A DNA stretch of 57,230 nt. Origin: a virus. Both the position numbers and the translations under genes were made by a program. The notes below the pieces were generated by a model. It was not told where the DNA came from. It saw only the letters and a list, made by a program, of their open reading frames with translations, and made no database searches. The DNA lies in the IMG/VR virus record IMGVR_UViG_3300026097_000027, positions 1 to 57,230 of that record, one strand, 5' to 3'. This document shows, in pieces, positions 1-57,230 of the stretch (its first letter is position 1; every line of letters starts with the position of its first letter).

Positions 1-458
1 CCAACAGGTAATGGTCCATTTGTAGCATATTTTTTACGATCCTCATTAGTCAAATCCACTGCTTCCGATCCGCCTAGTGCAGGGACCATTTGATTAACAA
101 AATTACCTGGAACGCAGGCGAACCAATATCCTTTACCAGACTTACCGTCTAAAAATACCACCAAAACATTTGTACCTACATCAGGAGGGACAAACCACAT
201 TCCGTAACTTTTTTGTGTGTTATTAAAATCTTTGTTATCTATACCGGTAAATGCAGTATGTGTATTTCCAAAAAACGGAAATGCCGGTTTTACCTCATAA
301 GGAAAATCGCCTTGTTCATTACCAACATTTTTAACAAGAGTGACTTGTAATCCTCCGCCAAATGTAGGATCTAAATGGCCTATTACTGTAGCAAGTTGAA
401 TACCTTCACCTGGATTAGGGCGGTTAGGATTATTATCTGGTAGTCTTTTTTCAAACAT
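1..458 (-). CDS. 5: gp5-like baseplate hub/tail spike protein, N-terminal part (partial)
   Basis: The frame starts with ATG at 458 and is open to the left edge, so about 152 residues are visible. They read MFEKRLPDNNPNRPNPG..., then ...IGHLDPTFGGGLQVTL, ...NTQKSYGMWFVPPDVG and ...VVFLDGKSGKGYWF. This is the OB-fold type N-terminus seen in T4-like gp5 and VgrG-like proteins, with glycine-rich turns and a 'GMWFVPPDVGTNVLV' strand. In T4, gp5 forms the central membrane-puncturing spike under the hub and carries a lysozyme domain; the lysozyme and beta-helix parts would lie outside the window. The start codon overlaps the stop of the upstream 1053-aa gene (TAATG), so the two are probably translationally coupled. 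The product name rests on remembered family resemblance and baseplate context. Confidence 0.75.
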   Translation of the reverse strand, partial: MFEKRLPDNNPNRPNPGEGIQLATVIGHLDPTFGGGLQVTLVKNVGNEQGDFPYEVKPAFPFFGNTHTAFTGIDNKDFNNTQKSYGMWFVPPDVGTNVLVVFLDGKSGKGYWFACVPGNFVNQMVPALGGSEAVDLTNEDRKKYATNGPLPV

Positions 459-3400
459 TATTGTTTAACCTTGTTAAGTAAATTTTGTTTTTGTGTTTCT
501 AGTTCTTTAATTCGTTCTATATCTTCGTTAAGATCGCCAGCATCAAGGAATAGTTCAGTTTGAGGACGACTAACAGGTGTAATATTATCATAGGCTGCTT
601 CTTCTGCATCTCTGTATGGCTGTCTAACTTTATCGTATTCTGCACGTAGATTATCGATTCTTTGTTTTTCTGCTATAGCAGCAGGATCATTAGGGTTTGC
701 TTCAACAGCTTTACCAGCAGCAACAATATCTTTAAATTCGTATCCTTTATCATAAGTTCTTTCAAGTTCTTGTCTATCTGCTGTTGCTTGTTCGGCTATT
801 GCTCTTCTTCTATCAATTTCGGGCTGAAGTGCATCCTGCTGTGCAAAGTTTTCTTGTAACTGCTGCTCTAGTTCTGGTCGAGTTCCGCCAGCTCTTTGTT
901 CTATTTGTGCAATTTCGTTATCAATTTCTTCTATTTGAGATTCTACAACACCTTCTTCATTTTCAGACAGTCTGGTTTCTTCATCGGCTAACGGTGTTTC
1001 TTCAAAATCAGGAGTATTTTCTTCGCTTACAGTTTCTGAATCTGTGGGCTGTTCTTCTTGTCCTCCAGTTTCTGTTTGAACATTTTCACCAGTGCCGTCT
1101 GGTGGTGATGGAGGTGGCTGATCTGGCCTTTCGTTTGATTGAGACCTAATTTCTGTAGAAGCTGCAGAGTCAATAAATCTATCAATTTTAATATTAAAAC
1201 TTTTTGTATCGGGTGCAATGTGTTCTGCCGGTTGCTGTTTGGCAAATTCTTGGTCAAATACACCTACAGATTCTTTTTCTTTATCTAATGACTCATCGAA
1301 ATCTATAGATTGGCCTCGCATTCTAATACATTTTAAAGTTTGTTTAAACAACCCGTCTTCAAAAATATTAACACAACTGATGACTTTGTAAATTCCACTA
1401 AATGGGCTAATAACTTCTTCTTTAGAAAAGTTGTATAAACTAGTCGAAGTATTAACATCTGCCGGCGTTCTAAAAGTGATATAAATGTAGATATCACTGC
1501 CTTCGTAGTTCGCAGTACCGTCTTCGTTTTTAAGTTCAGTTTCATCCGATGGGGGTGAAAAGTAATTAGTCAGGCCGCTGTCAACCATCCAATACGGATC
1601 ACCCATTATTTCTAGATTGAGATTTACTAGATCAACATTATTATTAAGAAATGCATTGTTAAACATCATTGCAATTTCTTTTTCTCTAGTACTTGTACCT
1701 TCTGCATCAGAACTTTCTTTATAAGGTGCTGATTTTCTAATTCGGGCTGGGAAATAACCAGTTTGTACTTTAAGAGGATCGCCTGTGCCTGTTTCCAACG
1801 GTGTCGGCGAATCGCCATCGATAACGATGCCACCTTGATTCTTTTCTACTTCATCGCCAGTTTTGCCAGGGGGACTGCCAGTGATTGCATTAAAGAATTG
1901 ATTTTTAATACTAATATCAAATTTTAAGACGTCTGTGTTTTGCCCTGTGTAAATATAATTGTAAGCTTTGACAATTTTTTTGGCTAACTTATCATATCCT
2001 ACTGGCGGAGTAGTTGGGTTTGTAAAAATGCTGTGATGTATTTTAAATGGCACAACACGATATGTTATTAATCGACTGTAATCGCCAACTAGCTTGTCAT
2101 AATCTAAAAACTGTATTTGAGCATCTATTCTGAACCAACTTATAAATCCTTCATCATCTATATTGCTAGGTTTAAGTGCATCTGCTGCATATTTTGAACT
2201 TAAAATACTCTGAACTATGATTTCAGTAAGGCTTTGATTTTGTTTAAAATGAAAAGTTCTCTGTTTAAAATCGATCTGCATTTTGTCACGAATAATTCTG
2301 CCTGTTTCTTCATCAACAACATCAGTAGCACGACTAAATTTATAGTTTCCTCCACTAGATTCGTCGAACCCAAAAACACTGGCTCCTATTGGGTTTTCTC
2401 CAAATTCCAGTTTAATATCCGAGCCAACACTGCTTATCGGGCGAGCTGAAAATCTATTAATTAATTGTGTAGCAGTGTTAGATCCAGAAGCGACTACACT
2501 GCTTACAAATTGATCAGAATTGGTAGGGAATTCTACAATGTACACATCAGGTTTTCCGATCAGTCCTGCCTCGACTAATCTGCTTTCATTATTGTTTAAC
2601 ACGCTGGTTAAACTGTCTGAACCTTCTACCAGTAGTTCTCTAACTGTACCCTTTTTTCCTGGACTTATTGCAATATCTTTAAAAATAGAATTTATAGTAT
2701 TACTGTATGCACTGTGATTATACGGTATGGCGGTCAGTTTATATGTACTTCCGCCTTCATTAACATCAAAGGTTGTATTTGTAATTTTAACTGTAAAAAA
2801 CTTTGGTTTAATAGTAGTAAATGGTGTGCCATCTTCACTGTAACCTTGCATGTCTAGTCTAAACACATAAGGAGCATTATCTAAATAGTTTGCATATCCT
2901 GCATTAAGAGCAGCATTTTGCATACTTTGTAATAAGATGCCCATACTATATGGTTCATAGATTTCTAATTCAAACAGTACAGCATTAGAATTACCGGTTT
3001 GAGGAGTGGCTGTTATTATGGATTTCATTTCGAAACTTTCGACAAAATATTCCGGACTTCCATGAAATGTACTAACACGCTGACTGTTAAATCTTCCAGC
3101 ACTTGAAAAGATAATATTTTCTAAACTTGCAGGATTATTTCTATATAAATCTGGTTGATTAAATTGATCTTTAGTTAAACAAGCCATGGTCCAAAGAGGA
3201 GTGTATGATGCAAACTGCTCTAATGGGTTTAATAATCTGTTAGGCAATTTTTCATTCGATGTAGGCTGTGTTTTAGTAGGATCTGTTATTTGTTCAACAG
3301 GTTCCCCATTTTGAAAATCTTGGATGGCTCCTTGAAGATCTAATCCTGTAATAACTGTAGCTTCGCCTTGATTAACCTTTTCGCTGTCATTGGCTTTTTT

Positions 3401-3619
3401 ATATAACGGCACGCCATTTTCATCTCTACGAAGTTTGCCATCTGGACCAAACTTTTGCTGATACTGATCTAGTTGTTCTTGACTTCCGTAAACTCTTGAT
3501 TTTTTACCATTTACAATAGTATCAACATAGGGTTGACTCCTATCAATATTATAGTTGCCTGTTGACAAACTTCCAGTGCCACCTGTGGTAATAACTTTGC
3601 GTTCAACAAAATCTACCAT
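458..3619 (-). CDS. Large virion structural protein, probable baseplate hub component
   Basis: This is a 1053-aa protein lying between gp53 and gp5 in one minus-strand operon, with a 1-bp gap to gp53 and a TAATG overlap with gp5. Residues 1-125 are polar and low in complexity. Residues about 128-840 look globular and rich in beta strands (for example LLNPLEQFASYTPLW, FFTVKITNTTFDVNEGG). Residues about 845-900 are a Pro/Glu/Ser/Thr-rich linker. Residues about 890-1053 are a charged, Gln/Glu-rich coiled coil (EIDNEIAQIEQRAGG..., ERIKELETQKQNLLNKVKQ). In T4 the partner of gp5 is the hub protein gp27, and no other gp27 candidate lies nearby, so I infer a hub role from position. Proteins of this kind are usually annotated only as 'virion structural protein' in marine T4-like phages. 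The coiled-coil tail is not a feature of T4 gp27. Confidence 0.6.
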   Translation of the reverse strand: MVDFVERKVITTGGTGSLSTGNYNIDRSQPYVDTIVNGKKSRVYGSQEQLDQYQQKFGPDGKLRRDENGVPLYKKANDSEKVNQGEATVITGLDLQGAIQDFQNGEPVEQITDPTKTQPTSNEKLPNRLLNPLEQFASYTPLWTMACLTKDQFNQPDLYRNNPASLENIIFSSAGRFNSQRVSTFHGSPEYFVESFEMKSIITATPQTGNSNAVLFELEIYEPYSMGILLQSMQNAALNAGYANYLDNAPYVFRLDMQGYSEDGTPFTTIKPKFFTVKITNTTFDVNEGGSTYKLTAIPYNHSAYSNTINSIFKDIAISPGKKGTVRELLVEGSDSLTSVLNNNESRLVEAGLIGKPDVYIVEFPTNSDQFVSSVVASGSNTATQLINRFSARPISSVGSDIKLEFGENPIGASVFGFDESSGGNYKFSRATDVVDEETGRIIRDKMQIDFKQRTFHFKQNQSLTEIIVQSILSSKYAADALKPSNIDDEGFISWFRIDAQIQFLDYDKLVGDYSRLITYRVVPFKIHHSIFTNPTTPPVGYDKLAKKIVKAYNYIYTGQNTDVLKFDISIKNQFFNAITGSPPGKTGDEVEKNQGGIVIDGDSPTPLETGTGDPLKVQTGYFPARIRKSAPYKESSDAEGTSTREKEIAMMFNNAFLNNNVDLVNLNLEIMGDPYWMVDSGLTNYFSPPSDETELKNEDGTANYEGSDIYIYITFRTPADVNTSTSLYNFSKEEVISPFSGIYKVISCVNIFEDGLFKQTLKCIRMRGQSIDFDESLDKEKESVGVFDQEFAKQQPAEHIAPDTKSFNIKIDRFIDSAASTEIRSQSNERPDQPPPSPPDGTGENVQTETGGQEEQPTDSETVSEENTPDFEETPLADEETRLSENEEGVVESQIEEIDNEIAQIEQRAGGTRPELEQQLQENFAQQDALQPEIDRRRAIAEQATADRQELERTYDKGYEFKDIVAAGKAVEANPNDPAAIAEKQRIDNLRAEYDKVRQPYRDAEEAAYDNITPVSRPQTELFLDAGDLNEDIERIKELETQKQNLLNKVKQ

Positions 3620-3620
3620 G

Positions 3621-3920
3621 TTATACTCCTAAGTATTTTTGTAAGTTACTTTTTTTAGGAAGGTAAATTGATACACCTGGTTTAAAATCATAAATTGGAT
3701 CTTTTAACACACTCATATTTCTTTGCACAAAAACCCACCATAGTTTAGCATTACCATAAAGGTCGTAGGCCAACAAATCTGGGCGATTTTCATATTGATT
3801 TTCTATAACATACAATACATCATTCTGTTCGGCTGGAACTGGGCGAATAGTTAAAAGTTCTAGATAGCTTCTATTTTGCTTGGTCTGTGAATAAGGACTG
3901 GATTTTGGATATGTTGCCAT
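3621..3920 (-). CDS. 53: Baseplate wedge subunit gp53
   Basis: This 99-aa protein contains YENRPDLLAYDLYGNAKLWW followed by VFVQRNMSVLKDPIYDF and KPGVSIYLP. That is the LysM-like gp53 family signature of T4-like phages: a compact fold in which the 'RPDLLAYDLYG...WWVF' helix and the 'PGxxIxLP' turn are highly conserved. gp53 completes the baseplate wedge and helps link wedges to the hub. It is shorter than T4 gp53 (about 196 aa), as is usual in marine relatives. Its ATG overlaps the last base of the gp48-like gene's stop, and the next gene starts 1 bp after its own stop, so the baseplate genes form one compact operon. I am confident of the family. Confidence 0.88.
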   Translation of the reverse strand: MATYPKSSPYSQTKQNRSYLELLTIRPVPAEQNDVLYVIENQYENRPDLLAYDLYGNAKLWWVFVQRNMSVLKDPIYDFKPGVSIYLPKKSNLQKYLGV

Positions 3921-5071
3921 TATAAGTATCCTATATCTTTACTGCTAGAGCTGGTTAGGTTACCTGTAGCATATGCTCTTAGATCAAACTCTCGTAAATT
4001 TCGTCTGTTGTATATTGGCTTTAGAGTTACTGAAAGTCTACTCACAATCGGTACCCAAGTTGCTTCAACTTCTCCAGGTACTGAACACTTAATATAGTTT
4101 ACATCTTCTTCTAAGTTTAAATTAAAACTTGTTACTACAACAGGAACATTGTTAAACATGTTTGTTCCATAGCCGCTCAAATGGCAAATCACAGGAGGAT
4201 TTCCTACATTAGGTCCTTGTCCATAAAACATTTTTGTAGCAGTCTTGAAAAATGTTACTGCGCATAACCAATAATATGCGTCTTCATTGGTTTCTGCAGA
4301 GAACTCTCCACTGATTTGAATATCATCAATTTGACTGTTCTTATAAGCTAGAATGGGATAATTAGTATGTACTGGGTCGATTTGTGTGTAGTTTGCTCTT
4401 GATGAGAAAGTAATTTGAGGCGTATATGGAAAAACTACGCCGCCTGTAGTGGCTAGTTTTGTAAACATACCGCCATTAAATAAACTGAAATCTGTTTTAA
4501 TTCGAACACGCCAATCGTTTTTATTACTAGCCTTTAATACCAAAGGCTCATTGGGAACCTGAGCAAATACATCTGCTCCTTGAGGAATGTTGGCACCACG
4601 TCTGAGACTTAACAAGTTACCTGCTATACCTGCTGCTTTGCTAAACACCCCAGCTGTTTGGGAAATCCCCGATGCAACATCACCTAAACCGAATTTACTT
4701 GCAACTGCTTGTATATCTGCGGCAGTATTGGCGATAACTCCGGCAGCATCCGACGCTGTGGTTAAATTTTCTCCAACAGTTTTGGTGTTAGATACAGCAC
4801 TTGCAGTTTTTCCAAATGCAGTTTTGATGCCGTCAGGCGCATTTGGTTGTCCATCTGCATTTAAAAATCCTTCTAATCCGCCAAGAAGACCTGACGCGGT
4901 ATCTCCGGATATGAGTCCGCCGCTTTCGGCTTCAATATCTTTGCTGAGTTTTGCTTTGTCAATTGCGGCAAACTCTTGTGCCGCTGTAGCAATATCAATA
5001 TCGTACTGGGCATTTGCAGCTTGTATATCTGCAACAATTTTTGCCTGTGGGTTAGAGGGCAATCTTGGCAT
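3920..5071 (-). CDS. 48: Baseplate tail-tube cap protein, gp48-like
   Basis: This is a 383-aa protein. Residues 1-165 are Ala/Gly/Ser-rich and probably helical. Residues about 170-383 form the conserved part: LKASNKNDWRVRIKTDFSLF, GGVVFPYTPQITFSSRANYT, NYPILAYKNSQIDDIQISGE, YYWLCAVTFFKTATKMFYG and a C-terminal RPIYNRRNLREFDLR-like segment. This is a tail-tube-like fold shared by gp48/gp54 initiator proteins, which sit on the hub and start tube polymerisation. Assignment to gp48 rather than gp54 rests on memory of marine T4-like annotations and on its place next to gp53. It is the first gene of the minus-strand baseplate operon and is preceded by a late-type promoter (AATAAATA, minus strand) about 28 bp upstream of the ATG. 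Confidence 0.7.
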   Translation of the reverse strand: MPRLPSNPQAKIVADIQAANAQYDIDIATAAQEFAAIDKAKLSKDIEAESGGLISGDTASGLLGGLEGFLNADGQPNAPDGIKTAFGKTASAVSNTKTVGENLTTASDAAGVIANTAADIQAVASKFGLGDVASGISQTAGVFSKAAGIAGNLLSLRRGANIPQGADVFAQVPNEPLVLKASNKNDWRVRIKTDFSLFNGGMFTKLATTGGVVFPYTPQITFSSRANYTQIDPVHTNYPILAYKNSQIDDIQISGEFSAETNEDAYYWLCAVTFFKTATKMFYGQGPNVGNPPVICHLSGYGTNMFNNVPVVVTSFNLNLEEDVNYIKCSVPGEVEATWVPIVSRLSVTLKPIYNRRNLREFDLRAYATGNLTSSSSKDIGYL

Positions 5072-5098
5072 TTTGGTATCTTTATCCTATCTTTTATC

Positions 5099-5106
5099 TA
5101 TTTATT
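5099..5106 (-). promoter_or_regulatory. Late promoter for the baseplate operon
   Basis: The minus strand reads GCTGAATAAATAGATAAAAG here. AATAAATA matches the T4 late -10 element (TATAAATA) in seven of eight positions and lies about 28 bp before the gp48-like ATG. There is no -35 element, as expected for gp55-dependent promoters. Confidence 0.55.
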
Positions 5107-5121
5107 CAGCAAATAATATGC

Positions 5122-5127
5122 TACTAT
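5122..5127 (+). promoter_or_regulatory. Possible sigma70-type -10 for gp55
   Basis: TACTAT lies 24 bp before the gp55 start, the same hexamer as the -10 proposed for gp47. The -35 position 17 bp upstream reads TATTTA, which is a poor match. A weak early or middle promoter for the late sigma gene is plausible but not strongly supported. Confidence 0.3.
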
Positions 5128-5151
5128 ATTAATCAAGGAGTCCTTTACATA

Positions 5152-5997
5152 ATGACAAAAAGAGTAAAATATCTAAACAATCGAGACTTATTAAAAGAAA
5201 TACACAAAAGCAAAAACACATATTGCAGTTTTACGGAAAAAGAATACAATCAATATGATTTGATTGTTTCTGACCTTGATAAAATTCATGTGAGGACAAC
5301 AGCAGAAGCAAAACGCAATCAAGCTTCTAGAATGGCTAAGGCTGCCTATGAACAAGCCTGTGCCGTAGCAACTGGAAAGAAACCTACACAAAAAGAATTT
5401 GAAATTGATTATCGAAAAATTGCAAAAACAGATGTGGTATTTAGAGTAATGTCTTTTGAGCATATTCCGCTTGCACCTGGCAGGAAGAAAACTGTAAAAA
5501 CCACGGCAGACAAGCATGAGAAGGTAAATTTTCCTCCGTTTCAACATTGGAAGTTTGATGATAACGGAAATCTTATCTGTGTAGGAAAAAGTCATTGGAA
5601 AGGCGATATTCACACTGGTGAATTTTGCAAAGAACATGGAATGACCACAAACGAACTGGCTAAAATGTGGATGAAGCTCTGCGAACGCTATGCTACTCGT
5701 GGCAATGTCCGTGGATATACTTATAATGACGAAATGCGTGGGCAGGCTATTTTACAGTTAGCACAAATTGGTTTACAATTTGATGAAAGTAAATCAGATA
5801 ATCCGTTTGCATATTATACCGCGGCTGTTACAAACAGTTTTGTTAGAATTATCAATATTGAAAAGAAAAATCAAAACATTCGAGACGATATTTTAGAAAT
5901 GAACGGTATGAATCCTAGTTGGACTAGACAAAACGAAGGCAGGGACAACGGTCTTGTTCATGAACGAGGTACCGGAAAGGATACTGACTGGGATTGA
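5152..5997 (+). CDS. 55: RNA polymerase sigma factor for late transcription, gp55
   Basis: gp55 binds the host RNA polymerase core and directs it to late promoters; with sliding-clamp coactivation it switches on head and tail genes. This 281-aa protein has the family core around residues 125-250: PPFQHWKFDDNGNLICVGKS, HWKGDIHTGEFCKEHG, ERYATRGNVRGYTYNDEMRG, QAILQLAQIGLQFDESKSDN and PFAYYTAAVTNSFVRIINIE. The 'YTYNDEMRGQAILQL...FDESKSDNPFAYYT' block corresponds to sigma region 2. I chose ATG 5152 because AAGGAG lies at 5135-5140; a frame-compatible upstream ATG at 5065 has no ribosome site and overlaps the divergent gene. It is longer than T4 gp55 (185 aa), mostly by an N-terminal basic extension. 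It diverges from the baseplate operon. Confidence 0.9.
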   Translation: MTKRVKYLNNRDLLKEIHKSKNTYCSFTEKEYNQYDLIVSDLDKIHVRTTAEAKRNQASRMAKAAYEQACAVATGKKPTQKEFEIDYRKIAKTDVVFRVMSFEHIPLAPGRKKTVKTTADKHEKVNFPPFQHWKFDDNGNLICVGKSHWKGDIHTGEFCKEHGMTTNELAKMWMKLCERYATRGNVRGYTYNDEMRGQAILQLAQIGLQFDESKSDNPFAYYTAAVTNSFVRIINIEKKNQNIRDDILEMNGMNPSWTRQNEGRDNGLVHERGTGKDTDWD

Positions 5998-6022
5998 CAT
6001 TTGTGTATAAAGATCTTACTAT
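5994..6022 (+). promoter_or_regulatory. Sigma70-type promoter for gp47-gp46
   Basis: TTGACA (5994-5999) is a perfect bacterial -35 hexamer, followed after 17 bp by TACTAT (6017-6022), a 4/6 match to TATAAT. The -35 overlaps the gp55 stop codon. The implied transcript start near 6029 leaves a very short leader containing GAGG (6029-6032) before ATG 6040. This would allow early expression of the recombination genes independent of gp55. Confidence 0.6.
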
Positions 6023-6039
6023 GTTATTGAGGTATATTA

Positions 6040-7050
6040 ATGGCACTATTTAAAAAGGCTGCTTGTTTCACCGACATCCATTTCGGTCTTAAAAGCGGAA
6101 GTAGAATTCACAACAACGATTGTGAAGAGTTTGTTAATTGGTTTTGTGCAGAAGCAGTGAAAGAAGGCTGCGATACATGCATCTTTTTAGGTGACTGGCA
6201 TCATAATAGAAACAGCACAGATGTTTCTACAATGAACTACACTCTAAGCAATCTAGAAACATTAAGCAAGACTTTTGAAAAGGTGTATTTTATCCTTGGC
6301 AATCACGACTTGTTTTATAAAGACAAGCGTGAGATTAACTCAGTAGAGTTTATGCGACTGTTTCCTAATGTTGTTCCTATTAGAGAGCCATTTACAGAAG
6401 GCGATGTTACTATTTTACCTTGGTTAGTAGGCGATGAATGGAAAAATATCAGTAAAATTACCAGTAAATATCTGTTCGGACATTTAGAATTACCCAGCTT
6501 TTATATGAATGCTATGGTACAGATGCCAGATCATGGCAACTTACAAAGCACACATTTTGTTAATCAAGATTATGTATTCAGCGGACACTTTCACAAGCGT
6601 CAGCAAAAAGGCAACATTGTGTACATGGGCAATGCATTTCCACACAACTATGCAGATGCATGGGACGATGAGCGTGGTATGATGATTTTAGAGTGGGACG
6701 GAACTCCTGAATATCGTTCTTGGCCTGATCAACCTCTATATCGCACATTTAAGTTGAGCGATTTAATTGATCGAGCTGATTCTGTGTTAACAAATAAAAT
6801 GTATTGTCGTGCAACTATTGATGTAAGTTTAAGTTTCGAAGAAGCAAACTTTATCAAAGAAGAATTTATTAAGACTTATGGATTAAGAGAACTTATTCTT
6901 ATTCCTGAAAAAGTAGAACTTGATTCTAACAGCACACCTATTGACTTAAATTTTGAAAGTGTAGACACTATTGTGTTAAATCAACTTACTCAAATTGAAA
7001 GCGAAGCCTACGACGGCAAATTGTTATTGGATATCTATAGAGAACTATGA
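6040..7050 (+). CDS. 47: Recombination endonuclease subunit gp47 (SbcD/Mre11-like)
   Basis: gp47 is the nuclease half of the gp46/gp47 complex. It resects double-strand ends for recombination-dependent replication and takes part in host DNA degradation. The 336-aa length fits T4 gp47 (339 aa). The calcineurin-like metallophosphoesterase motifs appear in order: DIHFG near residue 12, GDWHHNRN near 51, GNHDL near 88, GHLELP near 146 and GHFHKR near 183. All metal-binding Asp, Asn and His positions are therefore present. The gene is followed by gp46 with an ATGA-type overlap, so the two subunits are translationally coupled. A sigma70-like promoter lies just upstream. Confidence 0.95.
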   Translation: MALFKKAACFTDIHFGLKSGSRIHNNDCEEFVNWFCAEAVKEGCDTCIFLGDWHHNRNSTDVSTMNYTLSNLETLSKTFEKVYFILGNHDLFYKDKREINSVEFMRLFPNVVPIREPFTEGDVTILPWLVGDEWKNISKITSKYLFGHLELPSFYMNAMVQMPDHGNLQSTHFVNQDYVFSGHFHKRQQKGNIVYMGNAFPHNYADAWDDERGMMILEWDGTPEYRSWPDQPLYRTFKLSDLIDRADSVLTNKMYCRATIDVSLSFEEANFIKEEFIKTYGLRELILIPEKVELDSNSTPIDLNFESVDTIVLNQLTQIESEAYDGKLLLDIYREL

Positions 7051-8822
7051 TTAAAATTAAAAATCTCACAGTCCGCAACTTCATGAGTGTGGGCAATCAA
7101 ACACAGGCTATTGATTTTGACAAAGGTCAGCTTACTCTAGTACTAGGTGAAAACTTAGATCTTGGAGGAGATGCTGACGGTGCTCGTAACGGTACCGGTA
7201 AAACTACAATTGTAAATGGGTTAAGTTATGCTATCTACGGATCTGCACTCACAAACATTAAAAAAGACAATTTAATCAATAAAATAAACAGCAAACAGAT
7301 GTTAGTAACTTGCAGTTTTGAAAAAGATGGTGTAGAATATCATATCGAGCGTGGTCGCAGGCCTAATCTATTAAAATTTAAAGTTAACGGTCACGAACAA
7401 GAGACTAGCGATCACGACGAAGCACAGGGCGACAGTCGAGAAACACAAAAAGCCATTGAAGAAATTTTTGGCATGGGTCACGACATGTTCAAACACTTAG
7501 TTGCACTCAACACATATACCGATCCATTCTTAAGCATGCGTAGCAACGATCAACGAGCTATTATCGAACAATTGTTAGGTATTACGCAATTAAGTGAGAA
7601 GGCTGAGAAACTAAAAGAGAGTATTCGATTAACTAAAGACGAAATTAGTACAGAAACTGCAAAAATTGATGCAATCAAATCTAGTAATGACAGAATTTTA
7701 CAGAGTATTGAGAGTCTAGAACGCAAACAGCGTCTGTGGGAAGAAACTAAAAAGAAAAATATTAGTGATTTAGAAAAATCTATTGATGTTCTAAATCACA
7801 TTGATATCGATCAGGAGATTGAACTCCAAAGAGCTAAGGCGATATGGGTTGAAAGCAAGCGTGAGATTGATAATATACAGAGTTTGATTGCAAGACAGAC
7901 TGCAACCGTTGAAAAAGAGCAACGAGTTTTAGAAAAATTAGAAAAAGAACTGGTTACATTGCACGATCACAAATGTCATAGTTGCGGGCAGGATATTCAC
8001 GACGATCAACACGAAGAAATGTTAAGAAAAAAAGCTGATCAAGTCAACGAGTATCAAAAGTCTGTTGAAGAACACGGAAAAGAACTTACCGGCTTAGAAG
8101 AAGCAAGAACATTGTTAGGCGAGCTTGGCAATTGTCCTAGTGTACAATATGATAATTTAGAAGAAGCACTTAATCATAGAAATACTTTAGAAGGATTACA
8201 AAAAGATTTAGAATCTAAACGTGTAGATGAGAATCCTTATAATGATCAAATCGAAGAATTGAGAAATTCTGCAATACAAGAAATTAGTTGGGATATTATA
8301 AACGATTTAACTCGTGTTAAAGAACATCAAGAATTTTTATACAAGTTGCTTACAAACAAAGACAGCTTTATTCGTAAAAAGATTATTGATCAAAATTTAG
8401 CATTTTTAAATCAAAGATTAACATACTATTTGTCTAGTCTAGGACTACCGCATCTTGTAGAGTTCCAAAACGATTTAAGTGTTATTATTACACAACTAGG
8501 CCAGGATTTAGACTTCGATAACTTGAGTAGAGGTGAGCGTAATAGACTCATTTTGTCAATGAGCTTTGCTTTCCGCGATGTTTGGGAAAATTTATACCAA
8601 AGTATTAACTTATTGTTTATCGATGAGCTAGTTGATAGTGGCATGGATACCAGCGGTGTGGAAAATAGTATTCGTGTTCTTAAGAAAATGACTAGAGAAC
8701 GCGATAAAAATGTGTTTTTAATCAGTCACAAGGACGAACTAATTAGTAGAGTTAATCAAGTCCTTAAAGTTGTAAAAGAAAACGGCTTTACTTCATATAA
8801 TACGGATGTTGACATTATATGA
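7047..8822 (+). CDS. 46: Recombination endonuclease subunit gp46 (SbcC/Rad50-like)
   Basis: gp46 is the ATPase half of the resection complex with gp47. The 591-aa protein has an N-terminal ATPase half with Walker A GARNGTGKTT near residue 47. Long coiled coils (about residues 175-440) are interrupted by a Zn-hook CHSCG with cysteines at residues 310 and 313. The C-terminal half carries the ABC signature LSRGERNRL, Walker B LLFIDEL and the H-loop ISHKDEL. All catalytic elements are intact and the length is close to T4 gp46 (560 aa). Its ATG overlaps the gp47 stop, and its own stop overlaps the ATG of the next small gene. Confidence 0.95.
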   Translation: MIKIKNLTVRNFMSVGNQTQAIDFDKGQLTLVLGENLDLGGDADGARNGTGKTTIVNGLSYAIYGSALTNIKKDNLINKINSKQMLVTCSFEKDGVEYHIERGRRPNLLKFKVNGHEQETSDHDEAQGDSRETQKAIEEIFGMGHDMFKHLVALNTYTDPFLSMRSNDQRAIIEQLLGITQLSEKAEKLKESIRLTKDEISTETAKIDAIKSSNDRILQSIESLERKQRLWEETKKKNISDLEKSIDVLNHIDIDQEIELQRAKAIWVESKREIDNIQSLIARQTATVEKEQRVLEKLEKELVTLHDHKCHSCGQDIHDDQHEEMLRKKADQVNEYQKSVEEHGKELTGLEEARTLLGELGNCPSVQYDNLEEALNHRNTLEGLQKDLESKRVDENPYNDQIEELRNSAIQEISWDIINDLTRVKEHQEFLYKLLTNKDSFIRKKIIDQNLAFLNQRLTYYLSSLGLPHLVEFQNDLSVIITQLGQDLDFDNLSRGERNRLILSMSFAFRDVWENLYQSINLLFIDELVDSGMDTSGVENSIRVLKKMTRERDKNVFLISHKDELISRVNQVLKVVKENGFTSYNTDVDII

Positions 8823-9046
8823 GTTCCGATTCCCACGATAAAATGATTGAAGCATTTCAAAATTATTTCAAATGGCAAGATCGTTTTGAGTATCGTGGGA
8901 GTGATGAAGCAGGTATGCGAGCTCGAAAATGGCTGAGTGAGATTAGGAAAGAAGCTTCGAAGAGACGCAACGAAATACAAGAGAAGCGCGAAGAGAGAAA
9001 AATAGCCAGAAAAGGCATGGTAGGGAGACCGAAGAAAACTAAGTAA
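8819..9046 (+). CDS. Small basic, helical protein of unknown function
   Basis: This 75-aa protein has its start overlapping the gp46 stop (ATGA). Residues 1-35 contain aromatic and acidic residues (FQNYFKWQDRFEYRG, AGMRARKWLSEIR). Residues 40-75 are very rich in Lys, Arg and Glu and end in GMVGRPKKTK, an AT-hook-like GRPKK. This suggests an amphipathic helix plus a basic tail that could bind nucleic acid, but no family was recognised. Tight coupling to gp46 suggests a role in the same recombination operon. A small ORF at this position is common in marine T4-like phages, as far as I recall. Confidence 0.65.
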   Translation: MSSDSHDKMIEAFQNYFKWQDRFEYRGSDEAGMRARKWLSEIRKEASKRRNEIQEKREERKIARKGMVGRPKKTK

Positions 9047-9051
9047 GTCTG

Positions 9052-9477
9052 ATGTCAGAGTGGACTTACAATGGTCAAATAGTACAAGAACTTCCTAAAG
9101 ATTGTGAAGGCTTTGTCTATTTGATCACAAATACTACTAATAATAAAAAATACATAGGCAAAAAACTAGCACGATTTAAAAAAACTAGACCACCACTTAA
9201 AGGCAGAAAAAATAAAAGGCGTAGCACAGTAGAAAGTGACTGGAGAGACTATTGGGGATCTTCAGATCATCTAAATGCTGATGTAAAGACACTAGGCCCA
9301 GACAAATTCACAAGAGAAATCCTTCATTTTTGTCCTAGCAGAGGCGTATTAAGTTATCTAGAGGCTAAAGAGCAATTCGACAGGCGTGTACTAGAAACGG
9401 ATGAATACTATAACGGTATTATCAATGTGCGTGTAGGCAGTTCAAACATTCTTAAAGAACATCTTAAAAAATTATAG
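9052..9477 (+). CDS. GIY-YIG family nuclease (Seg-like)
   Basis: The 141-aa protein contains GFVYLITNTTNNKKYIGKKL at residues 20-39, the two-strand GIY-YIG signature (here FVY...YIG). A basic segment follows (RPPLKGRKNKRR), then WRDYWGSS and a helix with a candidate catalytic Glu (SYLEAKEQFDRRVL). Freestanding GIY-YIG enzymes of T4-like phages (SegA-E) are homing or restriction-type endonucleases. No DNA-binding C-terminal domain is visible, so it may be a minimal nuclease. It starts 5 bp after the preceding gene and is the last gene of the gp47-46 operon. The amber stop at 9475-9477 is followed by 46 further open codons in the same frame (see 9478-9618). Confidence 0.75.
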   Translation: MSEWTYNGQIVQELPKDCEGFVYLITNTTNNKKYIGKKLARFKKTRPPLKGRKNKRRSTVESDWRDYWGSSDHLNADVKTLGPDKFTREILHFCPSRGVLSYLEAKEQFDRRVLETDEYYNGIINVRVGSSNILKEHLKKL

Positions 9478-9618
9478 GCAAAACACCGTCAATTAAGCCT
9501 CCACTGGCGCAGTTATAGTGGACTTGGACCTGGCACAAGTGCAGCACAGGGAATTGAATATTCGTTTGACGGCGGAGACTCGCATCACTACCAGATGATG
9601 ATGACTGGATATGCCTAA
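9478..9618 (+). pseudogene. In-frame open extension after the nuclease stop (gene remnant or readthrough tail)
   Basis: Directly after TAG the same frame stays open for 46 codons before TAA at 9616-9618. The encoded text looks like real protein, for example HWRSYSGLGPGTSAAQG, IEYSFDGGDSHHYQ and MMMTGYA. There is no ribosome binding site or good start codon in it. It could be the 3' end of a gene truncated by insertion of the nuclease gene, or a readthrough extension. I could not assign a family. Confidence 0.35.
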
Positions 9619-9836
9619 TTAACCAGTTTGATGCGTTTAGAACAATATTTTATAGGCTAAAGATGGGAACCAACCCAGGATTTGCACACAAGATAGCATT
9701 TGTTGTGTAGATTTGCCGTCAGACTTAAGAAACTTGGACGGGATGAGCAGGTACCGGCTGACCGCCTGCGTGATGTAGAGATACATTTAATCCTAATGCT
9801 ATTATGATTGTGCTACTCAGATAATAATCATTTTTT

Positions 9837-9859
9837 ACAAGCCCCGGCAACGGGCTTGT
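9837..9859 (+). terminator. Strong hairpin without U-tract, possible terminator
   Basis: A perfect 8-bp stem ACAAGCCC / GGGCTTGT encloses a 7-nt loop CGGCAAC. Six T residues precede it (9831-9836) but none follow on the plus strand, and the minus strand would have A residues after the stem. It is therefore not a classical intrinsic terminator on either strand, though its place between convergent operons suggests a transcript-end function. Confidence 0.4.
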
Positions 9860-9887
9860 TATGACCATACTATCTAGATAATCTTAA

Positions 9888-9902
9888 AACTGCTTCGCAG
9901 TT
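9888..9902. other. Small perfect hairpin AACTGC-TTC-GCAGTT
   Basis: A 6-bp perfect stem with a 3-nt TTC loop, 28 bp beyond the preceding hairpin and in the same convergent interval. Confidence 0.4.
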
Positions 9903-9954
9903 AATGTTAGTTCAATTAAAAGAAAGAAAATAGCGCGAGTGCTAACGAAGTGCT

Positions 9955-9971
9955 GGTGAGCTTTGCTCACC
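9955..9971 (-). terminator. Hairpin GGTGAGC-TTT-GCTCACC downstream of gp51-like gene
   Basis: A perfect 7-bp stem with a TTT loop lies 18 bp past the gp51-like stop. On the minus strand it is followed about 30 nt later by a T-rich run (TTTTCTTTCTTTT). The distance makes a classical terminator doubtful, but it is the best candidate end for the minus-strand gp26-gp51 transcript. Confidence 0.4.
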
Positions 9972-9989
9972 CTTAACTATTAGAAGTTA

Positions 9990-10268
9990 TTAGAAGAAAG
10001 GCAGTTGTGTCTTTTTAGTAGTTTCAAGATTCTCTTTGATTATTTCTGAAACAATCTCTCTTTCTTCATAACTAAGATTCATACCTTCTGAAAAGGAAAG
10101 ACCTCTCATGTACCAACACATTTTAAGAACTTCTTTCTTGATTCCCCTGGAATCTTTATCCATATTTTTTGCTATTGTTTGGATCTCTGGTTCAGGGAGT
10201 CTCAGGATCCTTTGGCGAAAAAATTTGATTGATCCATTGTGATAGGCATTGTAAAGTCTTCGTTGCAC
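9990..10268 (-). CDS. 51: gp51-like baseplate hub assembly protein
   Basis: The open frame encodes up to 92 aa from a GTG at 10268. The conserved C-terminal part is EVLKMCWYMRGLSFSEG, then SYEEREIVSEIIKENLETTK and a final LPFF. This ending is typical, as I recall it, of the small protein called gp51 (hub assembly catalyst) in marine T4-like phages. The true start is unclear. The GTG lies inside gp26 with no ribosome site. The first ATG (10163) would give 57 aa but drop protein-like sequence (LPEPEIQTIAKN). A CTG at 10205 overlaps the gp26 stop and sits just after AAAGGA. Coupling to gp26 is likely whichever start is used. Confidence 0.6.
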   Translation of the reverse strand: MQRRLYNAYHNGSIKFFRQRILRLPEPEIQTIAKNMDKDSRGIKKEVLKMCWYMRGLSFSEGMNLSYEEREIVSEIIKENLETTKKTQLPFF

Positions 10269-11053
10269 TCAGTACATTGAGCATCTACTGGCTTTAATTC
10301 ATTTATGGTTTTCATACTTCCGATATGATCACTGATAGTTTCAAACAAATCTTTCGGAGCATTATTTAAAAAATCTAAAATCATTGCTTGATCACTGACA
10401 TTGCCTTCCGGAGTTACAATGTAATCAATACAGCCAGCAATTACATCAACAGTAAGTTGTGTAAGTTTTACAAAACTGTCATTAAACAAATTGATTTTTT
10501 CTTCGTCTGATAGTTTTTCATCGTTAATTACAGCAAAAATTCTTTGTTGTTCAAATGTTTTTAGATTTGTTTTTGTAATTTCTTGATATGTGTACGGTCT
10601 AATATGAATCTGTAATGGATTATAATCAATAACAGATTTGTACTCGAGATTAGTGGCCTGTCCTAACCAGGTTGTTAGATTAATTGCATAGTTATTTTCT
10701 GCTTCACAGCTTGGACAGTTAGCGGTTACTTCCATTTCTTCGCCATATGTGGCAATTCGAATAGCAACTAACACAGCATCCAAATCTAAACTAGGCATAC
10801 TCCATGGATCTTTGATTGCAGGGATACAGCTCTTGATAACTTCCACAGTGCTCTGCCCACTCAGCAATGCATCAGGTGTTTTAAACAACAGTTCATCCTT
10901 TGCGGTCATAGCATATACAGCATATTCACCGTTTTCTGAACGATCTAATGCAGATTCTGGATAATAATTGCCATTAGATGGCAATTTAATATAAATTTTT
11001 GGTTGTCTAAAGTACTGTGCTAACGGATTTGCTGTTTTTTGCAGATCACTCAT
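10202..11053 (-). CDS. 26: Baseplate hub subunit gp26
   Basis: This 283-aa protein contains IYIKLPSNGNYYPE, YAVYAMTAKDELLFKTPDAL, LSGQSTVEVIKSCIPAIKDP, WSMPSLDLDAVLVAIRIATY and two Cys pairs (CPSCE near residue 130, CTECNE near 268) that look like a zinc ribbon. This is the gp26/T4-like baseplate hub family. ATG 11053 was chosen because GGAG sits 8 nt upstream; a TTG four codons earlier lies inside that Shine-Dalgarno region. The gene is first of a two-gene minus-strand unit with the gp51-like gene and has a perfect T4 late promoter box (TATAAATA) about 34 bp upstream. Confidence 0.82.
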   Translation of the reverse strand: MSDLQKTANPLAQYFRQPKIYIKLPSNGNYYPESALDRSENGEYAVYAMTAKDELLFKTPDALLSGQSTVEVIKSCIPAIKDPWSMPSLDLDAVLVAIRIATYGEEMEVTANCPSCEAENNYAINLTTWLGQATNLEYKSVIDYNPLQIHIRPYTYQEITKTNLKTFEQQRIFAVINDEKLSDEEKINLFNDSFVKLTQLTVDVIAGCIDYIVTPEGNVSDQAMILDFLNNAPKDLFETISDHIGSMKTINELKPVDAQCTECNEDFTMPITMDQSNFFAKGS

Positions 11054-11063
11054 TTTTATCTCC

Positions 11064-11071
11064 AATAAATA
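11064..11071 (+). promoter_or_regulatory. Late promoter for tape measure gene and head operon
   Basis: AATAAATA on the plus strand, 50 bp before ATG 11122. It lies within the leader of the divergent gp26 gene, so the two late promoters face away from each other with overlapping upstream DNA. Confidence 0.45.
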
Positions 11072-11086
11072 ACTATATAAGTCATA

Positions 11087-11094
11087 TATTTATA
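11087..11094 (-). promoter_or_regulatory. Late promoter for gp26-gp51
   Basis: The minus strand reads CATATAAATATATG, containing an exact copy of the T4 late consensus TATAAATA, about 34 bp before the gp26 ATG. Confidence 0.65.
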
Positions 11095-11121
11095 TGCGCA
11101 GATTATAGGGATTTAGATTTT

Positions 11122-13764
11122 ATGGCCGTTGAAGACGAGCTACTCCGAATATTTCAGCAAACAGAAAACAAAGGCGGACCTGCAACCGAAAGAACTCTTC
11201 AAGAACTAAGAGATGCTTTTAAAAAGAAGTTTGCAGATCCTAGCGGGCCTTTAGGAAAAACTGGAGAAGCCGCTGACGATGCTGCTGAAGGACTTGAAGG
11301 AGTTACTGATAAAGCTAAAGATGCTGAAAAAGGCCTTGAAGATTTTAAAGATGGCATAGACCGTACAATTCGCACTATCGACGGGTTAGTTCGTTCGGGA
11401 ACTAGAGTAGTATCTGGTATGGCCAATGTCGGTAACAGCGTTACCAGTGCCGCACAGAGTTTAGATGCTATTCCTGTAGTTGGCAGCGCACTCGCCACAG
11501 TTTTCGGCGCAGTGGCTAGTGCCGCTGAGCAAGTTGTAAACAGTTTTATCACAGCCACAGGTTCGGGGGCAACATTTAGCGGTAGTATTTTAGAACTAGC
11601 CAGAAATGCCGGAACTGCTGGCATGACTATGGATCAATTTGGACAGCTAATTAAAGCAAATGGTGACGGATTGCTAGGGTTAGCATCAAACACTGCTGTA
11701 GGTGCTAGAAGATTTTCATTGTTAAGCAGAAGAATTCTCAATACCAGTGATGATTTATTTGCACTAGGGTTTTCAACTCAAGACTTAAATGAGGGACTCG
11801 CAAGATATTCAGCACAACAGCGTTTTTTAGGTCGTCAAGAACAAATGACCGATCAACAGTTGATTGATGGAACTAGAAGATATGTAAAAGATCTAGACAT
11901 TCTAGCAAAAATCACTGGAGAAGAACGTAAAGCCAAAGAAGCAGAGCGTGATGCATTAATGAAAGATGCACAGTTCCGTTTAGGTCTAGCAGGAAAAAGC
12001 GAAGATGTTGTTAGAAGTTTTGGTAATCTAATACAATCAGTTCCTACAGGACCTTTACAAGATTTTATTAAAGATGTTGTAACTACAGGAGCAGTTACTA
12101 GCGATACAAACGGTGTTATTGCTAGTCAAATGCAAAACACATTTAGCATGTTGCAACAATTTGAGCAGATGCGAAGAAATAATATTGCAATTTCTGATAA
12201 TCAAATGCAACAATTTTTAAATACGTTTGGAGAGGAGGGCAGAACCGCAATAGGTATACTTGGAAATTCTGGGCAGGCTGCTAACGTTGAACTTCGAGAA
12301 GCATTTAATGCTATTGCTGATGCGGCACAAATTCCAAGAGATGCATTTAAATCTGCAAAAGAAAGTCAGGATCTTGCTATTAAATCTACAGATGACTTTA
12401 ATACTAGATTACAAAAAGCACAACAACAAGTAGCACAACTGGGCAATTTTTTCCAAGTAGCATTAGCACAAAGCGGAATGTTGCCTCATCTTATGAACGG
12501 ATTTTTAGCATTGTCTAGCATAACAGCTAATGTGATTTTACCTGCATTCAGATTGGTAGGCAATATTCTAGGAGCTACTGTTATACCAGTATTACAAACA
12601 TTTGGAACTGTTATTGGCGCAGTAGCTGATCTTGTTAGTATTGGTATTTCACCTTTTAAAAATATGCTGGCCGGAGTTACAAATTTAATAGGCACAGTAC
12701 TAACACCTGTATTAGCTGGACTAGCAACCGCTGCTGCTGTAGTCGCAACAGCATATGCTGCCCAAAAAATTGCTATATTAGCATCAACAGCGGTTACCGC
12801 AGTGTATACAGCAATGACTACTTTATTAACTGGCGGTTTAGCAGGATTGTCTATTGGTATTTTAGGTGTAAGTATAGCAATAGCACCGATAGCTGCAATA
12901 GGATTAGCAGTCGCTGGCGCACTTGCATATCTTTATGCACAAGGATACACTTTTAGTAACTCTTTAGATAATGCAAAAGACAATCTGTTATTGTTTGGTA
13001 CTTATATTAGTGATGTATCTACATATTTTCAGCGTATGATACGCAACATCAGCGAAGCTGAAGCAGAAAGAGAATATGCCATAAATGAAGATACCAGAAA
13101 ACAAATAGCAGAACGAAAAGCTGCTCGACGAGAAGAAAGAGAAAAACTTTCAAATGAAAGATCACTTAACAGTATTTTAAAAAACCTTGCTCCTAATTAT
13201 CAAGATTTATTAGATATTCAACAAAAAGATCTTGATCAAAAAGAACAGTTATTAAATTATAACGATCCAGTTGCTCTATTAACAGGATTCGCAGAACAAC
13301 AAGGAGTTACTGATAGATTTGAACAATATGGGCAAATAAGCGGAACTGAAGCAAGAGAAAATCAAGCACTCGGCCGCGGCGCAAGACCAACTTCTACAAC
13401 GCCTGCAACACCAAGAACACCAACTTCTACAACGCCTGCAAATCCACAAACTAGACCAGACGGTGGCAATTTACCTGCTAAACCACAATATGATGCAGAT
13501 GGAAATCTTGTTCCAACAGGTAAAAATAAAAATAAAAATAACAAACCAACTACAGATAATACAACCACCTCGCCTGTATCAGTTGATGAATTTAGCAATT
13601 TAGATACAGTAGGTCAAGATTCGTCAGCAGAGAAGCTAGATCAGTTAAATACACTGGTATCCCAACTAGTGGGCTACATGAGTGAGACATCACGAAATAC
13701 AAAATCAACCGCAGACAGATTAGGCAATGCTTCAGGCGATCTGTTTTCTGGGATAGGCGCATAA
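11122..13764 (+). CDS. Putative tail tape measure protein
   Basis: This 880-aa protein is long and mainly helical. Residues 1-100 are charged and Ala/Gly-rich; residues 100-170 are Ala/Ser/Val-rich with weak hydrophobic stretches. A long helical middle follows (GRQEQMTDQQLIDGTRRYVK, LQKAQQQVAQLGNFFQVAL), then a cluster of strongly hydrophobic segments at about residues 480-645 (VILPAFRLVGNILGATVIPV, LAGLSIGILGVSIAIAPIAA). The C-terminus is a Pro/Thr/Asn linker with a tandem repeat. This architecture is typical of tape measure proteins, which set tail length and enter the host membrane. T4's is gp29. ATG 11122 was chosen because it follows AGGG and excludes the divergent promoter region. No sequence family was recognised, so the call rests on architecture and position before gp20. 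Confidence 0.6.
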   Translation: MAVEDELLRIFQQTENKGGPATERTLQELRDAFKKKFADPSGPLGKTGEAADDAAEGLEGVTDKAKDAEKGLEDFKDGIDRTIRTIDGLVRSGTRVVSGMANVGNSVTSAAQSLDAIPVVGSALATVFGAVASAAEQVVNSFITATGSGATFSGSILELARNAGTAGMTMDQFGQLIKANGDGLLGLASNTAVGARRFSLLSRRILNTSDDLFALGFSTQDLNEGLARYSAQQRFLGRQEQMTDQQLIDGTRRYVKDLDILAKITGEERKAKEAERDALMKDAQFRLGLAGKSEDVVRSFGNLIQSVPTGPLQDFIKDVVTTGAVTSDTNGVIASQMQNTFSMLQQFEQMRRNNIAISDNQMQQFLNTFGEEGRTAIGILGNSGQAANVELREAFNAIADAAQIPRDAFKSAKESQDLAIKSTDDFNTRLQKAQQQVAQLGNFFQVALAQSGMLPHLMNGFLALSSITANVILPAFRLVGNILGATVIPVLQTFGTVIGAVADLVSIGISPFKNMLAGVTNLIGTVLTPVLAGLATAAAVVATAYAAQKIAILASTAVTAVYTAMTTLLTGGLAGLSIGILGVSIAIAPIAAIGLAVAGALAYLYAQGYTFSNSLDNAKDNLLLFGTYISDVSTYFQRMIRNISEAEAEREYAINEDTRKQIAERKAARREEREKLSNERSLNSILKNLAPNYQDLLDIQQKDLDQKEQLLNYNDPVALLTGFAEQQGVTDRFEQYGQISGTEARENQALGRGARPTSTTPATPRTPTSTTPANPQTRPDGGNLPAKPQYDADGNLVPTGKNKNKNNKPTTDNTTTSPVSVDEFSNLDTVGQDSSAEKLDQLNTLVSQLVGYMSETSRNTKSTADRLGNASGDLFSGIGA
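13386..13441 (+). repeat. 33-bp tandem repeat in tape measure C-terminus
   Basis: A 23-bp sequence starting ACCAACTTCTACAACGCC occurs at 13386 and again 33 bp later at 13419, encoding PTSTTPATPRT and then PTSTTPANPQT. It forms a flexible Thr/Pro linker and probably arose by replication slippage. Confidence 0.8.
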
Positions 13765-13765
13765 T

Positions 13766-15475
13766 ATGAGTTGGAAAAAATATTTTACAGAAGTTAATAC
13801 TTCAAATCAAAGTGGTGCATACAGCCCGTTAAGCAGTGGAGCACGACCAGGACCAGCTCGTTCAAACTACTCGTCATATCTTCCAGACGTTTATGCAGGT
13901 GCACCAAATCGAATAGAGCGTTATCAGCAATACGATACTATGGACATGGATTCAGAAGTTAATGCCGCTTTGGATATTCTTGCAGAATTTTGCACAGACA
14001 AAGACAAAGAAAATTCTACACCGTTTCATTTTTTCTTTCGCGGCAAGCCAACCAGCACAGAAACAAAACTGTTAAAGGAAGGTTTACAAAAATGGATCAA
14101 ACAGCAACAGTTAGAAACTAGAATTTTTAGAATTGTAAGAAACGCATTCAAATACGGCGATACATTTTTCATCCGTGATCCAGAAACATTTAAATTGCTA
14201 TTTGTTGATGCCGCAAAAGTTTCAAAAATTATTGTGAATGAATCGGAAGGAAAAATTCCAGAGCAATATGTAATTAAAGATTTAAACTTTAATTTTAAGG
14301 ATATGGTTGCGGTAACTCCGCACGGAACGCAGAATACTTCGCCTAGCGGCACTAGTTCGTATACAAGTGGCGGCGGATTTGGTCGAGGCTATGTAGGCGA
14401 TGCCGCAAGATCTCCCGGAACACGATTCCAGACCGGTGTAGATGAAGTAACTGTAGATGCCAGCCACGTTGTTCATATTTCATTGTCAGAAGGCTTAGAT
14501 AATAATTACCCATTTGGTAATTCACTGTTAGAGTCAGTGTTTAAAGTTTACAAGCAAAAAGAACTGCTAGAAGATGCAATTATTATCTATCGTATTCAAC
14601 GAGCTCCAGAGCGTAGAATTTTCTATGTTGATGTAGGTAATATGCCAGCACACATGGCCATGAGTTTTGTTGAGCGTGTAAAAAATGAAATACAACAGCG
14701 ACGTATACCTAGTAGCACAGGCGGCGGAGATAGTGTGATTGATGCCAGTTACAATCCACTTTCGACAAACGAAGATTACTTCTTCCCACAAACGGCAGAA
14801 GGTCGTGGCAGTAAAGTAGAAACACTACCAGGCGGTACTAATCTAGGTGAGATAACAGATTTACGTTTCTTTACAAACAAATTATTCCGTGCTTTGCGTA
14901 TACCAGCGGCATATTTGCCAACTGGTATTGAAGAATCTAGCAACACTGTTGCTGACGGCAAAGTAGGCACTGCGTATATTCAAGAACTGCGTTTCAACAA
15001 ATACTGTGAACGCTTACAGAGCATGATGGTAGAAGCGTTTGATACTGAATTTAAGTATTGGTTGAATTACAATGGATACAACATCGATTCAAGTCTGTTT
15101 GAATTAAAATTCAATCCTCCACAAAACTTTGCCGCATACCGACAGGCAGAGCTAGATACCACTCGTGCAAGCTTATATGGATCTATTGCTGAAGTACCTT
15201 ACCTAAGCAAGCGTTTTGCACTTAAGAGATTCTTAGGGTTGACTCAAGAAGAGATTGCAGAAAATCAGCAGTTATGGATTGAAGAGAACGCAGAAACTCT
15301 ACAAGCTAGTACAGATGCTGCAGGCGAGTTAAGAGCCGCAGGTATAACACCAACAGGCATGGCTGACGATCTAGGAGCTGGCGATGCAGAAGCTCCAGGA
15401 GATATGGAAGCTGAAGTAGATGTCGATACTGGTGAGACCGGTGGAGCTGAACCTGAAACCGCTCCTGAGGAATAA
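13766..15475 (+). CDS. 20: Portal vertex protein gp20
   Basis: gp20 forms the dodecameric portal through which DNA is packaged and on which the head core assembles. The 569-aa length fits T4 gp20 (524 aa) plus an acidic C-terminal tail. Conserved blocks include YQQYDTMDMDSEVNAALDIL, ADEFCT-like DILAEFCTDKD, RIVRNAFKYGDTFFIRDPET, ILYRIQRAPERRIFYVDVGN-type text (IIYRIQRAPERRIFYVDVGN), GGTNLGEITDLRFFTNKLFR and ALRIPAAYLP. The last 55 residues are Glu/Asp/Gly/Ala-rich and disordered. It starts 1 bp after the tape measure gene and begins the conserved 20-67-68-21-22-23 head order. Confidence 0.95.
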   Translation: MSWKKYFTEVNTSNQSGAYSPLSSGARPGPARSNYSSYLPDVYAGAPNRIERYQQYDTMDMDSEVNAALDILAEFCTDKDKENSTPFHFFFRGKPTSTETKLLKEGLQKWIKQQQLETRIFRIVRNAFKYGDTFFIRDPETFKLLFVDAAKVSKIIVNESEGKIPEQYVIKDLNFNFKDMVAVTPHGTQNTSPSGTSSYTSGGGFGRGYVGDAARSPGTRFQTGVDEVTVDASHVVHISLSEGLDNNYPFGNSLLESVFKVYKQKELLEDAIIIYRIQRAPERRIFYVDVGNMPAHMAMSFVERVKNEIQQRRIPSSTGGGDSVIDASYNPLSTNEDYFFPQTAEGRGSKVETLPGGTNLGEITDLRFFTNKLFRALRIPAAYLPTGIEESSNTVADGKVGTAYIQELRFNKYCERLQSMMVEAFDTEFKYWLNYNGYNIDSSLFELKFNPPQNFAAYRQAELDTTRASLYGSIAEVPYLSKRFALKRFLGLTQEEIAENQQLWIEENAETLQASTDAAGELRAAGITPTGMADDLGAGDAEAPGDMEAEVDVDTGETGGAEPETAPEE

Positions 15476-15482
15476 ATACTAG

Positions 15483-15728
15483 ATGCTTCTTAAAGAATTT
15501 TTATATTTTAACGATGATATTAACGACTTTGCTGTTGATCGTAGATACGATAACAAGCGAGACCGATCTGTTGTTAAAAAATCAGACACACGAAAAATTC
15601 GTCTAACACTTCGACAGATCAATCAACTAAGATTGCAAGCCGAAGCCCACGAAGCAGAACACGAATCAGAATTGGGCTTCATCAGACAAATGTATGGTAA
15701 CCCAGTTGAGCAAGAAGAAAGCATCTAA
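15483..15728 (+). CDS. Small protein at the gp67 position
   Basis: This 81-aa protein has residues 1-25 acidic and aromatic (LLKEFLYFNDDINDF), followed by a strongly basic helical part (KRDRSVVKKSDTRKIRLTLR) and an amphipathic helix (QINQLRLQAEAHEAEHESEL). In T4 the gene after gp20 encodes gp67, a small prohead core protein that is cut by gp21. The position matches, but the sequence gives no clear homology, so a core role is inference. It overlaps the next gene by 35 bp. Confidence 0.55.
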   Translation: MLLKEFLYFNDDINDFAVDRRYDNKRDRSVVKKSDTRKIRLTLRQINQLRLQAEAHEAEHESELGFIRQMYGNPVEQEESI

Positions 15729-16347
15729 CGACATAGCATTTGTATTTGGTAATGGAACCAGCAGACTAGCCGTCAAAATGGAATATTTTATGACGCTAGG
15801 GACAGTATATGGGTGCAATGCACAATATAGAGAATATAGCCCACATTTTTTAATAGCAGTTGATGTTAAAATGGTCAACGAAATAGTTGCCAGTGGATAT
15901 CACAAAGAAAATGAAGTTTGGACTAATCCTAATAAAGGAATATCTACCAAAAACGGAATAAATTTATTCTCTCCACACAAAGGATGGAGCAGTGGCCCTA
16001 CCGCACTGCACTTTGCCGCTACAAACGGACATAAAGAAATTTACTTCTTTGGATTTGACTTTCAAGGCTTAAACGGCAAATTAAATAACACGTATGCAGA
16101 TACTTTTAACTACAAAAAATCCACAGATTCTGCAACGTTTTTTGGTAATTGGCTAAGCCAAACTGAAAAGACCATTAAAGAATTCCGCAATACCAAGTTT
16201 CACAGGATTATTCCGCAAGGAGCATTTATACCTGATAGACTGGGTCCTACCTTACAGAACCTAAAACACGTTACCTATGAAGAACTAGGTGATCGTTTCG
16301 GTTCTGCTATATATTCCAATCAAATGAATCAAAAAACTACCATTTAA
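15694..16347 (+). CDS. Rossmann-like protein, possible DUF115/glycosyltransferase relative
   Basis: This 217-aa protein starts with a basic stretch and then IAFVFGNGTSRLAVKMEYFM, a glycine-rich loop after a beta strand. It continues with HFLIAVDVKMVNEIVASGYH, GWSSGPTALHFAATNGHKEI and YFFGFDFQG. The 'GNGxSR...AVD...FFGFD' pattern recalls the DUF115/motility-associated transferase group, which uses a nucleotide-sugar-like fold. I give this as a weak resemblance. It sits inside the head operon between the gp67-position gene and the acidic core gene, an unexpected place for an enzyme. The ATG at 15694 lacks a good ribosome site; it lies within the preceding ORF, suggesting coupled translation. 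Confidence 0.45.
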   Translation: MVTQLSKKKASNDIAFVFGNGTSRLAVKMEYFMTLGTVYGCNAQYREYSPHFLIAVDVKMVNEIVASGYHKENEVWTNPNKGISTKNGINLFSPHKGWSSGPTALHFAATNGHKEIYFFGFDFQGLNGKLNNTYADTFNYKKSTDSATFFGNWLSQTEKTIKEFRNTKFHRIIPQGAFIPDRLGPTLQNLKHVTYEELGDRFGSAIYSNQMNQKTTI

Positions 16348-16367
16348 AGCCGAAATTGTTACAATAC

Positions 16368-16375
16368 TGTAAATA
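16368..16375 (+). promoter_or_regulatory. Late promoter before the head core genes
   Basis: TGTAAATA, 6/8 match to TATAAATA, 35 bp upstream of the acidic core gene, which also has AGGAGA before its ATG. It would allow extra expression of the 68-21-22-23 block. Confidence 0.45.
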
Positions 16376-16410
16376 ATACTACCAGCCTTGCACATATAGG
16401 AGAATATATT

Positions 16411-17277
16411 ATGGCAGATAAGACTTTAGAGCAGATGCTAGAGCATCTTGTTAATAACGATCAAGAAAAAGCCGAAGAGCTTTTCCACGAGTATGTAGTT
16501 GCAAAATCTCGTGAAATTTACGAAACACTAATCGAATCAGAAGTTGAAGACGACGAATTTGAAGAAGCTGATGAAAAAGATGAAGAAGACACTGTAGAAG
16601 AAGCTGATGAAAAAGAAGAAGAAGAAGTTTCAGAAGAACTTTCAGATGACGATTTCTTAGAAGCAGATGATGACGACATGATGGGCGGCGACGAAACTGA
16701 CAAACTAGCAGGCGAGTTAGGTGAGCCAATGGATGACGAAGAAGGCGAAGTTGAGCTTGATTCAGAAGGCGAAGAAGAAATCTTCCAAGACTTAGAAGCT
16801 ATCATCGACGAACTACAAAGTAAGTTTGATGAATTAAAAGGTCATGAAGAAGACGAAGGCGAACTTGACAACGAAGAAGAGCCAGAAATAGGCGGTGAAG
16901 AAATGCCTTTTGGCGATGAAGAAGAAGTTGAAGATTCTTTTGACGCTGAACTAGCTACTGTTCGTGAGTATGTTGAAAGAATTAATGGCGGACACGGTGC
17001 TGAGAAAAAAGGTGCTGCTGAATCAGCAGACAATACGCAATCAATTGTCGATGACATGAAAAACGACATGGGCGGCACTACTGCAAACATCTTAAGCGAC
17101 AAGACAGATGAAAAAGGTCGTACAGCAGACAAGCCTAAAGAAGAAGATATGGGCAACATCAATAAGAAAGGCGGAACAAAATCGTCAAGCATGATGAACA
17201 AAGCATCAGGTGAAGCAGCTAACAGCGAAAGCGGAGCTGACAACACCGACAGTCTTTTCCGTGGCAAAAGATCTTAA
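16411..17277 (+). CDS. Acidic prohead core protein, gp68-like position
   Basis: This 288-aa protein has residues 45-190 extremely rich in Glu and Asp, including a duplicated EEADEK motif. The N-terminal 40 residues are helical (TLEQMLEHLVNNDQEKAEEL), and the C-terminal 90 residues are Gly/Ser/Asn/Lys-rich, ending SLFRGKRS. It lies directly before gp21. Head core proteins of T4-like phages (gp67, gp68, IPs, gp22) are acidic or helical scaffolds degraded by gp21 during maturation, so a core role fits. The poly-acidic composition could mimic DNA charge to keep the core hydrated before packaging (inference). T4 gp68 is shorter (141 aa). Confidence 0.6.
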   Translation: MADKTLEQMLEHLVNNDQEKAEELFHEYVVAKSREIYETLIESEVEDDEFEEADEKDEEDTVEEADEKEEEEVSEELSDDDFLEADDDDMMGGDETDKLAGELGEPMDDEEGEVELDSEGEEEIFQDLEAIIDELQSKFDELKGHEEDEGELDNEEEPEIGGEEMPFGDEEEVEDSFDAELATVREYVERINGGHGAEKKGAAESADNTQSIVDDMKNDMGGTTANILSDKTDEKGRTADKPKEEDMGNINKKGGTKSSSMMNKASGEAANSESGADNTDSLFRGKRS

Positions 17278-17287
17278 GGAGAAGTAG

Positions 17288-17914
17288 GTGAGAAACGTTC
17301 TCGCAGAACATTTGAGTTTTGACCAGGCACAGATTGTCTTGGAGCGAACTGAAGAAGGTGATCAAAAATCACTTTACATGAATGGTATCTGTATCCAGGG
17401 TGATATCCGAAATCAGAACCAGCGTGTATATTCTTCTATTGAAATTCGCAGGGCTGTGGAATCGCTCAACGAACAGATCGCTGGTGGATATTCAGTTTGC
17501 GGCGAAGTAGATCATCCTGAAGATTTAAAGATCAATTTGGACCGCGTCAGTCACATGATTACTAAAATGTGGATGGACGGTCCAAATGGCTACGGAAAAC
17601 TTAAAATACTTCCAACTCCAATGGGTCAATTAATTGAAACCATGCTAACAGCAGGAGTGAAGTTAGGAGTAAGTTCAAGAGGTAGCGGAGAAGTTGACGG
17701 CAATGGTAATGTTCAAGGTTTTGAAATCATTACGGTAGACATTGTTGCACAACCTAGCGCACCTGGAGCTTATCCAACACCAGTTTATGAACACCTAATG
17801 AATACAACAGGTGGTTACAAGGCAATATTAACTTCGAAAGAAGTCCAAGGCGACCAAAAGGCACAGAAATATATAGCAGAGAACCTGAAAAATATTATTT
17901 CAGGTCTCAAATGA
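17288..17914 (+). CDS. 21: Prohead core protease gp21
   Basis: gp21 is the serine-type maturation protease that cleaves scaffold and capsid proteins after (L/I)-x-E motifs. This 208-aa protein has the catalytic His in GEVDHPED (His76) and the nucleophile in VSSRGSG (Ser129 or Ser130), with the QNQRVYSSIEIRRAV and MWMDGPNGYGKLKIL family blocks. Length matches T4 gp21 (212 aa). The start is GTG at 17288 with AAGGAG at 17276-17281. It follows the acidic core gene by 10 bp and precedes gp22, exactly the T4 order. Confidence 0.93.
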   Translation: MRNVLAEHLSFDQAQIVLERTEEGDQKSLYMNGICIQGDIRNQNQRVYSSIEIRRAVESLNEQIAGGYSVCGEVDHPEDLKINLDRVSHMITKMWMDGPNGYGKLKILPTPMGQLIETMLTAGVKLGVSSRGSGEVDGNGNVQGFEIITVDIVAQPSAPGAYPTPVYEHLMNTTGGYKAILTSKEVQGDQKAQKYIAENLKNIISGLK

Positions 17915-17924
17915 GGAGAATCAC

Positions 17925-19019
17925 ATGCTAGATTTTGTACAACAATTGTTAGAAAATGATGTGATTTCCGAAGATATGAAATCGGAAATTGAATCTGCTT
18001 GGCAAGGCAAGATTCAAGAAAACCGCGAACAAGTCACACAACAACTTCGTGAAGAATTTGCTCAAAAGTATGAGCATGATAAGACCGCAATGGTTGAAGC
18101 TGTAGAGTCTATGCTAGCTGATCGTTTACAATCAGAACTAGGTGAATTTGCAGAAGACCGCCAAGGACTTATTGAAGCAAAAGCAAAGTATGCTAATAAA
18201 ATGAAGGAAGATGCCAAAACTATGGAATCTTTTGTTCTACACACTTTGAAGAATGAAATTTCTGAACTACACGAAGATCGCAAAGCAATTGCAGAAAATG
18301 TTGGTAAAATCGAAGAGTTTGTAGTAGATGCACTAGCGAAAGAAATCGCAGAATTCTACGCAGACAAAAAGGATCTTGCAGAAACCAAGGTACGCCTGGT
18401 AAAAGAAAGCAAAGCCAAATTCGAAGACATCAAGAAAGCATTTGTTAGCAAGTCAGCTCAACTAGTTGAAGCAACTGTATCAAAAGGACTACGTACCGAA
18501 ATGACACAGTTGAAAGAAGACATTGAAGCGGCTCGCAAGAACGACTTTGGTCGCAGAATTTTTGAAAGTTTTGCTAGCGAATATACAACTTCTTATCTCA
18601 ACGAAAAATCAGAAACTGCTAAAATGCTAAAACTAGTTGCTCAAAAGCAACAAGAACTAGAAGAAGCAGCTAAGATCGTTGCAGAATCCAAAAAAGAAAT
18701 TGAAAGTCGTGAAAAAGAGATTCAGAAAATCAACGAATCAATCCAACGCAAGGAAACAATGAATGAATTGCTAGGACCGTTGAATAGAGACAAACGCGAA
18801 CTAATGAGCGAACTCTTAGAATCTGTTCAAACCGACAAACTACAAACAGCCTTTGACAAGTATCTACCAACCGTTATGGACGGTGGAAGACCTGCCAAGA
18901 AGGCGTTAACCGAGGCGAAAGAAATTACAGGCGATAAAACACAGGCACCACAGCTCGGCGGAGAACAAAAGACCGCTGAAATTTTTGACATCCGCAGGCT
19001 TGCGGGACTAAAAGGTTAA
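17925..19019 (+). CDS. 22: Prohead core scaffold protein gp22
   Basis: This 364-aa protein is almost entirely charged helix and coiled coil, for example QLREEFAQKYEHDKTAMVEA, LVAQKQQELEEAAKIVAESK and KEIQKINESIQRKETMNELL. The C-terminal region KYLPTVMDGGRPAKKALTEA resembles the conserved end of T4-like gp22. gp22 is the major internal scaffold around which gp23 assembles and is degraded by gp21. It has a GGAG ribosome site and lies between gp21 and gp23. T4 gp22 is 269 aa; the longer form is usual in marine relatives. High confidence comes from position and composition. Confidence 0.88.
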   Translation: MLDFVQQLLENDVISEDMKSEIESAWQGKIQENREQVTQQLREEFAQKYEHDKTAMVEAVESMLADRLQSELGEFAEDRQGLIEAKAKYANKMKEDAKTMESFVLHTLKNEISELHEDRKAIAENVGKIEEFVVDALAKEIAEFYADKKDLAETKVRLVKESKAKFEDIKKAFVSKSAQLVEATVSKGLRTEMTQLKEDIEAARKNDFGRRIFESFASEYTTSYLNEKSETAKMLKLVAQKQQELEEAAKIVAESKKEIESREKEIQKINESIQRKETMNELLGPLNRDKRELMSELLESVQTDKLQTAFDKYLPTVMDGGRPAKKALTEAKEITGDKTQAPQLGGEQKTAEIFDIRRLAGLKG

Positions 19020-19032
19020 GGAGATAATCAAA

Positions 19033-20208
19033 ATGTCACAACTACTTGAGTCACGCTGGTCGGAAACCAAAGAGGCACTATTAGAAGGCCTAAATGGTAA
19101 TAAGCGTTCAGTTATGGAGACGACTCTTGAGAACACTCGCAAGTATCTCGCAGAGTCTGCTACAGCTGGTGCTACTTCCGCCGGTAACGTTGCTACTTTA
19201 AATCGTGTAATTCTTCCAGTAATTAGACGTGTAATGCCTACGGTCATTGCTAATGAATTGGTTGGTGTACAGCCAATGACTGGTCCAGTGGGTCAGATCC
19301 ACACACTACGTGTTCGTTATTCTGATAGCTTTGATAGCACATCAGGTACAGACGTAACAGCAGGTGAAGAAGCACTTTCACCATTCAAGATTGCTGAAGG
19401 TTATTCTGGTGCCGCAGCCACTGATCGTGCAGCTAGTACAGCAGCACTCGAAGGCGTAGCTGGTAACAAGTTAAGCATTCAGATCTTGAAGCAAACTGTT
19501 GAAGCAAAAACTCGTAAGTTATCAGCTCGCTGGACTTTCGAAGCTGCACAGGATGCACAAGCTCAGCAAGGTATTGATGTAGAAGCAGAAATTATGGCTG
19601 CTCTTGCTCAAGAAATTACAGCTGAAATTGATCAAGAAGTTCTTGCTTCACTAAGCACACTAGCTGGCACAGCGGCATTGACATATGATCAAGCTGCCGT
19701 ATCAGGTACTGCTACATTTGTTGGTGACGAGCATGCTGCATTAGCTGTTCAAATCAATCGTGTAAGTAACTTGATTGCTCAGCGTACACGTCGTGGCGCT
19801 GGTAACTGGGCTGTTGTTTCACCAACAGTACTAACACTTCTACAAAGTGCTACAACTAGTGCGTTTGCTCGTACTACTGAAGGTACTTTTGAAGCTCCAA
19901 CTAACACTAAGTTTGTTGGTACATTAAACTCAGCAATGCGTGTTTATGTTAACGGCTACGCTACTAGCGATGACGTTATTGTTGGATACAAAGGTTCTTC
20001 AGAATCAGACGCAGCTGCGTTCTACTGCCCATACATCCCATTGATGTCAAGCGGTGTTGTACTAGATCCGTCTACTTTTGAGCCAGTAGTTAGCTTCATG
20101 ACCAGATACGGTTATGTAGAACTAACTAATACAGCATCATCTCTTGGTAATGCTGCTGACTACTTAGGTAAGGTATCTGTAACTTCTGCAAACTTGCGTT
20201 TTGCATAA
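19033..20208 (+). CDS. 23: Major capsid protein gp23
   Basis: This 391-aa protein has the gp23 hallmarks: NRVILPVIRRVMPTVIANEL, VGVQPMTGPVGQIHTLRVRY, AKTRKLSARWTFEAAQDAQA, QQGIDVEAEIMAALAQEITA, EIDQEVLASL, and the C-terminal PYIPLMSSGVVLDPSTFEPV with SFMTRYGY. A gp21-type site (L-A-E) at residues 39-41, in KYLAESATAG, is a likely point of N-terminal propeptide removal. The protein is shorter than T4 gp23 (521 aa), consistent with loss of the insertion domain seen in marine T4-like phages. It is preceded by AAGGAG and followed by a strong terminator. Confidence 0.97.
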   Translation: MSQLLESRWSETKEALLEGLNGNKRSVMETTLENTRKYLAESATAGATSAGNVATLNRVILPVIRRVMPTVIANELVGVQPMTGPVGQIHTLRVRYSDSFDSTSGTDVTAGEEALSPFKIAEGYSGAAATDRAASTAALEGVAGNKLSIQILKQTVEAKTRKLSARWTFEAAQDAQAQQGIDVEAEIMAALAQEITAEIDQEVLASLSTLAGTAALTYDQAAVSGTATFVGDEHAALAVQINRVSNLIAQRTRRGAGNWAVVSPTVLTLLQSATTSAFARTTEGTFEAPTNTKFVGTLNSAMRVYVNGYATSDDVIVGYKGSSESDAAAFYCPYIPLMSSGVVLDPSTFEPVVSFMTRYGYVELTNTASSLGNAADYLGKVSVTSANLRFA

Positions 20209-20233
20209 GTTGTAATACACAACACTTAGTACT

Positions 20234-20260
20234 AAAAGGGCTTGCAAAAGCCCTTTTTTT
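20234..20260 (+). terminator. Intrinsic terminator after gp23
   Basis: A 10-bp stem AAAAGGGCTT / AAGCCCTTTT with a GCAA tetraloop, running into T7. It lies 25 bp beyond the gp23 stop and is the clearest intrinsic terminator in the window. Confidence 0.92.
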
Positions 20261-20263
20261 ATG

Positions 20264-20271
20264 CTTAAATA
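20264..20271 (+). promoter_or_regulatory. Weak late-type box
   Basis: CTTAAATA follows the gp23 terminator and lies only 5 bp before the ATG of the 84-aa gene, too close for an ordinary leader. It would give a leaderless message if used. Confidence 0.2.
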
Positions 20272-20276
20272 AAAGT

Positions 20277-20531
20277 ATGAAAACAGACTTTTCGGATATT
20301 AGAGATCATGTTAAACGCTACAAGAAGCGTTTTCCTATGTTTCTCAAAGATATTAGAAGAATCGAAAATACAATAGAAAACCACATCAAACTACACAGTC
20401 AGTATCTTGTAAAATACAAACAAACACATTCTAACAAATATTTAGAAAAAGCACAAGCTGAAATAGATCAAATCAACAATCTCCTTAAACTAATCGACAA
20501 AATTGAGCTAATGGCTATGCTAGCCAAATAG
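20277..20531 (+). CDS. Small helical protein downstream of gp23
   Basis: This 84-aa protein is rich in Lys, Ile and His and predicted to be a helical hairpin (RYKKRFPMFLKDIRRIENTI, AQAEIDQINNLLKLIDKIEL). No family was recognised. There is no convincing ribosome site, since the terminator and the TTAAATAA box sit immediately upstream, so its expression is uncertain. It lies between the major capsid gene and the fibre region; readthrough of the terminator is one way it could be transcribed. Confidence 0.5.
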   Translation: MKTDFSDIRDHVKRYKKRFPMFLKDIRRIENTIENHIKLHSQYLVKYKQTHSNKYLEKAQAEIDQINNLLKLIDKIELMAMLAK

Positions 20532-20537
20532 CTTTTA

Positions 20538-20629
20538 GATAAATACTTTTGTCATAGAGCGTGCCTCTAAGATGAGGACTTATGCGGACCCACCGCGTAG
20601 ACCTAGAACGTCAACATAAGGAGAAAATA
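20538..20629 (+). promoter_or_regulatory. Late promoter with long structured leader (copy 1)
   Basis: GATAAATA (20538-20545) is followed by CTTTTGTCATAGAG and about 70 nt of leader ending in AAGGAG (20618-20623). Short stems are possible (CCTC/GAGG near 20565, GCGG/CCGC near 20585). The start of this leader closely matches the one at 24290-24393. Confidence 0.5.
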
Positions 20630-21070
20630 ATGGGACGTCCAATTCAAAAAAGAAAAATCGGTTTAGGATCTGCAAAGATCGAAGTAACTGCTGCTAGATT
20701 TAGTGCCGGTGGTGTTGTAACTAGTTCAATTGATAATCAACTATATATCGACCGTCAGCGCGGTTCATTACAGTTTCTTATTAAAGATAGAAACGGTACA
20801 GTGTCTGAAAAATTAAAGCTAGTAGGAAAAGCAACTCCTGGAGTTGGTGAATTTACTATTTCTGTAACAATCGACGACGATGCCGATGGTGCACTTAACG
20901 ATTCTGCTGTTTACTATGTAACAAAATTGCACAACAAAACAGTAAGTTGTCAACCAGACAGTGATGCTTCAAATATGATTCACTTGCCTTATCAGTTAAC
21001 TACTGAAGGTCAAGACGAAGGTATTTTAGGCGACGGCTTTACTTTAGCAAACATCGACGTACAAAAGTAA
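20630..21070 (+). CDS. Virion structural protein of unknown role
   Basis: This 146-aa beta-rich protein starts GRPIQKRKIGLGSAKIEVTA and contains YIDRQRGSLQFLIKDRNGTV. ATG 20630 was chosen over an upstream ATG at 20582 because AAGGAG lies 6 nt before it and the upstream part is leader RNA. It has no membrane segment or catalytic motif. Its own late promoter and long leader after the gp23 terminator suggest abundant late expression, so a head decoration or fibre attachment protein is possible. This is inference. Confidence 0.6.
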   Translation: MGRPIQKRKIGLGSAKIEVTAARFSAGGVVTSSIDNQLYIDRQRGSLQFLIKDRNGTVSEKLKLVGKATPGVGEFTISVTIDDDADGALNDSAVYYVTKLHNKTVSCQPDSDASNMIHLPYQLTTEGQDEGILGDGFTLANIDVQK

Positions 21071-21078
21071 GGTAACCT

Positions 21079-22047
21079 ATGGGCCAGTTCATTCAAACCA
21101 ATGGTGATTACACCATCAAAACAGCAGAAGAAGGTACGATTAAACTTGATACCGGAGCTGGCGTAGGCGAAGTAAGAGTCACCGGAAACCTAATTGTCGA
21201 AGGTGATACTCTTACTGTTAGTGCTGAAAATCTAAATGTAAATGATAATGTTATTGTCTTAAACTTCGGTGAAACCGGTGCTGGAGTATCGTTAAGATAT
21301 TCTGGTATTCAGGTTGACAGAGGAACATTACAGCCGGGTAGTTTTGTATTTGACGATAATGATGATACTTGGAATTTTTCAATTGGATCTCCAGAAGGAA
21401 CTTTTAACTATGACGAAAGTAACATTCGTGTAAGAAGAATTAAAACCAATCCAGACACAGATAACGGCGATCTTACTCTCGTTGGAGTAGGAACTGGTGT
21501 TGTTAAAGTCTCAGGTACAACCAACTATGAGTTACAAATAACCGACGACGATGACATACCTAATAAAAAATATGTCGACGATGCAATTAGAAGTAATCCA
21601 ACATTTCAAATTGTAGATGATGATACTCGAGTAATAGTGACTGATACAAATATTTCAGGTTCGGAAGCATTTTTATTAGATGAAACAGGCCAAAGCACAT
21701 TTGGCGAAAGTGGAGTTTCTGTCATAGTTGATAATACATTATCTGCCCAATTTTATGCAAGCAGAGTTGTTTTTAAAGATATTGAAATCGTTAACAACGA
21801 AATCACAACCAACGGATTAACTAACGAAAATATTTTTGTTAGAACGCAAGGCACTGGTAAACTACAAACAAACTACGGTTTGCAGATAGAAAAAATATCA
21901 ACAACTCCTGCATTCGTTAGTGATTCAGTAATAACATACGCTGCCGAACCTGATCTAGGAGAAACTGGATTATTCTTTACAAATTCCGTAGGTACCGGCG
22001 AATTAATCAGTAAAAGAAAAGCTGTACTTTATAGTATGATATTTTAA
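21079..22047 (+). CDS. Fibre-like virion structural protein
   Basis: This 322-aa protein is dominated by short beta strands, Asn, Asp, Gly and Thr (GDYTIKTAEEGTIKLDTGAG, VRVTGNLIVEGDTLTVSAEN). A DDIPNKKYVDDAI motif near residue 160 is common in tail fibres where a trimeric shaft changes to another segment. The C-terminus is more hydrophobic (AVLYSMIF). It follows the 146-aa gene by 8 bp and heads a run of fibre genes transcribed together. Family assignment is general (tail fibre/spike-like). Confidence 0.6.
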   Translation: MGQFIQTNGDYTIKTAEEGTIKLDTGAGVGEVRVTGNLIVEGDTLTVSAENLNVNDNVIVLNFGETGAGVSLRYSGIQVDRGTLQPGSFVFDDNDDTWNFSIGSPEGTFNYDESNIRVRRIKTNPDTDNGDLTLVGVGTGVVKVSGTTNYELQITDDDDIPNKKYVDDAIRSNPTFQIVDDDTRVIVTDTNISGSEAFLLDETGQSTFGESGVSVIVDNTLSAQFYASRVVFKDIEIVNNEITTNGLTNENIFVRTQGTGKLQTNYGLQIEKISTTPAFVSDSVITYAAEPDLGETGLFFTNSVGTGELISKRKAVLYSMIF

Positions 22048-22056
22048 GAGAACAAT

Positions 22057-22458
22057 ATGATAAGAAATTATGAAAATCCTGAAGGAACGATCGATTTAGT
22101 AGATTCAACTAATGTCGAAGTTCCCGTAAAAGTGTTTACAAGTTCGTCAACAGGCGCTCCGATTGCAGGCGCAGTTACTGGGCAAACAAATGCTATCACA
22201 ACTATGGTATTATGTAATACTGGTACACCTAGTCAAGTTGACGAAAGTATCAATGAAGTATATGTTAGTATCTATGTTGTAAGATCGGGAAAGAGTTATA
22301 CAGCTGGAAATGCTATAGTAAGCAATTTATTAATCCCTGCAGGCGAAACTGTATTCTTTAGTGATGAAAAAATTATTTTAGAAAGCGGTGATGCTATTTG
22401 GATTGGTACAAGTGCTGCAGATTTAATTAGTGTAACTGTGAGTGCATTAGAAGTATGA
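22057..22458 (+). CDS. Small beta-sandwich structural protein, family A copy 1
   Basis: This 133-aa protein includes VYVSIYVVRSGKSYTAGNAI, then VSNLLIPAGETVFFSDEKII and LESGDAIWIGTS. The layout (strand, 'I-P-x-G/N-x-x-x-x', 'K-I-I-L-x-x-G/T-x-x-I') recurs in the genes at 25451 and 39642, suggesting one family of small beta proteins linked to fibre genes. Its role is unknown. A fibre cap, adaptor or trimer-nucleating piece would fit. Its stop overlaps the next gene (ATGA). Confidence 0.55.
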   Translation: MIRNYENPEGTIDLVDSTNVEVPVKVFTSSSTGAPIAGAVTGQTNAITTMVLCNTGTPSQVDESINEVYVSIYVVRSGKSYTAGNAIVSNLLIPAGETVFFSDEKIILESGDAIWIGTSAADLISVTVSALEV

Positions 22459-22985
22459 AGTTTTTAAAATCACAAAATACATCTAGATACAGCCCAAGTG
22501 ATAATAGTTTTCAAATAAATCCTTACGGCCGTGCTGTGTTAGATATTAACGGAGGTTTAATGCTTCCTAAAGGCGGCGCTGCAGAAAGACCAGACACAGT
22601 TGGAGTTAGACAACCCGTAGACGGAAACGGCTATATTAGATATAATACTGATACAAACAGTATCGAAGCAACAATTGACGGCGTTTGGCAGGTAGTGACA
22701 GCTCCGGCAGGTAGTGCTGTAGTTTTACAAACACTAGGACCAGGGGACGGTGACGAAACAGTGTTTGGACCGTTAACTGTTCCGCCGGCAAATCAAAATA
22801 ACATTATTGTATTAGTTGAGAATGTGTTCCAAATTCCTACCACAAACTTCAATGTCGAACAAAATGTTGCGGGCAGTTTAAGTGGACCGAATGCTCCTTA
22901 CTCTCCTGACGGATCATATCTAGTTTTTACATCACCTGTACCATTTTCTAAGTTTATCACTGTATATTCAGGATTTGCAGGCTAA
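22455..22985 (+). CDS. Fibre-associated structural protein
   Basis: This 176-aa protein contains YGRAVLDINGGLMLPKGGAA, ERPDTVGVRQPVDGNGYIRY, NTDTNSIEATIDGVWQVVTA and a C-terminal beta segment. The 'RP...G.IRYNTDTNSIE..IDGVW' phrase is the fibre-tip motif also found at the ends of the 430-, 350- and 400-aa fibre genes here. It overlaps both neighbours by a few bases (ATGA at the start, TAATG at the end), so it belongs to one translationally coupled fibre set. Confidence 0.55.
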   Translation: MKFLKSQNTSRYSPSDNSFQINPYGRAVLDINGGLMLPKGGAAERPDTVGVRQPVDGNGYIRYNTDTNSIEATIDGVWQVVTAPAGSAVVLQTLGPGDGDETVFGPLTVPPANQNNIIVLVENVFQIPTTNFNVEQNVAGSLSGPNAPYSPDGSYLVFTSPVPFSKFITVYSGFAG

Positions 22986-24277
22986 TGTCACAAGTAGGTA
23001 GAATAGGTGGCCATCTTCTTAATCCTAATCTAGAAAGAAATGGTGTCGATTTAGCTTTTAAAAATACAGCATTTGACGACTCTATTCTATATCTACAAGT
23101 TGATCCTCAGATTAACACAGTTGTTAACGCAACTGATATGCAAGCTGGTGTATTATATAAAATTCGAACAGTTGGCACAACGAATTTTACAACTGTAGGA
23201 TTTCCAAACAATAATCCTGGAACAATTTTTAGACCAATCGGATCAGCCACAGGCGACGGCGATGTATATCTATTAGATGATGATAACGATCCTAATCCTA
23301 CTAGCGGAAGCGGATCTAAAATTGGTATAAACACTGAAAATCCAGTATATGATTTCGATATTAACAGTAACATATCAACTACTAATTTTATAATCGGAAC
23401 ACAAGGGTATATCGACAATGTTACATTAAACTCGTCAGATACTTTCTCAACAGTTACAGGACCGTTAAATATCACACCAGCTCAAAGTAATCCTTTAATT
23501 ACTGCTGGAAAATTGATATCTGATAATTTGCAGTTTAATGATAATACTATTTCTAGTTTTTCTAATTCAGATATAGTATTTGACAATAACGGCACAGGTA
23601 GACTAATACTTTCATCAAATACTACAATAAATGGGGATCTAACTACTACTGGTAATATACTATTAGATGGAAATTTATCAGCAGCTGAAAATATTATTGT
23701 AGGGGATACTCCACTTGACACGGTTACTGTAGGTACGGATTTCACACAAACTTTAGAACCTGCTGCAGATATTACATATGATATCGGATCACCAAATAAA
23801 CGATGGGCTAATCTATGGTCTGATGATTGGCAAACTGCCGATACATTAATAATAACTGGAATGATAATTTCAGATCAGATACGAATTGACGGAAATGCAG
23901 GCGGAGAAATATTTGCACTACAATCAAATGACGGAGTTCTTTTGAATCCAGATACTGGTGTAACTTTTATAGAAAATACCAAGTGGGAAACAAATAATAT
24001 TACTAATTTGTTAAACACTCCTTTAACATTTACTAGTACAGGAATCGGATATCTTCGCTTTATGGGCGATAACGGGTTTGTTATTCCTGCAGGTGATAAT
24101 GCTAGTAGACCTTCAACTCCCGAAGTAGCCGACACTCGTTGGAATACTGAACAAGAACGACTAGAATGTTTCGATGCTGTTACCGGAACATACATTACAT
24201 CAATTGGTCCTGGTGATGTTATTACTCAAGAAACTATGGAAGAATTAGGCAATATTTACAGTCTCATCTTAGGATAA
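22985..24277 (+). CDS. Tail fibre protein, paralogue of the next fibre gene
   Basis: This 430-aa protein begins GRIGGHLLNPNLERNGVDLA and continues with beta-helix-like Asn/Thr-rich repeats (TTINGDLTTTGNILLDGNLS, ITYDIGSPNKRWANLW). It ends with FVIPAGDNASRPSTPEVADT, RWNTEQERLECFDAVTGTYI and LGNIYSLILG. The N-terminal, 'YDIGSP..RW.N' and C-terminal modules recur in the 350-aa gene at 24394, so the two arose by duplication. An insertion at residues 50-105 of this copy has no counterpart. It is probably a shaft and tip fibre component. Confidence 0.7.
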   Translation: MSQVGRIGGHLLNPNLERNGVDLAFKNTAFDDSILYLQVDPQINTVVNATDMQAGVLYKIRTVGTTNFTTVGFPNNNPGTIFRPIGSATGDGDVYLLDDDNDPNPTSGSGSKIGINTENPVYDFDINSNISTTNFIIGTQGYIDNVTLNSSDTFSTVTGPLNITPAQSNPLITAGKLISDNLQFNDNTISSFSNSDIVFDNNGTGRLILSSNTTINGDLTTTGNILLDGNLSAAENIIVGDTPLDTVTVGTDFTQTLEPAADITYDIGSPNKRWANLWSDDWQTADTLIITGMIISDQIRIDGNAGGEIFALQSNDGVLLNPDTGVTFIENTKWETNNITNLLNTPLTFTSTGIGYLRFMGDNGFVIPAGDNASRPSTPEVADTRWNTEQERLECFDAVTGTYITSIGPGDVITQETMEELGNIYSLILG

Positions 24278-24289
24278 ATCCACTTTCCG

Positions 24290-24393
24290 ACTAAATACTA
24301 TTGTCAGCATAGACCAATGCTGATCTTTTACTGTGGTCAACCCGCAATGCAAGGTGGTTGGAGGGACAGGATCCCCGGTTGTAAGGAGAGCGC
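24290..24393 (+). promoter_or_regulatory. Late promoter with long structured leader (copy 2)
   Basis: ACTAAATA (24290-24297) is followed by CTATTGTCAGCATAGACC. A perfect 7-bp hairpin TCAGCAT / ATGCTGA with loop AGACCA spans 24304-24323. A second possible stem CAACC/GGTTG follows, and AAGGAG occurs 5-6 nt before ATG 24394. The beginning resembles the leader at 20538 (TAAATACTNTTGTCA...ATAGA). Confidence 0.55.
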
Positions 24394-25446
24394 ATGGCGA
24401 TTGGTCGTATTAGTGGTCCGCTCTTAAAGGCTAATCTGGTACGCGATGGCGTCGATTTAGCATTTGAGACAGACCTTCTCTATTTAGATGTTAACAACGC
24501 TCGAATAGGTGTTAACAACTCTGCTCCTACGACTGACCTCGATGTTAACGGTACAACCCGTAGTACAAACCTTACTGTAGATAATCAATTAGATATCGGT
24601 AATTTAACTATTACTGGTAACACTATTAGTACCTCTGCTTCAACTATTAATTTTACTGCCGCTGGCGGCGAAGCTGTTGTTTATAACTCTAGATTGCAAA
24701 TCGACGATATTGAAGTTATAGGCAACACTATTAAAACTATTAATAGTAATGCTGATTTAGAACTAACACCAAACGGATCAGGAGAGATAGTTGTTAACTC
24801 GTCAACAACTATCAACGGAAATTTATATGTTACTGGGAATGTCAACACTGATGGTAATGTAACCATTGGCGGAAACATTACTATAGGCGACGAACTTACA
24901 GACACTATTACTATTAATGCTAGTATAACATCTGATTTAATTCCAGAAACTGATAATATTTACGATATCGGATCTCTAGGATTAAGATGGAATAACATAT
25001 ATGTTAACAACTTTAACACTAGTTCGTTTAATACTCCTACATTAGATGTAGGTGATATTAGTTTTAGAGACAACGAAATTTTTACTGATACTGGATTAGA
25101 TTTAATTCTATACGGTAACGGTACAGGCGGAGTACAATTAGGTAATTTTAAAATAACTGGCAATGTAATTGAAAATGTTGCAAATAATCAAATCACACAG
25201 ATTTTACAAAGTGGAACTGGTTATTTTAAAATTGATACAACAAACGGATTTGTTCCTCCTAGAGGAAACGATGCACAAAGACCTTCAGCATATGCTGTAT
25301 TAGGAATGACAAGATACAACACAAATTCTAGAGCATTAGAAATTTGGAATGGTAGTACTTGGGCAAGTCCTGCAGGCGCAAGTGGCGCGGTATCAGAAAT
25401 TCAAGCAAATGACATATCAGCGTCGTTTGCATTAATGTTAGGATAA
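24394..25446 (+). CDS. Tail fibre protein, paralogue of the preceding fibre gene
   Basis: This 350-aa protein begins GRISGPLLKANLVRDGVDLA, has repeated 'INGNLYVTGNVNTDGNVTIG'-type beta turns and IYDIGSLGLRWNNIYVNNF. It ends with FVPPRGNDAQRPSAYAVLGM, TRYNTNSRALEIWNGSTW and ISASFALMLG. It matches the 430-aa protein module by module. It has its own late promoter and about 100 nt of leader, unlike its paralogue, which is translationally coupled to upstream genes. The two may therefore be made in different amounts. Confidence 0.72.
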   Translation: MAIGRISGPLLKANLVRDGVDLAFETDLLYLDVNNARIGVNNSAPTTDLDVNGTTRSTNLTVDNQLDIGNLTITGNTISTSASTINFTAAGGEAVVYNSRLQIDDIEVIGNTIKTINSNADLELTPNGSGEIVVNSSTTINGNLYVTGNVNTDGNVTIGGNITIGDELTDTITINASITSDLIPETDNIYDIGSLGLRWNNIYVNNFNTSSFNTPTLDVGDISFRDNEIFTDTGLDLILYGNGTGGVQLGNFKITGNVIENVANNQITQILQSGTGYFKIDTTNGFVPPRGNDAQRPSAYAVLGMTRYNTNSRALEIWNGSTWASPAGASGAVSEIQANDISASFALMLG

Positions 25447-25450
25447 AGAA

Positions 25451-25783
25451 ATGCCAACAGTTTTTAGACATGCAGTTAATACAAACATAGGAATAGCTCC
25501 AGTCGATGTAGTGCAAATTCCTTTAGGAGTTAGAGCTACTGTCATCGGATGTAACTTATCAAATGTTACACAATATGATACTGTAGTAGTAAATGTATTT
25601 GTTGTTGATGAAAACTCAACGCAAGGAAATTATGTAAGATCAATACCGATACCTCCAAATACTAGTTTAAAATTAATTACACAAGGCGAAAAATTAATTT
25701 TGCCAGAAACAGCTGGGCTTCGTATACAGAGTGATGTTGATGATAGTATTGATGCTGTTGTAAGTTATGTAGAGATATCATAA
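25451..25783 (+). CDS. Small beta-sandwich structural protein, family A copy 2
   Basis: This 110-aa protein includes VGVRATVIGC-like text (PLGVRATVIGCNLSNVTQYD), TVVVNVFVVDENSTQGNYVR, SIPIPPNTSLKLITQGEKLI and LPETAGLRIQSDVDDSIDAV. It shares its strand order and the 'IPIPPN..LKLI..GEKLIL' centre with the 133-aa protein at 22057 (LLIPAGETVFFSDEKIIL) and the 107-aa protein at 39642. It starts 4 bp after the 350-aa fibre gene, so like the other copies it is paired with a fibre gene. Confidence 0.55.
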   Translation: MPTVFRHAVNTNIGIAPVDVVQIPLGVRATVIGCNLSNVTQYDTVVVNVFVVDENSTQGNYVRSIPIPPNTSLKLITQGEKLILPETAGLRIQSDVDDSIDAVVSYVEIS

Positions 25784-25792
25784 GGAATTGTT

Positions 25793-26155
25793 ATGTCAAA
25801 CTATTATTTAGGTAGAAATCCAGACGACATTTTAGGCGAAGGTACTAGATATTTCTATGGATTGAGAAGAAATGATGATGGAGAATTATTTTTAGTAAGG
25901 GTTGATTTAGTTATTGATCAAGATGTTGTAGAAGTAAATGCTCCAGGTGATCCGGCAGAAACATTTGAAGATTTTGAAGAGGGTATTGATTACTTTGAAG
26001 GAATATCTCTCGATCATGAAATTGAATTTGAAAATTTAATATATCCTCAATATCGTTGGGATAATAGAAGTATTTTTTATTACATCGATGAAGAAGGTAG
26101 ACTAGTACAAAGAATTAATAGAGGATACGAGTATCCCACAGGCGTATCATCGTAA
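25793..26155 (+). CDS. Acidic structural protein upstream of giant fibre
   Basis: This 120-aa protein starts SNYYLGRNPDDILGEGTRYF with YGLRRNDDGELFLVRVDLV, an acidic middle (FEDFEEGIDYFEGISLDHEI) and YPQYRWDNRSIFYYIDEEGR. It is rich in Tyr, Asp and Glu, with no signal or membrane segment. I recall similar short proteins next to large fibre genes in marine T4-like phages, annotated only as structural. It lies 14 bp before the 1860-aa fibre gene. Confidence 0.55.
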   Translation: MSNYYLGRNPDDILGEGTRYFYGLRRNDDGELFLVRVDLVIDQDVVEVNAPGDPAETFEDFEEGIDYFEGISLDHEIEFENLIYPQYRWDNRSIFYYIDEEGRLVQRINRGYEYPTGVSS

Positions 26156-26169
26156 AATAGGATTAAATA

Positions 26170-29100
26170 ATGGCTGAATTTAAGATAAGCAGAATTAGAT
26201 ATACTTGGCGAGGCACATGGTCTACGGCAACAACATATAATAAAGATGATGTTGTTAGGTTTGGCGCCGGCTCTTGGGTTTGTATTAGACAACACACAGC
26301 TACAGCTTTCCAATCAGACTTAACATTTGTACCTGTTGGCGATACAGTTGTACAGCCAGCCTGGGTTAAAATGACCGACGGTTATCAATGGCGAGATGCT
26401 TGGGAAACTGGTGTTCTTTATAATCCTGGTGATATTGTATTATTTGGAGGGGCTGTTTATCTTGCGGAAACGTCTCACACTTCAAGCAGTTTTAATAGTC
26501 AGTTATCCAATTGGACAATTTATGCGCTATCGTCTAAGTGGAATAACATATGGGTATCTGGAACAATATATGGTTTAAATGATATTGTAAGATATCGCGG
26601 AACAGTTTATCGTTGCGTTAGCGGGCACACTGCAGGCAGTGCGCTAGAAGATGATCAAAGTAAATGGCAAATTGTTTATTCTGGTGTAGAATATAGATCT
26701 GCTTGGGCCACAGCAACAAGATATGCTGTTAATGATCTCGTAAAATACGGTGGATCTGTTTATAGATGCAATACTGGACACACTTCTGAATCAACATTTG
26801 ACGATGCTGTTTGGGATATTGAATTTAACGGACAAGAATTTGGCGGAGAGTGGAATTATCTTACAGTTTATCAGATCGGCGATGTTGTAAAACATGGTGG
26901 ATATCTATATTATTCGTTAACTAATAATGTCGACAGTAATCCCGCAAATTATACATTACCATCTGGATCGACAGATTGGACTCTTTTATCAAATGCCGTT
27001 AATCCTCGAGGAAATTGGATTGCTACGGAAACTTATAAAACAGGCGATCTAGTAAGAATTGGCGGAATACTATATGTTGCAAAGCAAGACACAACCGGCG
27101 ATGGTAGTACATTAACTTATCTTGACAGCGGAAGTTGGGAAATTATAGTACCTGGTACAGAATGGAAAAATTACTGGGAAGAAGAAACTGTTTATCTTGT
27201 GGGAGATATTGTATTATTTGACGGCAGTGCATATAGCTGTAACTTTGCTCATACAGCCAGTTTAGAGAATTATCCAGGTGATAATGGAAATGGCATAGAT
27301 TATTGGGATTTAATATTATTGGCTGCTGAAAAAACAGCAATGACCGCTAAAGGCGATTTGATTACATTTGGTCTTTCAAGAAGAAGAACCGGCGACGGTA
27401 GTACTTTTGATGTTACAGATGTTCCAATCGGAAATCCTGAAGAAATTTTAGTTGCCAATGAAAATGATAACTTAAACTATAAAGTTTGGGGTAACAGTAC
27501 TAGATTTTTCTATGTAGCACCGAATGGCGTAGATGACGAACTTGACCCAAATAGAGGAATAAATCCATTTAAACCATATAAAACTATTCGATTTGCTTGT
27601 GAAAGAGCCAATGATGGATTTGATGGAGATACTACAGTTTATGCTCAAGCAGGAGAATACGAAGAAATTTTACCAATAATTGTACCTGTTAAAACTGCGG
27701 TTAGGGGACACGAAGAACGTACTACTACTATTAAACCAAATCAACCTATAGCGGCATTAGCTAATGATATTAGTTATACAATTTCGGCTATTAATAGAGT
27801 GTCTACTATTATTCCAGCTTTAGCATTGGGTAGTACTATAACAAAAACTGTAGGAAATACACAAGAACAAGTATTTTTAACTGATGATGTGTTAATACAA
27901 ATTGGGGATTTTGAAACTATTGAAACTAATGATGTAACATCGTCAGCAGATGCAGCTGTCGAAGTTCAAAGTTTAGCAAGTAATTTAATTAATTACATAA
28001 CATTTTACATCAACGGTTTAGGAACTAATCCTACTTTAACAGGTTCAAACAATGCTACTACTGATGCAGATTTATTAAATTTAGCTAGAATTTTAACAGC
28101 TAACAGAGAGTTTTTAGCAGAAGAGGCCGAGGCAGTAGTTGCATTTACTTTTCCAAATTATTCCTTTGATAGAGAATTATTCAAAACCAATTTTCGTAGA
28201 TATATAGATGCATGGATTTATGATATTACATATCCTGGAACTTATAAAACAATATTAGAAGGACGATATTATCGTAACGCTGTATTGGGGTCTAAAACTG
28301 ATGATATGTTTTATGTTAGAGATGCTAGTGGAGTAAGAGCACTAACAGTTGAAGGTCTTGAAGGAACTTTAAACCCAACAGGCGTTTTTGAGTTATTCCA
28401 AAGACCAACTGGCGGAGCTTTTGTTAGTTTAGATCCAGGTTGGGGTCCAGCTGACGAAAGCACATGGATTTTAACAAGATCGCCTTACATTCAAGGTCTA
28501 GCAACGTTTGGGTATGCTGCAATCGGACAAAAGATCGACGGCGCTTTACACAATGGCGGAAACAAATCTATTGTAAGCAACGATTTTACACAGATTATAT
28601 CAGACGGCGTCGGTGCTTGGGTTTTAAACAACGGTAGAGCAGAGCTTGTAAGTGTATTCACATACTATGCTCAGGTAGGATATCTTGCTACAAACGGTGG
28701 AATTATTCGCTCATTAAATGGTAACTGTTCATACGGTAATTATGGTGCATATGCAACAGGAGTTGACCCAACCGAAATACCAAGATCTGCTGTAGTTGAT
28801 AATCGAAATCAGCAAGCCAGTGTAGTTTCAGCATTTGCTGGTGAAGTTAACGACGAAATTCTTATTTTAGAATACAACAATGCTGGTCAAGGGTATACTG
28901 AAGCTACAACATCATTTACCGGTGCTGGGGTAAATGCAGAAGTAGTCAATGACGAGTTTCGTGATAATGGAGTATTTGATGTAAGATTGATCAATCCATT
29001 AGATTCTGGATTTCCTGGAGGCGGCGGATTTACCCAAGTAGGTAACAATGCTCAGGCAGGCGGCCTTACAACAATTACGCTTGCAACCAATGAAGAAAGT

Positions 29101-31752
29101 ACAGAAGCAGAAATACTCGGACTTCGTGTTATTATTACATCAGGTACAGGTACAGGTCAATATGGATATGTTGACAGTTATAATGACATATCTAAAGTGT
29201 TAAATGTAAGAAGAGAAAGCGACGGCGTCGTAGGATGGGATCATGTTACTCCTGGAACTCCGGTTGCACCGATACTGGATACTTCAACTACATATCGATT
29301 AGAACCGAGACCCATATTTAATGATCCTGGATTTACATCTACTGCGGTAGATTTAGAGGTCGGGACAGTTTGGGCTAATATTGTTTACGGCGAAACTACT
29401 GAAACATATACTAATGTTATTAGTCAAGTAGGCACAGGAGAAGTTGAGGAACAAGACGGTTTAGTTCCTGCAGCTGCAACATTTAATGTTATTAAAAATG
29501 GCAGAGATTATGCTGTAACTATTAATGATGGCGGCGCCGGTTATGCTGTAAGAGATGTAGTGACAGTATCTGGAACCAATTTAGGAGGCAACAGCCCTGA
29601 TAATGATATAACAATAACCGTAACTAGTATTTCAGACGATAGTACAAATAGTATTACTAGCTTTGCGTTTGATGGGAAAGGCAGAACTGGTAGATTTGTA
29701 GCAGTTCCGGCCGTTGGAAGAGTTACCTCGTATTCATTAAACGGCGAAACGTGGACATCAGATTCTGAGACAGGTGGATTACCGAGAAGTGGTAATTGGA
29801 AATGTTTGGCAGCTGGAGATAATAGATTTGTAGCAATACAAAACGGTTCAGATAACGCTGCATATTCACTAGATGGTATTAATTGGTCATTATCTTCTAT
29901 GCCATCTTCGGCTAGTTGGAATGCCGTAACGCACGGTGATGGAGTTTTTGTAGCGGTTGCAGGCGACGCAGATAAAGCAGCAATTAGTATCGATGGCGGT
30001 GAAACTTGGACTGCTTCTACAATTGCAAACTTTGGTGACTCGACATTTAATGAATGGATTGGCATTGCATACGGTAAAAATAAATTTGTTGCTGTAGCAA
30101 ACAGTAATAATATTTCTGTTGAAGGTGTTTACAATTCAGTATCAAATACAATAACCTGGACTCCGCATGTAATGGATGTTATTGACGATTCGACTCAAAG
30201 AGATTGGGTAAATGTTGCTTATGGTAATAACAGATTTGTTGCCGTATCGAGACAAGCTGACGTTGCATATAGTTTAGATGGAGAATTTTGGTATTCTGCG
30301 GAGATGCCCAAACCTGACGAAAGCACTATAATGAGTTGGAATAATATTAAGTATGCGCAAGGAGTTTTCTTTGCAGTATGTGATACTGGAGATAACGCAC
30401 TTATTGGCGGCGACGAAGTGGACGGTCCAACAAAATATTGTGCTACTTCGTATGACGGTATTGTGTGGACTAATAGATTTTTAACATCTGAACTCGAATG
30501 GAACATTTTGGCATTTGGTAATCCAGATATTACACTAGGTGATTCGTCATTGCAGAATAATACAGGAATGTGGGTCGTGTTACCAAACGGAGTTTCTCAA
30601 ACTGCGAACAGAGTATTCACTGGCGCACGAGCATTAGCTAGAATCATTGTTGCTGCAGGCAGAGTCAGCGAAATTAGAATTTGGGAGCCGGGTTCAGGGT
30701 ATGCAGTTTCACCTACATTAACTACAATAGATCCAAACAATACCAGCGAAATATTTGTTGATGCAAGAATTGGGGAAGGAGTATTAGCTCAACCGAGTTG
30801 GATCAATAGAGGACAAGGGTTTAGAACTTCATCTACAGTAGTAACTGTTAACGGTAATGGTTTTGCAGATGTTATTGAAATTGGAAATGAAATAACTTTA
30901 GATGAATTAGAAGTTTACCCAGGACCTGGAACACAGTTAATATTTAACGGAATTAATGAAATTTACACAGTAGTTACAGTTACTGAATTAGGCGAAAAGC
31001 CTAATGGCAAGTTAAGAGCTAGATTTAGTATTGATCCAAGTTGGAACAACAATGAAGGTTTAACGGTTGAACATGGTACGAGCCTAATTTTAAGAGAAAG
31101 ATATAGTCAGGTTCGTGTAACAGGTCATGACTTCCTAGACATCGGCACTGGCAACTTTACAGAGACAAATTATCCAGAAATTTATGCTAGCGGCGCGTTT
31201 TTTACAGGTAGTCCAGAAAATGAAGTTACTGAAACTGATGGAGGGCGAGTATTCTATACAAGTACGGATCAAGATGGTAACTTTAGAACAGGTGAACTAT
31301 TTGCTGTAGAACAAGCAACGGGTATTGTAACTATTAGTGCGCAATTCTTTGACTTAGAAGGTTTAACAGAGTTAAATCTTGGTGGAATCCGAGTAGGTGG
31401 TTCGGGAGTTGTTATTAGAGAATTCTCAACAGATCCTTTGTTTACAGAAGATTCTAACAATGTTGTCCCAACACAGCGAGCTATTAAAGCATTTTTACAA
31501 AATAGATTAAGTGTTGGTGGATCAGAATTATCTACAGCTAGTTTTATTGCTGGTACGGTAAAAGTAGGTCCGGCTGAAATAAGTTCAACTATTGGAAGCT
31601 TTGTTAATTTTTCAAATACACTGGATTTCAGTGCAGGCGGCGAACCACTAGAAAATGACGACGGTACTGGTCAAGGACAGATACAAGGATATATTTTGGG
31701 ACAAAAGTTCTTCTTTAGATCATTTGCTGATGATCCTAACAAGACTAGTTAA
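26170..31752 (+). CDS. Giant tail fibre/adhesin, paralogue 1 (1860 aa)
   Basis: Residues 1-395 hold seven modules of about 45-55 aa built on W...W....Y..GD.V..GG..Y......H (for example YNPGDIVLFGGAVYLAETSH), resembling carbohydrate-binding repeats of the chitin-binding type. Residues about 445-950 begin FYVAPNGVDDE and PFKPYKTIRFACERA, a right-handed beta-helix/pectin-lyase-like entry, and include SNDFTQIISDGVGAWVLNNG. Residues about 1170-1470 hold repeats such as AAYSLDGINWSLSSMPSSAS and RFVAVSR, resembling beta-propeller blades. The C-terminus has GHDFLDIGTGNFTETNYPE, FYTSTDQDGNFRTGELFAVE and VVPTQRAIKAF. Function: probably host surface binding, possibly with glycan cleavage by the beta-helix, though no catalytic residues could be assigned. 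Its paralogue follows. Confidence 0.75.
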   Translation: MAEFKISRIRYTWRGTWSTATTYNKDDVVRFGAGSWVCIRQHTATAFQSDLTFVPVGDTVVQPAWVKMTDGYQWRDAWETGVLYNPGDIVLFGGAVYLAETSHTSSSFNSQLSNWTIYALSSKWNNIWVSGTIYGLNDIVRYRGTVYRCVSGHTAGSALEDDQSKWQIVYSGVEYRSAWATATRYAVNDLVKYGGSVYRCNTGHTSESTFDDAVWDIEFNGQEFGGEWNYLTVYQIGDVVKHGGYLYYSLTNNVDSNPANYTLPSGSTDWTLLSNAVNPRGNWIATETYKTGDLVRIGGILYVAKQDTTGDGSTLTYLDSGSWEIIVPGTEWKNYWEEETVYLVGDIVLFDGSAYSCNFAHTASLENYPGDNGNGIDYWDLILLAAEKTAMTAKGDLITFGLSRRRTGDGSTFDVTDVPIGNPEEILVANENDNLNYKVWGNSTRFFYVAPNGVDDELDPNRGINPFKPYKTIRFACERANDGFDGDTTVYAQAGEYEEILPIIVPVKTAVRGHEERTTTIKPNQPIAALANDISYTISAINRVSTIIPALALGSTITKTVGNTQEQVFLTDDVLIQIGDFETIETNDVTSSADAAVEVQSLASNLINYITFYINGLGTNPTLTGSNNATTDADLLNLARILTANREFLAEEAEAVVAFTFPNYSFDRELFKTNFRRYIDAWIYDITYPGTYKTILEGRYYRNAVLGSKTDDMFYVRDASGVRALTVEGLEGTLNPTGVFELFQRPTGGAFVSLDPGWGPADESTWILTRSPYIQGLATFGYAAIGQKIDGALHNGGNKSIVSNDFTQIISDGVGAWVLNNGRAELVSVFTYYAQVGYLATNGGIIRSLNGNCSYGNYGAYATGVDPTEIPRSAVVDNRNQQASVVSAFAGEVNDEILILEYNNAGQGYTEATTSFTGAGVNAEVVNDEFRDNGVFDVRLINPLDSGFPGGGGFTQVGNNAQAGGLTTITLATNEESTEAEILGLRVIITSGTGTGQYGYVDSYNDISKVLNVRRESDGVVGWDHVTPGTPVAPILDTSTTYRLEPRPIFNDPGFTSTAVDLEVGTVWANIVYGETTETYTNVISQVGTGEVEEQDGLVPAAATFNVIKNGRDYAVTINDGGAGYAVRDVVTVSGTNLGGNSPDNDITITVTSISDDSTNSITSFAFDGKGRTGRFVAVPAVGRVTSYSLNGETWTSDSETGGLPRSGNWKCLAAGDNRFVAIQNGSDNAAYSLDGINWSLSSMPSSASWNAVTHGDGVFVAVAGDADKAAISIDGGETWTASTIANFGDSTFNEWIGIAYGKNKFVAVANSNNISVEGVYNSVSNTITWTPHVMDVIDDSTQRDWVNVAYGNNRFVAVSRQADVAYSLDGEFWYSAEMPKPDESTIMSWNNIKYAQGVFFAVCDTGDNALIGGDEVDGPTKYCATSYDGIVWTNRFLTSELEWNILAFGNPDITLGDSSLQNNTGMWVVLPNGVSQTANRVFTGARALARIIVAAGRVSEIRIWEPGSGYAVSPTLTTIDPNNTSEIFVDARIGEGVLAQPSWINRGQGFRTSSTVVTVNGNGFADVIEIGNEITLDELEVYPGPGTQLIFNGINEIYTVVTVTELGEKPNGKLRARFSIDPSWNNNEGLTVEHGTSLILRERYSQVRVTGHDFLDIGTGNFTETNYPEIYASGAFFTGSPENEVTETDGGRVFYTSTDQDGNFRTGELFAVEQATGIVTISAQFFDLEGLTELNLGGIRVGGSGVVIREFSTDPLFTEDSNNVVPTQRAIKAFLQNRLSVGGSELSTASFIAGTVKVGPAEISSTIGSFVNFSNTLDFSAGGEPLENDDGTGQGQIQGYILGQKFFFRSFADDPNKTS

Positions 31753-31757
31753 AATAT

Positions 31758-31765
31758 TATAAATA
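31758..31765 (+). promoter_or_regulatory. Late promoter for the 2614-aa fibre gene
   Basis: An exact TATAAATA (within TTATAAATACATC), ending 19 bp before ATG 31785. GGAG lies near 31774. Confidence 0.7.
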
Positions 31766-31784
31766 CATCATAGCGGAGTAAGAA

Positions 31785-34700
31785 ATGGCAGAATTTAGAT
31801 TAGGTAGAATTAGATTTGTATGGAAAGATGAGTGGGCACCGTCTACTACATATTTTGTTGATGACGTTGTTAGATATGCTGGCAAGGTTTATATTTGTCA
31901 AGTAGGTCATACATCAGACACTTCAGACTTTTATGAGGATCTTAATATAGTCCCATCAAATTGGAATTTGATGTCAGATGGCCAATCGTGGAGAAGCGAT
32001 TGGGATGTTGACACATTCTATAGCGATGGCGATATTGTACTCTATGGTGGCATCACTTATATTTGTAATACTCCGCACACATCAAATTCTGATTCTGCCT
32101 TAAGTTTAGAAGCTGACCAAGATAAGTGGGATGTATTTGCTGAAAGTTTTATTTGGCAGGGCAACTGGGCAATTAATACTCAATATAAGAAAAATGATGT
32201 AGTAGCTTATGGCGGAATTACTTATATTTGTCGAGAAACTCATCAAAGTGCATTAAGTGACACTAGCGGTATTGACGGTCTTGCTGAAGATTCTGGAAAG
32301 TGGCAGGTAATCAATCCTGGACTAAAATATAGAGAAACCTGGTCAAGCGGAACTACAAAATACCGAGTAAATGATGTAGTTAAATATGGTGCAGGCTTAT
32401 GGATCTGCACAGTTAATCATGTTCCTGATACAGTTTTCGAAACAGATGTCACTGCTAATCGTTGGAGTCAGTTTGTCGAAGGCTTTGAATTCGAAGACGA
32501 TTGGAGCGATTCTACTGTTTATCAACCTGGCGATATTGTTCGTTATGGCGGTAACCAATATGTTGCCAAAACAAATCATAGTAATACCACTCCTACAACA
32601 CCTGGGCAAAGTGATTGGGATTTATTCTCAGAAGGCTTGAGATTTGAAAACGATTGGAGTATCGAAACTAGTTATAAAGTAGGATCTATTGTAAGAGTAA
32701 ACGGATATTCTTATCTAGCTACAATCGATTCTCCGTCTATCGGCACATTTGCAAGCGCAACTGCTGATGCAACTAATAGAATTACTGTAACGAGCTCAGC
32801 CGGAATGGTTGTAGGTATGGCAATTCGTTTTACTGGCACATCGTTTGGCGATATAAATCCAGGTGCAACTTATTATGTAAAACAAGTAGTAAGTGCTACA
32901 GAAATTATAATTTCTAATGATGAAGATCTTGTTAGTACCACAGATGTTACAACAGATACTGGAGGAATGACTGTATTTGCTTCAGCTCATCCTGCAAATG
33001 TAAATTTTTATCAAAGACTTGTTAGTGGAATTGCATGGCAAGGCGAATGGCAGGATGATGTAGAATACGAAATTGGAGATGCAATTAGATTTGGTGCTAA
33101 TGCATATATTTGTATTAAAAAGCATCGTTCAGAGCAGGATGACGGATCGTCTATAGTAGCTGAAGGTGGCGGCGCAGATAACAGCAGACCAGATCAAGAT
33201 GTTACAGGAACATATTGGAATGTAGTTGCAATTGGTAGTGAAATATCAGTTCTTACAACACAAGGAGATCTTGTATATTATAGTGGTTCTGGACCTACTA
33301 GACTGCCTATTGGAACAGAAGGTCAAGTCTTAAGAGTTAGTGATGATTCAATTCCTGAATGGGTTAGTTTAGGAGCTGTAGAAAATGTTTACTATGTTGC
33401 TACTAACGGGGTAGATCAACCTGCTCCTATAGGTGGATTAACTAAAGACAAGCCATGGAAAACAATTCGATATGCTTGTGAACAAGTAGAAAAAGGTGTT
33501 AAAAACCCTAATGCTCGCACATTGATAGAACTTAACAGAGTTTTTATCCAACGAGAAGTTACTGAATATATCCAAAATCAAATTGCTAATGCCACACCTG
33601 GCAGTATCTGGGAAAATTTTGATTACGAGGATTACAAGTGCGAACGAGATGTTGGTTTTGTGCTAGATGCATTAGTGTATGATATGACTCATGGCGGCAA
33701 TGTAAAAACTAGAGGAGCTGCAAACTCACTAGTAGGCGGCATTGTCGAAGACACTCCAGGCGCATATCCTGGTTTAGCTGGAGAGGAAGCCCAGTCATTA
33801 GCAGCTTATAATTATATGCTGACATTAATTTCTAATGTATTAGATCAAGAAGCTCCTAGTGTTAATTATCAAAATACAAATGGAGATAACTCTACAGCTA
33901 TTGTTACTCAATATTTTGATGCTTCTATTACAGCAGAAGCAACAGCACTTCCAAGAATACAAACATTAACAACTATTATAACAAATGCAATAGACGATGG
34001 CGATACTAGCAGAATTCCTGCTAGAAATTTTGATGAAGTTGCAATTATGGTCAGCACTGGTAAGTATCGAGAAGTATTGCCGATTATTGTTCCAGAAGGT
34101 GTATGTATACTAGGTGATGAGCTTAGAGGAACAAATGTTGGGCCTGCAATTAGTTCTGTCGATAAAACAGATGCCAAGTATAGTATTGGTGCATTAGGTA
34201 GATTAGAATCTATCGTAAACGACATTGTAGTAGGTAACGAAGTTACAGAAAGCGTCGGAAATACCGAAGTTCAAAGTAGAGAATGGCCGTATGCTGATAC
34301 ATTAGAGCAAGATGCCGTTACACAACTTGTAAGATCGATCCAACAAAATATTGATTTTAGAATTGGTACTACACATATGGCATCTAGTACCGACCCAGTC
34401 GGATACAACGATTCATATCTTGTAGGGTATGGCGATGCTAGAAAATTAGTTGTAGAAAACAAAGAGTTTCTAAAAGAAGAAGTTATTGCTTTTATAGCCG
34501 CAAACTACCCAGATCTAAAGTACAGCAGAACAAAATGTAGACAAGATGTTGGGTATATCGTTGATGCTGTTGCTTATGATTTAACTTATGGCGGATATAG
34601 TCAAAGTTTGAATGCAGGGTTAGCATACTATGAAGGATATGCAGGGCAGAGATTGATTAGCACAAGTGAACTTAGTGCTACAGTTGCCGCATACGACTTC

Positions 34701-37700
34701 TTAAAATCAAGACTACAAAGTGTTATTGGCGCGATATTATTACCAACACCACTACAAACCGCAGTTCCTCAATTTGTAGATACTGCTGGATCTGCAGCCA
34801 GTATCACATTTACAAACGGCGCAATAGATATTATTAGAAACCTTGTAAATGGCGGGACTGACAACTGGCCTAGTGTTACTATTACTACTATTGCTAGTAA
34901 TGTGGTTACAACATCTGCTACCCATAACTTACAGGTCGGCGATTTAATTGTTGTTAGAAGCACAGAAAACGGATTCGTTAAAAATACGAGATATTGGATT
35001 GCAAGTACTCCTGCTGGTAACACATTTACAGTTTCTGAGACATTTGGTGGAAGCGCATATACTTTAACTAATGGCACTGGATTATCTATTACAGCTAACA
35101 AGATTGATTATCCAGCAGTTGCCGACGGTGTTGGGTCCACTACTGCTCTTATTACGGCGGCAGAAACATTGAGTGCAGCTCGTGAAACTATTATCGAAAA
35201 TGTCATTGATGACTTGAATGAAGTAGCCTACCATATAGATTTTGTTGTAAGATTAAATGGATTAACCAACGACGATTTTATAGTCTATGTAGGTAAAAAT
35301 GACATTGCTCACACATATGTTAGCGGCGGTGTAGTAACCAAAGCAGATGATACAGATGTAAATATCACTAACTTTGTCTATAATGAATCTACAGGGTACG
35401 CAACAGTGACCACATCTACAGATCACGGTTTAGAAGCTGGTGACGTTGTAGATATTACAAATATCACAGTATCCTGTACTTCATCAGGCGAAACAAGAGA
35501 ATTTGTATATCCAAGTGCTACTAGCACTAAAGGTAATAGAACTAAAATCTTATACATACAAAACAAGTGTATCAGAGATTTAAGATTAATTCTTGAAGCT
35601 GTAAGTTTTGACTTTATGCTTGATAGTAACTTCCAAAGCATTAAAGCTGGGTATTCTTACTTGAGATCGTCAGCAGCCGAAGTGTTTACTTTAAATCAAA
35701 AGCAAATTACTAGAGATGCTTTGACAAATGCTAAAACTGAAGCGTTAGCGAATGTTGGCGGAGATACAACTGCACAGGCTAGAATTGAATCATTAATGAC
35801 CATTATTGATGATATTATCTACACTGGCTCGCTCGAAGGTGACAACTGTAGTACCGGTATTCGTAACAGACAATATGCTGTTCTGCAACTAGAAAGAAAC
35901 AGAGACTTTATTGTTTCAGAAATTGATAACTGGATTGCGAACACATATACTTCGACAGTAACTGTTACACAAGATTCTACAGATTACATCAATGTAAGCG
36001 ACACTAGCTGGATGAGTAGAAACACAGCAATTCGCTTTACAGGAGCCACGACTAGTGGAATCCAAACAGGTGTAACATACTATGTTCAAAATGTTATTGA
36101 CAGCGAAACTATTACAATTGCTGAGACAAGAAATGCACAATCACCTTTAGATATATCAGCCGGCGGAGACTTCGACGTCGAAACAGTAGGGTCATTTACT
36201 GTAAGTTTATATTACAATAATGCATTATGTTTAAGAGATGTTAACACTTATATTGATGCTCTTAAATACGATATTAAGTTCCCAGGTAACTATAAGTCAT
36301 TGTATGCTGCAAGATACTATGCTAATGCAGTAGTAGGATCACTTGAAGAAGATTGCTATTATCTACGAAATGCAACTGGAGTTCGTAACCAAACACTGGT
36401 AGAACTAACTGGTGACTTACTACCTGAAAATGAATATGGTACAAGTCGTGTAAGTGCTGGAGCATACTGCTCGTTAGATCCAGGTTGGGGCCCAGATGAT
36501 TATAGAGGATGGATCTTAACTCGTTCGCCGTATGTTCAAGGTGTAACCACATTCGGCACAGCGGCAATTGGTCAAAAAATTGATGGAAGTTTGCACAATG
36601 GCGGTAATGATAGTATTGTATCAAATGACTTTACGCAAGTAATCAGCGACGGTATAGGTGCTTGGGTATCAAATAACGGAAGAGCAGAACTTGTGTCTGT
36701 ATTTACATATTATGCACACATTGGTTACTTATCAGAATCAGGTGGGCGTATTCGTGGTACTAATGGTAACTGTTCGTATGGAGACTTTGGCGCAGTAGCA
36801 GAAGGATTTGATGCAGACGAAATACCAAATACTGCGGTAATTGACAATAAGAGTGGATTTAATGCAGTTATTGGGTCCGCAAATACAAACGGCGACGATA
36901 TTTTCAATTTTGAATTTGACCATGCTGGTAACGATTACACCGAAGTAGCATACACTATTACAGGTGGCGGCGTAAATGTTGATATTGAAGCAGACGAGTT
37001 CCGTGATGATGCAGTGTTCCAGGTTAGATTGATTGATCTTGGAGACGATTCGAGTGGGCAGTTCGGTGGTGATGGGTATTTAACAAATGCTAACACAGCA
37101 CAAGGTGGTACAACATCAAGTATAACATTGGCTGCGGTAGACCAAGAAGTAAGTTCTGCATATGTTGGTATGAAAGTCTTTGTTGACGGCGGAGCTGGTC
37201 AAGGACAATTTGGTATCGTTAGTACATATAATGCAGGTACAAAACTAGCCAATGTTGTAAGAGAAAGTGACGGCCAATCTGGATGGGATCATGTAGTTCC
37301 AGGAACAACAATTGTAAGTCCAAATGCAAGTTCGACATATGTAATGGAGCCTGCAATTAGTTTTACAAGTCCAGGATTCCAAGCAGACAGTTTAGAATTA
37401 CCACAAGTAGGAGACTGGGTTGATGCAACATTCGGTGAAACTGCCGCAACCTATACTGGATTATCACCTACAAGTTATACAGGAATTGGAACTGGCGCTA
37501 CATTTGATGTAGTTCGTAACGGTTCGAAGTATATTATTACATTAACAGACGGTGGACTAGATTATTCTAGACTAGAAACATTTAAGATTCTAGGTACAAG
37601 TTTAGGCGGAGAAACACCTACTAACGATATTACATTTACGATTACAGCAATTAACAGTGTAACCGGTGAAATTCTTGAATATGATCAAGAAGGTTTCGGA

Positions 37701-39629
37701 TTAAACGGCCTATTTGTTGCAAATAAATCAAACAGCGGAAACGGTATATTTACTAGCACCGACGGTGAAAATTGGTCCACTCGTATCTTACCATTACCTA
37801 CCACTAACTGGACTGGCGTCGCATCAGGATTAATTGATGACGGATCTTCAGATCTAAAAGTATCAAGATTTGTTGCGGTTGCTACTGGCGGAACAAGAGC
37901 AGCATGGAGTGCAGACGGTATTAACTGGTTCTCATCAAGTTTACCAGTAAGTGCATCTTGGACAAGAGTAGTTTTCGGTAACGGTCGTTTTGTTGCAATA
38001 GCTAGCGATAGTACCACAGTTGCAATATCTTTAGACGGCCAAGTATGGGATGTTACAGGTACATTAAATAGCACAGGGTTTGTTGATGTTACATATGGTA
38101 TGGGTAAATTTGTTGCTGTTAAAACAGGTAATACTGATGCTGTAGAATATTCAGATGACGGTGGTGAAACTTGGACACAAGAAGACTTACCTGCTAACAG
38201 TACATGGACCAGCGTAACATGGGGTCGTGGAGCATTCGTAGCAGTTGCTAGCGATAGCAATAATGGTGCTATCAGCATCGACGGCGAAACTTGGACAGCA
38301 ATGACTGTCGGATCTCCAGATTCTAATGATCCTGCAGGTTATCAAAGAGTTAGATATGGACAAGGATTGTTCATAGCTACAGCTACTTTAAATGGACAGA
38401 CTGGATATCAGTTTGTAATGAAGTCTGAAAACGGATTATATTGGACTGACGAAAGTATACCAACAGCCGGCGGAATACAAAACGATGGTTATAATGCTAT
38501 TGTATTTGGTAATCCTCAAAAAACAGGATATTGGTTAGCGTTCCAGAACGATAATGGCGATCATGCTGTTAAGATTAGAACAGGCGCAACTACACGAGCA
38601 AGAGCTTTTGTAGCACAAACCAAGATCTTTGTAATTAGATTAACAGAACCAGGTTCAGGATATGATACTGCTCCGACTATGACAGTTACTGATCCAAATA
38701 ACACATTTGAACTACCGGTAGAAGTTAGAGTAGGCAAAGGAGCATTAGCTACGCCTAGTTTTGTAGATAGAGGACAAGAATACACAAGTGCTAATGCTGA
38801 GGTTGATGACGATAATAGTAACGGATTTGCTGATTTCTATCAACCAGGAGCATTCATATTTGTTAGAAGATTAAGCCAGCGTCCGGTACCCGGATCAAAT
38901 ATTGTATTTGGTCACTTACCAAATCGAACATTTAAACTTGTAAATGTGTTAACCTTCTTAGGACAGAACGACGGTGCATATACAGCATTCTTCCAAGTAA
39001 GTCCAGAATTAACAATTCAAGAAGCTCCTGAAAATGGCACTAGTCTTACAACTAGAATTAGATTTAGTCAAGTACGACTAACAGGACACGACTTCCTAGA
39101 CATTGGTACTGGTAGCTTTGAAGAAACAAACTATCCAGGAACACCGACACAAGACCCAATCCCGGCTCAAGAAACTAAAGAAGGAAACGGTGGTCGTGTA
39201 TTCTATACAAGTACGGACCAGGATGGTAACTTCCGAGTTGGTGATTTGTTCACAATTGAACAGTCAACTGGTGTTGCAACATTGAATGCTGATGCATTTA
39301 ATATTGCAGGTCTACAAGAACTATCGTTGGGTGAAGTTACACTAGGCGGTGGATCAGCAAGTATTGATGAGTTTAGTTCAGACCCATTCTTTACAGCTGA
39401 CTCGGATAGTGTTGTACCAACACAGCGAGCAATTAGAGCATTCATTGCGTCACAGATTGGCGGCGGTGGTGCATCACTTAATGTGAATAGTGTAACGGCT
39501 GGATCGGTATTTATAAATACTAATCAAATACGAACAGTCGACGGATCAGTTATTAACATGCGAGGTAAGTTTAACTTCAAAGGCCCTGTAACTGGATACC
39601 CAATAGCGTGGAATTACTTTTTAGTATAA
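31785..39629 (+). CDS. Giant tail fibre/adhesin, paralogue 2 (2614 aa)
   Basis: This has the same order of modules as the 1860-aa protein. Seven W/Y/GD/GG/H modules fill residues 1-480 (for example YQPGDIVRYGGNQYVAKTNH). The beta-helix entry VYYVATNGVDQPAPIGG lies near 532, SNDFTQVISDGIGAWVSNNG near 1610, propeller-like repeats (AAWSADGINWFSSSLPVSAS) at about 1970-2250, and GHDFLDIGTGSFEETNYPG, FYTSTDQDGNFRVGDLFTIE and VVPTQRAIRAF at the end. About 700 extra residues (about 600-1500) carry four copies of a C-x-R-D-V-x(4)-D-A-x-x-Y-D motif. It is probably the longest fibre of the virion and a primary host-recognition protein (inference). It is under its own late promoter. Confidence 0.77.
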   Translation: MAEFRLGRIRFVWKDEWAPSTTYFVDDVVRYAGKVYICQVGHTSDTSDFYEDLNIVPSNWNLMSDGQSWRSDWDVDTFYSDGDIVLYGGITYICNTPHTSNSDSALSLEADQDKWDVFAESFIWQGNWAINTQYKKNDVVAYGGITYICRETHQSALSDTSGIDGLAEDSGKWQVINPGLKYRETWSSGTTKYRVNDVVKYGAGLWICTVNHVPDTVFETDVTANRWSQFVEGFEFEDDWSDSTVYQPGDIVRYGGNQYVAKTNHSNTTPTTPGQSDWDLFSEGLRFENDWSIETSYKVGSIVRVNGYSYLATIDSPSIGTFASATADATNRITVTSSAGMVVGMAIRFTGTSFGDINPGATYYVKQVVSATEIIISNDEDLVSTTDVTTDTGGMTVFASAHPANVNFYQRLVSGIAWQGEWQDDVEYEIGDAIRFGANAYICIKKHRSEQDDGSSIVAEGGGADNSRPDQDVTGTYWNVVAIGSEISVLTTQGDLVYYSGSGPTRLPIGTEGQVLRVSDDSIPEWVSLGAVENVYYVATNGVDQPAPIGGLTKDKPWKTIRYACEQVEKGVKNPNARTLIELNRVFIQREVTEYIQNQIANATPGSIWENFDYEDYKCERDVGFVLDALVYDMTHGGNVKTRGAANSLVGGIVEDTPGAYPGLAGEEAQSLAAYNYMLTLISNVLDQEAPSVNYQNTNGDNSTAIVTQYFDASITAEATALPRIQTLTTIITNAIDDGDTSRIPARNFDEVAIMVSTGKYREVLPIIVPEGVCILGDELRGTNVGPAISSVDKTDAKYSIGALGRLESIVNDIVVGNEVTESVGNTEVQSREWPYADTLEQDAVTQLVRSIQQNIDFRIGTTHMASSTDPVGYNDSYLVGYGDARKLVVENKEFLKEEVIAFIAANYPDLKYSRTKCRQDVGYIVDAVAYDLTYGGYSQSLNAGLAYYEGYAGQRLISTSELSATVAAYDFLKSRLQSVIGAILLPTPLQTAVPQFVDTAGSAASITFTNGAIDIIRNLVNGGTDNWPSVTITTIASNVVTTSATHNLQVGDLIVVRSTENGFVKNTRYWIASTPAGNTFTVSETFGGSAYTLTNGTGLSITANKIDYPAVADGVGSTTALITAAETLSAARETIIENVIDDLNEVAYHIDFVVRLNGLTNDDFIVYVGKNDIAHTYVSGGVVTKADDTDVNITNFVYNESTGYATVTTSTDHGLEAGDVVDITNITVSCTSSGETREFVYPSATSTKGNRTKILYIQNKCIRDLRLILEAVSFDFMLDSNFQSIKAGYSYLRSSAAEVFTLNQKQITRDALTNAKTEALANVGGDTTAQARIESLMTIIDDIIYTGSLEGDNCSTGIRNRQYAVLQLERNRDFIVSEIDNWIANTYTSTVTVTQDSTDYINVSDTSWMSRNTAIRFTGATTSGIQTGVTYYVQNVIDSETITIAETRNAQSPLDISAGGDFDVETVGSFTVSLYYNNALCLRDVNTYIDALKYDIKFPGNYKSLYAARYYANAVVGSLEEDCYYLRNATGVRNQTLVELTGDLLPENEYGTSRVSAGAYCSLDPGWGPDDYRGWILTRSPYVQGVTTFGTAAIGQKIDGSLHNGGNDSIVSNDFTQVISDGIGAWVSNNGRAELVSVFTYYAHIGYLSESGGRIRGTNGNCSYGDFGAVAEGFDADEIPNTAVIDNKSGFNAVIGSANTNGDDIFNFEFDHAGNDYTEVAYTITGGGVNVDIEADEFRDDAVFQVRLIDLGDDSSGQFGGDGYLTNANTAQGGTTSSITLAAVDQEVSSAYVGMKVFVDGGAGQGQFGIVSTYNAGTKLANVVRESDGQSGWDHVVPGTTIVSPNASSTYVMEPAISFTSPGFQADSLELPQVGDWVDATFGETAATYTGLSPTSYTGIGTGATFDVVRNGSKYIITLTDGGLDYSRLETFKILGTSLGGETPTNDITFTITAINSVTGEILEYDQEGFGLNGLFVANKSNSGNGIFTSTDGENWSTRILPLPTTNWTGVASGLIDDGSSDLKVSRFVAVATGGTRAAWSADGINWFSSSLPVSASWTRVVFGNGRFVAIASDSTTVAISLDGQVWDVTGTLNSTGFVDVTYGMGKFVAVKTGNTDAVEYSDDGGETWTQEDLPANSTWTSVTWGRGAFVAVASDSNNGAISIDGETWTAMTVGSPDSNDPAGYQRVRYGQGLFIATATLNGQTGYQFVMKSENGLYWTDESIPTAGGIQNDGYNAIVFGNPQKTGYWLAFQNDNGDHAVKIRTGATTRARAFVAQTKIFVIRLTEPGSGYDTAPTMTVTDPNNTFELPVEVRVGKGALATPSFVDRGQEYTSANAEVDDDNSNGFADFYQPGAFIFVRRLSQRPVPGSNIVFGHLPNRTFKLVNVLTFLGQNDGAYTAFFQVSPELTIQEAPENGTSLTTRIRFSQVRLTGHDFLDIGTGSFEETNYPGTPTQDPIPAQETKEGNGGRVFYTSTDQDGNFRVGDLFTIEQSTGVATLNADAFNIAGLQELSLGEVTLGGGSASIDEFSSDPFFTADSDSVVPTQRAIRAFIASQIGGGGASLNVNSVTAGSVFINTNQIRTVDGSVINMRGKFNFKGPVTGYPIAWNYFLV

Positions 39630-39641
39630 TAGGAGAATATA

Positions 39642-39965
39642 ATGGCAACAGGCGTAATAGGTACACCATCAGATTTAGCAGCAGCGACAGATACCACAGT
39701 GTATACTTGTCCTGCAGATACATTCTGTGTGGCTACCATAAACTTAACAAATAGAAATGCATCATCAGTAGCTGTGAGAATTGCAGTTTCGGCAGCTGAC
39801 ACACCAACAGATGCAGAATATATAGAATATGATGCAACAATTCTTGGAAATGGTGTGTTAGAAAGAACAGGTATTGTGTTAGCAGCAGGACAAAAAATTG
39901 TTGTAAGATCTAACACTATTAGTGTTAATGCTATAGCGATGGGCATAGAAACTTCGCTAGTATAA
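39642..39965 (+). CDS. Small beta-sandwich structural protein, family A copy 3
   Basis: This 107-aa protein includes TVYTCPADTFCVATINLTNR, VAVRIAVSAADTPTDAEYIE and LERTGIVLAAGQKIVVRSNT. It shares the strand plan of the proteins at 22057 and 25451 and, like them, follows or precedes fibre genes. The 'I-V-L-A-A-G-Q-K-I-V-V-R-S' ending is typical of small phage structural beta proteins. It has an AGGAG ribosome site and starts 12 bp after the 2614-aa gene. Confidence 0.55.
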   Translation: MATGVIGTPSDLAAATDTTVYTCPADTFCVATINLTNRNASSVAVRIAVSAADTPTDAEYIEYDATILGNGVLERTGIVLAAGQKIVVRSNTISVNAIAMGIETSLV

Positions 39966-39973
39966 GCTAAATA
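39966..39973 (+). promoter_or_regulatory. Late promoter for the S74 fibre gene
   Basis: GCTAAATA (then CTTACAAGGG), overlapping the preceding stop region and ending 18 bp before ATG 39992. Confidence 0.5.
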
Positions 39974-39991
39974 CTTACAAGGGAAATAATT

Positions 39992-40864
39992 ATGGGAAGA
40001 AGAGTTTCGAGCGGTATTAATCCAGGCGGTTTTGGATTTAACTTTTTCGATGATAACACATTAAGATCTGTAGAAGTAGATTCTAACTTGAGGTTAGATG
40101 CAGACGGCACAGGTATTATTCAATCTTTAAAAGATTTTGAAATTTTAGCCGCAAGTAATTTAAGATTTGCAGACAGTGATAGTTCAAACTACATTGGATT
40201 TAAAGCACCTGATACCGTGACTGCCGATTTAATTTGGACCCTGCCAGCAACAGACGGCACCGAAGCACAGCTATTATCTACAGACGGCAGCGGAACATTA
40301 AGCTGGGCAAATCCAGGTGTAACAATTACAGATAACAACGACGATGCTGCCACACATTATCTTACTATTACTCCGACCTCATCTGGCGGTATCAGTGATG
40401 CTCGTATATCCACAACAAAATTATCATTCCAGCCAAGCACAGGATCGTTATCGTTAGGTGGCGGCACTGCATCAACATCGACAACTACTGGAACTATAAT
40501 AGTTACAGGAGGAATTGGATTAAGTGGTGCATTATATGCAGGCGCCGATGTAGTTGCCTATGCATCATCAGATATAAGATTAAAAGAAAATGTTTCAAAG
40601 ATCGATAACAGTTTAGAAAAACTTTCAAAAATTTCAGGATATCAATACTACTGGAATAGTGTTGCAAAAGAAATGTATCCAGAAAGAACAGAGCTCGATG
40701 TAGGAGTTATTGCTCAAGAAGTGCAAGAGGCTCTACCTTCGGCAGTAGTTGAAAGAGAAGATGGGTATCTTGCTGTTAATTATGATAAAATAATTCCGTT
40801 ATTGATAGAATCTATAAAAATTCTAAAAGAAGAATTAGATACAATTAAGGGAGGAGCAGAATAA
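39992..40864 (+). CDS. Tail fibre with C-terminal S74 intramolecular chaperone
   Basis: In this 290-aa protein residues 1-190 are fibre-like (FGFNFFDDNTLRSVEVDSNL, NYIGFKAPDTVTADLIWTLP). Residues 193-290 are a peptidase_S74/endosialidase-type chaperone: SDIRLKENVSKIDNSLEKL, GVIAQEVQEALPSAV, YLAVNYDKIIPLLIESIKIL and a final coiled coil. S193-D194 is the expected self-cleavage site. Such domains trimerise and fold the fibre and then cut themselves off. The gene is followed directly (TAATG) by the first Cys-rich tip gene. High confidence for the C-terminal domain. Confidence 0.88.
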   Translation: MGRRVSSGINPGGFGFNFFDDNTLRSVEVDSNLRLDADGTGIIQSLKDFEILAASNLRFADSDSSNYIGFKAPDTVTADLIWTLPATDGTEAQLLSTDGSGTLSWANPGVTITDNNDDAATHYLTITPTSSGGISDARISTTKLSFQPSTGSLSLGGGTASTSTTTGTIIVTGGIGLSGALYAGADVVAYASSDIRLKENVSKIDNSLEKLSKISGYQYYWNSVAKEMYPERTELDVGVIAQEVQEALPSAVVEREDGYLAVNYDKIIPLLIESIKILKEELDTIKGGAE

Positions 40865-41691
40865 TGCCAGTACAACTATCAAACCAAGGCATCGTTTACG
40901 CTAATAACCAACATCAATGTAAGATTGCCGAAGGTTATGAATTGTATGTTTATAATACAAATTGGTGGTCTCCTTGTAACGGAGGTAGATGTTGTCAGTG
41001 GACTGTTCCAGACGGAACTACATCGATAAAGTTTGAAATATTAAGCGGTGGAGGTCCTGGTGGCTCATCAGGTGGCGATTTTGACTACGGAATTGGTGGC
41101 CAAGGTGGTAATTATGCCGTAAAAACCTTACAAAAATCAGTACACGGATTCACAGATGGCAGTACATACACTGTGTGTGCTGCTGGATCATCAGCTTGTA
41201 GTTGTTGCTGTAGATGTAATGTAAATAATCGACACGGTTGTAGAAGTTATGTTACGGGTACAGGACTAAGTAACTTTTGCACAGTCGGTGGTATGGGCGG
41301 TCCGACCATTTGGGATAAGATGTCAAATTGTTATAACTGTCACATTGGTAATGTACAGTGTAATAGAGGATTGTATAACAGCAGCTGGCAAGCAAATGCC
41401 TGTAACGAAGCAGGACGCGGAGCTGATATGGTATTTAGAGGCACAGCAGGGTCAATGAACAGACAGTACAACTGTTGTGCGGACCACTTTTCTGTAGCAG
41501 GTTCCCCTTCAGGGCCATTTAGTGCATCGCACGGAGTGGGAGGTAAGCACCCTTGTGTGGGTAACTTGGCTTGTTGTTCAGCACACGCGGCTTTCCCAGG
41601 TGGCGGCGGTGCAGGTCACTCAACTATGTCACGGAATGCATGTTGGGGCAGTTTTGGTGCTGGCGGCTTAGTAAGAATTACTTATAGTTAA
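40864..41691 (+). CDS. Cysteine- and glycine-rich fibre tip protein, copy 1
   Basis: This 275-aa protein has 22 cysteines (8%), including the run CSCCCRC and pairs such as RCCQW, NCCAD and ACCSA, with many Gly-rich turns (GGGPGGSSGG, FPGGGGAGH). No signal peptide is present; cytoplasmic assembly of a virion protein with so many Cys suggests metal binding or late disulfide formation. The end GSFGAGGLVRITY recalls glycine-rich receptor-binding tips of phage fibres. It differs from the copy at 42419 at only 26 of 275 residues (hand count), and all 22 Cys are kept. It is coupled to the S74 fibre gene by a TAATG overlap. Confidence 0.7.
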   Translation: MPVQLSNQGIVYANNQHQCKIAEGYELYVYNTNWWSPCNGGRCCQWTVPDGTTSIKFEILSGGGPGGSSGGDFDYGIGGQGGNYAVKTLQKSVHGFTDGSTYTVCAAGSSACSCCCRCNVNNRHGCRSYVTGTGLSNFCTVGGMGGPTIWDKMSNCYNCHIGNVQCNRGLYNSSWQANACNEAGRGADMVFRGTAGSMNRQYNCCADHFSVAGSPSGPFSASHGVGGKHPCVGNLACCSAHAAFPGGGGAGHSTMSRNACWGSFGAGGLVRITYS

Positions 41692-41702
41692 GGAGAAAAC
41701 AT

Positions 41703-42419
41703 ATGGAAAATATAACTAAAACACTAACTTATAGTATACCAGACGAACTGTATTCTACCGAAACTAAGTTAGGAAAGACAAGCACTCAGGTATATAATGG
41801 CCCTTCTGAGATAATATGTTGGGTCAATAAAGAAACTGGGTATTTAGAAGAAACTCACAGTCCGGACGAGGAACCTGATTGCCCATTACCATTGCATCTT
41901 AGAAGAGAAGTTCTAAGTGCAAATACTGACGAAAACATCATAAAAATTGCACTGCTATGGGGCGGCATAGAAGCACCAAAAGTTTACGAAGTTAAAGTTG
42001 GGCCTGAGGATCAACCAAATGCTATACTTCCTGATCCAAGCCATATTGCAGAAGTGTATGATGAATATGCATTATACAATGATTATAAAGCACCGTTAAA
42101 GTTTGTTGAATTTGATAGAGACAGATCATGGAATTTCCTTAGAGAGGAAAGAAATCATAGATTATATATGAGTGACGGTAAGCTTGCAGAAGACATGCCT
42201 GCATCATTAAAGCAACAATGGAGTGATTATAGACAAAAACTTAGAAACATGCCAAATGAATGGGACGGAGTTCCTGGATATTTGGTAAGGTTCCCTATAG
42301 CACCGGATGAAGGTGTTGATCCAAACTTTAATGACCCAGAAGTACCAGTAATTATGATTGCTGATAGAACTGAGGAAGATAATGATGCAATCGGACAATT
42401 CCCAAAGGGTGTTGAATAA
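41703..42419 (+). CDS. Tail fibre assembly chaperone-like protein
   Basis: In this 238-aa protein residues 1-140 are unlike anything I recognise. Residues about 140-200 read RDRSWNFLREERNHRLYMSD, GKLAEDMPASLKQQWSDYRQ and KLRNMPNEW. This is the 'R-x-x-R-x-x-x-L-x-x-S-D...W..YRq.LR..P' pattern of phage tail fibre assembly proteins (Tfa-like, C-terminal). Such chaperones bind fibre tips and help them trimerise, and can remain on the tip. It is sandwiched between two near-identical Cys-rich tip genes and overlaps the second (TAATG), making those tips the likely clients. Confidence 0.6.
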   Translation: MENITKTLTYSIPDELYSTETKLGKTSTQVYNGPSEIICWVNKETGYLEETHSPDEEPDCPLPLHLRREVLSANTDENIIKIALLWGGIEAPKVYEVKVGPEDQPNAILPDPSHIAEVYDEYALYNDYKAPLKFVEFDRDRSWNFLREERNHRLYMSDGKLAEDMPASLKQQWSDYRQKLRNMPNEWDGVPGYLVRFPIAPDEGVDPNFNDPEVPVIMIADRTEEDNDAIGQFPKGVE

Positions 42420-43246
42420 TGCCAGTACAACTATCAAACCAAGGTATCATTTTTAGTAATAACCAACATCAATGTAAAATTCCTGAAGCTTTTGAACTAT
42501 ATGTTTATGATACAGATTGGTGGTCTCCTTGTAACGGAGGTAGATGTTGCCAGTGGACTGTTCCAAACGGAATCACATCGATAAAGTTTGAAATATTAAG
42601 CGGTGGCGGTCCTGGTGGCTCATCAGGCGGCGACAACGATTTTGGCATTGGTGGCCAAGGTGGTAATTATGCCGTAAAAACTTTACAAAAATCAGTACAC
42701 GGGTTTAACGACGGCGACACATACACTGTGTGTGCTGCTGGATCATCAGCTTGTAGTTGTTGCTGTCGGTGTAATGTAAATAATCGACATGGGTGTAGAA
42801 GTTATGTTACGGGTACAGGACTAAGTAACTTTTGCGCAACTGGCGGCATGGGTGGTCCGACTATTTGGGACAAAGTGTCAAACTGTTATAACTGTCACAT
42901 TGGTAATGTCCAGTGTAATAGAGGAATATATAATAATACTTGGCAAGCAAATGCCTGTAACGAAGCAGGATATGGAGCTGATATGGTATTTAGAGGCACA
43001 GCAGGTTCAATGAACAGACAGTACAACTGTTGTGCAGACCACTTCTCAGTCGCAGGTTCTCCTTCAGGGCCATTTTTTGCATCACATGGAGTGGGAGGTA
43101 AGCATCCTTGCACAGGTAACTTGGCTTGTTGTTCAGCACACGCGGCCTTCCCTGGTGGTGGCGGCGCAGGTCATGTAACATCGTCACGAAACGCATGTTG
43201 GGGTTCCTTTGGCGCTGGCGGCTTAGTAAGAATTACTTACAGGTAA
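42419..43246 (+). CDS. Cysteine- and glycine-rich fibre tip protein, copy 2
   Basis: This 275-aa protein is about 90% identical to the copy at 40864 by hand count, with the same length and every one of the 22 Cys conserved. Differences are spread along the protein and concentrate at exposed-looking polar positions (for example residues about 72-75, 96-99, 168-172 and 248-250). Start and DNA at the first 20 bases are identical in both copies. The pair arose by a recent duplication that also enclosed the Tfa-like gene or inserted it between them. It could give two tip variants in one virion population. Confidence 0.7.
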   Translation: MPVQLSNQGIIFSNNQHQCKIPEAFELYVYDTDWWSPCNGGRCCQWTVPNGITSIKFEILSGGGPGGSSGGDNDFGIGGQGGNYAVKTLQKSVHGFNDGDTYTVCAAGSSACSCCCRCNVNNRHGCRSYVTGTGLSNFCATGGMGGPTIWDKVSNCYNCHIGNVQCNRGIYNNTWQANACNEAGYGADMVFRGTAGSMNRQYNCCADHFSVAGSPSGPFFASHGVGGKHPCTGNLACCSAHAAFPGGGGAGHVTSSRNACWGSFGAGGLVRITYR

Positions 43247-43261
43247 GGGTGTAGAATAAAC

Positions 43262-43294
43262 TTGCCACATTATTAACTACCAGTTAATTGGCAA
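43262..43294. other. Two-part stem-loop between fibre and tailoring cassettes
   Basis: Outer stem TTGCCA/TGGCAA (6 bp) and inner stem ATTAACT/AGTTAAT (7 bp, loop ACC) with a 4-nt bulge on one side. No T-run follows, so it is not a canonical terminator. It marks the end of the fibre operon and is immediately followed by a late-type box at 43295. Confidence 0.5.
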
Positions 43295-43302
43295 AATAAA
43301 TA
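43295..43302 (+). promoter_or_regulatory. Late promoter for the tailoring cassette
   Basis: AATAAATA followed by TCATAGC, 36 bp before ATG 43339. The same ATCATAGC text follows the box at 31758. Confidence 0.5.
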
Positions 43303-43338
43303 TCATAGCAACAGCAATTCGCAGAGGTTATGATATTA

Positions 43339-44271
43339 ATGAAAAAAGCATTTTTTATAAACGGTGGCGCAGGTAGAGTTCTCTGCGCCATCCCCGCCCT
43401 TGAACACCACGTACAACATATAGACCCAACAGCAGTTATCGTTGTCGAAGGCTGGATAGATCTATACTTAACTAGTAAAATATTAACATCTAATGTATTT
43501 CCTGCTAACGATCCAAATCTTTTTGAAAAATTAAAAGACAGAGAGATTATTACTCCTGAACCTTATAAACTTAATGCGTATTTTACTCAAAGATGTAATC
43601 TAGTTCAAGCCTTTGATATGTTGATTAATTATGATGTTCCACCCGAAACTATTCCAAAAACAAAAGAATATAATAATCTTTTTATTGGTAAAAAAGATAT
43701 CGCAACAGGAGAGGAATTAGTTAACGAGGCAAGAAGGCATTTTAAAAAAGAAAAGGTAATAATATTTCAGCCATTTGGATCTACTGCTACAATGCACGGC
43801 GGAGTTATTGTTGATGAAAGTGGCAGATCGTTCGAAGTTAGCGATATTATAACAATACTTGAAGAGTTGAATAAAGACTATGCCGTCATTCTAATGAGCG
43901 AATTAAAAATACCCACAGAAAAAGCACTTAATGTAATGCTTCCGGAACAAGCTAGTTTATTACAATGGACTGGCATTATTAATGCTGCTGATTATTTCCT
44001 AGGATGTGACTCGGTAGGTCAGCATGTTGTGCATGCTCTAAAAAAACCAGGCACAGTAGTCATAGGAAGTACATTCCCTGAAAATATTTCGTATCCTGAT
44101 AGTAGCACTCTTAAAATAATAGATAACGGTGAAGGGCAAAGATTGTATTCTCCATTAAGAGTTGTAGTGGATGTTAGAATTGATAGACACAATGAAAATC
44201 TAATGAAACTCAGCAAAGATACAATTAATAAAATTATTGAGCAGATAAGAACTACCTTAGGAAAAAAATAA
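43339..44271 (+). CDS. GT9-like glycosyltransferase (heptosyltransferase superfamily)
   Basis: This 310-aa protein begins KKAFFINGGAGRVLCAIPAL, a glycine-rich N-terminal Rossmann loop. Its C-terminal half has VIIFQPFGSTATMHGG and DYFLGCDSVGQHVVHALKKP with GTVVIGST, the pattern of ADP-heptose:LPS heptosyltransferases and related GT9 enzymes. The second ATG (43339) was chosen because AGAGG lies 11 nt before it, while the first (43330) is only 2 nt from that site. It is the first gene of the cassette and overlaps the carbamoyltransferase by TAATG. It may build or extend a glycan on a fibre or host structure (inference). Confidence 0.65.
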   Translation: MKKAFFINGGAGRVLCAIPALEHHVQHIDPTAVIVVEGWIDLYLTSKILTSNVFPANDPNLFEKLKDREIITPEPYKLNAYFTQRCNLVQAFDMLINYDVPPETIPKTKEYNNLFIGKKDIATGEELVNEARRHFKKEKVIIFQPFGSTATMHGGVIVDESGRSFEVSDIITILEELNKDYAVILMSELKIPTEKALNVMLPEQASLLQWTGIINAADYFLGCDSVGQHVVHALKKPGTVVIGSTFPENISYPDSSTLKIIDNGEGQRLYSPLRVVVDVRIDRHNENLMKLSKDTINKIIEQIRTTLGKK

Positions 44272-46094
44272 TGGAAAAAACAGGTTATATAGCAGGCATT
44301 GCTCGAGGACACAACGCAGGCGTATGCCTTTTAAAGGATGGCGAAATTGTATTTGCAATCGAAGAAGAAAGATTATCTCGCCAAAAATATGACGGCGGAC
44401 CGCTCGCGAGTATGGTCAAAATTCTTGATTATACTGACAAGATCGATTATTTGGCAATATCTCACACACAAGATCATGACGAGCCGATGAACGATTATGT
44501 AAGGCAAGATGTGTATTCTGCACTTGCTAGGAAGTTGAGATTAATCGACGATGTCGATACCCAAGTATTTAAATATCACGATCAACATCATAGAAGTCAT
44601 GCGGCCGCCGCGTTTTATAGATCTGGATTTGAGAAAGCAAGTGCTGTTATTGTCGACGGCGCAGGCACATTTATTGAACGTCCTGATGGCCAAACTATGT
44701 TTGAAGTTGAAAGTATATATGATTGTTCATACCCTGCAAACTTCGAGGAAGTGTACAAGCATTTTGGAGGCAACGGACCTTGGAGTACTGAACACTATAA
44801 TAGTGACGGCAATGGTACAGAAGTTATAATTAACGATAAAGCAGGTATTGTTAAAGCATACGAAGCGGTAACTAGATTTTGTGGATTCGACTCAATAGAA
44901 GCGGGTAAAACTATGGGTTTGTTTCCGTATGGAGAACCGAACAAAGCACCTAAGATTTATGGTAATTTTGGCGGTAATAAAGATCTATTTACTAATACAT
45001 ATCCAAATGGAGCATGGGTTGATGATTCGCAATTTCCGGAAATTAGAGACAGACTTTACGACCCTAATGAAATAGTTAATGCTGTTACAGACCCAAATGA
45101 TGAAAATCAAAAAAATAAAGCCAATGAACTTTTACAAAAATCAGATGCAGAAGATGTTACATTACTGCCGTCACGACGAAATATGGCGTATAATGTTCAG
45201 GTAGAATCACAACAATTAGTGCTTGATTTAATTTTAAAATCAATTGAACGAACCGGCAATAAAAACATTGTTATTAGCGGCGGCTATGCTCTAAATTGTG
45301 TTGCTAATTATTTCTTTTTAAAGCATTTACCGAAAGACGTAAAGATATATGTTGAACCTGTTTCGAACGATGCAGGTACAGCTATAGGTGCAGCATTTTA
45401 TCATTACTATAAAACATCTCAAGATACAAAAGTAAGATCAAAAGATGAAAATTTATTTTTAGGTCCGGTACAACACATAACAGAAGAAAAAATTGTCGAA
45501 TGTGCTAAAAAATACGACGGCACTATAGAATACAATGTCGATTACGAACAAGTCATCGACACTATTAGACAGAAAAACATTGTAGCATTGTATCAAGAAC
45601 GAGGTGAAAGTGGACCTCGAGCATTAGGTAATCGTTCACTAATGTATGATCCAACAGATCCAGATGGTAAGGATTTTGTTAATTTGGTTAAGAAGCGTGA
45701 ATACTTCCGCCCGTTTGCCGCATCGGTGCTGCATGATGATGTACATGACTGGTTTGATTTGCGCGGTATGGAAGATTCTCCAAGTATGATGTATGCAGTT
45801 AATTGCCAATCAGGTGTAAAAGAAAAAATACCAGCAGTTATACACATAGACGGCACCTGTAGAATTCAAACTGTAACAGAGGAACAAAACTTTCATTGGT
45901 ATAATCTAATTAAAGAATTCAAAAATCAAACAGGAGTGCCTGCACTTTTTAATACAAGTTTTAATCTAGGTGGTGAACCATTAGTAGAAACTATCGATGA
46001 TGCAATGCGTACTCTTTACAATTCAGGAATTAATTACATCTATTTTCCTGCAACAAAAATGTTAGTAAATATAAATCATAACGAACGAGAATAA
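44271..46094 (+). CDS. Carbamoyltransferase (NodU/TobZ family)
   Basis: Enzymes of this family transfer a carbamoyl group from carbamoyl phosphate, via carbamoyl-AMP, to sugar hydroxyls. The 607-aa length is typical. The N-terminal Kae1-like domain starts GYIAGIARGHNAGVCLLKDG and has EEERLSRQKYDGG, the metal-binding HHRSHAAAAFYRSG near residue 108 and VIVDGAGTF. Next come ISGGYALNCVANYFFLK, ERGESGPRALGNRSLMYDP and YFRPFAASVL, then the C-terminal PALFNTSFNLGGEPLVET. All family motifs appear intact. It is coupled to the GT9-like gene (TAATG), so the two probably act on one glycan. Carbamoyltransferases occur in several marine T4-like phages. Confidence 0.9.
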   Translation: MEKTGYIAGIARGHNAGVCLLKDGEIVFAIEEERLSRQKYDGGPLASMVKILDYTDKIDYLAISHTQDHDEPMNDYVRQDVYSALARKLRLIDDVDTQVFKYHDQHHRSHAAAAFYRSGFEKASAVIVDGAGTFIERPDGQTMFEVESIYDCSYPANFEEVYKHFGGNGPWSTEHYNSDGNGTEVIINDKAGIVKAYEAVTRFCGFDSIEAGKTMGLFPYGEPNKAPKIYGNFGGNKDLFTNTYPNGAWVDDSQFPEIRDRLYDPNEIVNAVTDPNDENQKNKANELLQKSDAEDVTLLPSRRNMAYNVQVESQQLVLDLILKSIERTGNKNIVISGGYALNCVANYFFLKHLPKDVKIYVEPVSNDAGTAIGAAFYHYYKTSQDTKVRSKDENLFLGPVQHITEEKIVECAKKYDGTIEYNVDYEQVIDTIRQKNIVALYQERGESGPRALGNRSLMYDPTDPDGKDFVNLVKKREYFRPFAASVLHDDVHDWFDLRGMEDSPSMMYAVNCQSGVKEKIPAVIHIDGTCRIQTVTEEQNFHWYNLIKEFKNQTGVPALFNTSFNLGGEPLVETIDDAMRTLYNSGINYIYFPATKMLVNINHNERE

Positions 46095-46096
46095 TC

Positions 46097-46723
46097 ATGG
46101 ACTCTCAGGGACAAATTTTTACATTATTTCCTACCCCTCTTTATACATACAAACTAGAAAACACGGAATATACAGATGTACAAGCCGAACTACAGACTGT
46201 AGTTGACGAACTCTATACGAAAGATCAGTGGGGACAAAACCCAAATTGGAATAGTTCTTCGCAGTATCTATCTAATAAAGGAAATTTTATTGAAAATATT
46301 TTAAAGTCTAAAGATATGAAAGCTGTTACGCAATTTATTATGCATCATTGCTACAATTATATGGCAGCGATGAATGTTAAGCCAAATTATAAAACAGCAA
46401 TCGAAACTTCATGGCTTTCACTAACCAAGACTGGACTTTCTTCTCACATTCACGATCACGGAACTAGCCATATTAGCGGAGTGTATTGGTTTAAAACAAA
46501 CGGTAAGGATGGTGACATAGTTTTTAGGAATTCGCATAAGGCATTAAAATGTAATCCAATCGGAAGCTCGTTTGCACACGAGAATTCATTCCCTCCGGAG
46601 CAGGGTAGACTACTGTTGTTTCCTGGATTCTTGGATCATAGCGTTAATGAAAATACAACTAACGAGGACCGTATTAGTTTGTCTTTTAATATCTTGTTAG
46701 AAACTGGTATCACTGTAAATTAG
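46097..46723 (+). CDS. 2OG-Fe(II) oxygenase-like protein 1 (TIGR02466-type)
   Basis: This 208-aa protein begins QGQIFTLFPTPLYTYKLENT, the 'fptplw' start of the family. The iron-ligand region SSHIHDHGTSHISGVYWF lies near residue 116, the distal His in LDHSVNEN near 179, and the cosubstrate Arg in EDRISLSFNILL near 192. Such enzymes hydroxylate proteins, nucleic acids or small molecules using 2-oxoglutarate and oxygen; here the substrate is unknown. It starts 2 bp after the carbamoyltransferase and is the first of four such genes on this strand. Confidence 0.78.
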   Translation: MDSQGQIFTLFPTPLYTYKLENTEYTDVQAELQTVVDELYTKDQWGQNPNWNSSSQYLSNKGNFIENILKSKDMKAVTQFIMHHCYNYMAAMNVKPNYKTAIETSWLSLTKTGLSSHIHDHGTSHISGVYWFKTNGKDGDIVFRNSHKALKCNPIGSSFAHENSFPPEQGRLLLFPGFLDHSVNENTTNEDRISLSFNILLETGITVN

Positions 46724-46735
46724 TAGAGAGAAAAT

Positions 46736-47464
46736 ATGTTGCACGTTTTTGGAGATAGTTTTTCAATTCCCGATTCTCATAGAAATGAAGTTTTTGGACC
46801 TAAAGGAACTCCTATAACATATCTGCCTTTGGAAAAGAATTGGACCACAATTGTTAACGAAAGCATATATGGAAATAGCGAATATGAGAATCACGCAGTA
46901 CTAGGGTGCTCTAATGATTACATTTATTATAAACTATTCGAAAAAGAACCATTTTTTAAGGATGGAGATTGTATCATAATACAGTTGACTTCTATGTATA
47001 GAGAATGGTTCTTTGAAAATAAACCATACCTAGCGACTAATCTAGGAATCAGTTTGACGCCAGATGTTGAGGTTACCAAAAAAGAATACGAAGCACTGGA
47101 AATGTATAAAAGACACCTGTATTTCGAAAAACGCCCCTTAATACGCTTCAATATGTTTCTTGACTCATTATCACTTAGGACCCAATTATATGGCAAAAAA
47201 AACATTAAGTGTTTGATACTTCCGGGATTCCACAATATTAAAGGAGTAGAAGGAAGCTTGTGTGAAGCATCAGGATTAGAATTTGACTGTGAAAAGACGG
47301 CTATAGCATACTACAATAAAACTGGAGATTATAGATTCAATCATTTTTCAGAAGTTAATCATAAAATTTTGGCAAATAAAATAATTAACTTTTTTGACAC
47401 TTTTGAAAAAGTAGATCTTACAACTGGGTTCGAAACTAATATATATAGTAGGAATGATATTTAG
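46736..47464 (+). CDS. SGNH/GDSL hydrolase-like protein 1
   Basis: This 242-aa protein opens LHVFGDSFSIPDSHR, block I of SGNH hydrolases with candidate nucleophile Ser8. Near the C-terminus, FNHFSEVNHKILANKIINFF has the spacing of block V (here S-x-x-N-H rather than D-x-x-H). Asn in NHAVLGCSNDYIYYK could be block II or III. SGNH enzymes are often esterases or O-acetyl transferases/esterases acting on glycans. The replaced Asp makes catalytic competence uncertain. It lies between two 2OG oxygenase genes in a tight operon, with 12 and 3 bp gaps. Confidence 0.6.
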   Translation: MLHVFGDSFSIPDSHRNEVFGPKGTPITYLPLEKNWTTIVNESIYGNSEYENHAVLGCSNDYIYYKLFEKEPFFKDGDCIIIQLTSMYREWFFENKPYLATNLGISLTPDVEVTKKEYEALEMYKRHLYFEKRPLIRFNMFLDSLSLRTQLYGKKNIKCLILPGFHNIKGVEGSLCEASGLEFDCEKTAIAYYNKTGDYRFNHFSEVNHKILANKIINFFDTFEKVDLTTGFETNIYSRNDI

Positions 47465-47467
47465 AAT

Positions 47468-48082
47468 ATGCTAAAAATACATCTCGAAGGCTATCCTGTA
47501 GGCATTTTAGAATTAGATGCATCGGATCTAAAGACACTACAAGATCATTATCTTCCATTAACACTAAATGGAGAAGACGATGAATATAAAGGTAGCGCCA
47601 GTAGAATTTCTAAAAATTCATCACAACGCTGGGGTGATGCTGATTTTTTTAAAAAATGGAATGACACATTACTTCCCGGACCTTATATTCAAGATTATAT
47701 AGATTCATTCTTATTTAAATTTCAATACACAGTCGAAATGCAAACTTGGTATAATGTTTACAATCAATACGATCACCAACAGTTGCACAATCATATAACA
47801 ACCAATGTACCGGCATTTTCGTCTGTGGTTGTATTAAAACAGTCAAGCCCGGAAGCAGGACAGTTTGTTTTTAGAACACCTAACTTTTCAAACCATTTAA
47901 AATATCTAGAACTGGACCCAATGAATCAGTATCCAAATACTTTTGAGCCTATAATGAAAGAAGGATTATTGATTATATTTCCGTCTTGTCTTGAGCACTA
48001 TGTATATTATAATCAAACAACTGAACCAAGAGTTGTGTTTTCATCAAATATAATAATCAAAAGACAGGGCGATTTGTACTAA
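47468..48082 (+). CDS. 2OG-Fe(II) oxygenase-like protein 2
   Basis: This 204-aa protein has ligand motif YDHQQLHNHITTNVPAFSSV near residue 103, distal His in CLEHYVYYNQTTEPR near 176, and Arg with RVVFSSNIIIK near 187. It is divergent from protein 1 but keeps the His-x-His...His...Arg spacing of the family. It overlaps the next gene by TAATG. Neighbouring copies with different sequences suggest different substrates or positions on one substrate rather than simple dosage. Confidence 0.68.
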   Translation: MLKIHLEGYPVGILELDASDLKTLQDHYLPLTLNGEDDEYKGSASRISKNSSQRWGDADFFKKWNDTLLPGPYIQDYIDSFLFKFQYTVEMQTWYNVYNQYDHQQLHNHITTNVPAFSSVVVLKQSSPEAGQFVFRTPNFSNHLKYLELDPMNQYPNTFEPIMKEGLLIIFPSCLEHYVYYNQTTEPRVVFSSNIIIKRQGDLY

Positions 48083-48639
48083 TGGACAATATCATACCAT
48101 TTCCTTTAAGTATTAAACCTTTTAGAGAACACGATCAACTAAAACAACAAATACTAGATGCTATTCTAAGGCAAGAAGATGCAGAACATATCACTGCGCC
48201 TGATAGCGATATTGTCAGGTGTGACTGGAATACAGCAAGGTATGACGGAGACAGAGAATGGCTAAAAATTATAAATATTCCTCTTGCTGTTCATCTCAAC
48301 GAATGGTGTAATACTATGGGGTACCAAACATTTGGAATTACGGAACTTTGGTTTCAGCAGTATGCAAAGGGTGGCAAGCATGCATGGCATACACACAGTA
48401 ACAACTTTACAAATGTATATTATGTAAACTTACCGGAAGATAAAGCACAAACAGAATGGATAAATCCTGTTACAAAAAATATTCACACTTTTGACGTGCG
48501 AGAAGGTGATATTATTACATTTCCTAGCTGGGTAATCCATAGGGCTCCGAATAATAATACAGAAGAAATCAAAACAATTATTTCGTGGAATATGGATGTA
48601 TTGATAGAAGATAGTGATGCTGATAGACTTTACGATTAA
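48082..48639 (+). CDS. 2OG-Fe(II) oxygenase-like protein 3
   Basis: This 185-aa protein has motif GGKHAWHTHSNNFTNVYYVN near residue 97, distal His in WVIHRAPNNNTEEIKTIISW near 152. Where the others have Arg before the final strand, this one has Lys (IKTIISWN), so 2-oxoglutarate binding may be altered. DVREGDIITFPSW is the usual strand before the distal His. It overlaps its upstream neighbour and is followed 18 bp later by protein 4. Confidence 0.68.
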   Translation: MDNIIPFPLSIKPFREHDQLKQQILDAILRQEDAEHITAPDSDIVRCDWNTARYDGDREWLKIINIPLAVHLNEWCNTMGYQTFGITELWFQQYAKGGKHAWHTHSNNFTNVYYVNLPEDKAQTEWINPVTKNIHTFDVREGDIITFPSWVIHRAPNNNTEEIKTIISWNMDVLIEDSDADRLYD

Positions 48640-48657
48640 TAGAGGAAAATTTTTATA

Positions 48658-49323
48658 ATGACCGATGATACACATTGGGCATCGATTAGAGACTTTACCA
48701 ATCTTAGATTTATTGAATCTCGAATGCCTGTAGAATTACAAAATATTTTAAATTTAGAAATAGATAAACTTTCTAAGGACTCTGAACCCTACAACCATAG
48801 ACTACAAGGACATATTAAGGAAGAGTATTCTTTGGATCATGTAAAGAATTATTTTCAAAATTGGTTATTATCTATAGCGAAATCTTGGACCGAATCTAAT
48901 CCGGGGCATTTGGATGAGTTTGAAGAAGTATCTAAATGCAACTCGTATAATTTATATCTAGATAGTTTATGGGTCAACAAACAAAAAAAACACGAGTTTA
49001 ATCCTATACATCATCATTCAGGGGCGTTAAGCTTTGTTATATGGCTTAAAATACCTTATAACTTAGAAGACGAAGTAAATTATTTTCCGTTAATCTCAGG
49101 GACCAGTGATAATCATAAAGATAATTTTTATACATCTAAATTTTGTTTTGTATATAATGACGTACTAGGAAAAATAAAAAACCTGGCTGTACCTGTTGAT
49201 AAGACTTTTGAAGGAACTATACTTATGTTTCCGGCTAGTCTTCAGCACATCGTATATCCGTTTTATACATCAGACGACTATAGAATAAGTGTGTCAGGTA
49301 ACATTAGAATAGACCCGACGTGA
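48658..49323 (+). CDS. 2OG-Fe(II) oxygenase-like protein 4
   Basis: This 221-aa protein has motif HEFNPIHHHSGALSFVIWLK near residue 114, distal His in ASLQHIVYPFYTSDDYR near 197, and Arg with YRISVSGNIRI near 207. The double-His ligand 'NPIHHHSGxLSFVIW' is clear. The middle has an insertion (residues 130-180) absent from the others. It is the last oxygenase of the plus-strand series and is followed by the HAD phosphatase gene. Confidence 0.72.
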   Translation: MTDDTHWASIRDFTNLRFIESRMPVELQNILNLEIDKLSKDSEPYNHRLQGHIKEEYSLDHVKNYFQNWLLSIAKSWTESNPGHLDEFEEVSKCNSYNLYLDSLWVNKQKKHEFNPIHHHSGALSFVIWLKIPYNLEDEVNYFPLISGTSDNHKDNFYTSKFCFVYNDVLGKIKNLAVPVDKTFEGTILMFPASLQHIVYPFYTSDDYRISVSGNIRIDPT

Positions 49324-49339
49324 TAAAGAGTTAACAATT

Positions 49340-49960
49340 ATGACTAAAAAATCAATAACAATTGGATTAGACAGAGACGGAACGATAAATGAAGATTTAG
49401 GTACTTATGTTACCAATCCTGGACAGTTTACTCCTATTGAAAACAGTTTGGAAGCTGTTGCACTTCTTAGAAGAAAAGGATACAATATTGTTGTATTAAC
49501 TAATCAAGCTGGAGTTAGCAAAGGTATAATGACTACAGATCAAGTTGCTACTGTGCATGATTATATGCTTAATCTGCTAGGTCAGGCCGGCTGCGCAAGT
49601 ATAGACGGAATTTACTATAGTCATACTAATTTCAAAGACGACTTCTTTGCTAAGCCTAATGTTGGAATGTTTAAGAAAGCAGAAGCTGAATGCAATTTAA
49701 AATTTAAAGGTGGCTTCTATGTTGGTGATAAGCTAACTGATTTAAAATCAGCAGAAAAAATAAAGGCTACTCCTGTATTAGTGCGCACTGGGTACGGTGA
49801 AGAAACAGAGAAAACGATAAAAAAGTTTACTTACAAAAATCTTAAGAAAAAAACTTTGATATTTGATAATTTATGGGAGTTTGCTTCTTCTTTACCTGAT
49901 ATTGATGCAAAAAATAATATAGTAACAGATTCGTTACATATTAAGAGTCGAATTATTTAA
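49340..49960 (+). CDS. GmhB-like HAD phosphatase (HAD-IIIA)
   Basis: This 206-aa protein begins KKSITIGLDRDGTINEDLGT (HAD motif I, D-x-D, nucleophile Asp), with VVLTNQAGVSKGIM (motif II) and GGFYVGDKLTDLKSAEK (motif III and IV). This is the histidinol-phosphate/heptose-bisphosphate phosphatase type. GmhB usually carries a Cys-based zinc loop before 'KPxxGM'; here the segment reads YYSHTNFKDDFFAKPNVGMF with no Cys pair, so the zinc site has been lost. Together with the GT9-like enzyme it points to heptose or a related sugar. Its 3' end overlaps the convergent minus-strand gene by 27 bp. Confidence 0.75.
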   Translation: MTKKSITIGLDRDGTINEDLGTYVTNPGQFTPIENSLEAVALLRRKGYNIVVLTNQAGVSKGIMTTDQVATVHDYMLNLLGQAGCASIDGIYYSHTNFKDDFFAKPNVGMFKKAEAECNLKFKGGFYVGDKLTDLKSAEKIKATPVLVRTGYGEETEKTIKKFTYKNLKKKTLIFDNLWEFASSLPDIDAKNNIVTDSLHIKSRII

Positions 49961-50809
49961 AAAATATTCTTGATAGATATGATTAGCAAAATTTTTATGA
50001 TGTGTCACGCTTGGATGCATATCATTCTCTGCTGGAGGTATACTGGGATCAAGTATTACTTCACAACTGTTATGATCAACCGCAATTTCATACCAATCTC
50101 TAGGATTTGGAATTTCCCACGGTTCCTGCAGAGAAGGATCAAGATTCCTAGCAGCACTCTCTAGTTGTTCCAAGTATGGTTCAGCCTCGACACTTAGATG
50201 CATGACTCTTGCGCCCTTTGACTTTAAGAATCCGTCAGTCATAATCTGTAGCAATAGATAGTTGTGAAATCTGTCATATATTCCTAATGGATTGAATGCA
50301 TATTGTGTGCTTTCATGTATGTATGTGTACAATTGATCATCAACGGGACTTACAATATTACTGCCTATAGCACTAGCCTTGCTTGGGCTTAGTCCAAATA
50401 GTTTATTGAATCCAGGCCACATACAGGTGCTCCAGCTCTTCTTGGCATCTATGTAATGATGTAATGGAACTGAAGTTCTTGCAGGCCATTGCATGCTTAT
50501 TCTACCTAGGTATGTCCACATAACAATTACTAGATCATCACTCTGTATTTCGTCCGCGGCAACTGCACACTGCCTTGCAATCTGCTGGAAACAACTTCCG
50601 CGTCGCGCATGATTAACCACTGGCATACTAAGCAGATCGCCGAGTACTGCCGGCCAAGCGTGTTTGCTTGGTTTTAGTATGTGCTCATCTGACCAATGGC
50701 TAGGTCTGTCTAGTGCCGATTCTTCTTCTGCTGTGAGTGGCGGTCGTACCACGTCTGGAAGTGCGAAACCCTGTGTAATGCTGCAACCAAATGTGTGTAA
50801 TGTTGGCAT
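49934..50809 (-). CDS. SGNH hydrolase-like protein 2
   Basis: This 291-aa protein begins PTLHTFGCSITQGFALPD, with GCSIT as block I (nucleophile Ser in a G-C-S-x-T form), VVNHARRGSCFQQIARQ as the oxyanion region with an Asn, and a C-terminal block V ENDMHPSVTHHKNFANHIYQ with D-M-H-P. The catalytic Ser, Asp and His candidates are therefore present. It is transcribed leftwards with the gene at 50811, separated by 1 bp, and overlaps the HAD gene on the other strand. Codon choice is visibly richer in G and C than in the fibre genes. Confidence 0.66.
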   Translation of the reverse strand: MPTLHTFGCSITQGFALPDVVRPPLTAEEESALDRPSHWSDEHILKPSKHAWPAVLGDLLSMPVVNHARRGSCFQQIARQCAVAADEIQSDDLVIVMWTYLGRISMQWPARTSVPLHHYIDAKKSWSTCMWPGFNKLFGLSPSKASAIGSNIVSPVDDQLYTYIHESTQYAFNPLGIYDRFHNYLLLQIMTDGFLKSKGARVMHLSVEAEPYLEQLESAARNLDPSLQEPWEIPNPRDWYEIAVDHNSCEVILDPSIPPAENDMHPSVTHHKNFANHIYQEYFLNNSTLNM

Positions 50810-50810
50810 G

Positions 50811-51425
50811 CTATTTTACCTCAACTATGTTTAATTCTTTTGTGCTATCGCCTATTGACCCCGTTGGCATTGTATTGAACGCAACGGAATATCTATAGTC
50901 GTTTGTATTCATATCTACATGATGTTTTAGTCTACTAGGAAACAATATTGCATAACCAGCCTTGATTGGTAATTTGAGTACTTGCCAAGTACATTCGTTA
51001 TGTTCCTCCCATTGTACTAATGGTCTAAGTGTGAATAGATCCTCTGTTTGAAAAGGGCTATGAAAGTTCAAAGGAGCACCGTCTGTTAGATAAAATACAC
51101 CACTTACATAACTGTTAGGATGCATATGAACATGTATTGGCTCATTCTTTTTAAGTGTATTGCCCCACGAACTAGTAATCCTTACTGCTTCTACTTGATG
51201 CCCTTGCTGTCTCGCATATTCATGTGATAATATTTCGCACTCTAGTTTCACATCCTTAAATATTTCAGCATCGAGCAATCTCTGTGTTACAGTTACGCTA
51301 CCATTATCACCGCCATATGCATATTCCTCATCACATACTTGCACATACTCTAACGCACTCTGTATATTTAAGCTGTGTATTGGTGCTACTCCTACCCAGG
51401 TGCCGAAAATTGGTATCATCTGCAT
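50811..51425 (-). CDS. 2OG-Fe(II) oxygenase-like protein 5 (TIGR02466-type)
   Basis: This 204-aa protein starts QMIPIFGTWVGVAPIHSLNI and carries IHVHMHPNSYVSGVFYLTDG near residue 96, the classic H-x-H...SGVxYL signature. The distal His is in SRLKHHVDMNTNDYRYS near 168, with Arg and VAFN following. This is the most typical member of the five in the window. Two ATGs (51425, 51419) fit; AAGGAT precedes them. It is the promoter-proximal gene of a two-gene minus-strand unit with its own sigma70-like promoter, unlike the plus-strand oxygenases. Confidence 0.78.
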   Translation of the reverse strand: MQMIPIFGTWVGVAPIHSLNIQSALEYVQVCDEEYAYGGDNGSVTVTQRLLDAEIFKDVKLECEILSHEYARQQGHQVEAVRITSSWGNTLKKNEPIHVHMHPNSYVSGVFYLTDGAPLNFHSPFQTEDLFTLRPLVQWEEHNECTWQVLKLPIKAGYAILFPSRLKHHVDMNTNDYRYSVAFNTMPTGSIGDSTKELNIVEVK

Positions 51426-51452
51426 GTGTGTATCCTTGTATGATATAGTTAT

Positions 51453-51482
51453 AATATACAGTTAAGAAACAAAAAAAGTCAA
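51453..51482 (-). promoter_or_regulatory. Sigma70-type promoter for the minus-strand oxygenase/SGNH unit
   Basis: On the minus strand, TTGACT (51482-51477) is followed by an 18-bp T-rich spacer and TATATT (51458-51453). AAGGAT and ATG 51425 follow. No TAAATA late box lies in this position, so expression is probably early or constitutive and driven by host sigma. Confidence 0.55.
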
Positions 51483-51570
51483 ATTTTTATTTCTTGATAC
51501 AATTACTTAAAGATTGTGTATCTTTTTACATTATTAATTATCCTAGCATTAACTGTAAACCGTAGTTATT

Positions 51571-51578
51571 GATAAATA
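51571..51578 (+). promoter_or_regulatory. Late promoter for the 400-aa fibre gene
   Basis: GATAAATA, ending 20 bp before ATG 51599, the same spacing as the late boxes at 31758, 39966 and 54842. Confidence 0.55.
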
Positions 51579-51598
51579 TGTTATAAACGAGATTATAT

Positions 51599-52801
51599 AT
51601 GCCTAGTACAGAAACATTTAATTTTATTAGAATTATTCCTAGAGAATCGGGATTCCTATCGAGACGAGTTGGATCTAGAGGTGAGTTATTTTGGGATCGA
51701 GAAAATAATAGTTTAACATTATTTGACGGTGTTACTAAGGGAGGACTTGATTTAGCCAGAGCCGATTTAAGTAACATTTCTGACAGTGATTTTGCAGCAA
51801 AAGCTGCATCGGCAGGAATATCAGCCAGCGACGGAAGCAGTATTGCTGGTAGTGGAAGTACCAGCGTAACTGTAGGCGAATCTTTACCTGTATCCCCAGA
51901 AAATGGCAACTTATGGTTAAACACCACTAACGGTGCCTTATATGTATATATCGACGATGGTGATTCTGAACAATGGATACAACCAGCATTTCCTGCATTT
52001 AGTGGAGACTATGACGACTTAAATAATAAACCGACACTTCCGTCGTTCGCAGATGTTATAGGCGACCCTTATGTATCAGGCACCTATGATTTCGGAGCTA
52101 ATAGAATTTTATTTGCAAATGTGTATTCTAGTTTAGGAGATTTACCCGATGCTAGTACCTATCATGGAATGTTTGCACATGTTCATGCTACAGGAAAAGC
52201 ATATTATGCCCACGCAGGAAATTGGGTAGAGCTTGCTGATCAATCTGATATTGGTGTACCTGCAACAATAAGTTCTACAATTTTAGGAGATGATTCGACA
52301 TTATTAGTAGATACTAGTACTAGCGAATTAAACACTTATGCTTTATCACAGGTTAGTGCAACTGACGGTCAAGCATTACTGTGGAATACATCTAATAGTC
52401 GTTGGCAACCCGGCGATGTATCACTAGGAAGTTTTTCGTTTACAGGAACAAACATAGATACAACCGATTCGTCTGCAATCACAGTAACACCTGCAATTAC
52501 TATGCAGAGTGATTTAACGGTAGAAAACGATTTAGTTACTGAAAGAGCGTTTATTACAGATTTAACACTAACTGGAGAAATTTCCAGCCAAGGGTCAGGA
52601 ACTCCAGAAATTGTATCAGATAACGAAATTAATCTAGATGCTGGAACTAGAGTAGATCTTACAACAGGCCCAATAAGAATGGCTAGATTTACTACCGCCC
52701 AACGAGATGCACTTGTTGCTCAAAATGGCGATGTTATATATAACACAACACTCAATAAATTTCAAGGTTATGAAAACGGCAGCTGGACTAATTTAATTTA
52801 A
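51599..52801 (+). CDS. Tail fibre protein
   Basis: This 400-aa protein begins TFNFIRIIPRESGFLSRRVG, SRGELFWDRENNSLTLFDGV, a baseplate-attachment-like start often seen in T4-like fibre proteins. It has beta-rich Ser/Thr/Asp repeats, GAWDDLNNKP-type text (GDYDDLNNKPTLPSFADVIG) and a C-terminal MARFTTAQRDALVAQNGDVI with YNTTLNKFQGYENGSWTNLI. The last motif is the 'R...GDVIYNTTLNKF..Y.NG.W' fibre tip. It begins a second fibre module with its own late promoter and is followed 8 bp later by the subtilase gene. Confidence 0.7.
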   Translation: MPSTETFNFIRIIPRESGFLSRRVGSRGELFWDRENNSLTLFDGVTKGGLDLARADLSNISDSDFAAKAASAGISASDGSSIAGSGSTSVTVGESLPVSPENGNLWLNTTNGALYVYIDDGDSEQWIQPAFPAFSGDYDDLNNKPTLPSFADVIGDPYVSGTYDFGANRILFANVYSSLGDLPDASTYHGMFAHVHATGKAYYAHAGNWVELADQSDIGVPATISSTILGDDSTLLVDTSTSELNTYALSQVSATDGQALLWNTSNSRWQPGDVSLGSFSFTGTNIDTTDSSAITVTPAITMQSDLTVENDLVTERAFITDLTLTGEISSQGSGTPEIVSDNEINLDAGTRVDLTTGPIRMARFTTAQRDALVAQNGDVIYNTTLNKFQGYENGSWTNLI

Positions 52802-52809
52802 GGTAGACT

Positions 52810-54846
52810 ATGTCGGAAAAATTTTACCAATTAGGAACGCATACCACCGAAGAGTGGATTGAACTACATCAAGAGTTGATAAATGATGGAAATCAATACG
52901 AAGCAGTTCCGACAAGAGCAGTCCGAGTTGAGGATGATAAGCCTCATAGTCCTACAAGAGGTACTTATTTACTTACTGAAGATGAAGCCAACGAATTAAA
53001 ACAAGATTCTAGAGTAAAATTTATTAATATAGACTATTCTAAATATCCGGAAGAGTTTGCTCCTCCACCAAAAGAACTTCAAATGACAGCTCCTCCTCTA
53101 CTATCTAGATATTCTGGATCTATAAAGAATTATAGAGAATTTGAAACATCAGATACTCTTCCAGGAAGTCCAGATGCTACAGATTCAAATAGAACTGGAT
53201 ATCAATTAACACGCTGCCAACAATTTTTAGATCCTTGGGTAGATGGATCTTTAGCTGACAGTGCTGTAGTTAACACCAATATACAACAATACGGTACAGG
53301 AAAGAATGTAGATGTTGTAGTAGCAGACGAAGGAATGTGGATAGGACATCCAGAATTTCAAAACAATTGTGTTCTTTCATCAGATAGTCAAACAAGTGTG
53401 GAAAATCCAAATGGTTACACCGGAGGAAACTTACTTCCGGGCAATGGTACTTGTGATGTGTTAGATTTGGTATTAGATTCACCTTACTATATTGACCCAG
53501 AGTGGTTCGACGCTGATCCAGACAATAGATTAACAACTCGTTGGGATAGTACTCGAGTCCCAGTTGAAAGCGTAGCAAGAACATGGTGGAGTAATGCTAG
53601 TCAGAGAAGCAGTAAGTTTGCCGATGCTGGTACTGTTATTATTAGCAGTAACTATACAAGATTAAATACCAGCGGAGATAATACCCAACAACCAATTACC
53701 ATTGGACCGATATCTGAAGGTGAGCACGGAACACCTTGCGGTGCTCTTACATTTGGTAGAACACAAGGCTGGGCTTATAATGCCAATAAATGGACATTAG
53801 ATTTATATGGAAGTTATGGCAGTGGAATCGAACAAGGATTCGATTTAACAAAACTATTTCATCAACTAAAACCAGTAAACTCAGAGTATAACACAAAAGA
53901 TCCTACAATAATGTCTAACAGCTGGGGATATAGAGCTAACAAAGATCCAGGCGGTAGTACATATTATTATACTCATCGTGCATCTGCTAATAACTCGTAT
54001 ACTTCTGAACCGTTGTTTATTTCTCATATGGGCACACAAGGAGACACTGGTCGTTGGAAGTCAGAAATGAAAACTAACTCACTAACTACTGCCCAAGACG
54101 AGCTTATCGACAGCGGAGTTATTTTTGTAGTTGCTTCAGGAAACAGCAACCAAAAACAAGTACAATCAGATCATCCAGATTATGATAATTATATTACAGA
54201 CACAGATGGCGGGAGTTTAGCAGATTCTAACTTCACTGAGTTTGGTGTAAATGTATTTGGGACTACAAATCGAAGAGGATTCCCTCAACAAGGCGGAATG
54301 TATACCGACGAGAACGGATTAATACAATATAAAACTATTAACATAGGTGCATTAGATGATGATTTTAACACAGGATTAGAATCTAAAGTAAGCTATAGTG
54401 ATAGAGGAAACGGTATAGATCTATATGCTCCTGCTGATGGAACACTAGCGGCAAACAAAACTTATACTAATGAAGGCCCAAGGCCAGATACATATAATGG
54501 ATTAACATTTAATGGTGGCACAGCACACGACTGTGCGTTTGGCGGAACAAGTGCCGCCTGTCCAGTAGCTTGCGGACTGCTTGCTACCGTGTTAGAACAT
54601 AACAGAGATTGGACTTGGAGAGAAATGTTAGAATGGTTGGAATCTTTGCAAAATCAGGATGCCAGTGACTTTTATTACGGCGTAGAATCAACAACTCCTA
54701 CTGACGCAAATTGGGAAGATTACGAAAGTTTAGAAGGCGGCCCAGCAAAGGTTATATACCAGGCAAATATAGATCAGAGATTCATACCAGGGGAAAGAAA
54801 AGTTTTTTCTAACCTGCGTGTCAGCGGATTGCGATTTAAAAAATAA
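52810..54846 (+). CDS. Subtilisin-family (S8) serine protease in the fibre region
   Basis: In this 678-aa protein the catalytic triad motifs are in the correct order: VDVVVADEGMWIGHPEF (Asp173), GEHGTPCGAL (His306), the oxyanion Asn in VASGNSNQKQ (Asn445) and FGGTSAACPVACGLLATVLE (Ser581). The N-terminal 110 residues (TEEWIELHQELINDGNQYEA) resemble a propeptide/I9-like inhibitor domain. There is no signal peptide, so it is made in the cytoplasm or packed in the virion. A large insertion (residues 190-300) separates Asp and His. It lies between two fibre genes, within the unit served by the late promoter at 51571. It may process fibres, cut host surface proteins, or be a structural relative; all triad residues are present, so activity is likely. 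Confidence 0.85.
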   Translation: MSEKFYQLGTHTTEEWIELHQELINDGNQYEAVPTRAVRVEDDKPHSPTRGTYLLTEDEANELKQDSRVKFINIDYSKYPEEFAPPPKELQMTAPPLLSRYSGSIKNYREFETSDTLPGSPDATDSNRTGYQLTRCQQFLDPWVDGSLADSAVVNTNIQQYGTGKNVDVVVADEGMWIGHPEFQNNCVLSSDSQTSVENPNGYTGGNLLPGNGTCDVLDLVLDSPYYIDPEWFDADPDNRLTTRWDSTRVPVESVARTWWSNASQRSSKFADAGTVIISSNYTRLNTSGDNTQQPITIGPISEGEHGTPCGALTFGRTQGWAYNANKWTLDLYGSYGSGIEQGFDLTKLFHQLKPVNSEYNTKDPTIMSNSWGYRANKDPGGSTYYYTHRASANNSYTSEPLFISHMGTQGDTGRWKSEMKTNSLTTAQDELIDSGVIFVVASGNSNQKQVQSDHPDYDNYITDTDGGSLADSNFTEFGVNVFGTTNRRGFPQQGGMYTDENGLIQYKTINIGALDDDFNTGLESKVSYSDRGNGIDLYAPADGTLAANKTYTNEGPRPDTYNGLTFNGGTAHDCAFGGTSAACPVACGLLATVLEHNRDWTWREMLEWLESLQNQDASDFYYGVESTTPTDANWEDYESLEGGPAKVIYQANIDQRFIPGERKVFSNLRVSGLRFKK

Positions 54847-54849
54847 ATA
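54842..54849 (+). promoter_or_regulatory. Late promoter for the 287-aa fibre gene
   Basis: AATAAATA overlapping the subtilase stop codon and ending 18 bp before ATG 54868, with AAGG near 54857. Confidence 0.5.
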
Positions 54850-54867
54850 TATTATTAAGGAATTAAA

Positions 54868-55731
54868 ATGGCACTAAACTTTCCAACAGACCCACAAACA
54901 GACGATACATATAGCGAAGGCGACGTTACCTGGCAGTTTGATGGAACTGCATGGAACATTGTAAGTTCCTCGACTGCCGCATCAATTCCTAATTCTTTTA
55001 ATATAATATCAGTCGATGGACAAAGCAATGTAGTAGCAGATTCGACAAACGATACATTAACACTAGTTGCAGGATCTAATGTTATTATTACTACCGATGC
55101 TGATACTGATACAGTAACCATAGGAAGCACAGTGTCTGGAGGCGGCGATGGTGTTGAGCAAAATTTATTTGCTACCGTAGAAGGAGATAGTGGAAGCACA
55201 ACGGCTAATACTTCAACAGATACACTTACTATAGCTGGAGGATCTAGTATATCTACAGCCGTTTCTGGTGACACACTAACTATAAACTATTCAGGTTCTT
55301 CTGGGGCATCTTCATTTACTGATTTAGATGATTCTGCATCTTTAACCGTGGATAGATTTTACTTGCCAGCTATTACTATGTTAGCAGTATCAAATAACGG
55401 CGCAAGTGCTTACAGATTTGATCAATACGGCACTAGTGATAATCCGACAATTTTTACAATAAGCGGAACAACAATTGCATTTAACCTTAATATTCCAGGC
55501 CACCCATTTTTAATACAAGATTCTACAGGTACAAATTTTAATACAGGATTAATTCATGTGTCTACAACTGGAACAGTAAGTACTGGAGCAGATGCCCAAG
55601 GAAAAACTAGCGGAACATTATATTGGAAAATACCAATCAGTACTACTTCACCACCTAACTATAGATATCAATGTTCAGTACACGGCGTTATGGTCGGAGC
55701 AATAACAATTAAGAGTTTTTCAGCTATTTAA
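54868..55731 (+). CDS. Tail fibre with C-terminal cupredoxin-like domain
   Basis: In this 287-aa protein the N-terminus is PTDPQTDDTYSEGDVTWQFD, the 'YxxGDVxWxFDGTAW' fibre start, followed by Ser/Thr/Asp beta repeats (residues 45-150). Residues about 155-287 resemble a small copper protein. TIAFNLNIPGHPFLIQD gives His212 in a GHPF turn, and YRYQCSVHGVMVGAITI gives Cys269-x2-His272-x2-Met275. That His...C-x2-H-x2-M set is the type-1 copper ligand pattern of amicyanin-like cupredoxins. Binding of copper is inferred; a host-surface lectin-like role of the fold is equally possible. It converges with the minus-strand gene at 55724 (8-bp overlap). Confidence 0.7.
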   Translation: MALNFPTDPQTDDTYSEGDVTWQFDGTAWNIVSSSTAASIPNSFNIISVDGQSNVVADSTNDTLTLVAGSNVIITTDADTDTVTIGSTVSGGGDGVEQNLFATVEGDSGSTTANTSTDTLTIAGGSSISTAVSGDTLTINYSGSSGASSFTDLDDSASLTVDRFYLPAITMLAVSNNGASAYRFDQYGTSDNPTIFTISGTTIAFNLNIPGHPFLIQDSTGTNFNTGLIHVSTTGTVSTGADAQGKTSGTLYWKIPISTTSPPNYRYQCSVHGVMVGAITIKSFSAI

Positions 55732-55999
55732 CTTTTGCTCGATCATAATCTTCTAAAAGCTTTGCAATTTTTCTTCTAATGTCTACAACTTTATGTTTAG
55801 AATCGGCTGTAATATCAGCTAATGTATTTCGATTAACCAGTAATTGATGCTGTCGATCGATATTTCGAATTTCTGCAATTAATTTTTCTAATAACCCTTC
55901 TAATTCTGCTTTAACTCTCATATTATCTAATGCATCAATTTTTTTTCTATATTCATTATATTCATTCTGAAATTTTTCACTCTTTTCAAGAGATACCAT
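55724..55999 (-). CDS. Small coiled-coil protein
   Basis: This 91-aa protein is almost entirely helix with heptad-like pattern (SEKFQNEYNEYRKKIDALDN, MRVKAELEGLLEKLIAEIRN, KHKVVDIRRKIAKLLEDYDR). No family was recognised, though similar short coiled-coil ORFs beside baseplate genes are common in marine T4-like phages. It overlaps the upstream minus-strand gene by 14 bp, so it is probably coupled to it. Confidence 0.65.
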   Translation of the reverse strand: MVSLEKSEKFQNEYNEYRKKIDALDNMRVKAELEGLLEKLIAEIRNIDRQHQLLVNRNTLADITADSKHKVVDIRRKIAKLLEDYDRAKVK

Positions 56000-56369
56000 T
56001 TTCCAACTCCATAATTGTTTCTATCTTGGTTCTGATTAGATTATTATTTAATGTGTTTTTTAAACCGTTGTGTAAATTTTTTGGCATTTTATTTAAACTG
56101 CTCCAGCATATTGTAGAGCTTGCTGTTGTTAAAAATTCATCTTCTACTAAACAAACATATGTACCGTACTCAAATCCTCTATCTTGACTCAAATATAATT
56201 CTATAGGAAGGATTTTACCACGACTGTAACTAGTTAGAAGTTCTTCAGCATCAGCTAATAGTGTGCTAGTTCTTGGAAATGTAGGAACGGTCCACTTTTG
56301 ATCTTCTAAAATCAGTAGTAGTCGTTCTGTAGATTTTGCTAGAAATAATAGTCCGGCTCGCTGTTGCAT
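55986..56369 (-). CDS. Divergent Nudix-fold-like protein, probably inactive
   Basis: This 127-aa protein starts QQRAGLLFLAKSTERLLLIL, EDQKWTVPTFPR, which matches the first strands of Nudix hydrolases ('aGilf......lLl......W.lPgG'). Where the Nudix box (G-x5-E-x7-REUxEExGU) is expected it reads TLLADAEELLTSYSR, lacking the Gly and REUxEE core. The later YGTYVCLVEDEF strand also fits the fold. I infer a Nudix-like fold without catalysis, perhaps a structural or binding role. It lacks a clear ribosome site and follows the upstream structural gene by 11 bp. Confidence 0.5.
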   Translation of the reverse strand: MQQRAGLLFLAKSTERLLLILEDQKWTVPTFPRTSTLLADAEELLTSYSRGKILPIELYLSQDRGFEYGTYVCLVEDEFLTTASSTICWSSLNKMPKNLHNGLKNTLNNNLIRTKIETIMELENGIS

Positions 56370-56380
56370 AATATTAGTTA

Positions 56381-57230
56381 TTATGCGTTTACATCAAATC
56401 GCCAGAAACCTGGTGCATATTCACCTTCGAAACTCTTGAGCCACTGTTCTCCGTCCCACTTGTATTGGATACCTGTGCGGAGATTTTGTATGTACGACGG
56501 AGTAGGTGCAGTATTTGGATTTAATATTTCTGTCCAGCGAGCGCCGTCCCATTCTACAATACTGTTAGCTACTAATCTATAACTTGTTTGTGTGCTTCCG
56601 TCTGTGCCTTTCCAGCCTTCTGGACCATCAACATTATTCGGATCGCCTATTGTTTCTAATAGCAAATATCTAGTTCCTACTGGAATATCACCTAAGCTGC
56701 CCCAGTTTTTAACAGGATTAAATGTCAAAGGATTAACAATAGCATCTATTGTACCTCTTGCTTCTACACCTGTAACCGTGCTAGGTATTAGTGTATTTGT
56801 AGGTATAGTATCGCTATCAAATGTAACCACAAGCGTGTCGGGATTTACGGGATTGATTGCATATGTTCCTACAAGATCATATCCGTTAGGTTGTGTAAAG
56901 TATATGTTACTGCCCGGCCTAATTCCACCTTTGATATTTAGGATAGATTCCCAATTGACTTCATCGCCTAGTTTTGTTTCCAATCCTAATTCCGTTGCTC
57001 GTTGTACAATATCTGTTTTATCCAACAGTGTAACATTATAATCGTACGGTTGTCCGTTGTTTGATTTTAACAATAATACACCATAATCGAATCCAGGTGT
57101 AATAACCTGTGCGTCACCGTTCTGTTGATCGAACACAATGTTTTCTAAATTCTGTATGTCACCTGATTCTGTAAAGATGTTAGAAATTATAGTTTGTACA
57201 ATACCGAGACGTTTGACTTTTGCAGGAGGC
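56381..57230 (-). CDS. Virion structural protein, C-terminal part (partial)
   Basis: The frame is open from the right edge to the stop at 56381-56383, giving at least 282 residues. An internal GTG at 57136 is not needed as a start, because the reading frame continues upstream without a stop (KRLGIVQTIISNIFTESGDI). Visible features are beta-rich text (TPGFDYGVLLLKSNNGQPYD), the loop GIRPGSNIYFTQPNGYDLVG and a C-terminal TYIQNL-type, KWDGEQWLKSFEGEYAPGFW, RFDVNA end. Trp/Gly/Asp 'W.G..W' phrases resemble fibre or baseplate attachment domains (SIVEWDGARWTEIL, YKWDGEQWLK). Product identity is not known; it is probably part of a large tail protein gene beyond the window. Confidence 0.6.
   Translation of the reverse strand, partial: PPAKVKRLGIVQTIISNIFTESGDIQNLENIVFDQQNGDAQVITPGFDYGVLLLKSNNGQPYDYNVTLLDKTDIVQRATELGLETKLGDEVNWESILNIKGGIRPGSNIYFTQPNGYDLVGTYAINPVNPDTLVVTFDSDTIPTNTLIPSTVTGVEARGTIDAIVNPLTFNPVKNWGSLGDIPVGTRYLLLETIGDPNNVDGPEGWKGTDGSTQTSYRLVANSIVEWDGARWTEILNPNTAPTPSYIQNLRTGIQYKWDGEQWLKSFEGEYAPGFWRFDVNA

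What the first reader, a model, noticed from the sequence alone, without database searches (positions are those of the whole stretch)
9619..9989. Structured non-coding interval between convergent operons
About 370 bp carry three strong perfect hairpins (9837-9859, 9888-9902, 9955-9971) and several weaker stems, with no start codon plus ribosome site. None of the strong hairpins is followed directly by a T-run, so simple termination does not explain them. A stable small RNA or an RNA-processing hub is possible.
Basis: partly seen in the sequence, partly recalled or inferred. Interest (0 to 1): 0.55.

Follow-up and report, generated by a model that had tools for sequence, protein, structure and literature searches.

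The report
Large phage RNA with twin motifs
The interval is the back two-thirds of a roughly 420-base folded non-coding RNA that a group of uncultured T4-like phages carries in the same place, of which only the front third was known, and it holds two short copies of one motif that change together.

Summary
The hairpins are real, but the interval is only part of the feature. Rfam's orphan family RF01718 (Polynucleobacter-1, 141 nt) matches window 9496-9638 just upstream (94.8 bits, cut-off 37). Relatives show one conserved RNA continuing to 9902 (~420 nt), followed in many of them by a terminator-like hairpin. In the finding's own stretch, 48 proposed pairs across 58 diverse sequences are 89.5% paired (39-44% when slid), with 391 two-sided compensatory cells (119 in shuffles), including two pseudoknots. 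The RNA lies downstream of a GIY-YIG nuclease gene, after gp55-gp47-gp46; 57 of 57 gp46-anchored loci with enough sequence carry it. Nine cultured phages searched whole gave no match. New here is a 24-nt repeat pair (9802-9825, 9859-9882) whose cores change in unison: 151 of 151 distinct sequences with both copies complete agree at three variable positions, although neighbouring bases differ between the copies, through about 15 inferred switches. No convincing Watson-Crick partner was found in the RNA or nearby. Best reading: a trans-acting RNA that docks one co-evolving partner twice; the partner is unknown. It is a known orphan family, greatly extended, with an unusual coupling.

The parts
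9483..9902 (+). Whole conserved structured non-coding RNA (about 420 nt)
   Evidence: Alignment of 9 sequences and of 22 distinct ones; iterated profile finds 205 loci, 139 full-length rows, then 273 of 380 loci held, which are 198 distinct RNA sequences
9496..9638 (+). 5' domain = Rfam RF01718 (Polynucleobacter-1)
   Evidence: 94.8 bits, gathering score 37, E 3.8e-19
9501..9521 (+). Helix 9501-9505/9517-9521
   Evidence: Covarying helix
9584..9632 (+). Helix 9584-9587/9629-9632 enclosing 9603-9608/9623-9628
   Evidence: Covarying helices
9682..9710 (+). Long hairpin 9682-9692/9699-9710
   Evidence: Strongest helix; all 10 named pairs have two-sided changes but only 78.9% of cells pair, two pairs near the bulge fitting badly in that register; RNAalifold places it with a better register
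9693..9802 (+). Pseudoknot 1: 9693-9699 with 9796-9802 (UAGCAUU/AAUGCUA)
   Evidence: 96.3% of cells paired, 7 of 7 pairs with two-sided changes; also and a perfect inverted repeat. RNAalifold, which cannot draw pseudoknots, pairs part of the 3' strand elsewhere, without two-sided changes
9718..9762 (+). Pseudoknot 2: 9718-9722 with 9758-9762, the latter in the loop of hairpin 9747-9751/9765-9769
   Evidence: 99.0% of cells paired, 3 of 5 pairs with two-sided changes
9741..9793 (+). Helix 9741-9743/9791-9793
   Evidence: 100% of cells paired, 3 of 3 pairs with two-sided changes
9802..9825 (+). Repeat copy 1 (core CUC-AG-AUAAU, 9816-9825)
   Evidence: 24-nt direct repeat, 71% identity, spacing 57; same-base coupling with copy 2
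9837..9859 (+).
   Evidence: Perfect 8-bp arms; covarying helix, 86-90% of cells paired
9859..9882 (+). Repeat copy 2 (core UCU-AG-AUAAU, 9873-9882)
9888..9902 (+).
   Evidence: 98.4% of cells paired, one of six pairs with two-sided changes; that pair, 9890-9900, is the top signal
9955..9971 (+).
   Evidence: Alignment; terminator-like in 25 of 59 representatives; no T-run in this window
9052..9477 (+). GIY-YIG nuclease gene upstream of the RNA
   Evidence: PHROG homing endonuclease matches and phrog_447; upstream on the same strand in 248 of 248 loci with at least 450 nt upstream
7047..8822 (+). gp46-like (SbcC-like) gene that anchors the synteny
   Evidence: PHROG match; found upstream in 167 of 205 RNA loci, many of the other 38 having little upstream sequence

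Best explanation
Shown: an about 420-nt structured non-coding RNA with constant gene neighbours, made of the RF01718 domain (5'), a double-pseudoknot middle domain, and a 3' module with two copies of a short motif flanking a hairpin; it follows the gp55-gp47-gp46-GIY-YIG genes, and in many relatives a terminator-like hairpin follows it. Inferred: it is made by read-through from that operon or from an unmapped promoter, ends at that hairpin, and works in trans. The two motif copies act as two docking sites for one and the same partner, whose specificity changes over evolution, so that both sites must change together. The partner is either a protein that binds twice (a dimer) or a nucleic acid that pairs with either copy. 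I lean slightly to pairing (about 55:45), because the fixed base differences between the two copies inside or next to the coupled core (C/U, U/C, C/U in one set, G/A in the other) are transitions that one partner base could tolerate by G-U wobble.
For: Rfam hit. Conservation runs far past Rfam's 141 nt. Covariation with two pseudoknots. Constant position: 57 of 57 gp46-anchored loci with enough sequence. One copy in each of 15 large phage records of 102-353 kb. RNA identity exceeds gp46 identity in 432 and GIY-YIG identity in 340 of 494 pairs of loci. Same-base coupling: X, Y and z agree in 151 of 151 distinct sequences with both motifs complete and w in 150, while the preceding bases are CUC against UCU (first two differ in 151, third in 148); 15 parsimony changes of XY on an RNA tree of 126 rows built without the motifs. 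Among the seven strongest associates of each coupled base, the twin position scores 76 (X) and 75 (Y); pair-compatible columns are far weaker. No type-specific complement is enriched from -2.5 to +1.5 kb (54 own against 67 decoy).
Against: No transcript data. The partner is unknown; the GIY-YIG protein shows no more association with motif type than gp46 or gp47. Invariant A, U and A bases inside the coupled core are not what simple base pairing predicts. Some columns are weakly pair-compatible with the coupled bases: 9811 with X (score 15.6, 78%), 9788 with X (score 10.3; 75 of 153 rows have a gap only there) and 9855 with Y (26.9, 69%); I read them as descent. The count of switches rests on one tree of a short RNA, and one switch (L227) looks like replacement of the whole 3' module, so switches are not all point changes. 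In the most diverged pairs the RNA is not more conserved than the genes.
Confidence: 0.55

Rival explanations
1. A cis-acting 3' UTR element: the fold only ends and protects the gp46-GIY-YIG transcript, or regulates the next gene downstream, as the 2010 authors guessed for RF01718 (cis-regulatory 'y').
For: In the window it starts 6 nt after the GIY-YIG stop codon, and a terminator-like hairpin follows in 25 of 59 representatives. Weinberg et al. marked it cis-regulatory 'y', switch '?' (table passage).
Against: A 420-nt double-pseudoknot RNA with a coupled motif pair is more than termination needs (inference). In this window no + strand gene follows before the convergent gene; in the 49 representatives scored the first ORF of at least 70 aa downstream is on the RNA's strand in 33 and on the other in 16, so it is not a constant leader.
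Confidence: 0.2
2. The two copies are equal because of recombination (gene conversion) between neighbouring repeats, not because of a shared partner.
For: The copies start 57 nt apart; module replacement seems to occur (L227).
Against: A conversion tract would have to stop at the same place every time: the bases next to the coupled core stay CUC against UCU (first two bases in 151 of 151, third in 148), and the outer flanks differ. In the diverged set the copies share the core but keep G against A in 43 of 43 rows.
Confidence: 0.1
3. The repeats are two tiny reading frames ending in the same codon and stop (for example AUG ... AGA UAA).
For: In the window both copies can be read as 6-codon frames before UAA, the variable triplet precedes UAA or UGA, and z is always A or G.
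Against: The spacing between the possible start and the stop changes by single bases between relatives in both copies.
Confidence: 0.03
4. An RNA paired functionally with the GIY-YIG nuclease (a nuclease-RNA unit).
For: GIY-YIG upstream in 248 of 248 RNA loci with enough sequence.
Against: The gene occurs without the RNA: 20 of 66 GIY-YIG loci with at least 700 nt downstream had no profile hit; 16 of these 20 show no gp46 directly upstream, and the other 4 (L059, L060, L070, L089) seem to hold a diverged RNA. Motif type is not associated with GIY-YIG residues beyond controls. The shared position may be simple common descent.
Confidence: 0.12

Closest known systems
Rfam RF01718, Polynucleobacter-1 RNA (Weinberg et al. 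2010, PMC2864571)
   Same: The 5' third (9496-9638) matches the whole 141-position model well above the cut-off.
   Different: The model stops at 141 nt; here the RNA continues for about 264 nt with two pseudoknots and the coupled motif pair. The paper's table lists Burkholderiales and fresh water/estuary; every carrier found here is a viral contig. I found no function assigned to it.
Large ornate RNAs GOLLD, ROOL, OLE (PMC12286853, abstract and outline seen)
   Same: Large, elaborately folded RNAs of unsettled role; some are phage-linked (recalled).
   Different: Only RF01718 reached a cut-off in the window; this RNA is smaller (their sizes recalled).
Bridge RNA of IS110-family elements (recalled)
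   Same: Two places in one RNA that must carry the same short core.
   Different: No recombinase among the ten neighbouring proteins scanned, and the locus keeps its place among the same genes.

Membership tests
Rfam RF01718 (Polynucleobacter-1) | Covariance-model score at or above the gathering cut-off over the whole model | tested here: met
   94.8 against 37 bits, model 1-141
Rfam RF01718 (Polynucleobacter-1) | Same match in the relatives | tested here: met
   8 of 9 loci, 13 of 20, 15 of 15 large phage records; the 7 without a match are diverged or truncated rows of the profile search
Rfam RF01718 (Polynucleobacter-1) | Occurs in a Burkholderiales genome | not testable with these tools
   Stated in PMC2864571; the one genome-contig scan, with a pattern from the 3' end, gave 6 hits in other groups, none matching the RNA profile
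Rfam RF01718 (Polynucleobacter-1) | Cis-regulatory position upstream of a gene (authors' guess 'y') | tested here: inconclusive
   Not so in the window; first downstream ORF on the same strand in 33 of 49 representatives scored
Bridge RNA (IS110) | Adjacent recombinase gene | tested here: not met
   Ten neighbouring proteins scanned against PHROGs: none named so
Bridge RNA (IS110) | Two loops sharing a core | tested here: inconclusive
   Shared core shown, but loops and DNA targets are not
GOLLD / ROOL / OLE | Match to the Rfam family | tested here: not met
   Only RF01718 reached a cut-off in the window
tRNA / tmRNA | ARAGORN model | tested here: not met
   0 genes in the window

The most novel reading that the evidence does not exclude
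The 3' module is a re-targetable two-site guide or sponge: both copies pair with the same trans sequence (phage or host RNA, or DNA), and the phages change target by changing both copies at once or by swapping the module as a cassette. That would be an RNA class recognised by same-base rather than Watson-Crick covariation.
Probability: 0.2. Interest if true: 0.85.

Novelty: new variant of a known kind. Interest (0 to 1): 0.62.

Why it matters
An orphan Rfam family, named in one paper in the library searched, turns out to be the front third of a larger RNA present in 57 of 57 informative gp46-anchored loci of a phage group. That gives the family a phage setting, a fuller structure to test, and a handle on function: two sites whose bases move in lockstep should see the same partner. 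Covariation methods that look for complementary changes would treat this signal as a non-pair.

Tried and rejected
Mini-ORFs in the repeats: rejected, frame not kept. Cis Watson-Crick partner for the coupled bases: no strong one among the seven strongest associates listed per position (weak candidates are named under evidence against, with counts), and no enriched complement from -2.5 to +1.5 kb (54 own against 67 decoy). Extra motif copies elsewhere in the window: the copy 1 pattern is at chance level (3 matches, expected 1.86); the copy 2 pattern has 8 matches with one mismatch allowed against 2.23 expected, 0 of 100 shuffles as high, two of them overlapping palindromes; not followed up. Common complement ATTATCTGGGT, up to two mismatches: 24 matches against 19.2 expected. 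GIY-YIG protein as co-evolving partner: no excess over gp46/gp47. RNA in cultured phages: regions of 9 phages by profile and by Rfam, and their 9 whole records by RF01718: none; that tool warns that a search in which nothing rings does not show absence, and RF01718 covers the 5' domain only. DNA similarity to the phages collection: no match. Bacterial genomes: 6 pattern hits; none matches the whole-RNA profile at E 1e-5, though with the 3' sub-model they score E 0.0009 to 0.17 (they were picked by a pattern from that region). Diverged loci L070 (0.00025) and L089 (0.0069) score in or near that range and L059 better (3.1e-6), so L070 and L089 rest on gene order and the twin motif rather than on sequence score. 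Late-promoter mimicry (6S-like decoy): intergenic regions of the window show TATAAATA-like sites, read by eye; not pursued.

Rows left out: alignment A1 uses 58 of the 63 representatives (L064, L002, L247, L189 and L009 dropped for large insertions). Covariation used 153 of 163 distinct rows. The coupling count used 151 of 163 (both motifs complete); one row of the 153 has U at X and is not among the 151. The tree has 126 rows. In one search, 227 rows: 223 have an upstream copy with the same XY, 4 are cut by locus ends (L097, L124, L140, L125). In one search three of 43 rows look mis-registered by the script (an upstream TGATGA was taken; the true copies are visible by eye for L385, L439, L457), which gives the 40 of 43 figures; the agreement counted for those three rows at the other positions is therefore accidental in the script, though it also holds by eye. 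One search sampled 500 pairs and kept 494; its bins are set by RNA identity, which favours the RNA in high bins. Loci overlap: 273 loci with the RNA are 198 distinct RNA sequences, and L001 is the window itself.

Short of information: 36 of 59 gp26-anchored loci of at least 6500 bases showed no RNA, but their 3-kb flank often ends before the RNA's place. 'Not in print' rests in an open-access library only. PMC8632094 (passages seen) names other RNA motifs of Polynucleobacter, not this one.

Full report
What was checked. Energy alone does not make the interval special (z -1.44); the longer stretch 9483-9989 does better (z -2.70). The minus strand scores z -2.50, so energy does not choose the strand.

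What it is. Rfam matches RF01718 (Polynucleobacter-1) at 9496-9638 on the + strand with 94.8 bits (cut-off 37). A 19-position pattern from that region found nine viral contigs, eight with the Rfam match. Their alignment with the window shows conservation running on to 9902, through most of the finding's interval.

Structure. A G-test with average-product correction on 153 distinct rows (effective number 69) put base pairs of the proposed helices among its top signals; a helix search gave the set in the parts table. On a separate MAFFT alignment of 58 of 63 representatives over 9655-9902, 48 named pairs are 89.5% standard (shuffled 75.6%; slid 38.7-43.8%), 33 pairs have two-sided changes, and 391 cells are two-sided (shuffled 119, sd 10.4), with 0 of 500 shuffles as high on any of the five measures. 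Pseudoknot 1 pairs 9693-9699 with 9796-9802 (96.3%), pseudoknot 2 pairs 9718-9722 with 9758-9762 (99.0%). Limits: the structure was drawn partly from the same sequences, so the slid control is biased in its favour; the shuffle control does not keep relatedness; the first helix counted (9664-9667/9674-9677) is weak in this register (64.6%) and two pairs of the long hairpin fit badly. RNAalifold, given no structure, finds the long hairpin, the helix 9741-9743/9791-9793, the 9747-9769 hairpin and both 3' hairpins (35 pairs, 22 with two-sided changes); it cannot draw the pseudoknots and instead pairs columns 2-4 with 171-173, which overlap the 3' strand of pseudoknot 1, with no two-sided change.

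Where it lies. PHROG matches name the late sigma factor (5065-5997), SbcD- and SbcC-like subunits (6040-7050, 7047-8822), homing-endonuclease relatives for 9052-9477, and a baseplate hub (10202-11065): a T4-like set. In 248 of 248 RNA loci with at least 450 nt upstream the GIY-YIG gene is upstream on the same strand. The gp46-anchored sample was not chosen for the RNA: 57 of 57 loci with at least 1300 nt downstream carry both. Each of 15 phage records of 102-353 kb has one copy. Nine cultured phages, including Melnitz, PA5oct, RaK2, Atu_ph07 and Phosso, gave no match. Among 494 random pairs of loci, RNA identity exceeds gp46 identity in 432 and GIY-YIG identity in 340 (sums over the bins); in the most diverged bin (RNA 60-70%) it does so in only 32 and 29 of 67. 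RNA core lengths range from 360 to 464 and spread about evenly modulo 3.

The twin motif. The window holds a 24-nt direct repeat, 9802-9825 and 9859-9882, 71% identical, 57 nt apart, around a hairpin. In the covariation test the third to fifth highest scores are not base pairs but the same position in the two copies: 9819-9876 (A/A or G/G), 9820-9877 (G/G, C/C or A/A), 9823-9880 (A/A or G/G). In 151 distinct sequences with both copies complete, X, Y and z agree in 151 and w in 150, although the first two preceding bases differ in 151 and the third in 148 (CUC against UCU). Types seen are AG, GC, GG, AC and GA. On a tree of the rest of the RNA the XY type changes 15 times by parsimony, against 56 on average for shuffled labels, so it is inherited yet switches. 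L227 (GC) against five AG relatives: 95-97% identity before the 3' module, 85-88% within it, while the GIY-YIG genes are 70-72% identical; its 3' module resembles that of other GC types (by eye). A second, strongly diverged set (L060, L070, L089 and the 85 contigs; gene order checked for those three only) has its own twin motif: the base before UGAU is G/G, U/U or A/A in 43 of 43 rows, the base three before agrees in 43 of 43, the base two before in 40 of 43 (three rows mis-registered by the script), and the base after UGAU is G in copy 1 and A in copy 2 in 43 of 43.

Reading. Same-base coupling means the copies are not paired to each other; the simplest account is that both must satisfy one partner. 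No convincing partner was found in the RNA or nearby, and the GIY-YIG protein is not specially associated. Hence a trans partner bound twice. Fixed differences between copies at the coupled core (C/U, U/C, C/U; G/A) are transitions, compatible with one partner base by wobble; this is an inference and only a mild lean to pairing.

Known or new. The 5' domain is a known orphan family. In the library searched only PMC2864571 holds its name or accession; there it is a table row: RNA 'y', cis-regulatory 'y', switch '?', Burkholderiales, fresh water/estuary (passages seen). The extension, pseudoknots, phage setting and coupled motifs were not found in print in that library.

Noticed in passing
L060, L070, L089, L380-L459 and further loci: A second, highly diverged RNA set with its own twin motif that also changes in unison; gp46-GIY-YIG setting seen for L060, L070 and L089. 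No Rfam family matches L060, L070 or L089.
   Followed up: partly
window 9052-9477: The GIY-YIG gene's best PHROG (phrog_447) and many phage records call it 'NAD synthetase', while other matches and domain notes say homing endonuclease; probably a label passed on in error.
   Followed up: no
L025, L029, L033, L049, L080, downstream of the GIY-YIG gene: A different conserved non-coding-looking stretch (GAGAGAGGTTTAGAGGAGACA...) shared by GIY-YIG loci without the RNA; no Rfam match.
   Followed up: partly
window 9990-10268 and 10202-11065, - strand: A small ORF without a PHROG match overlaps the baseplate-hub gene; it accompanies that gene in the gp26-bearing loci listed.
   Followed up: no
window 48956-48966, 53100-53113 and others: ATCTAGATAAT-like sites with one mismatch are more frequent than in shuffles (8 against 2.23), possibly palindrome effects.
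   Followed up: no
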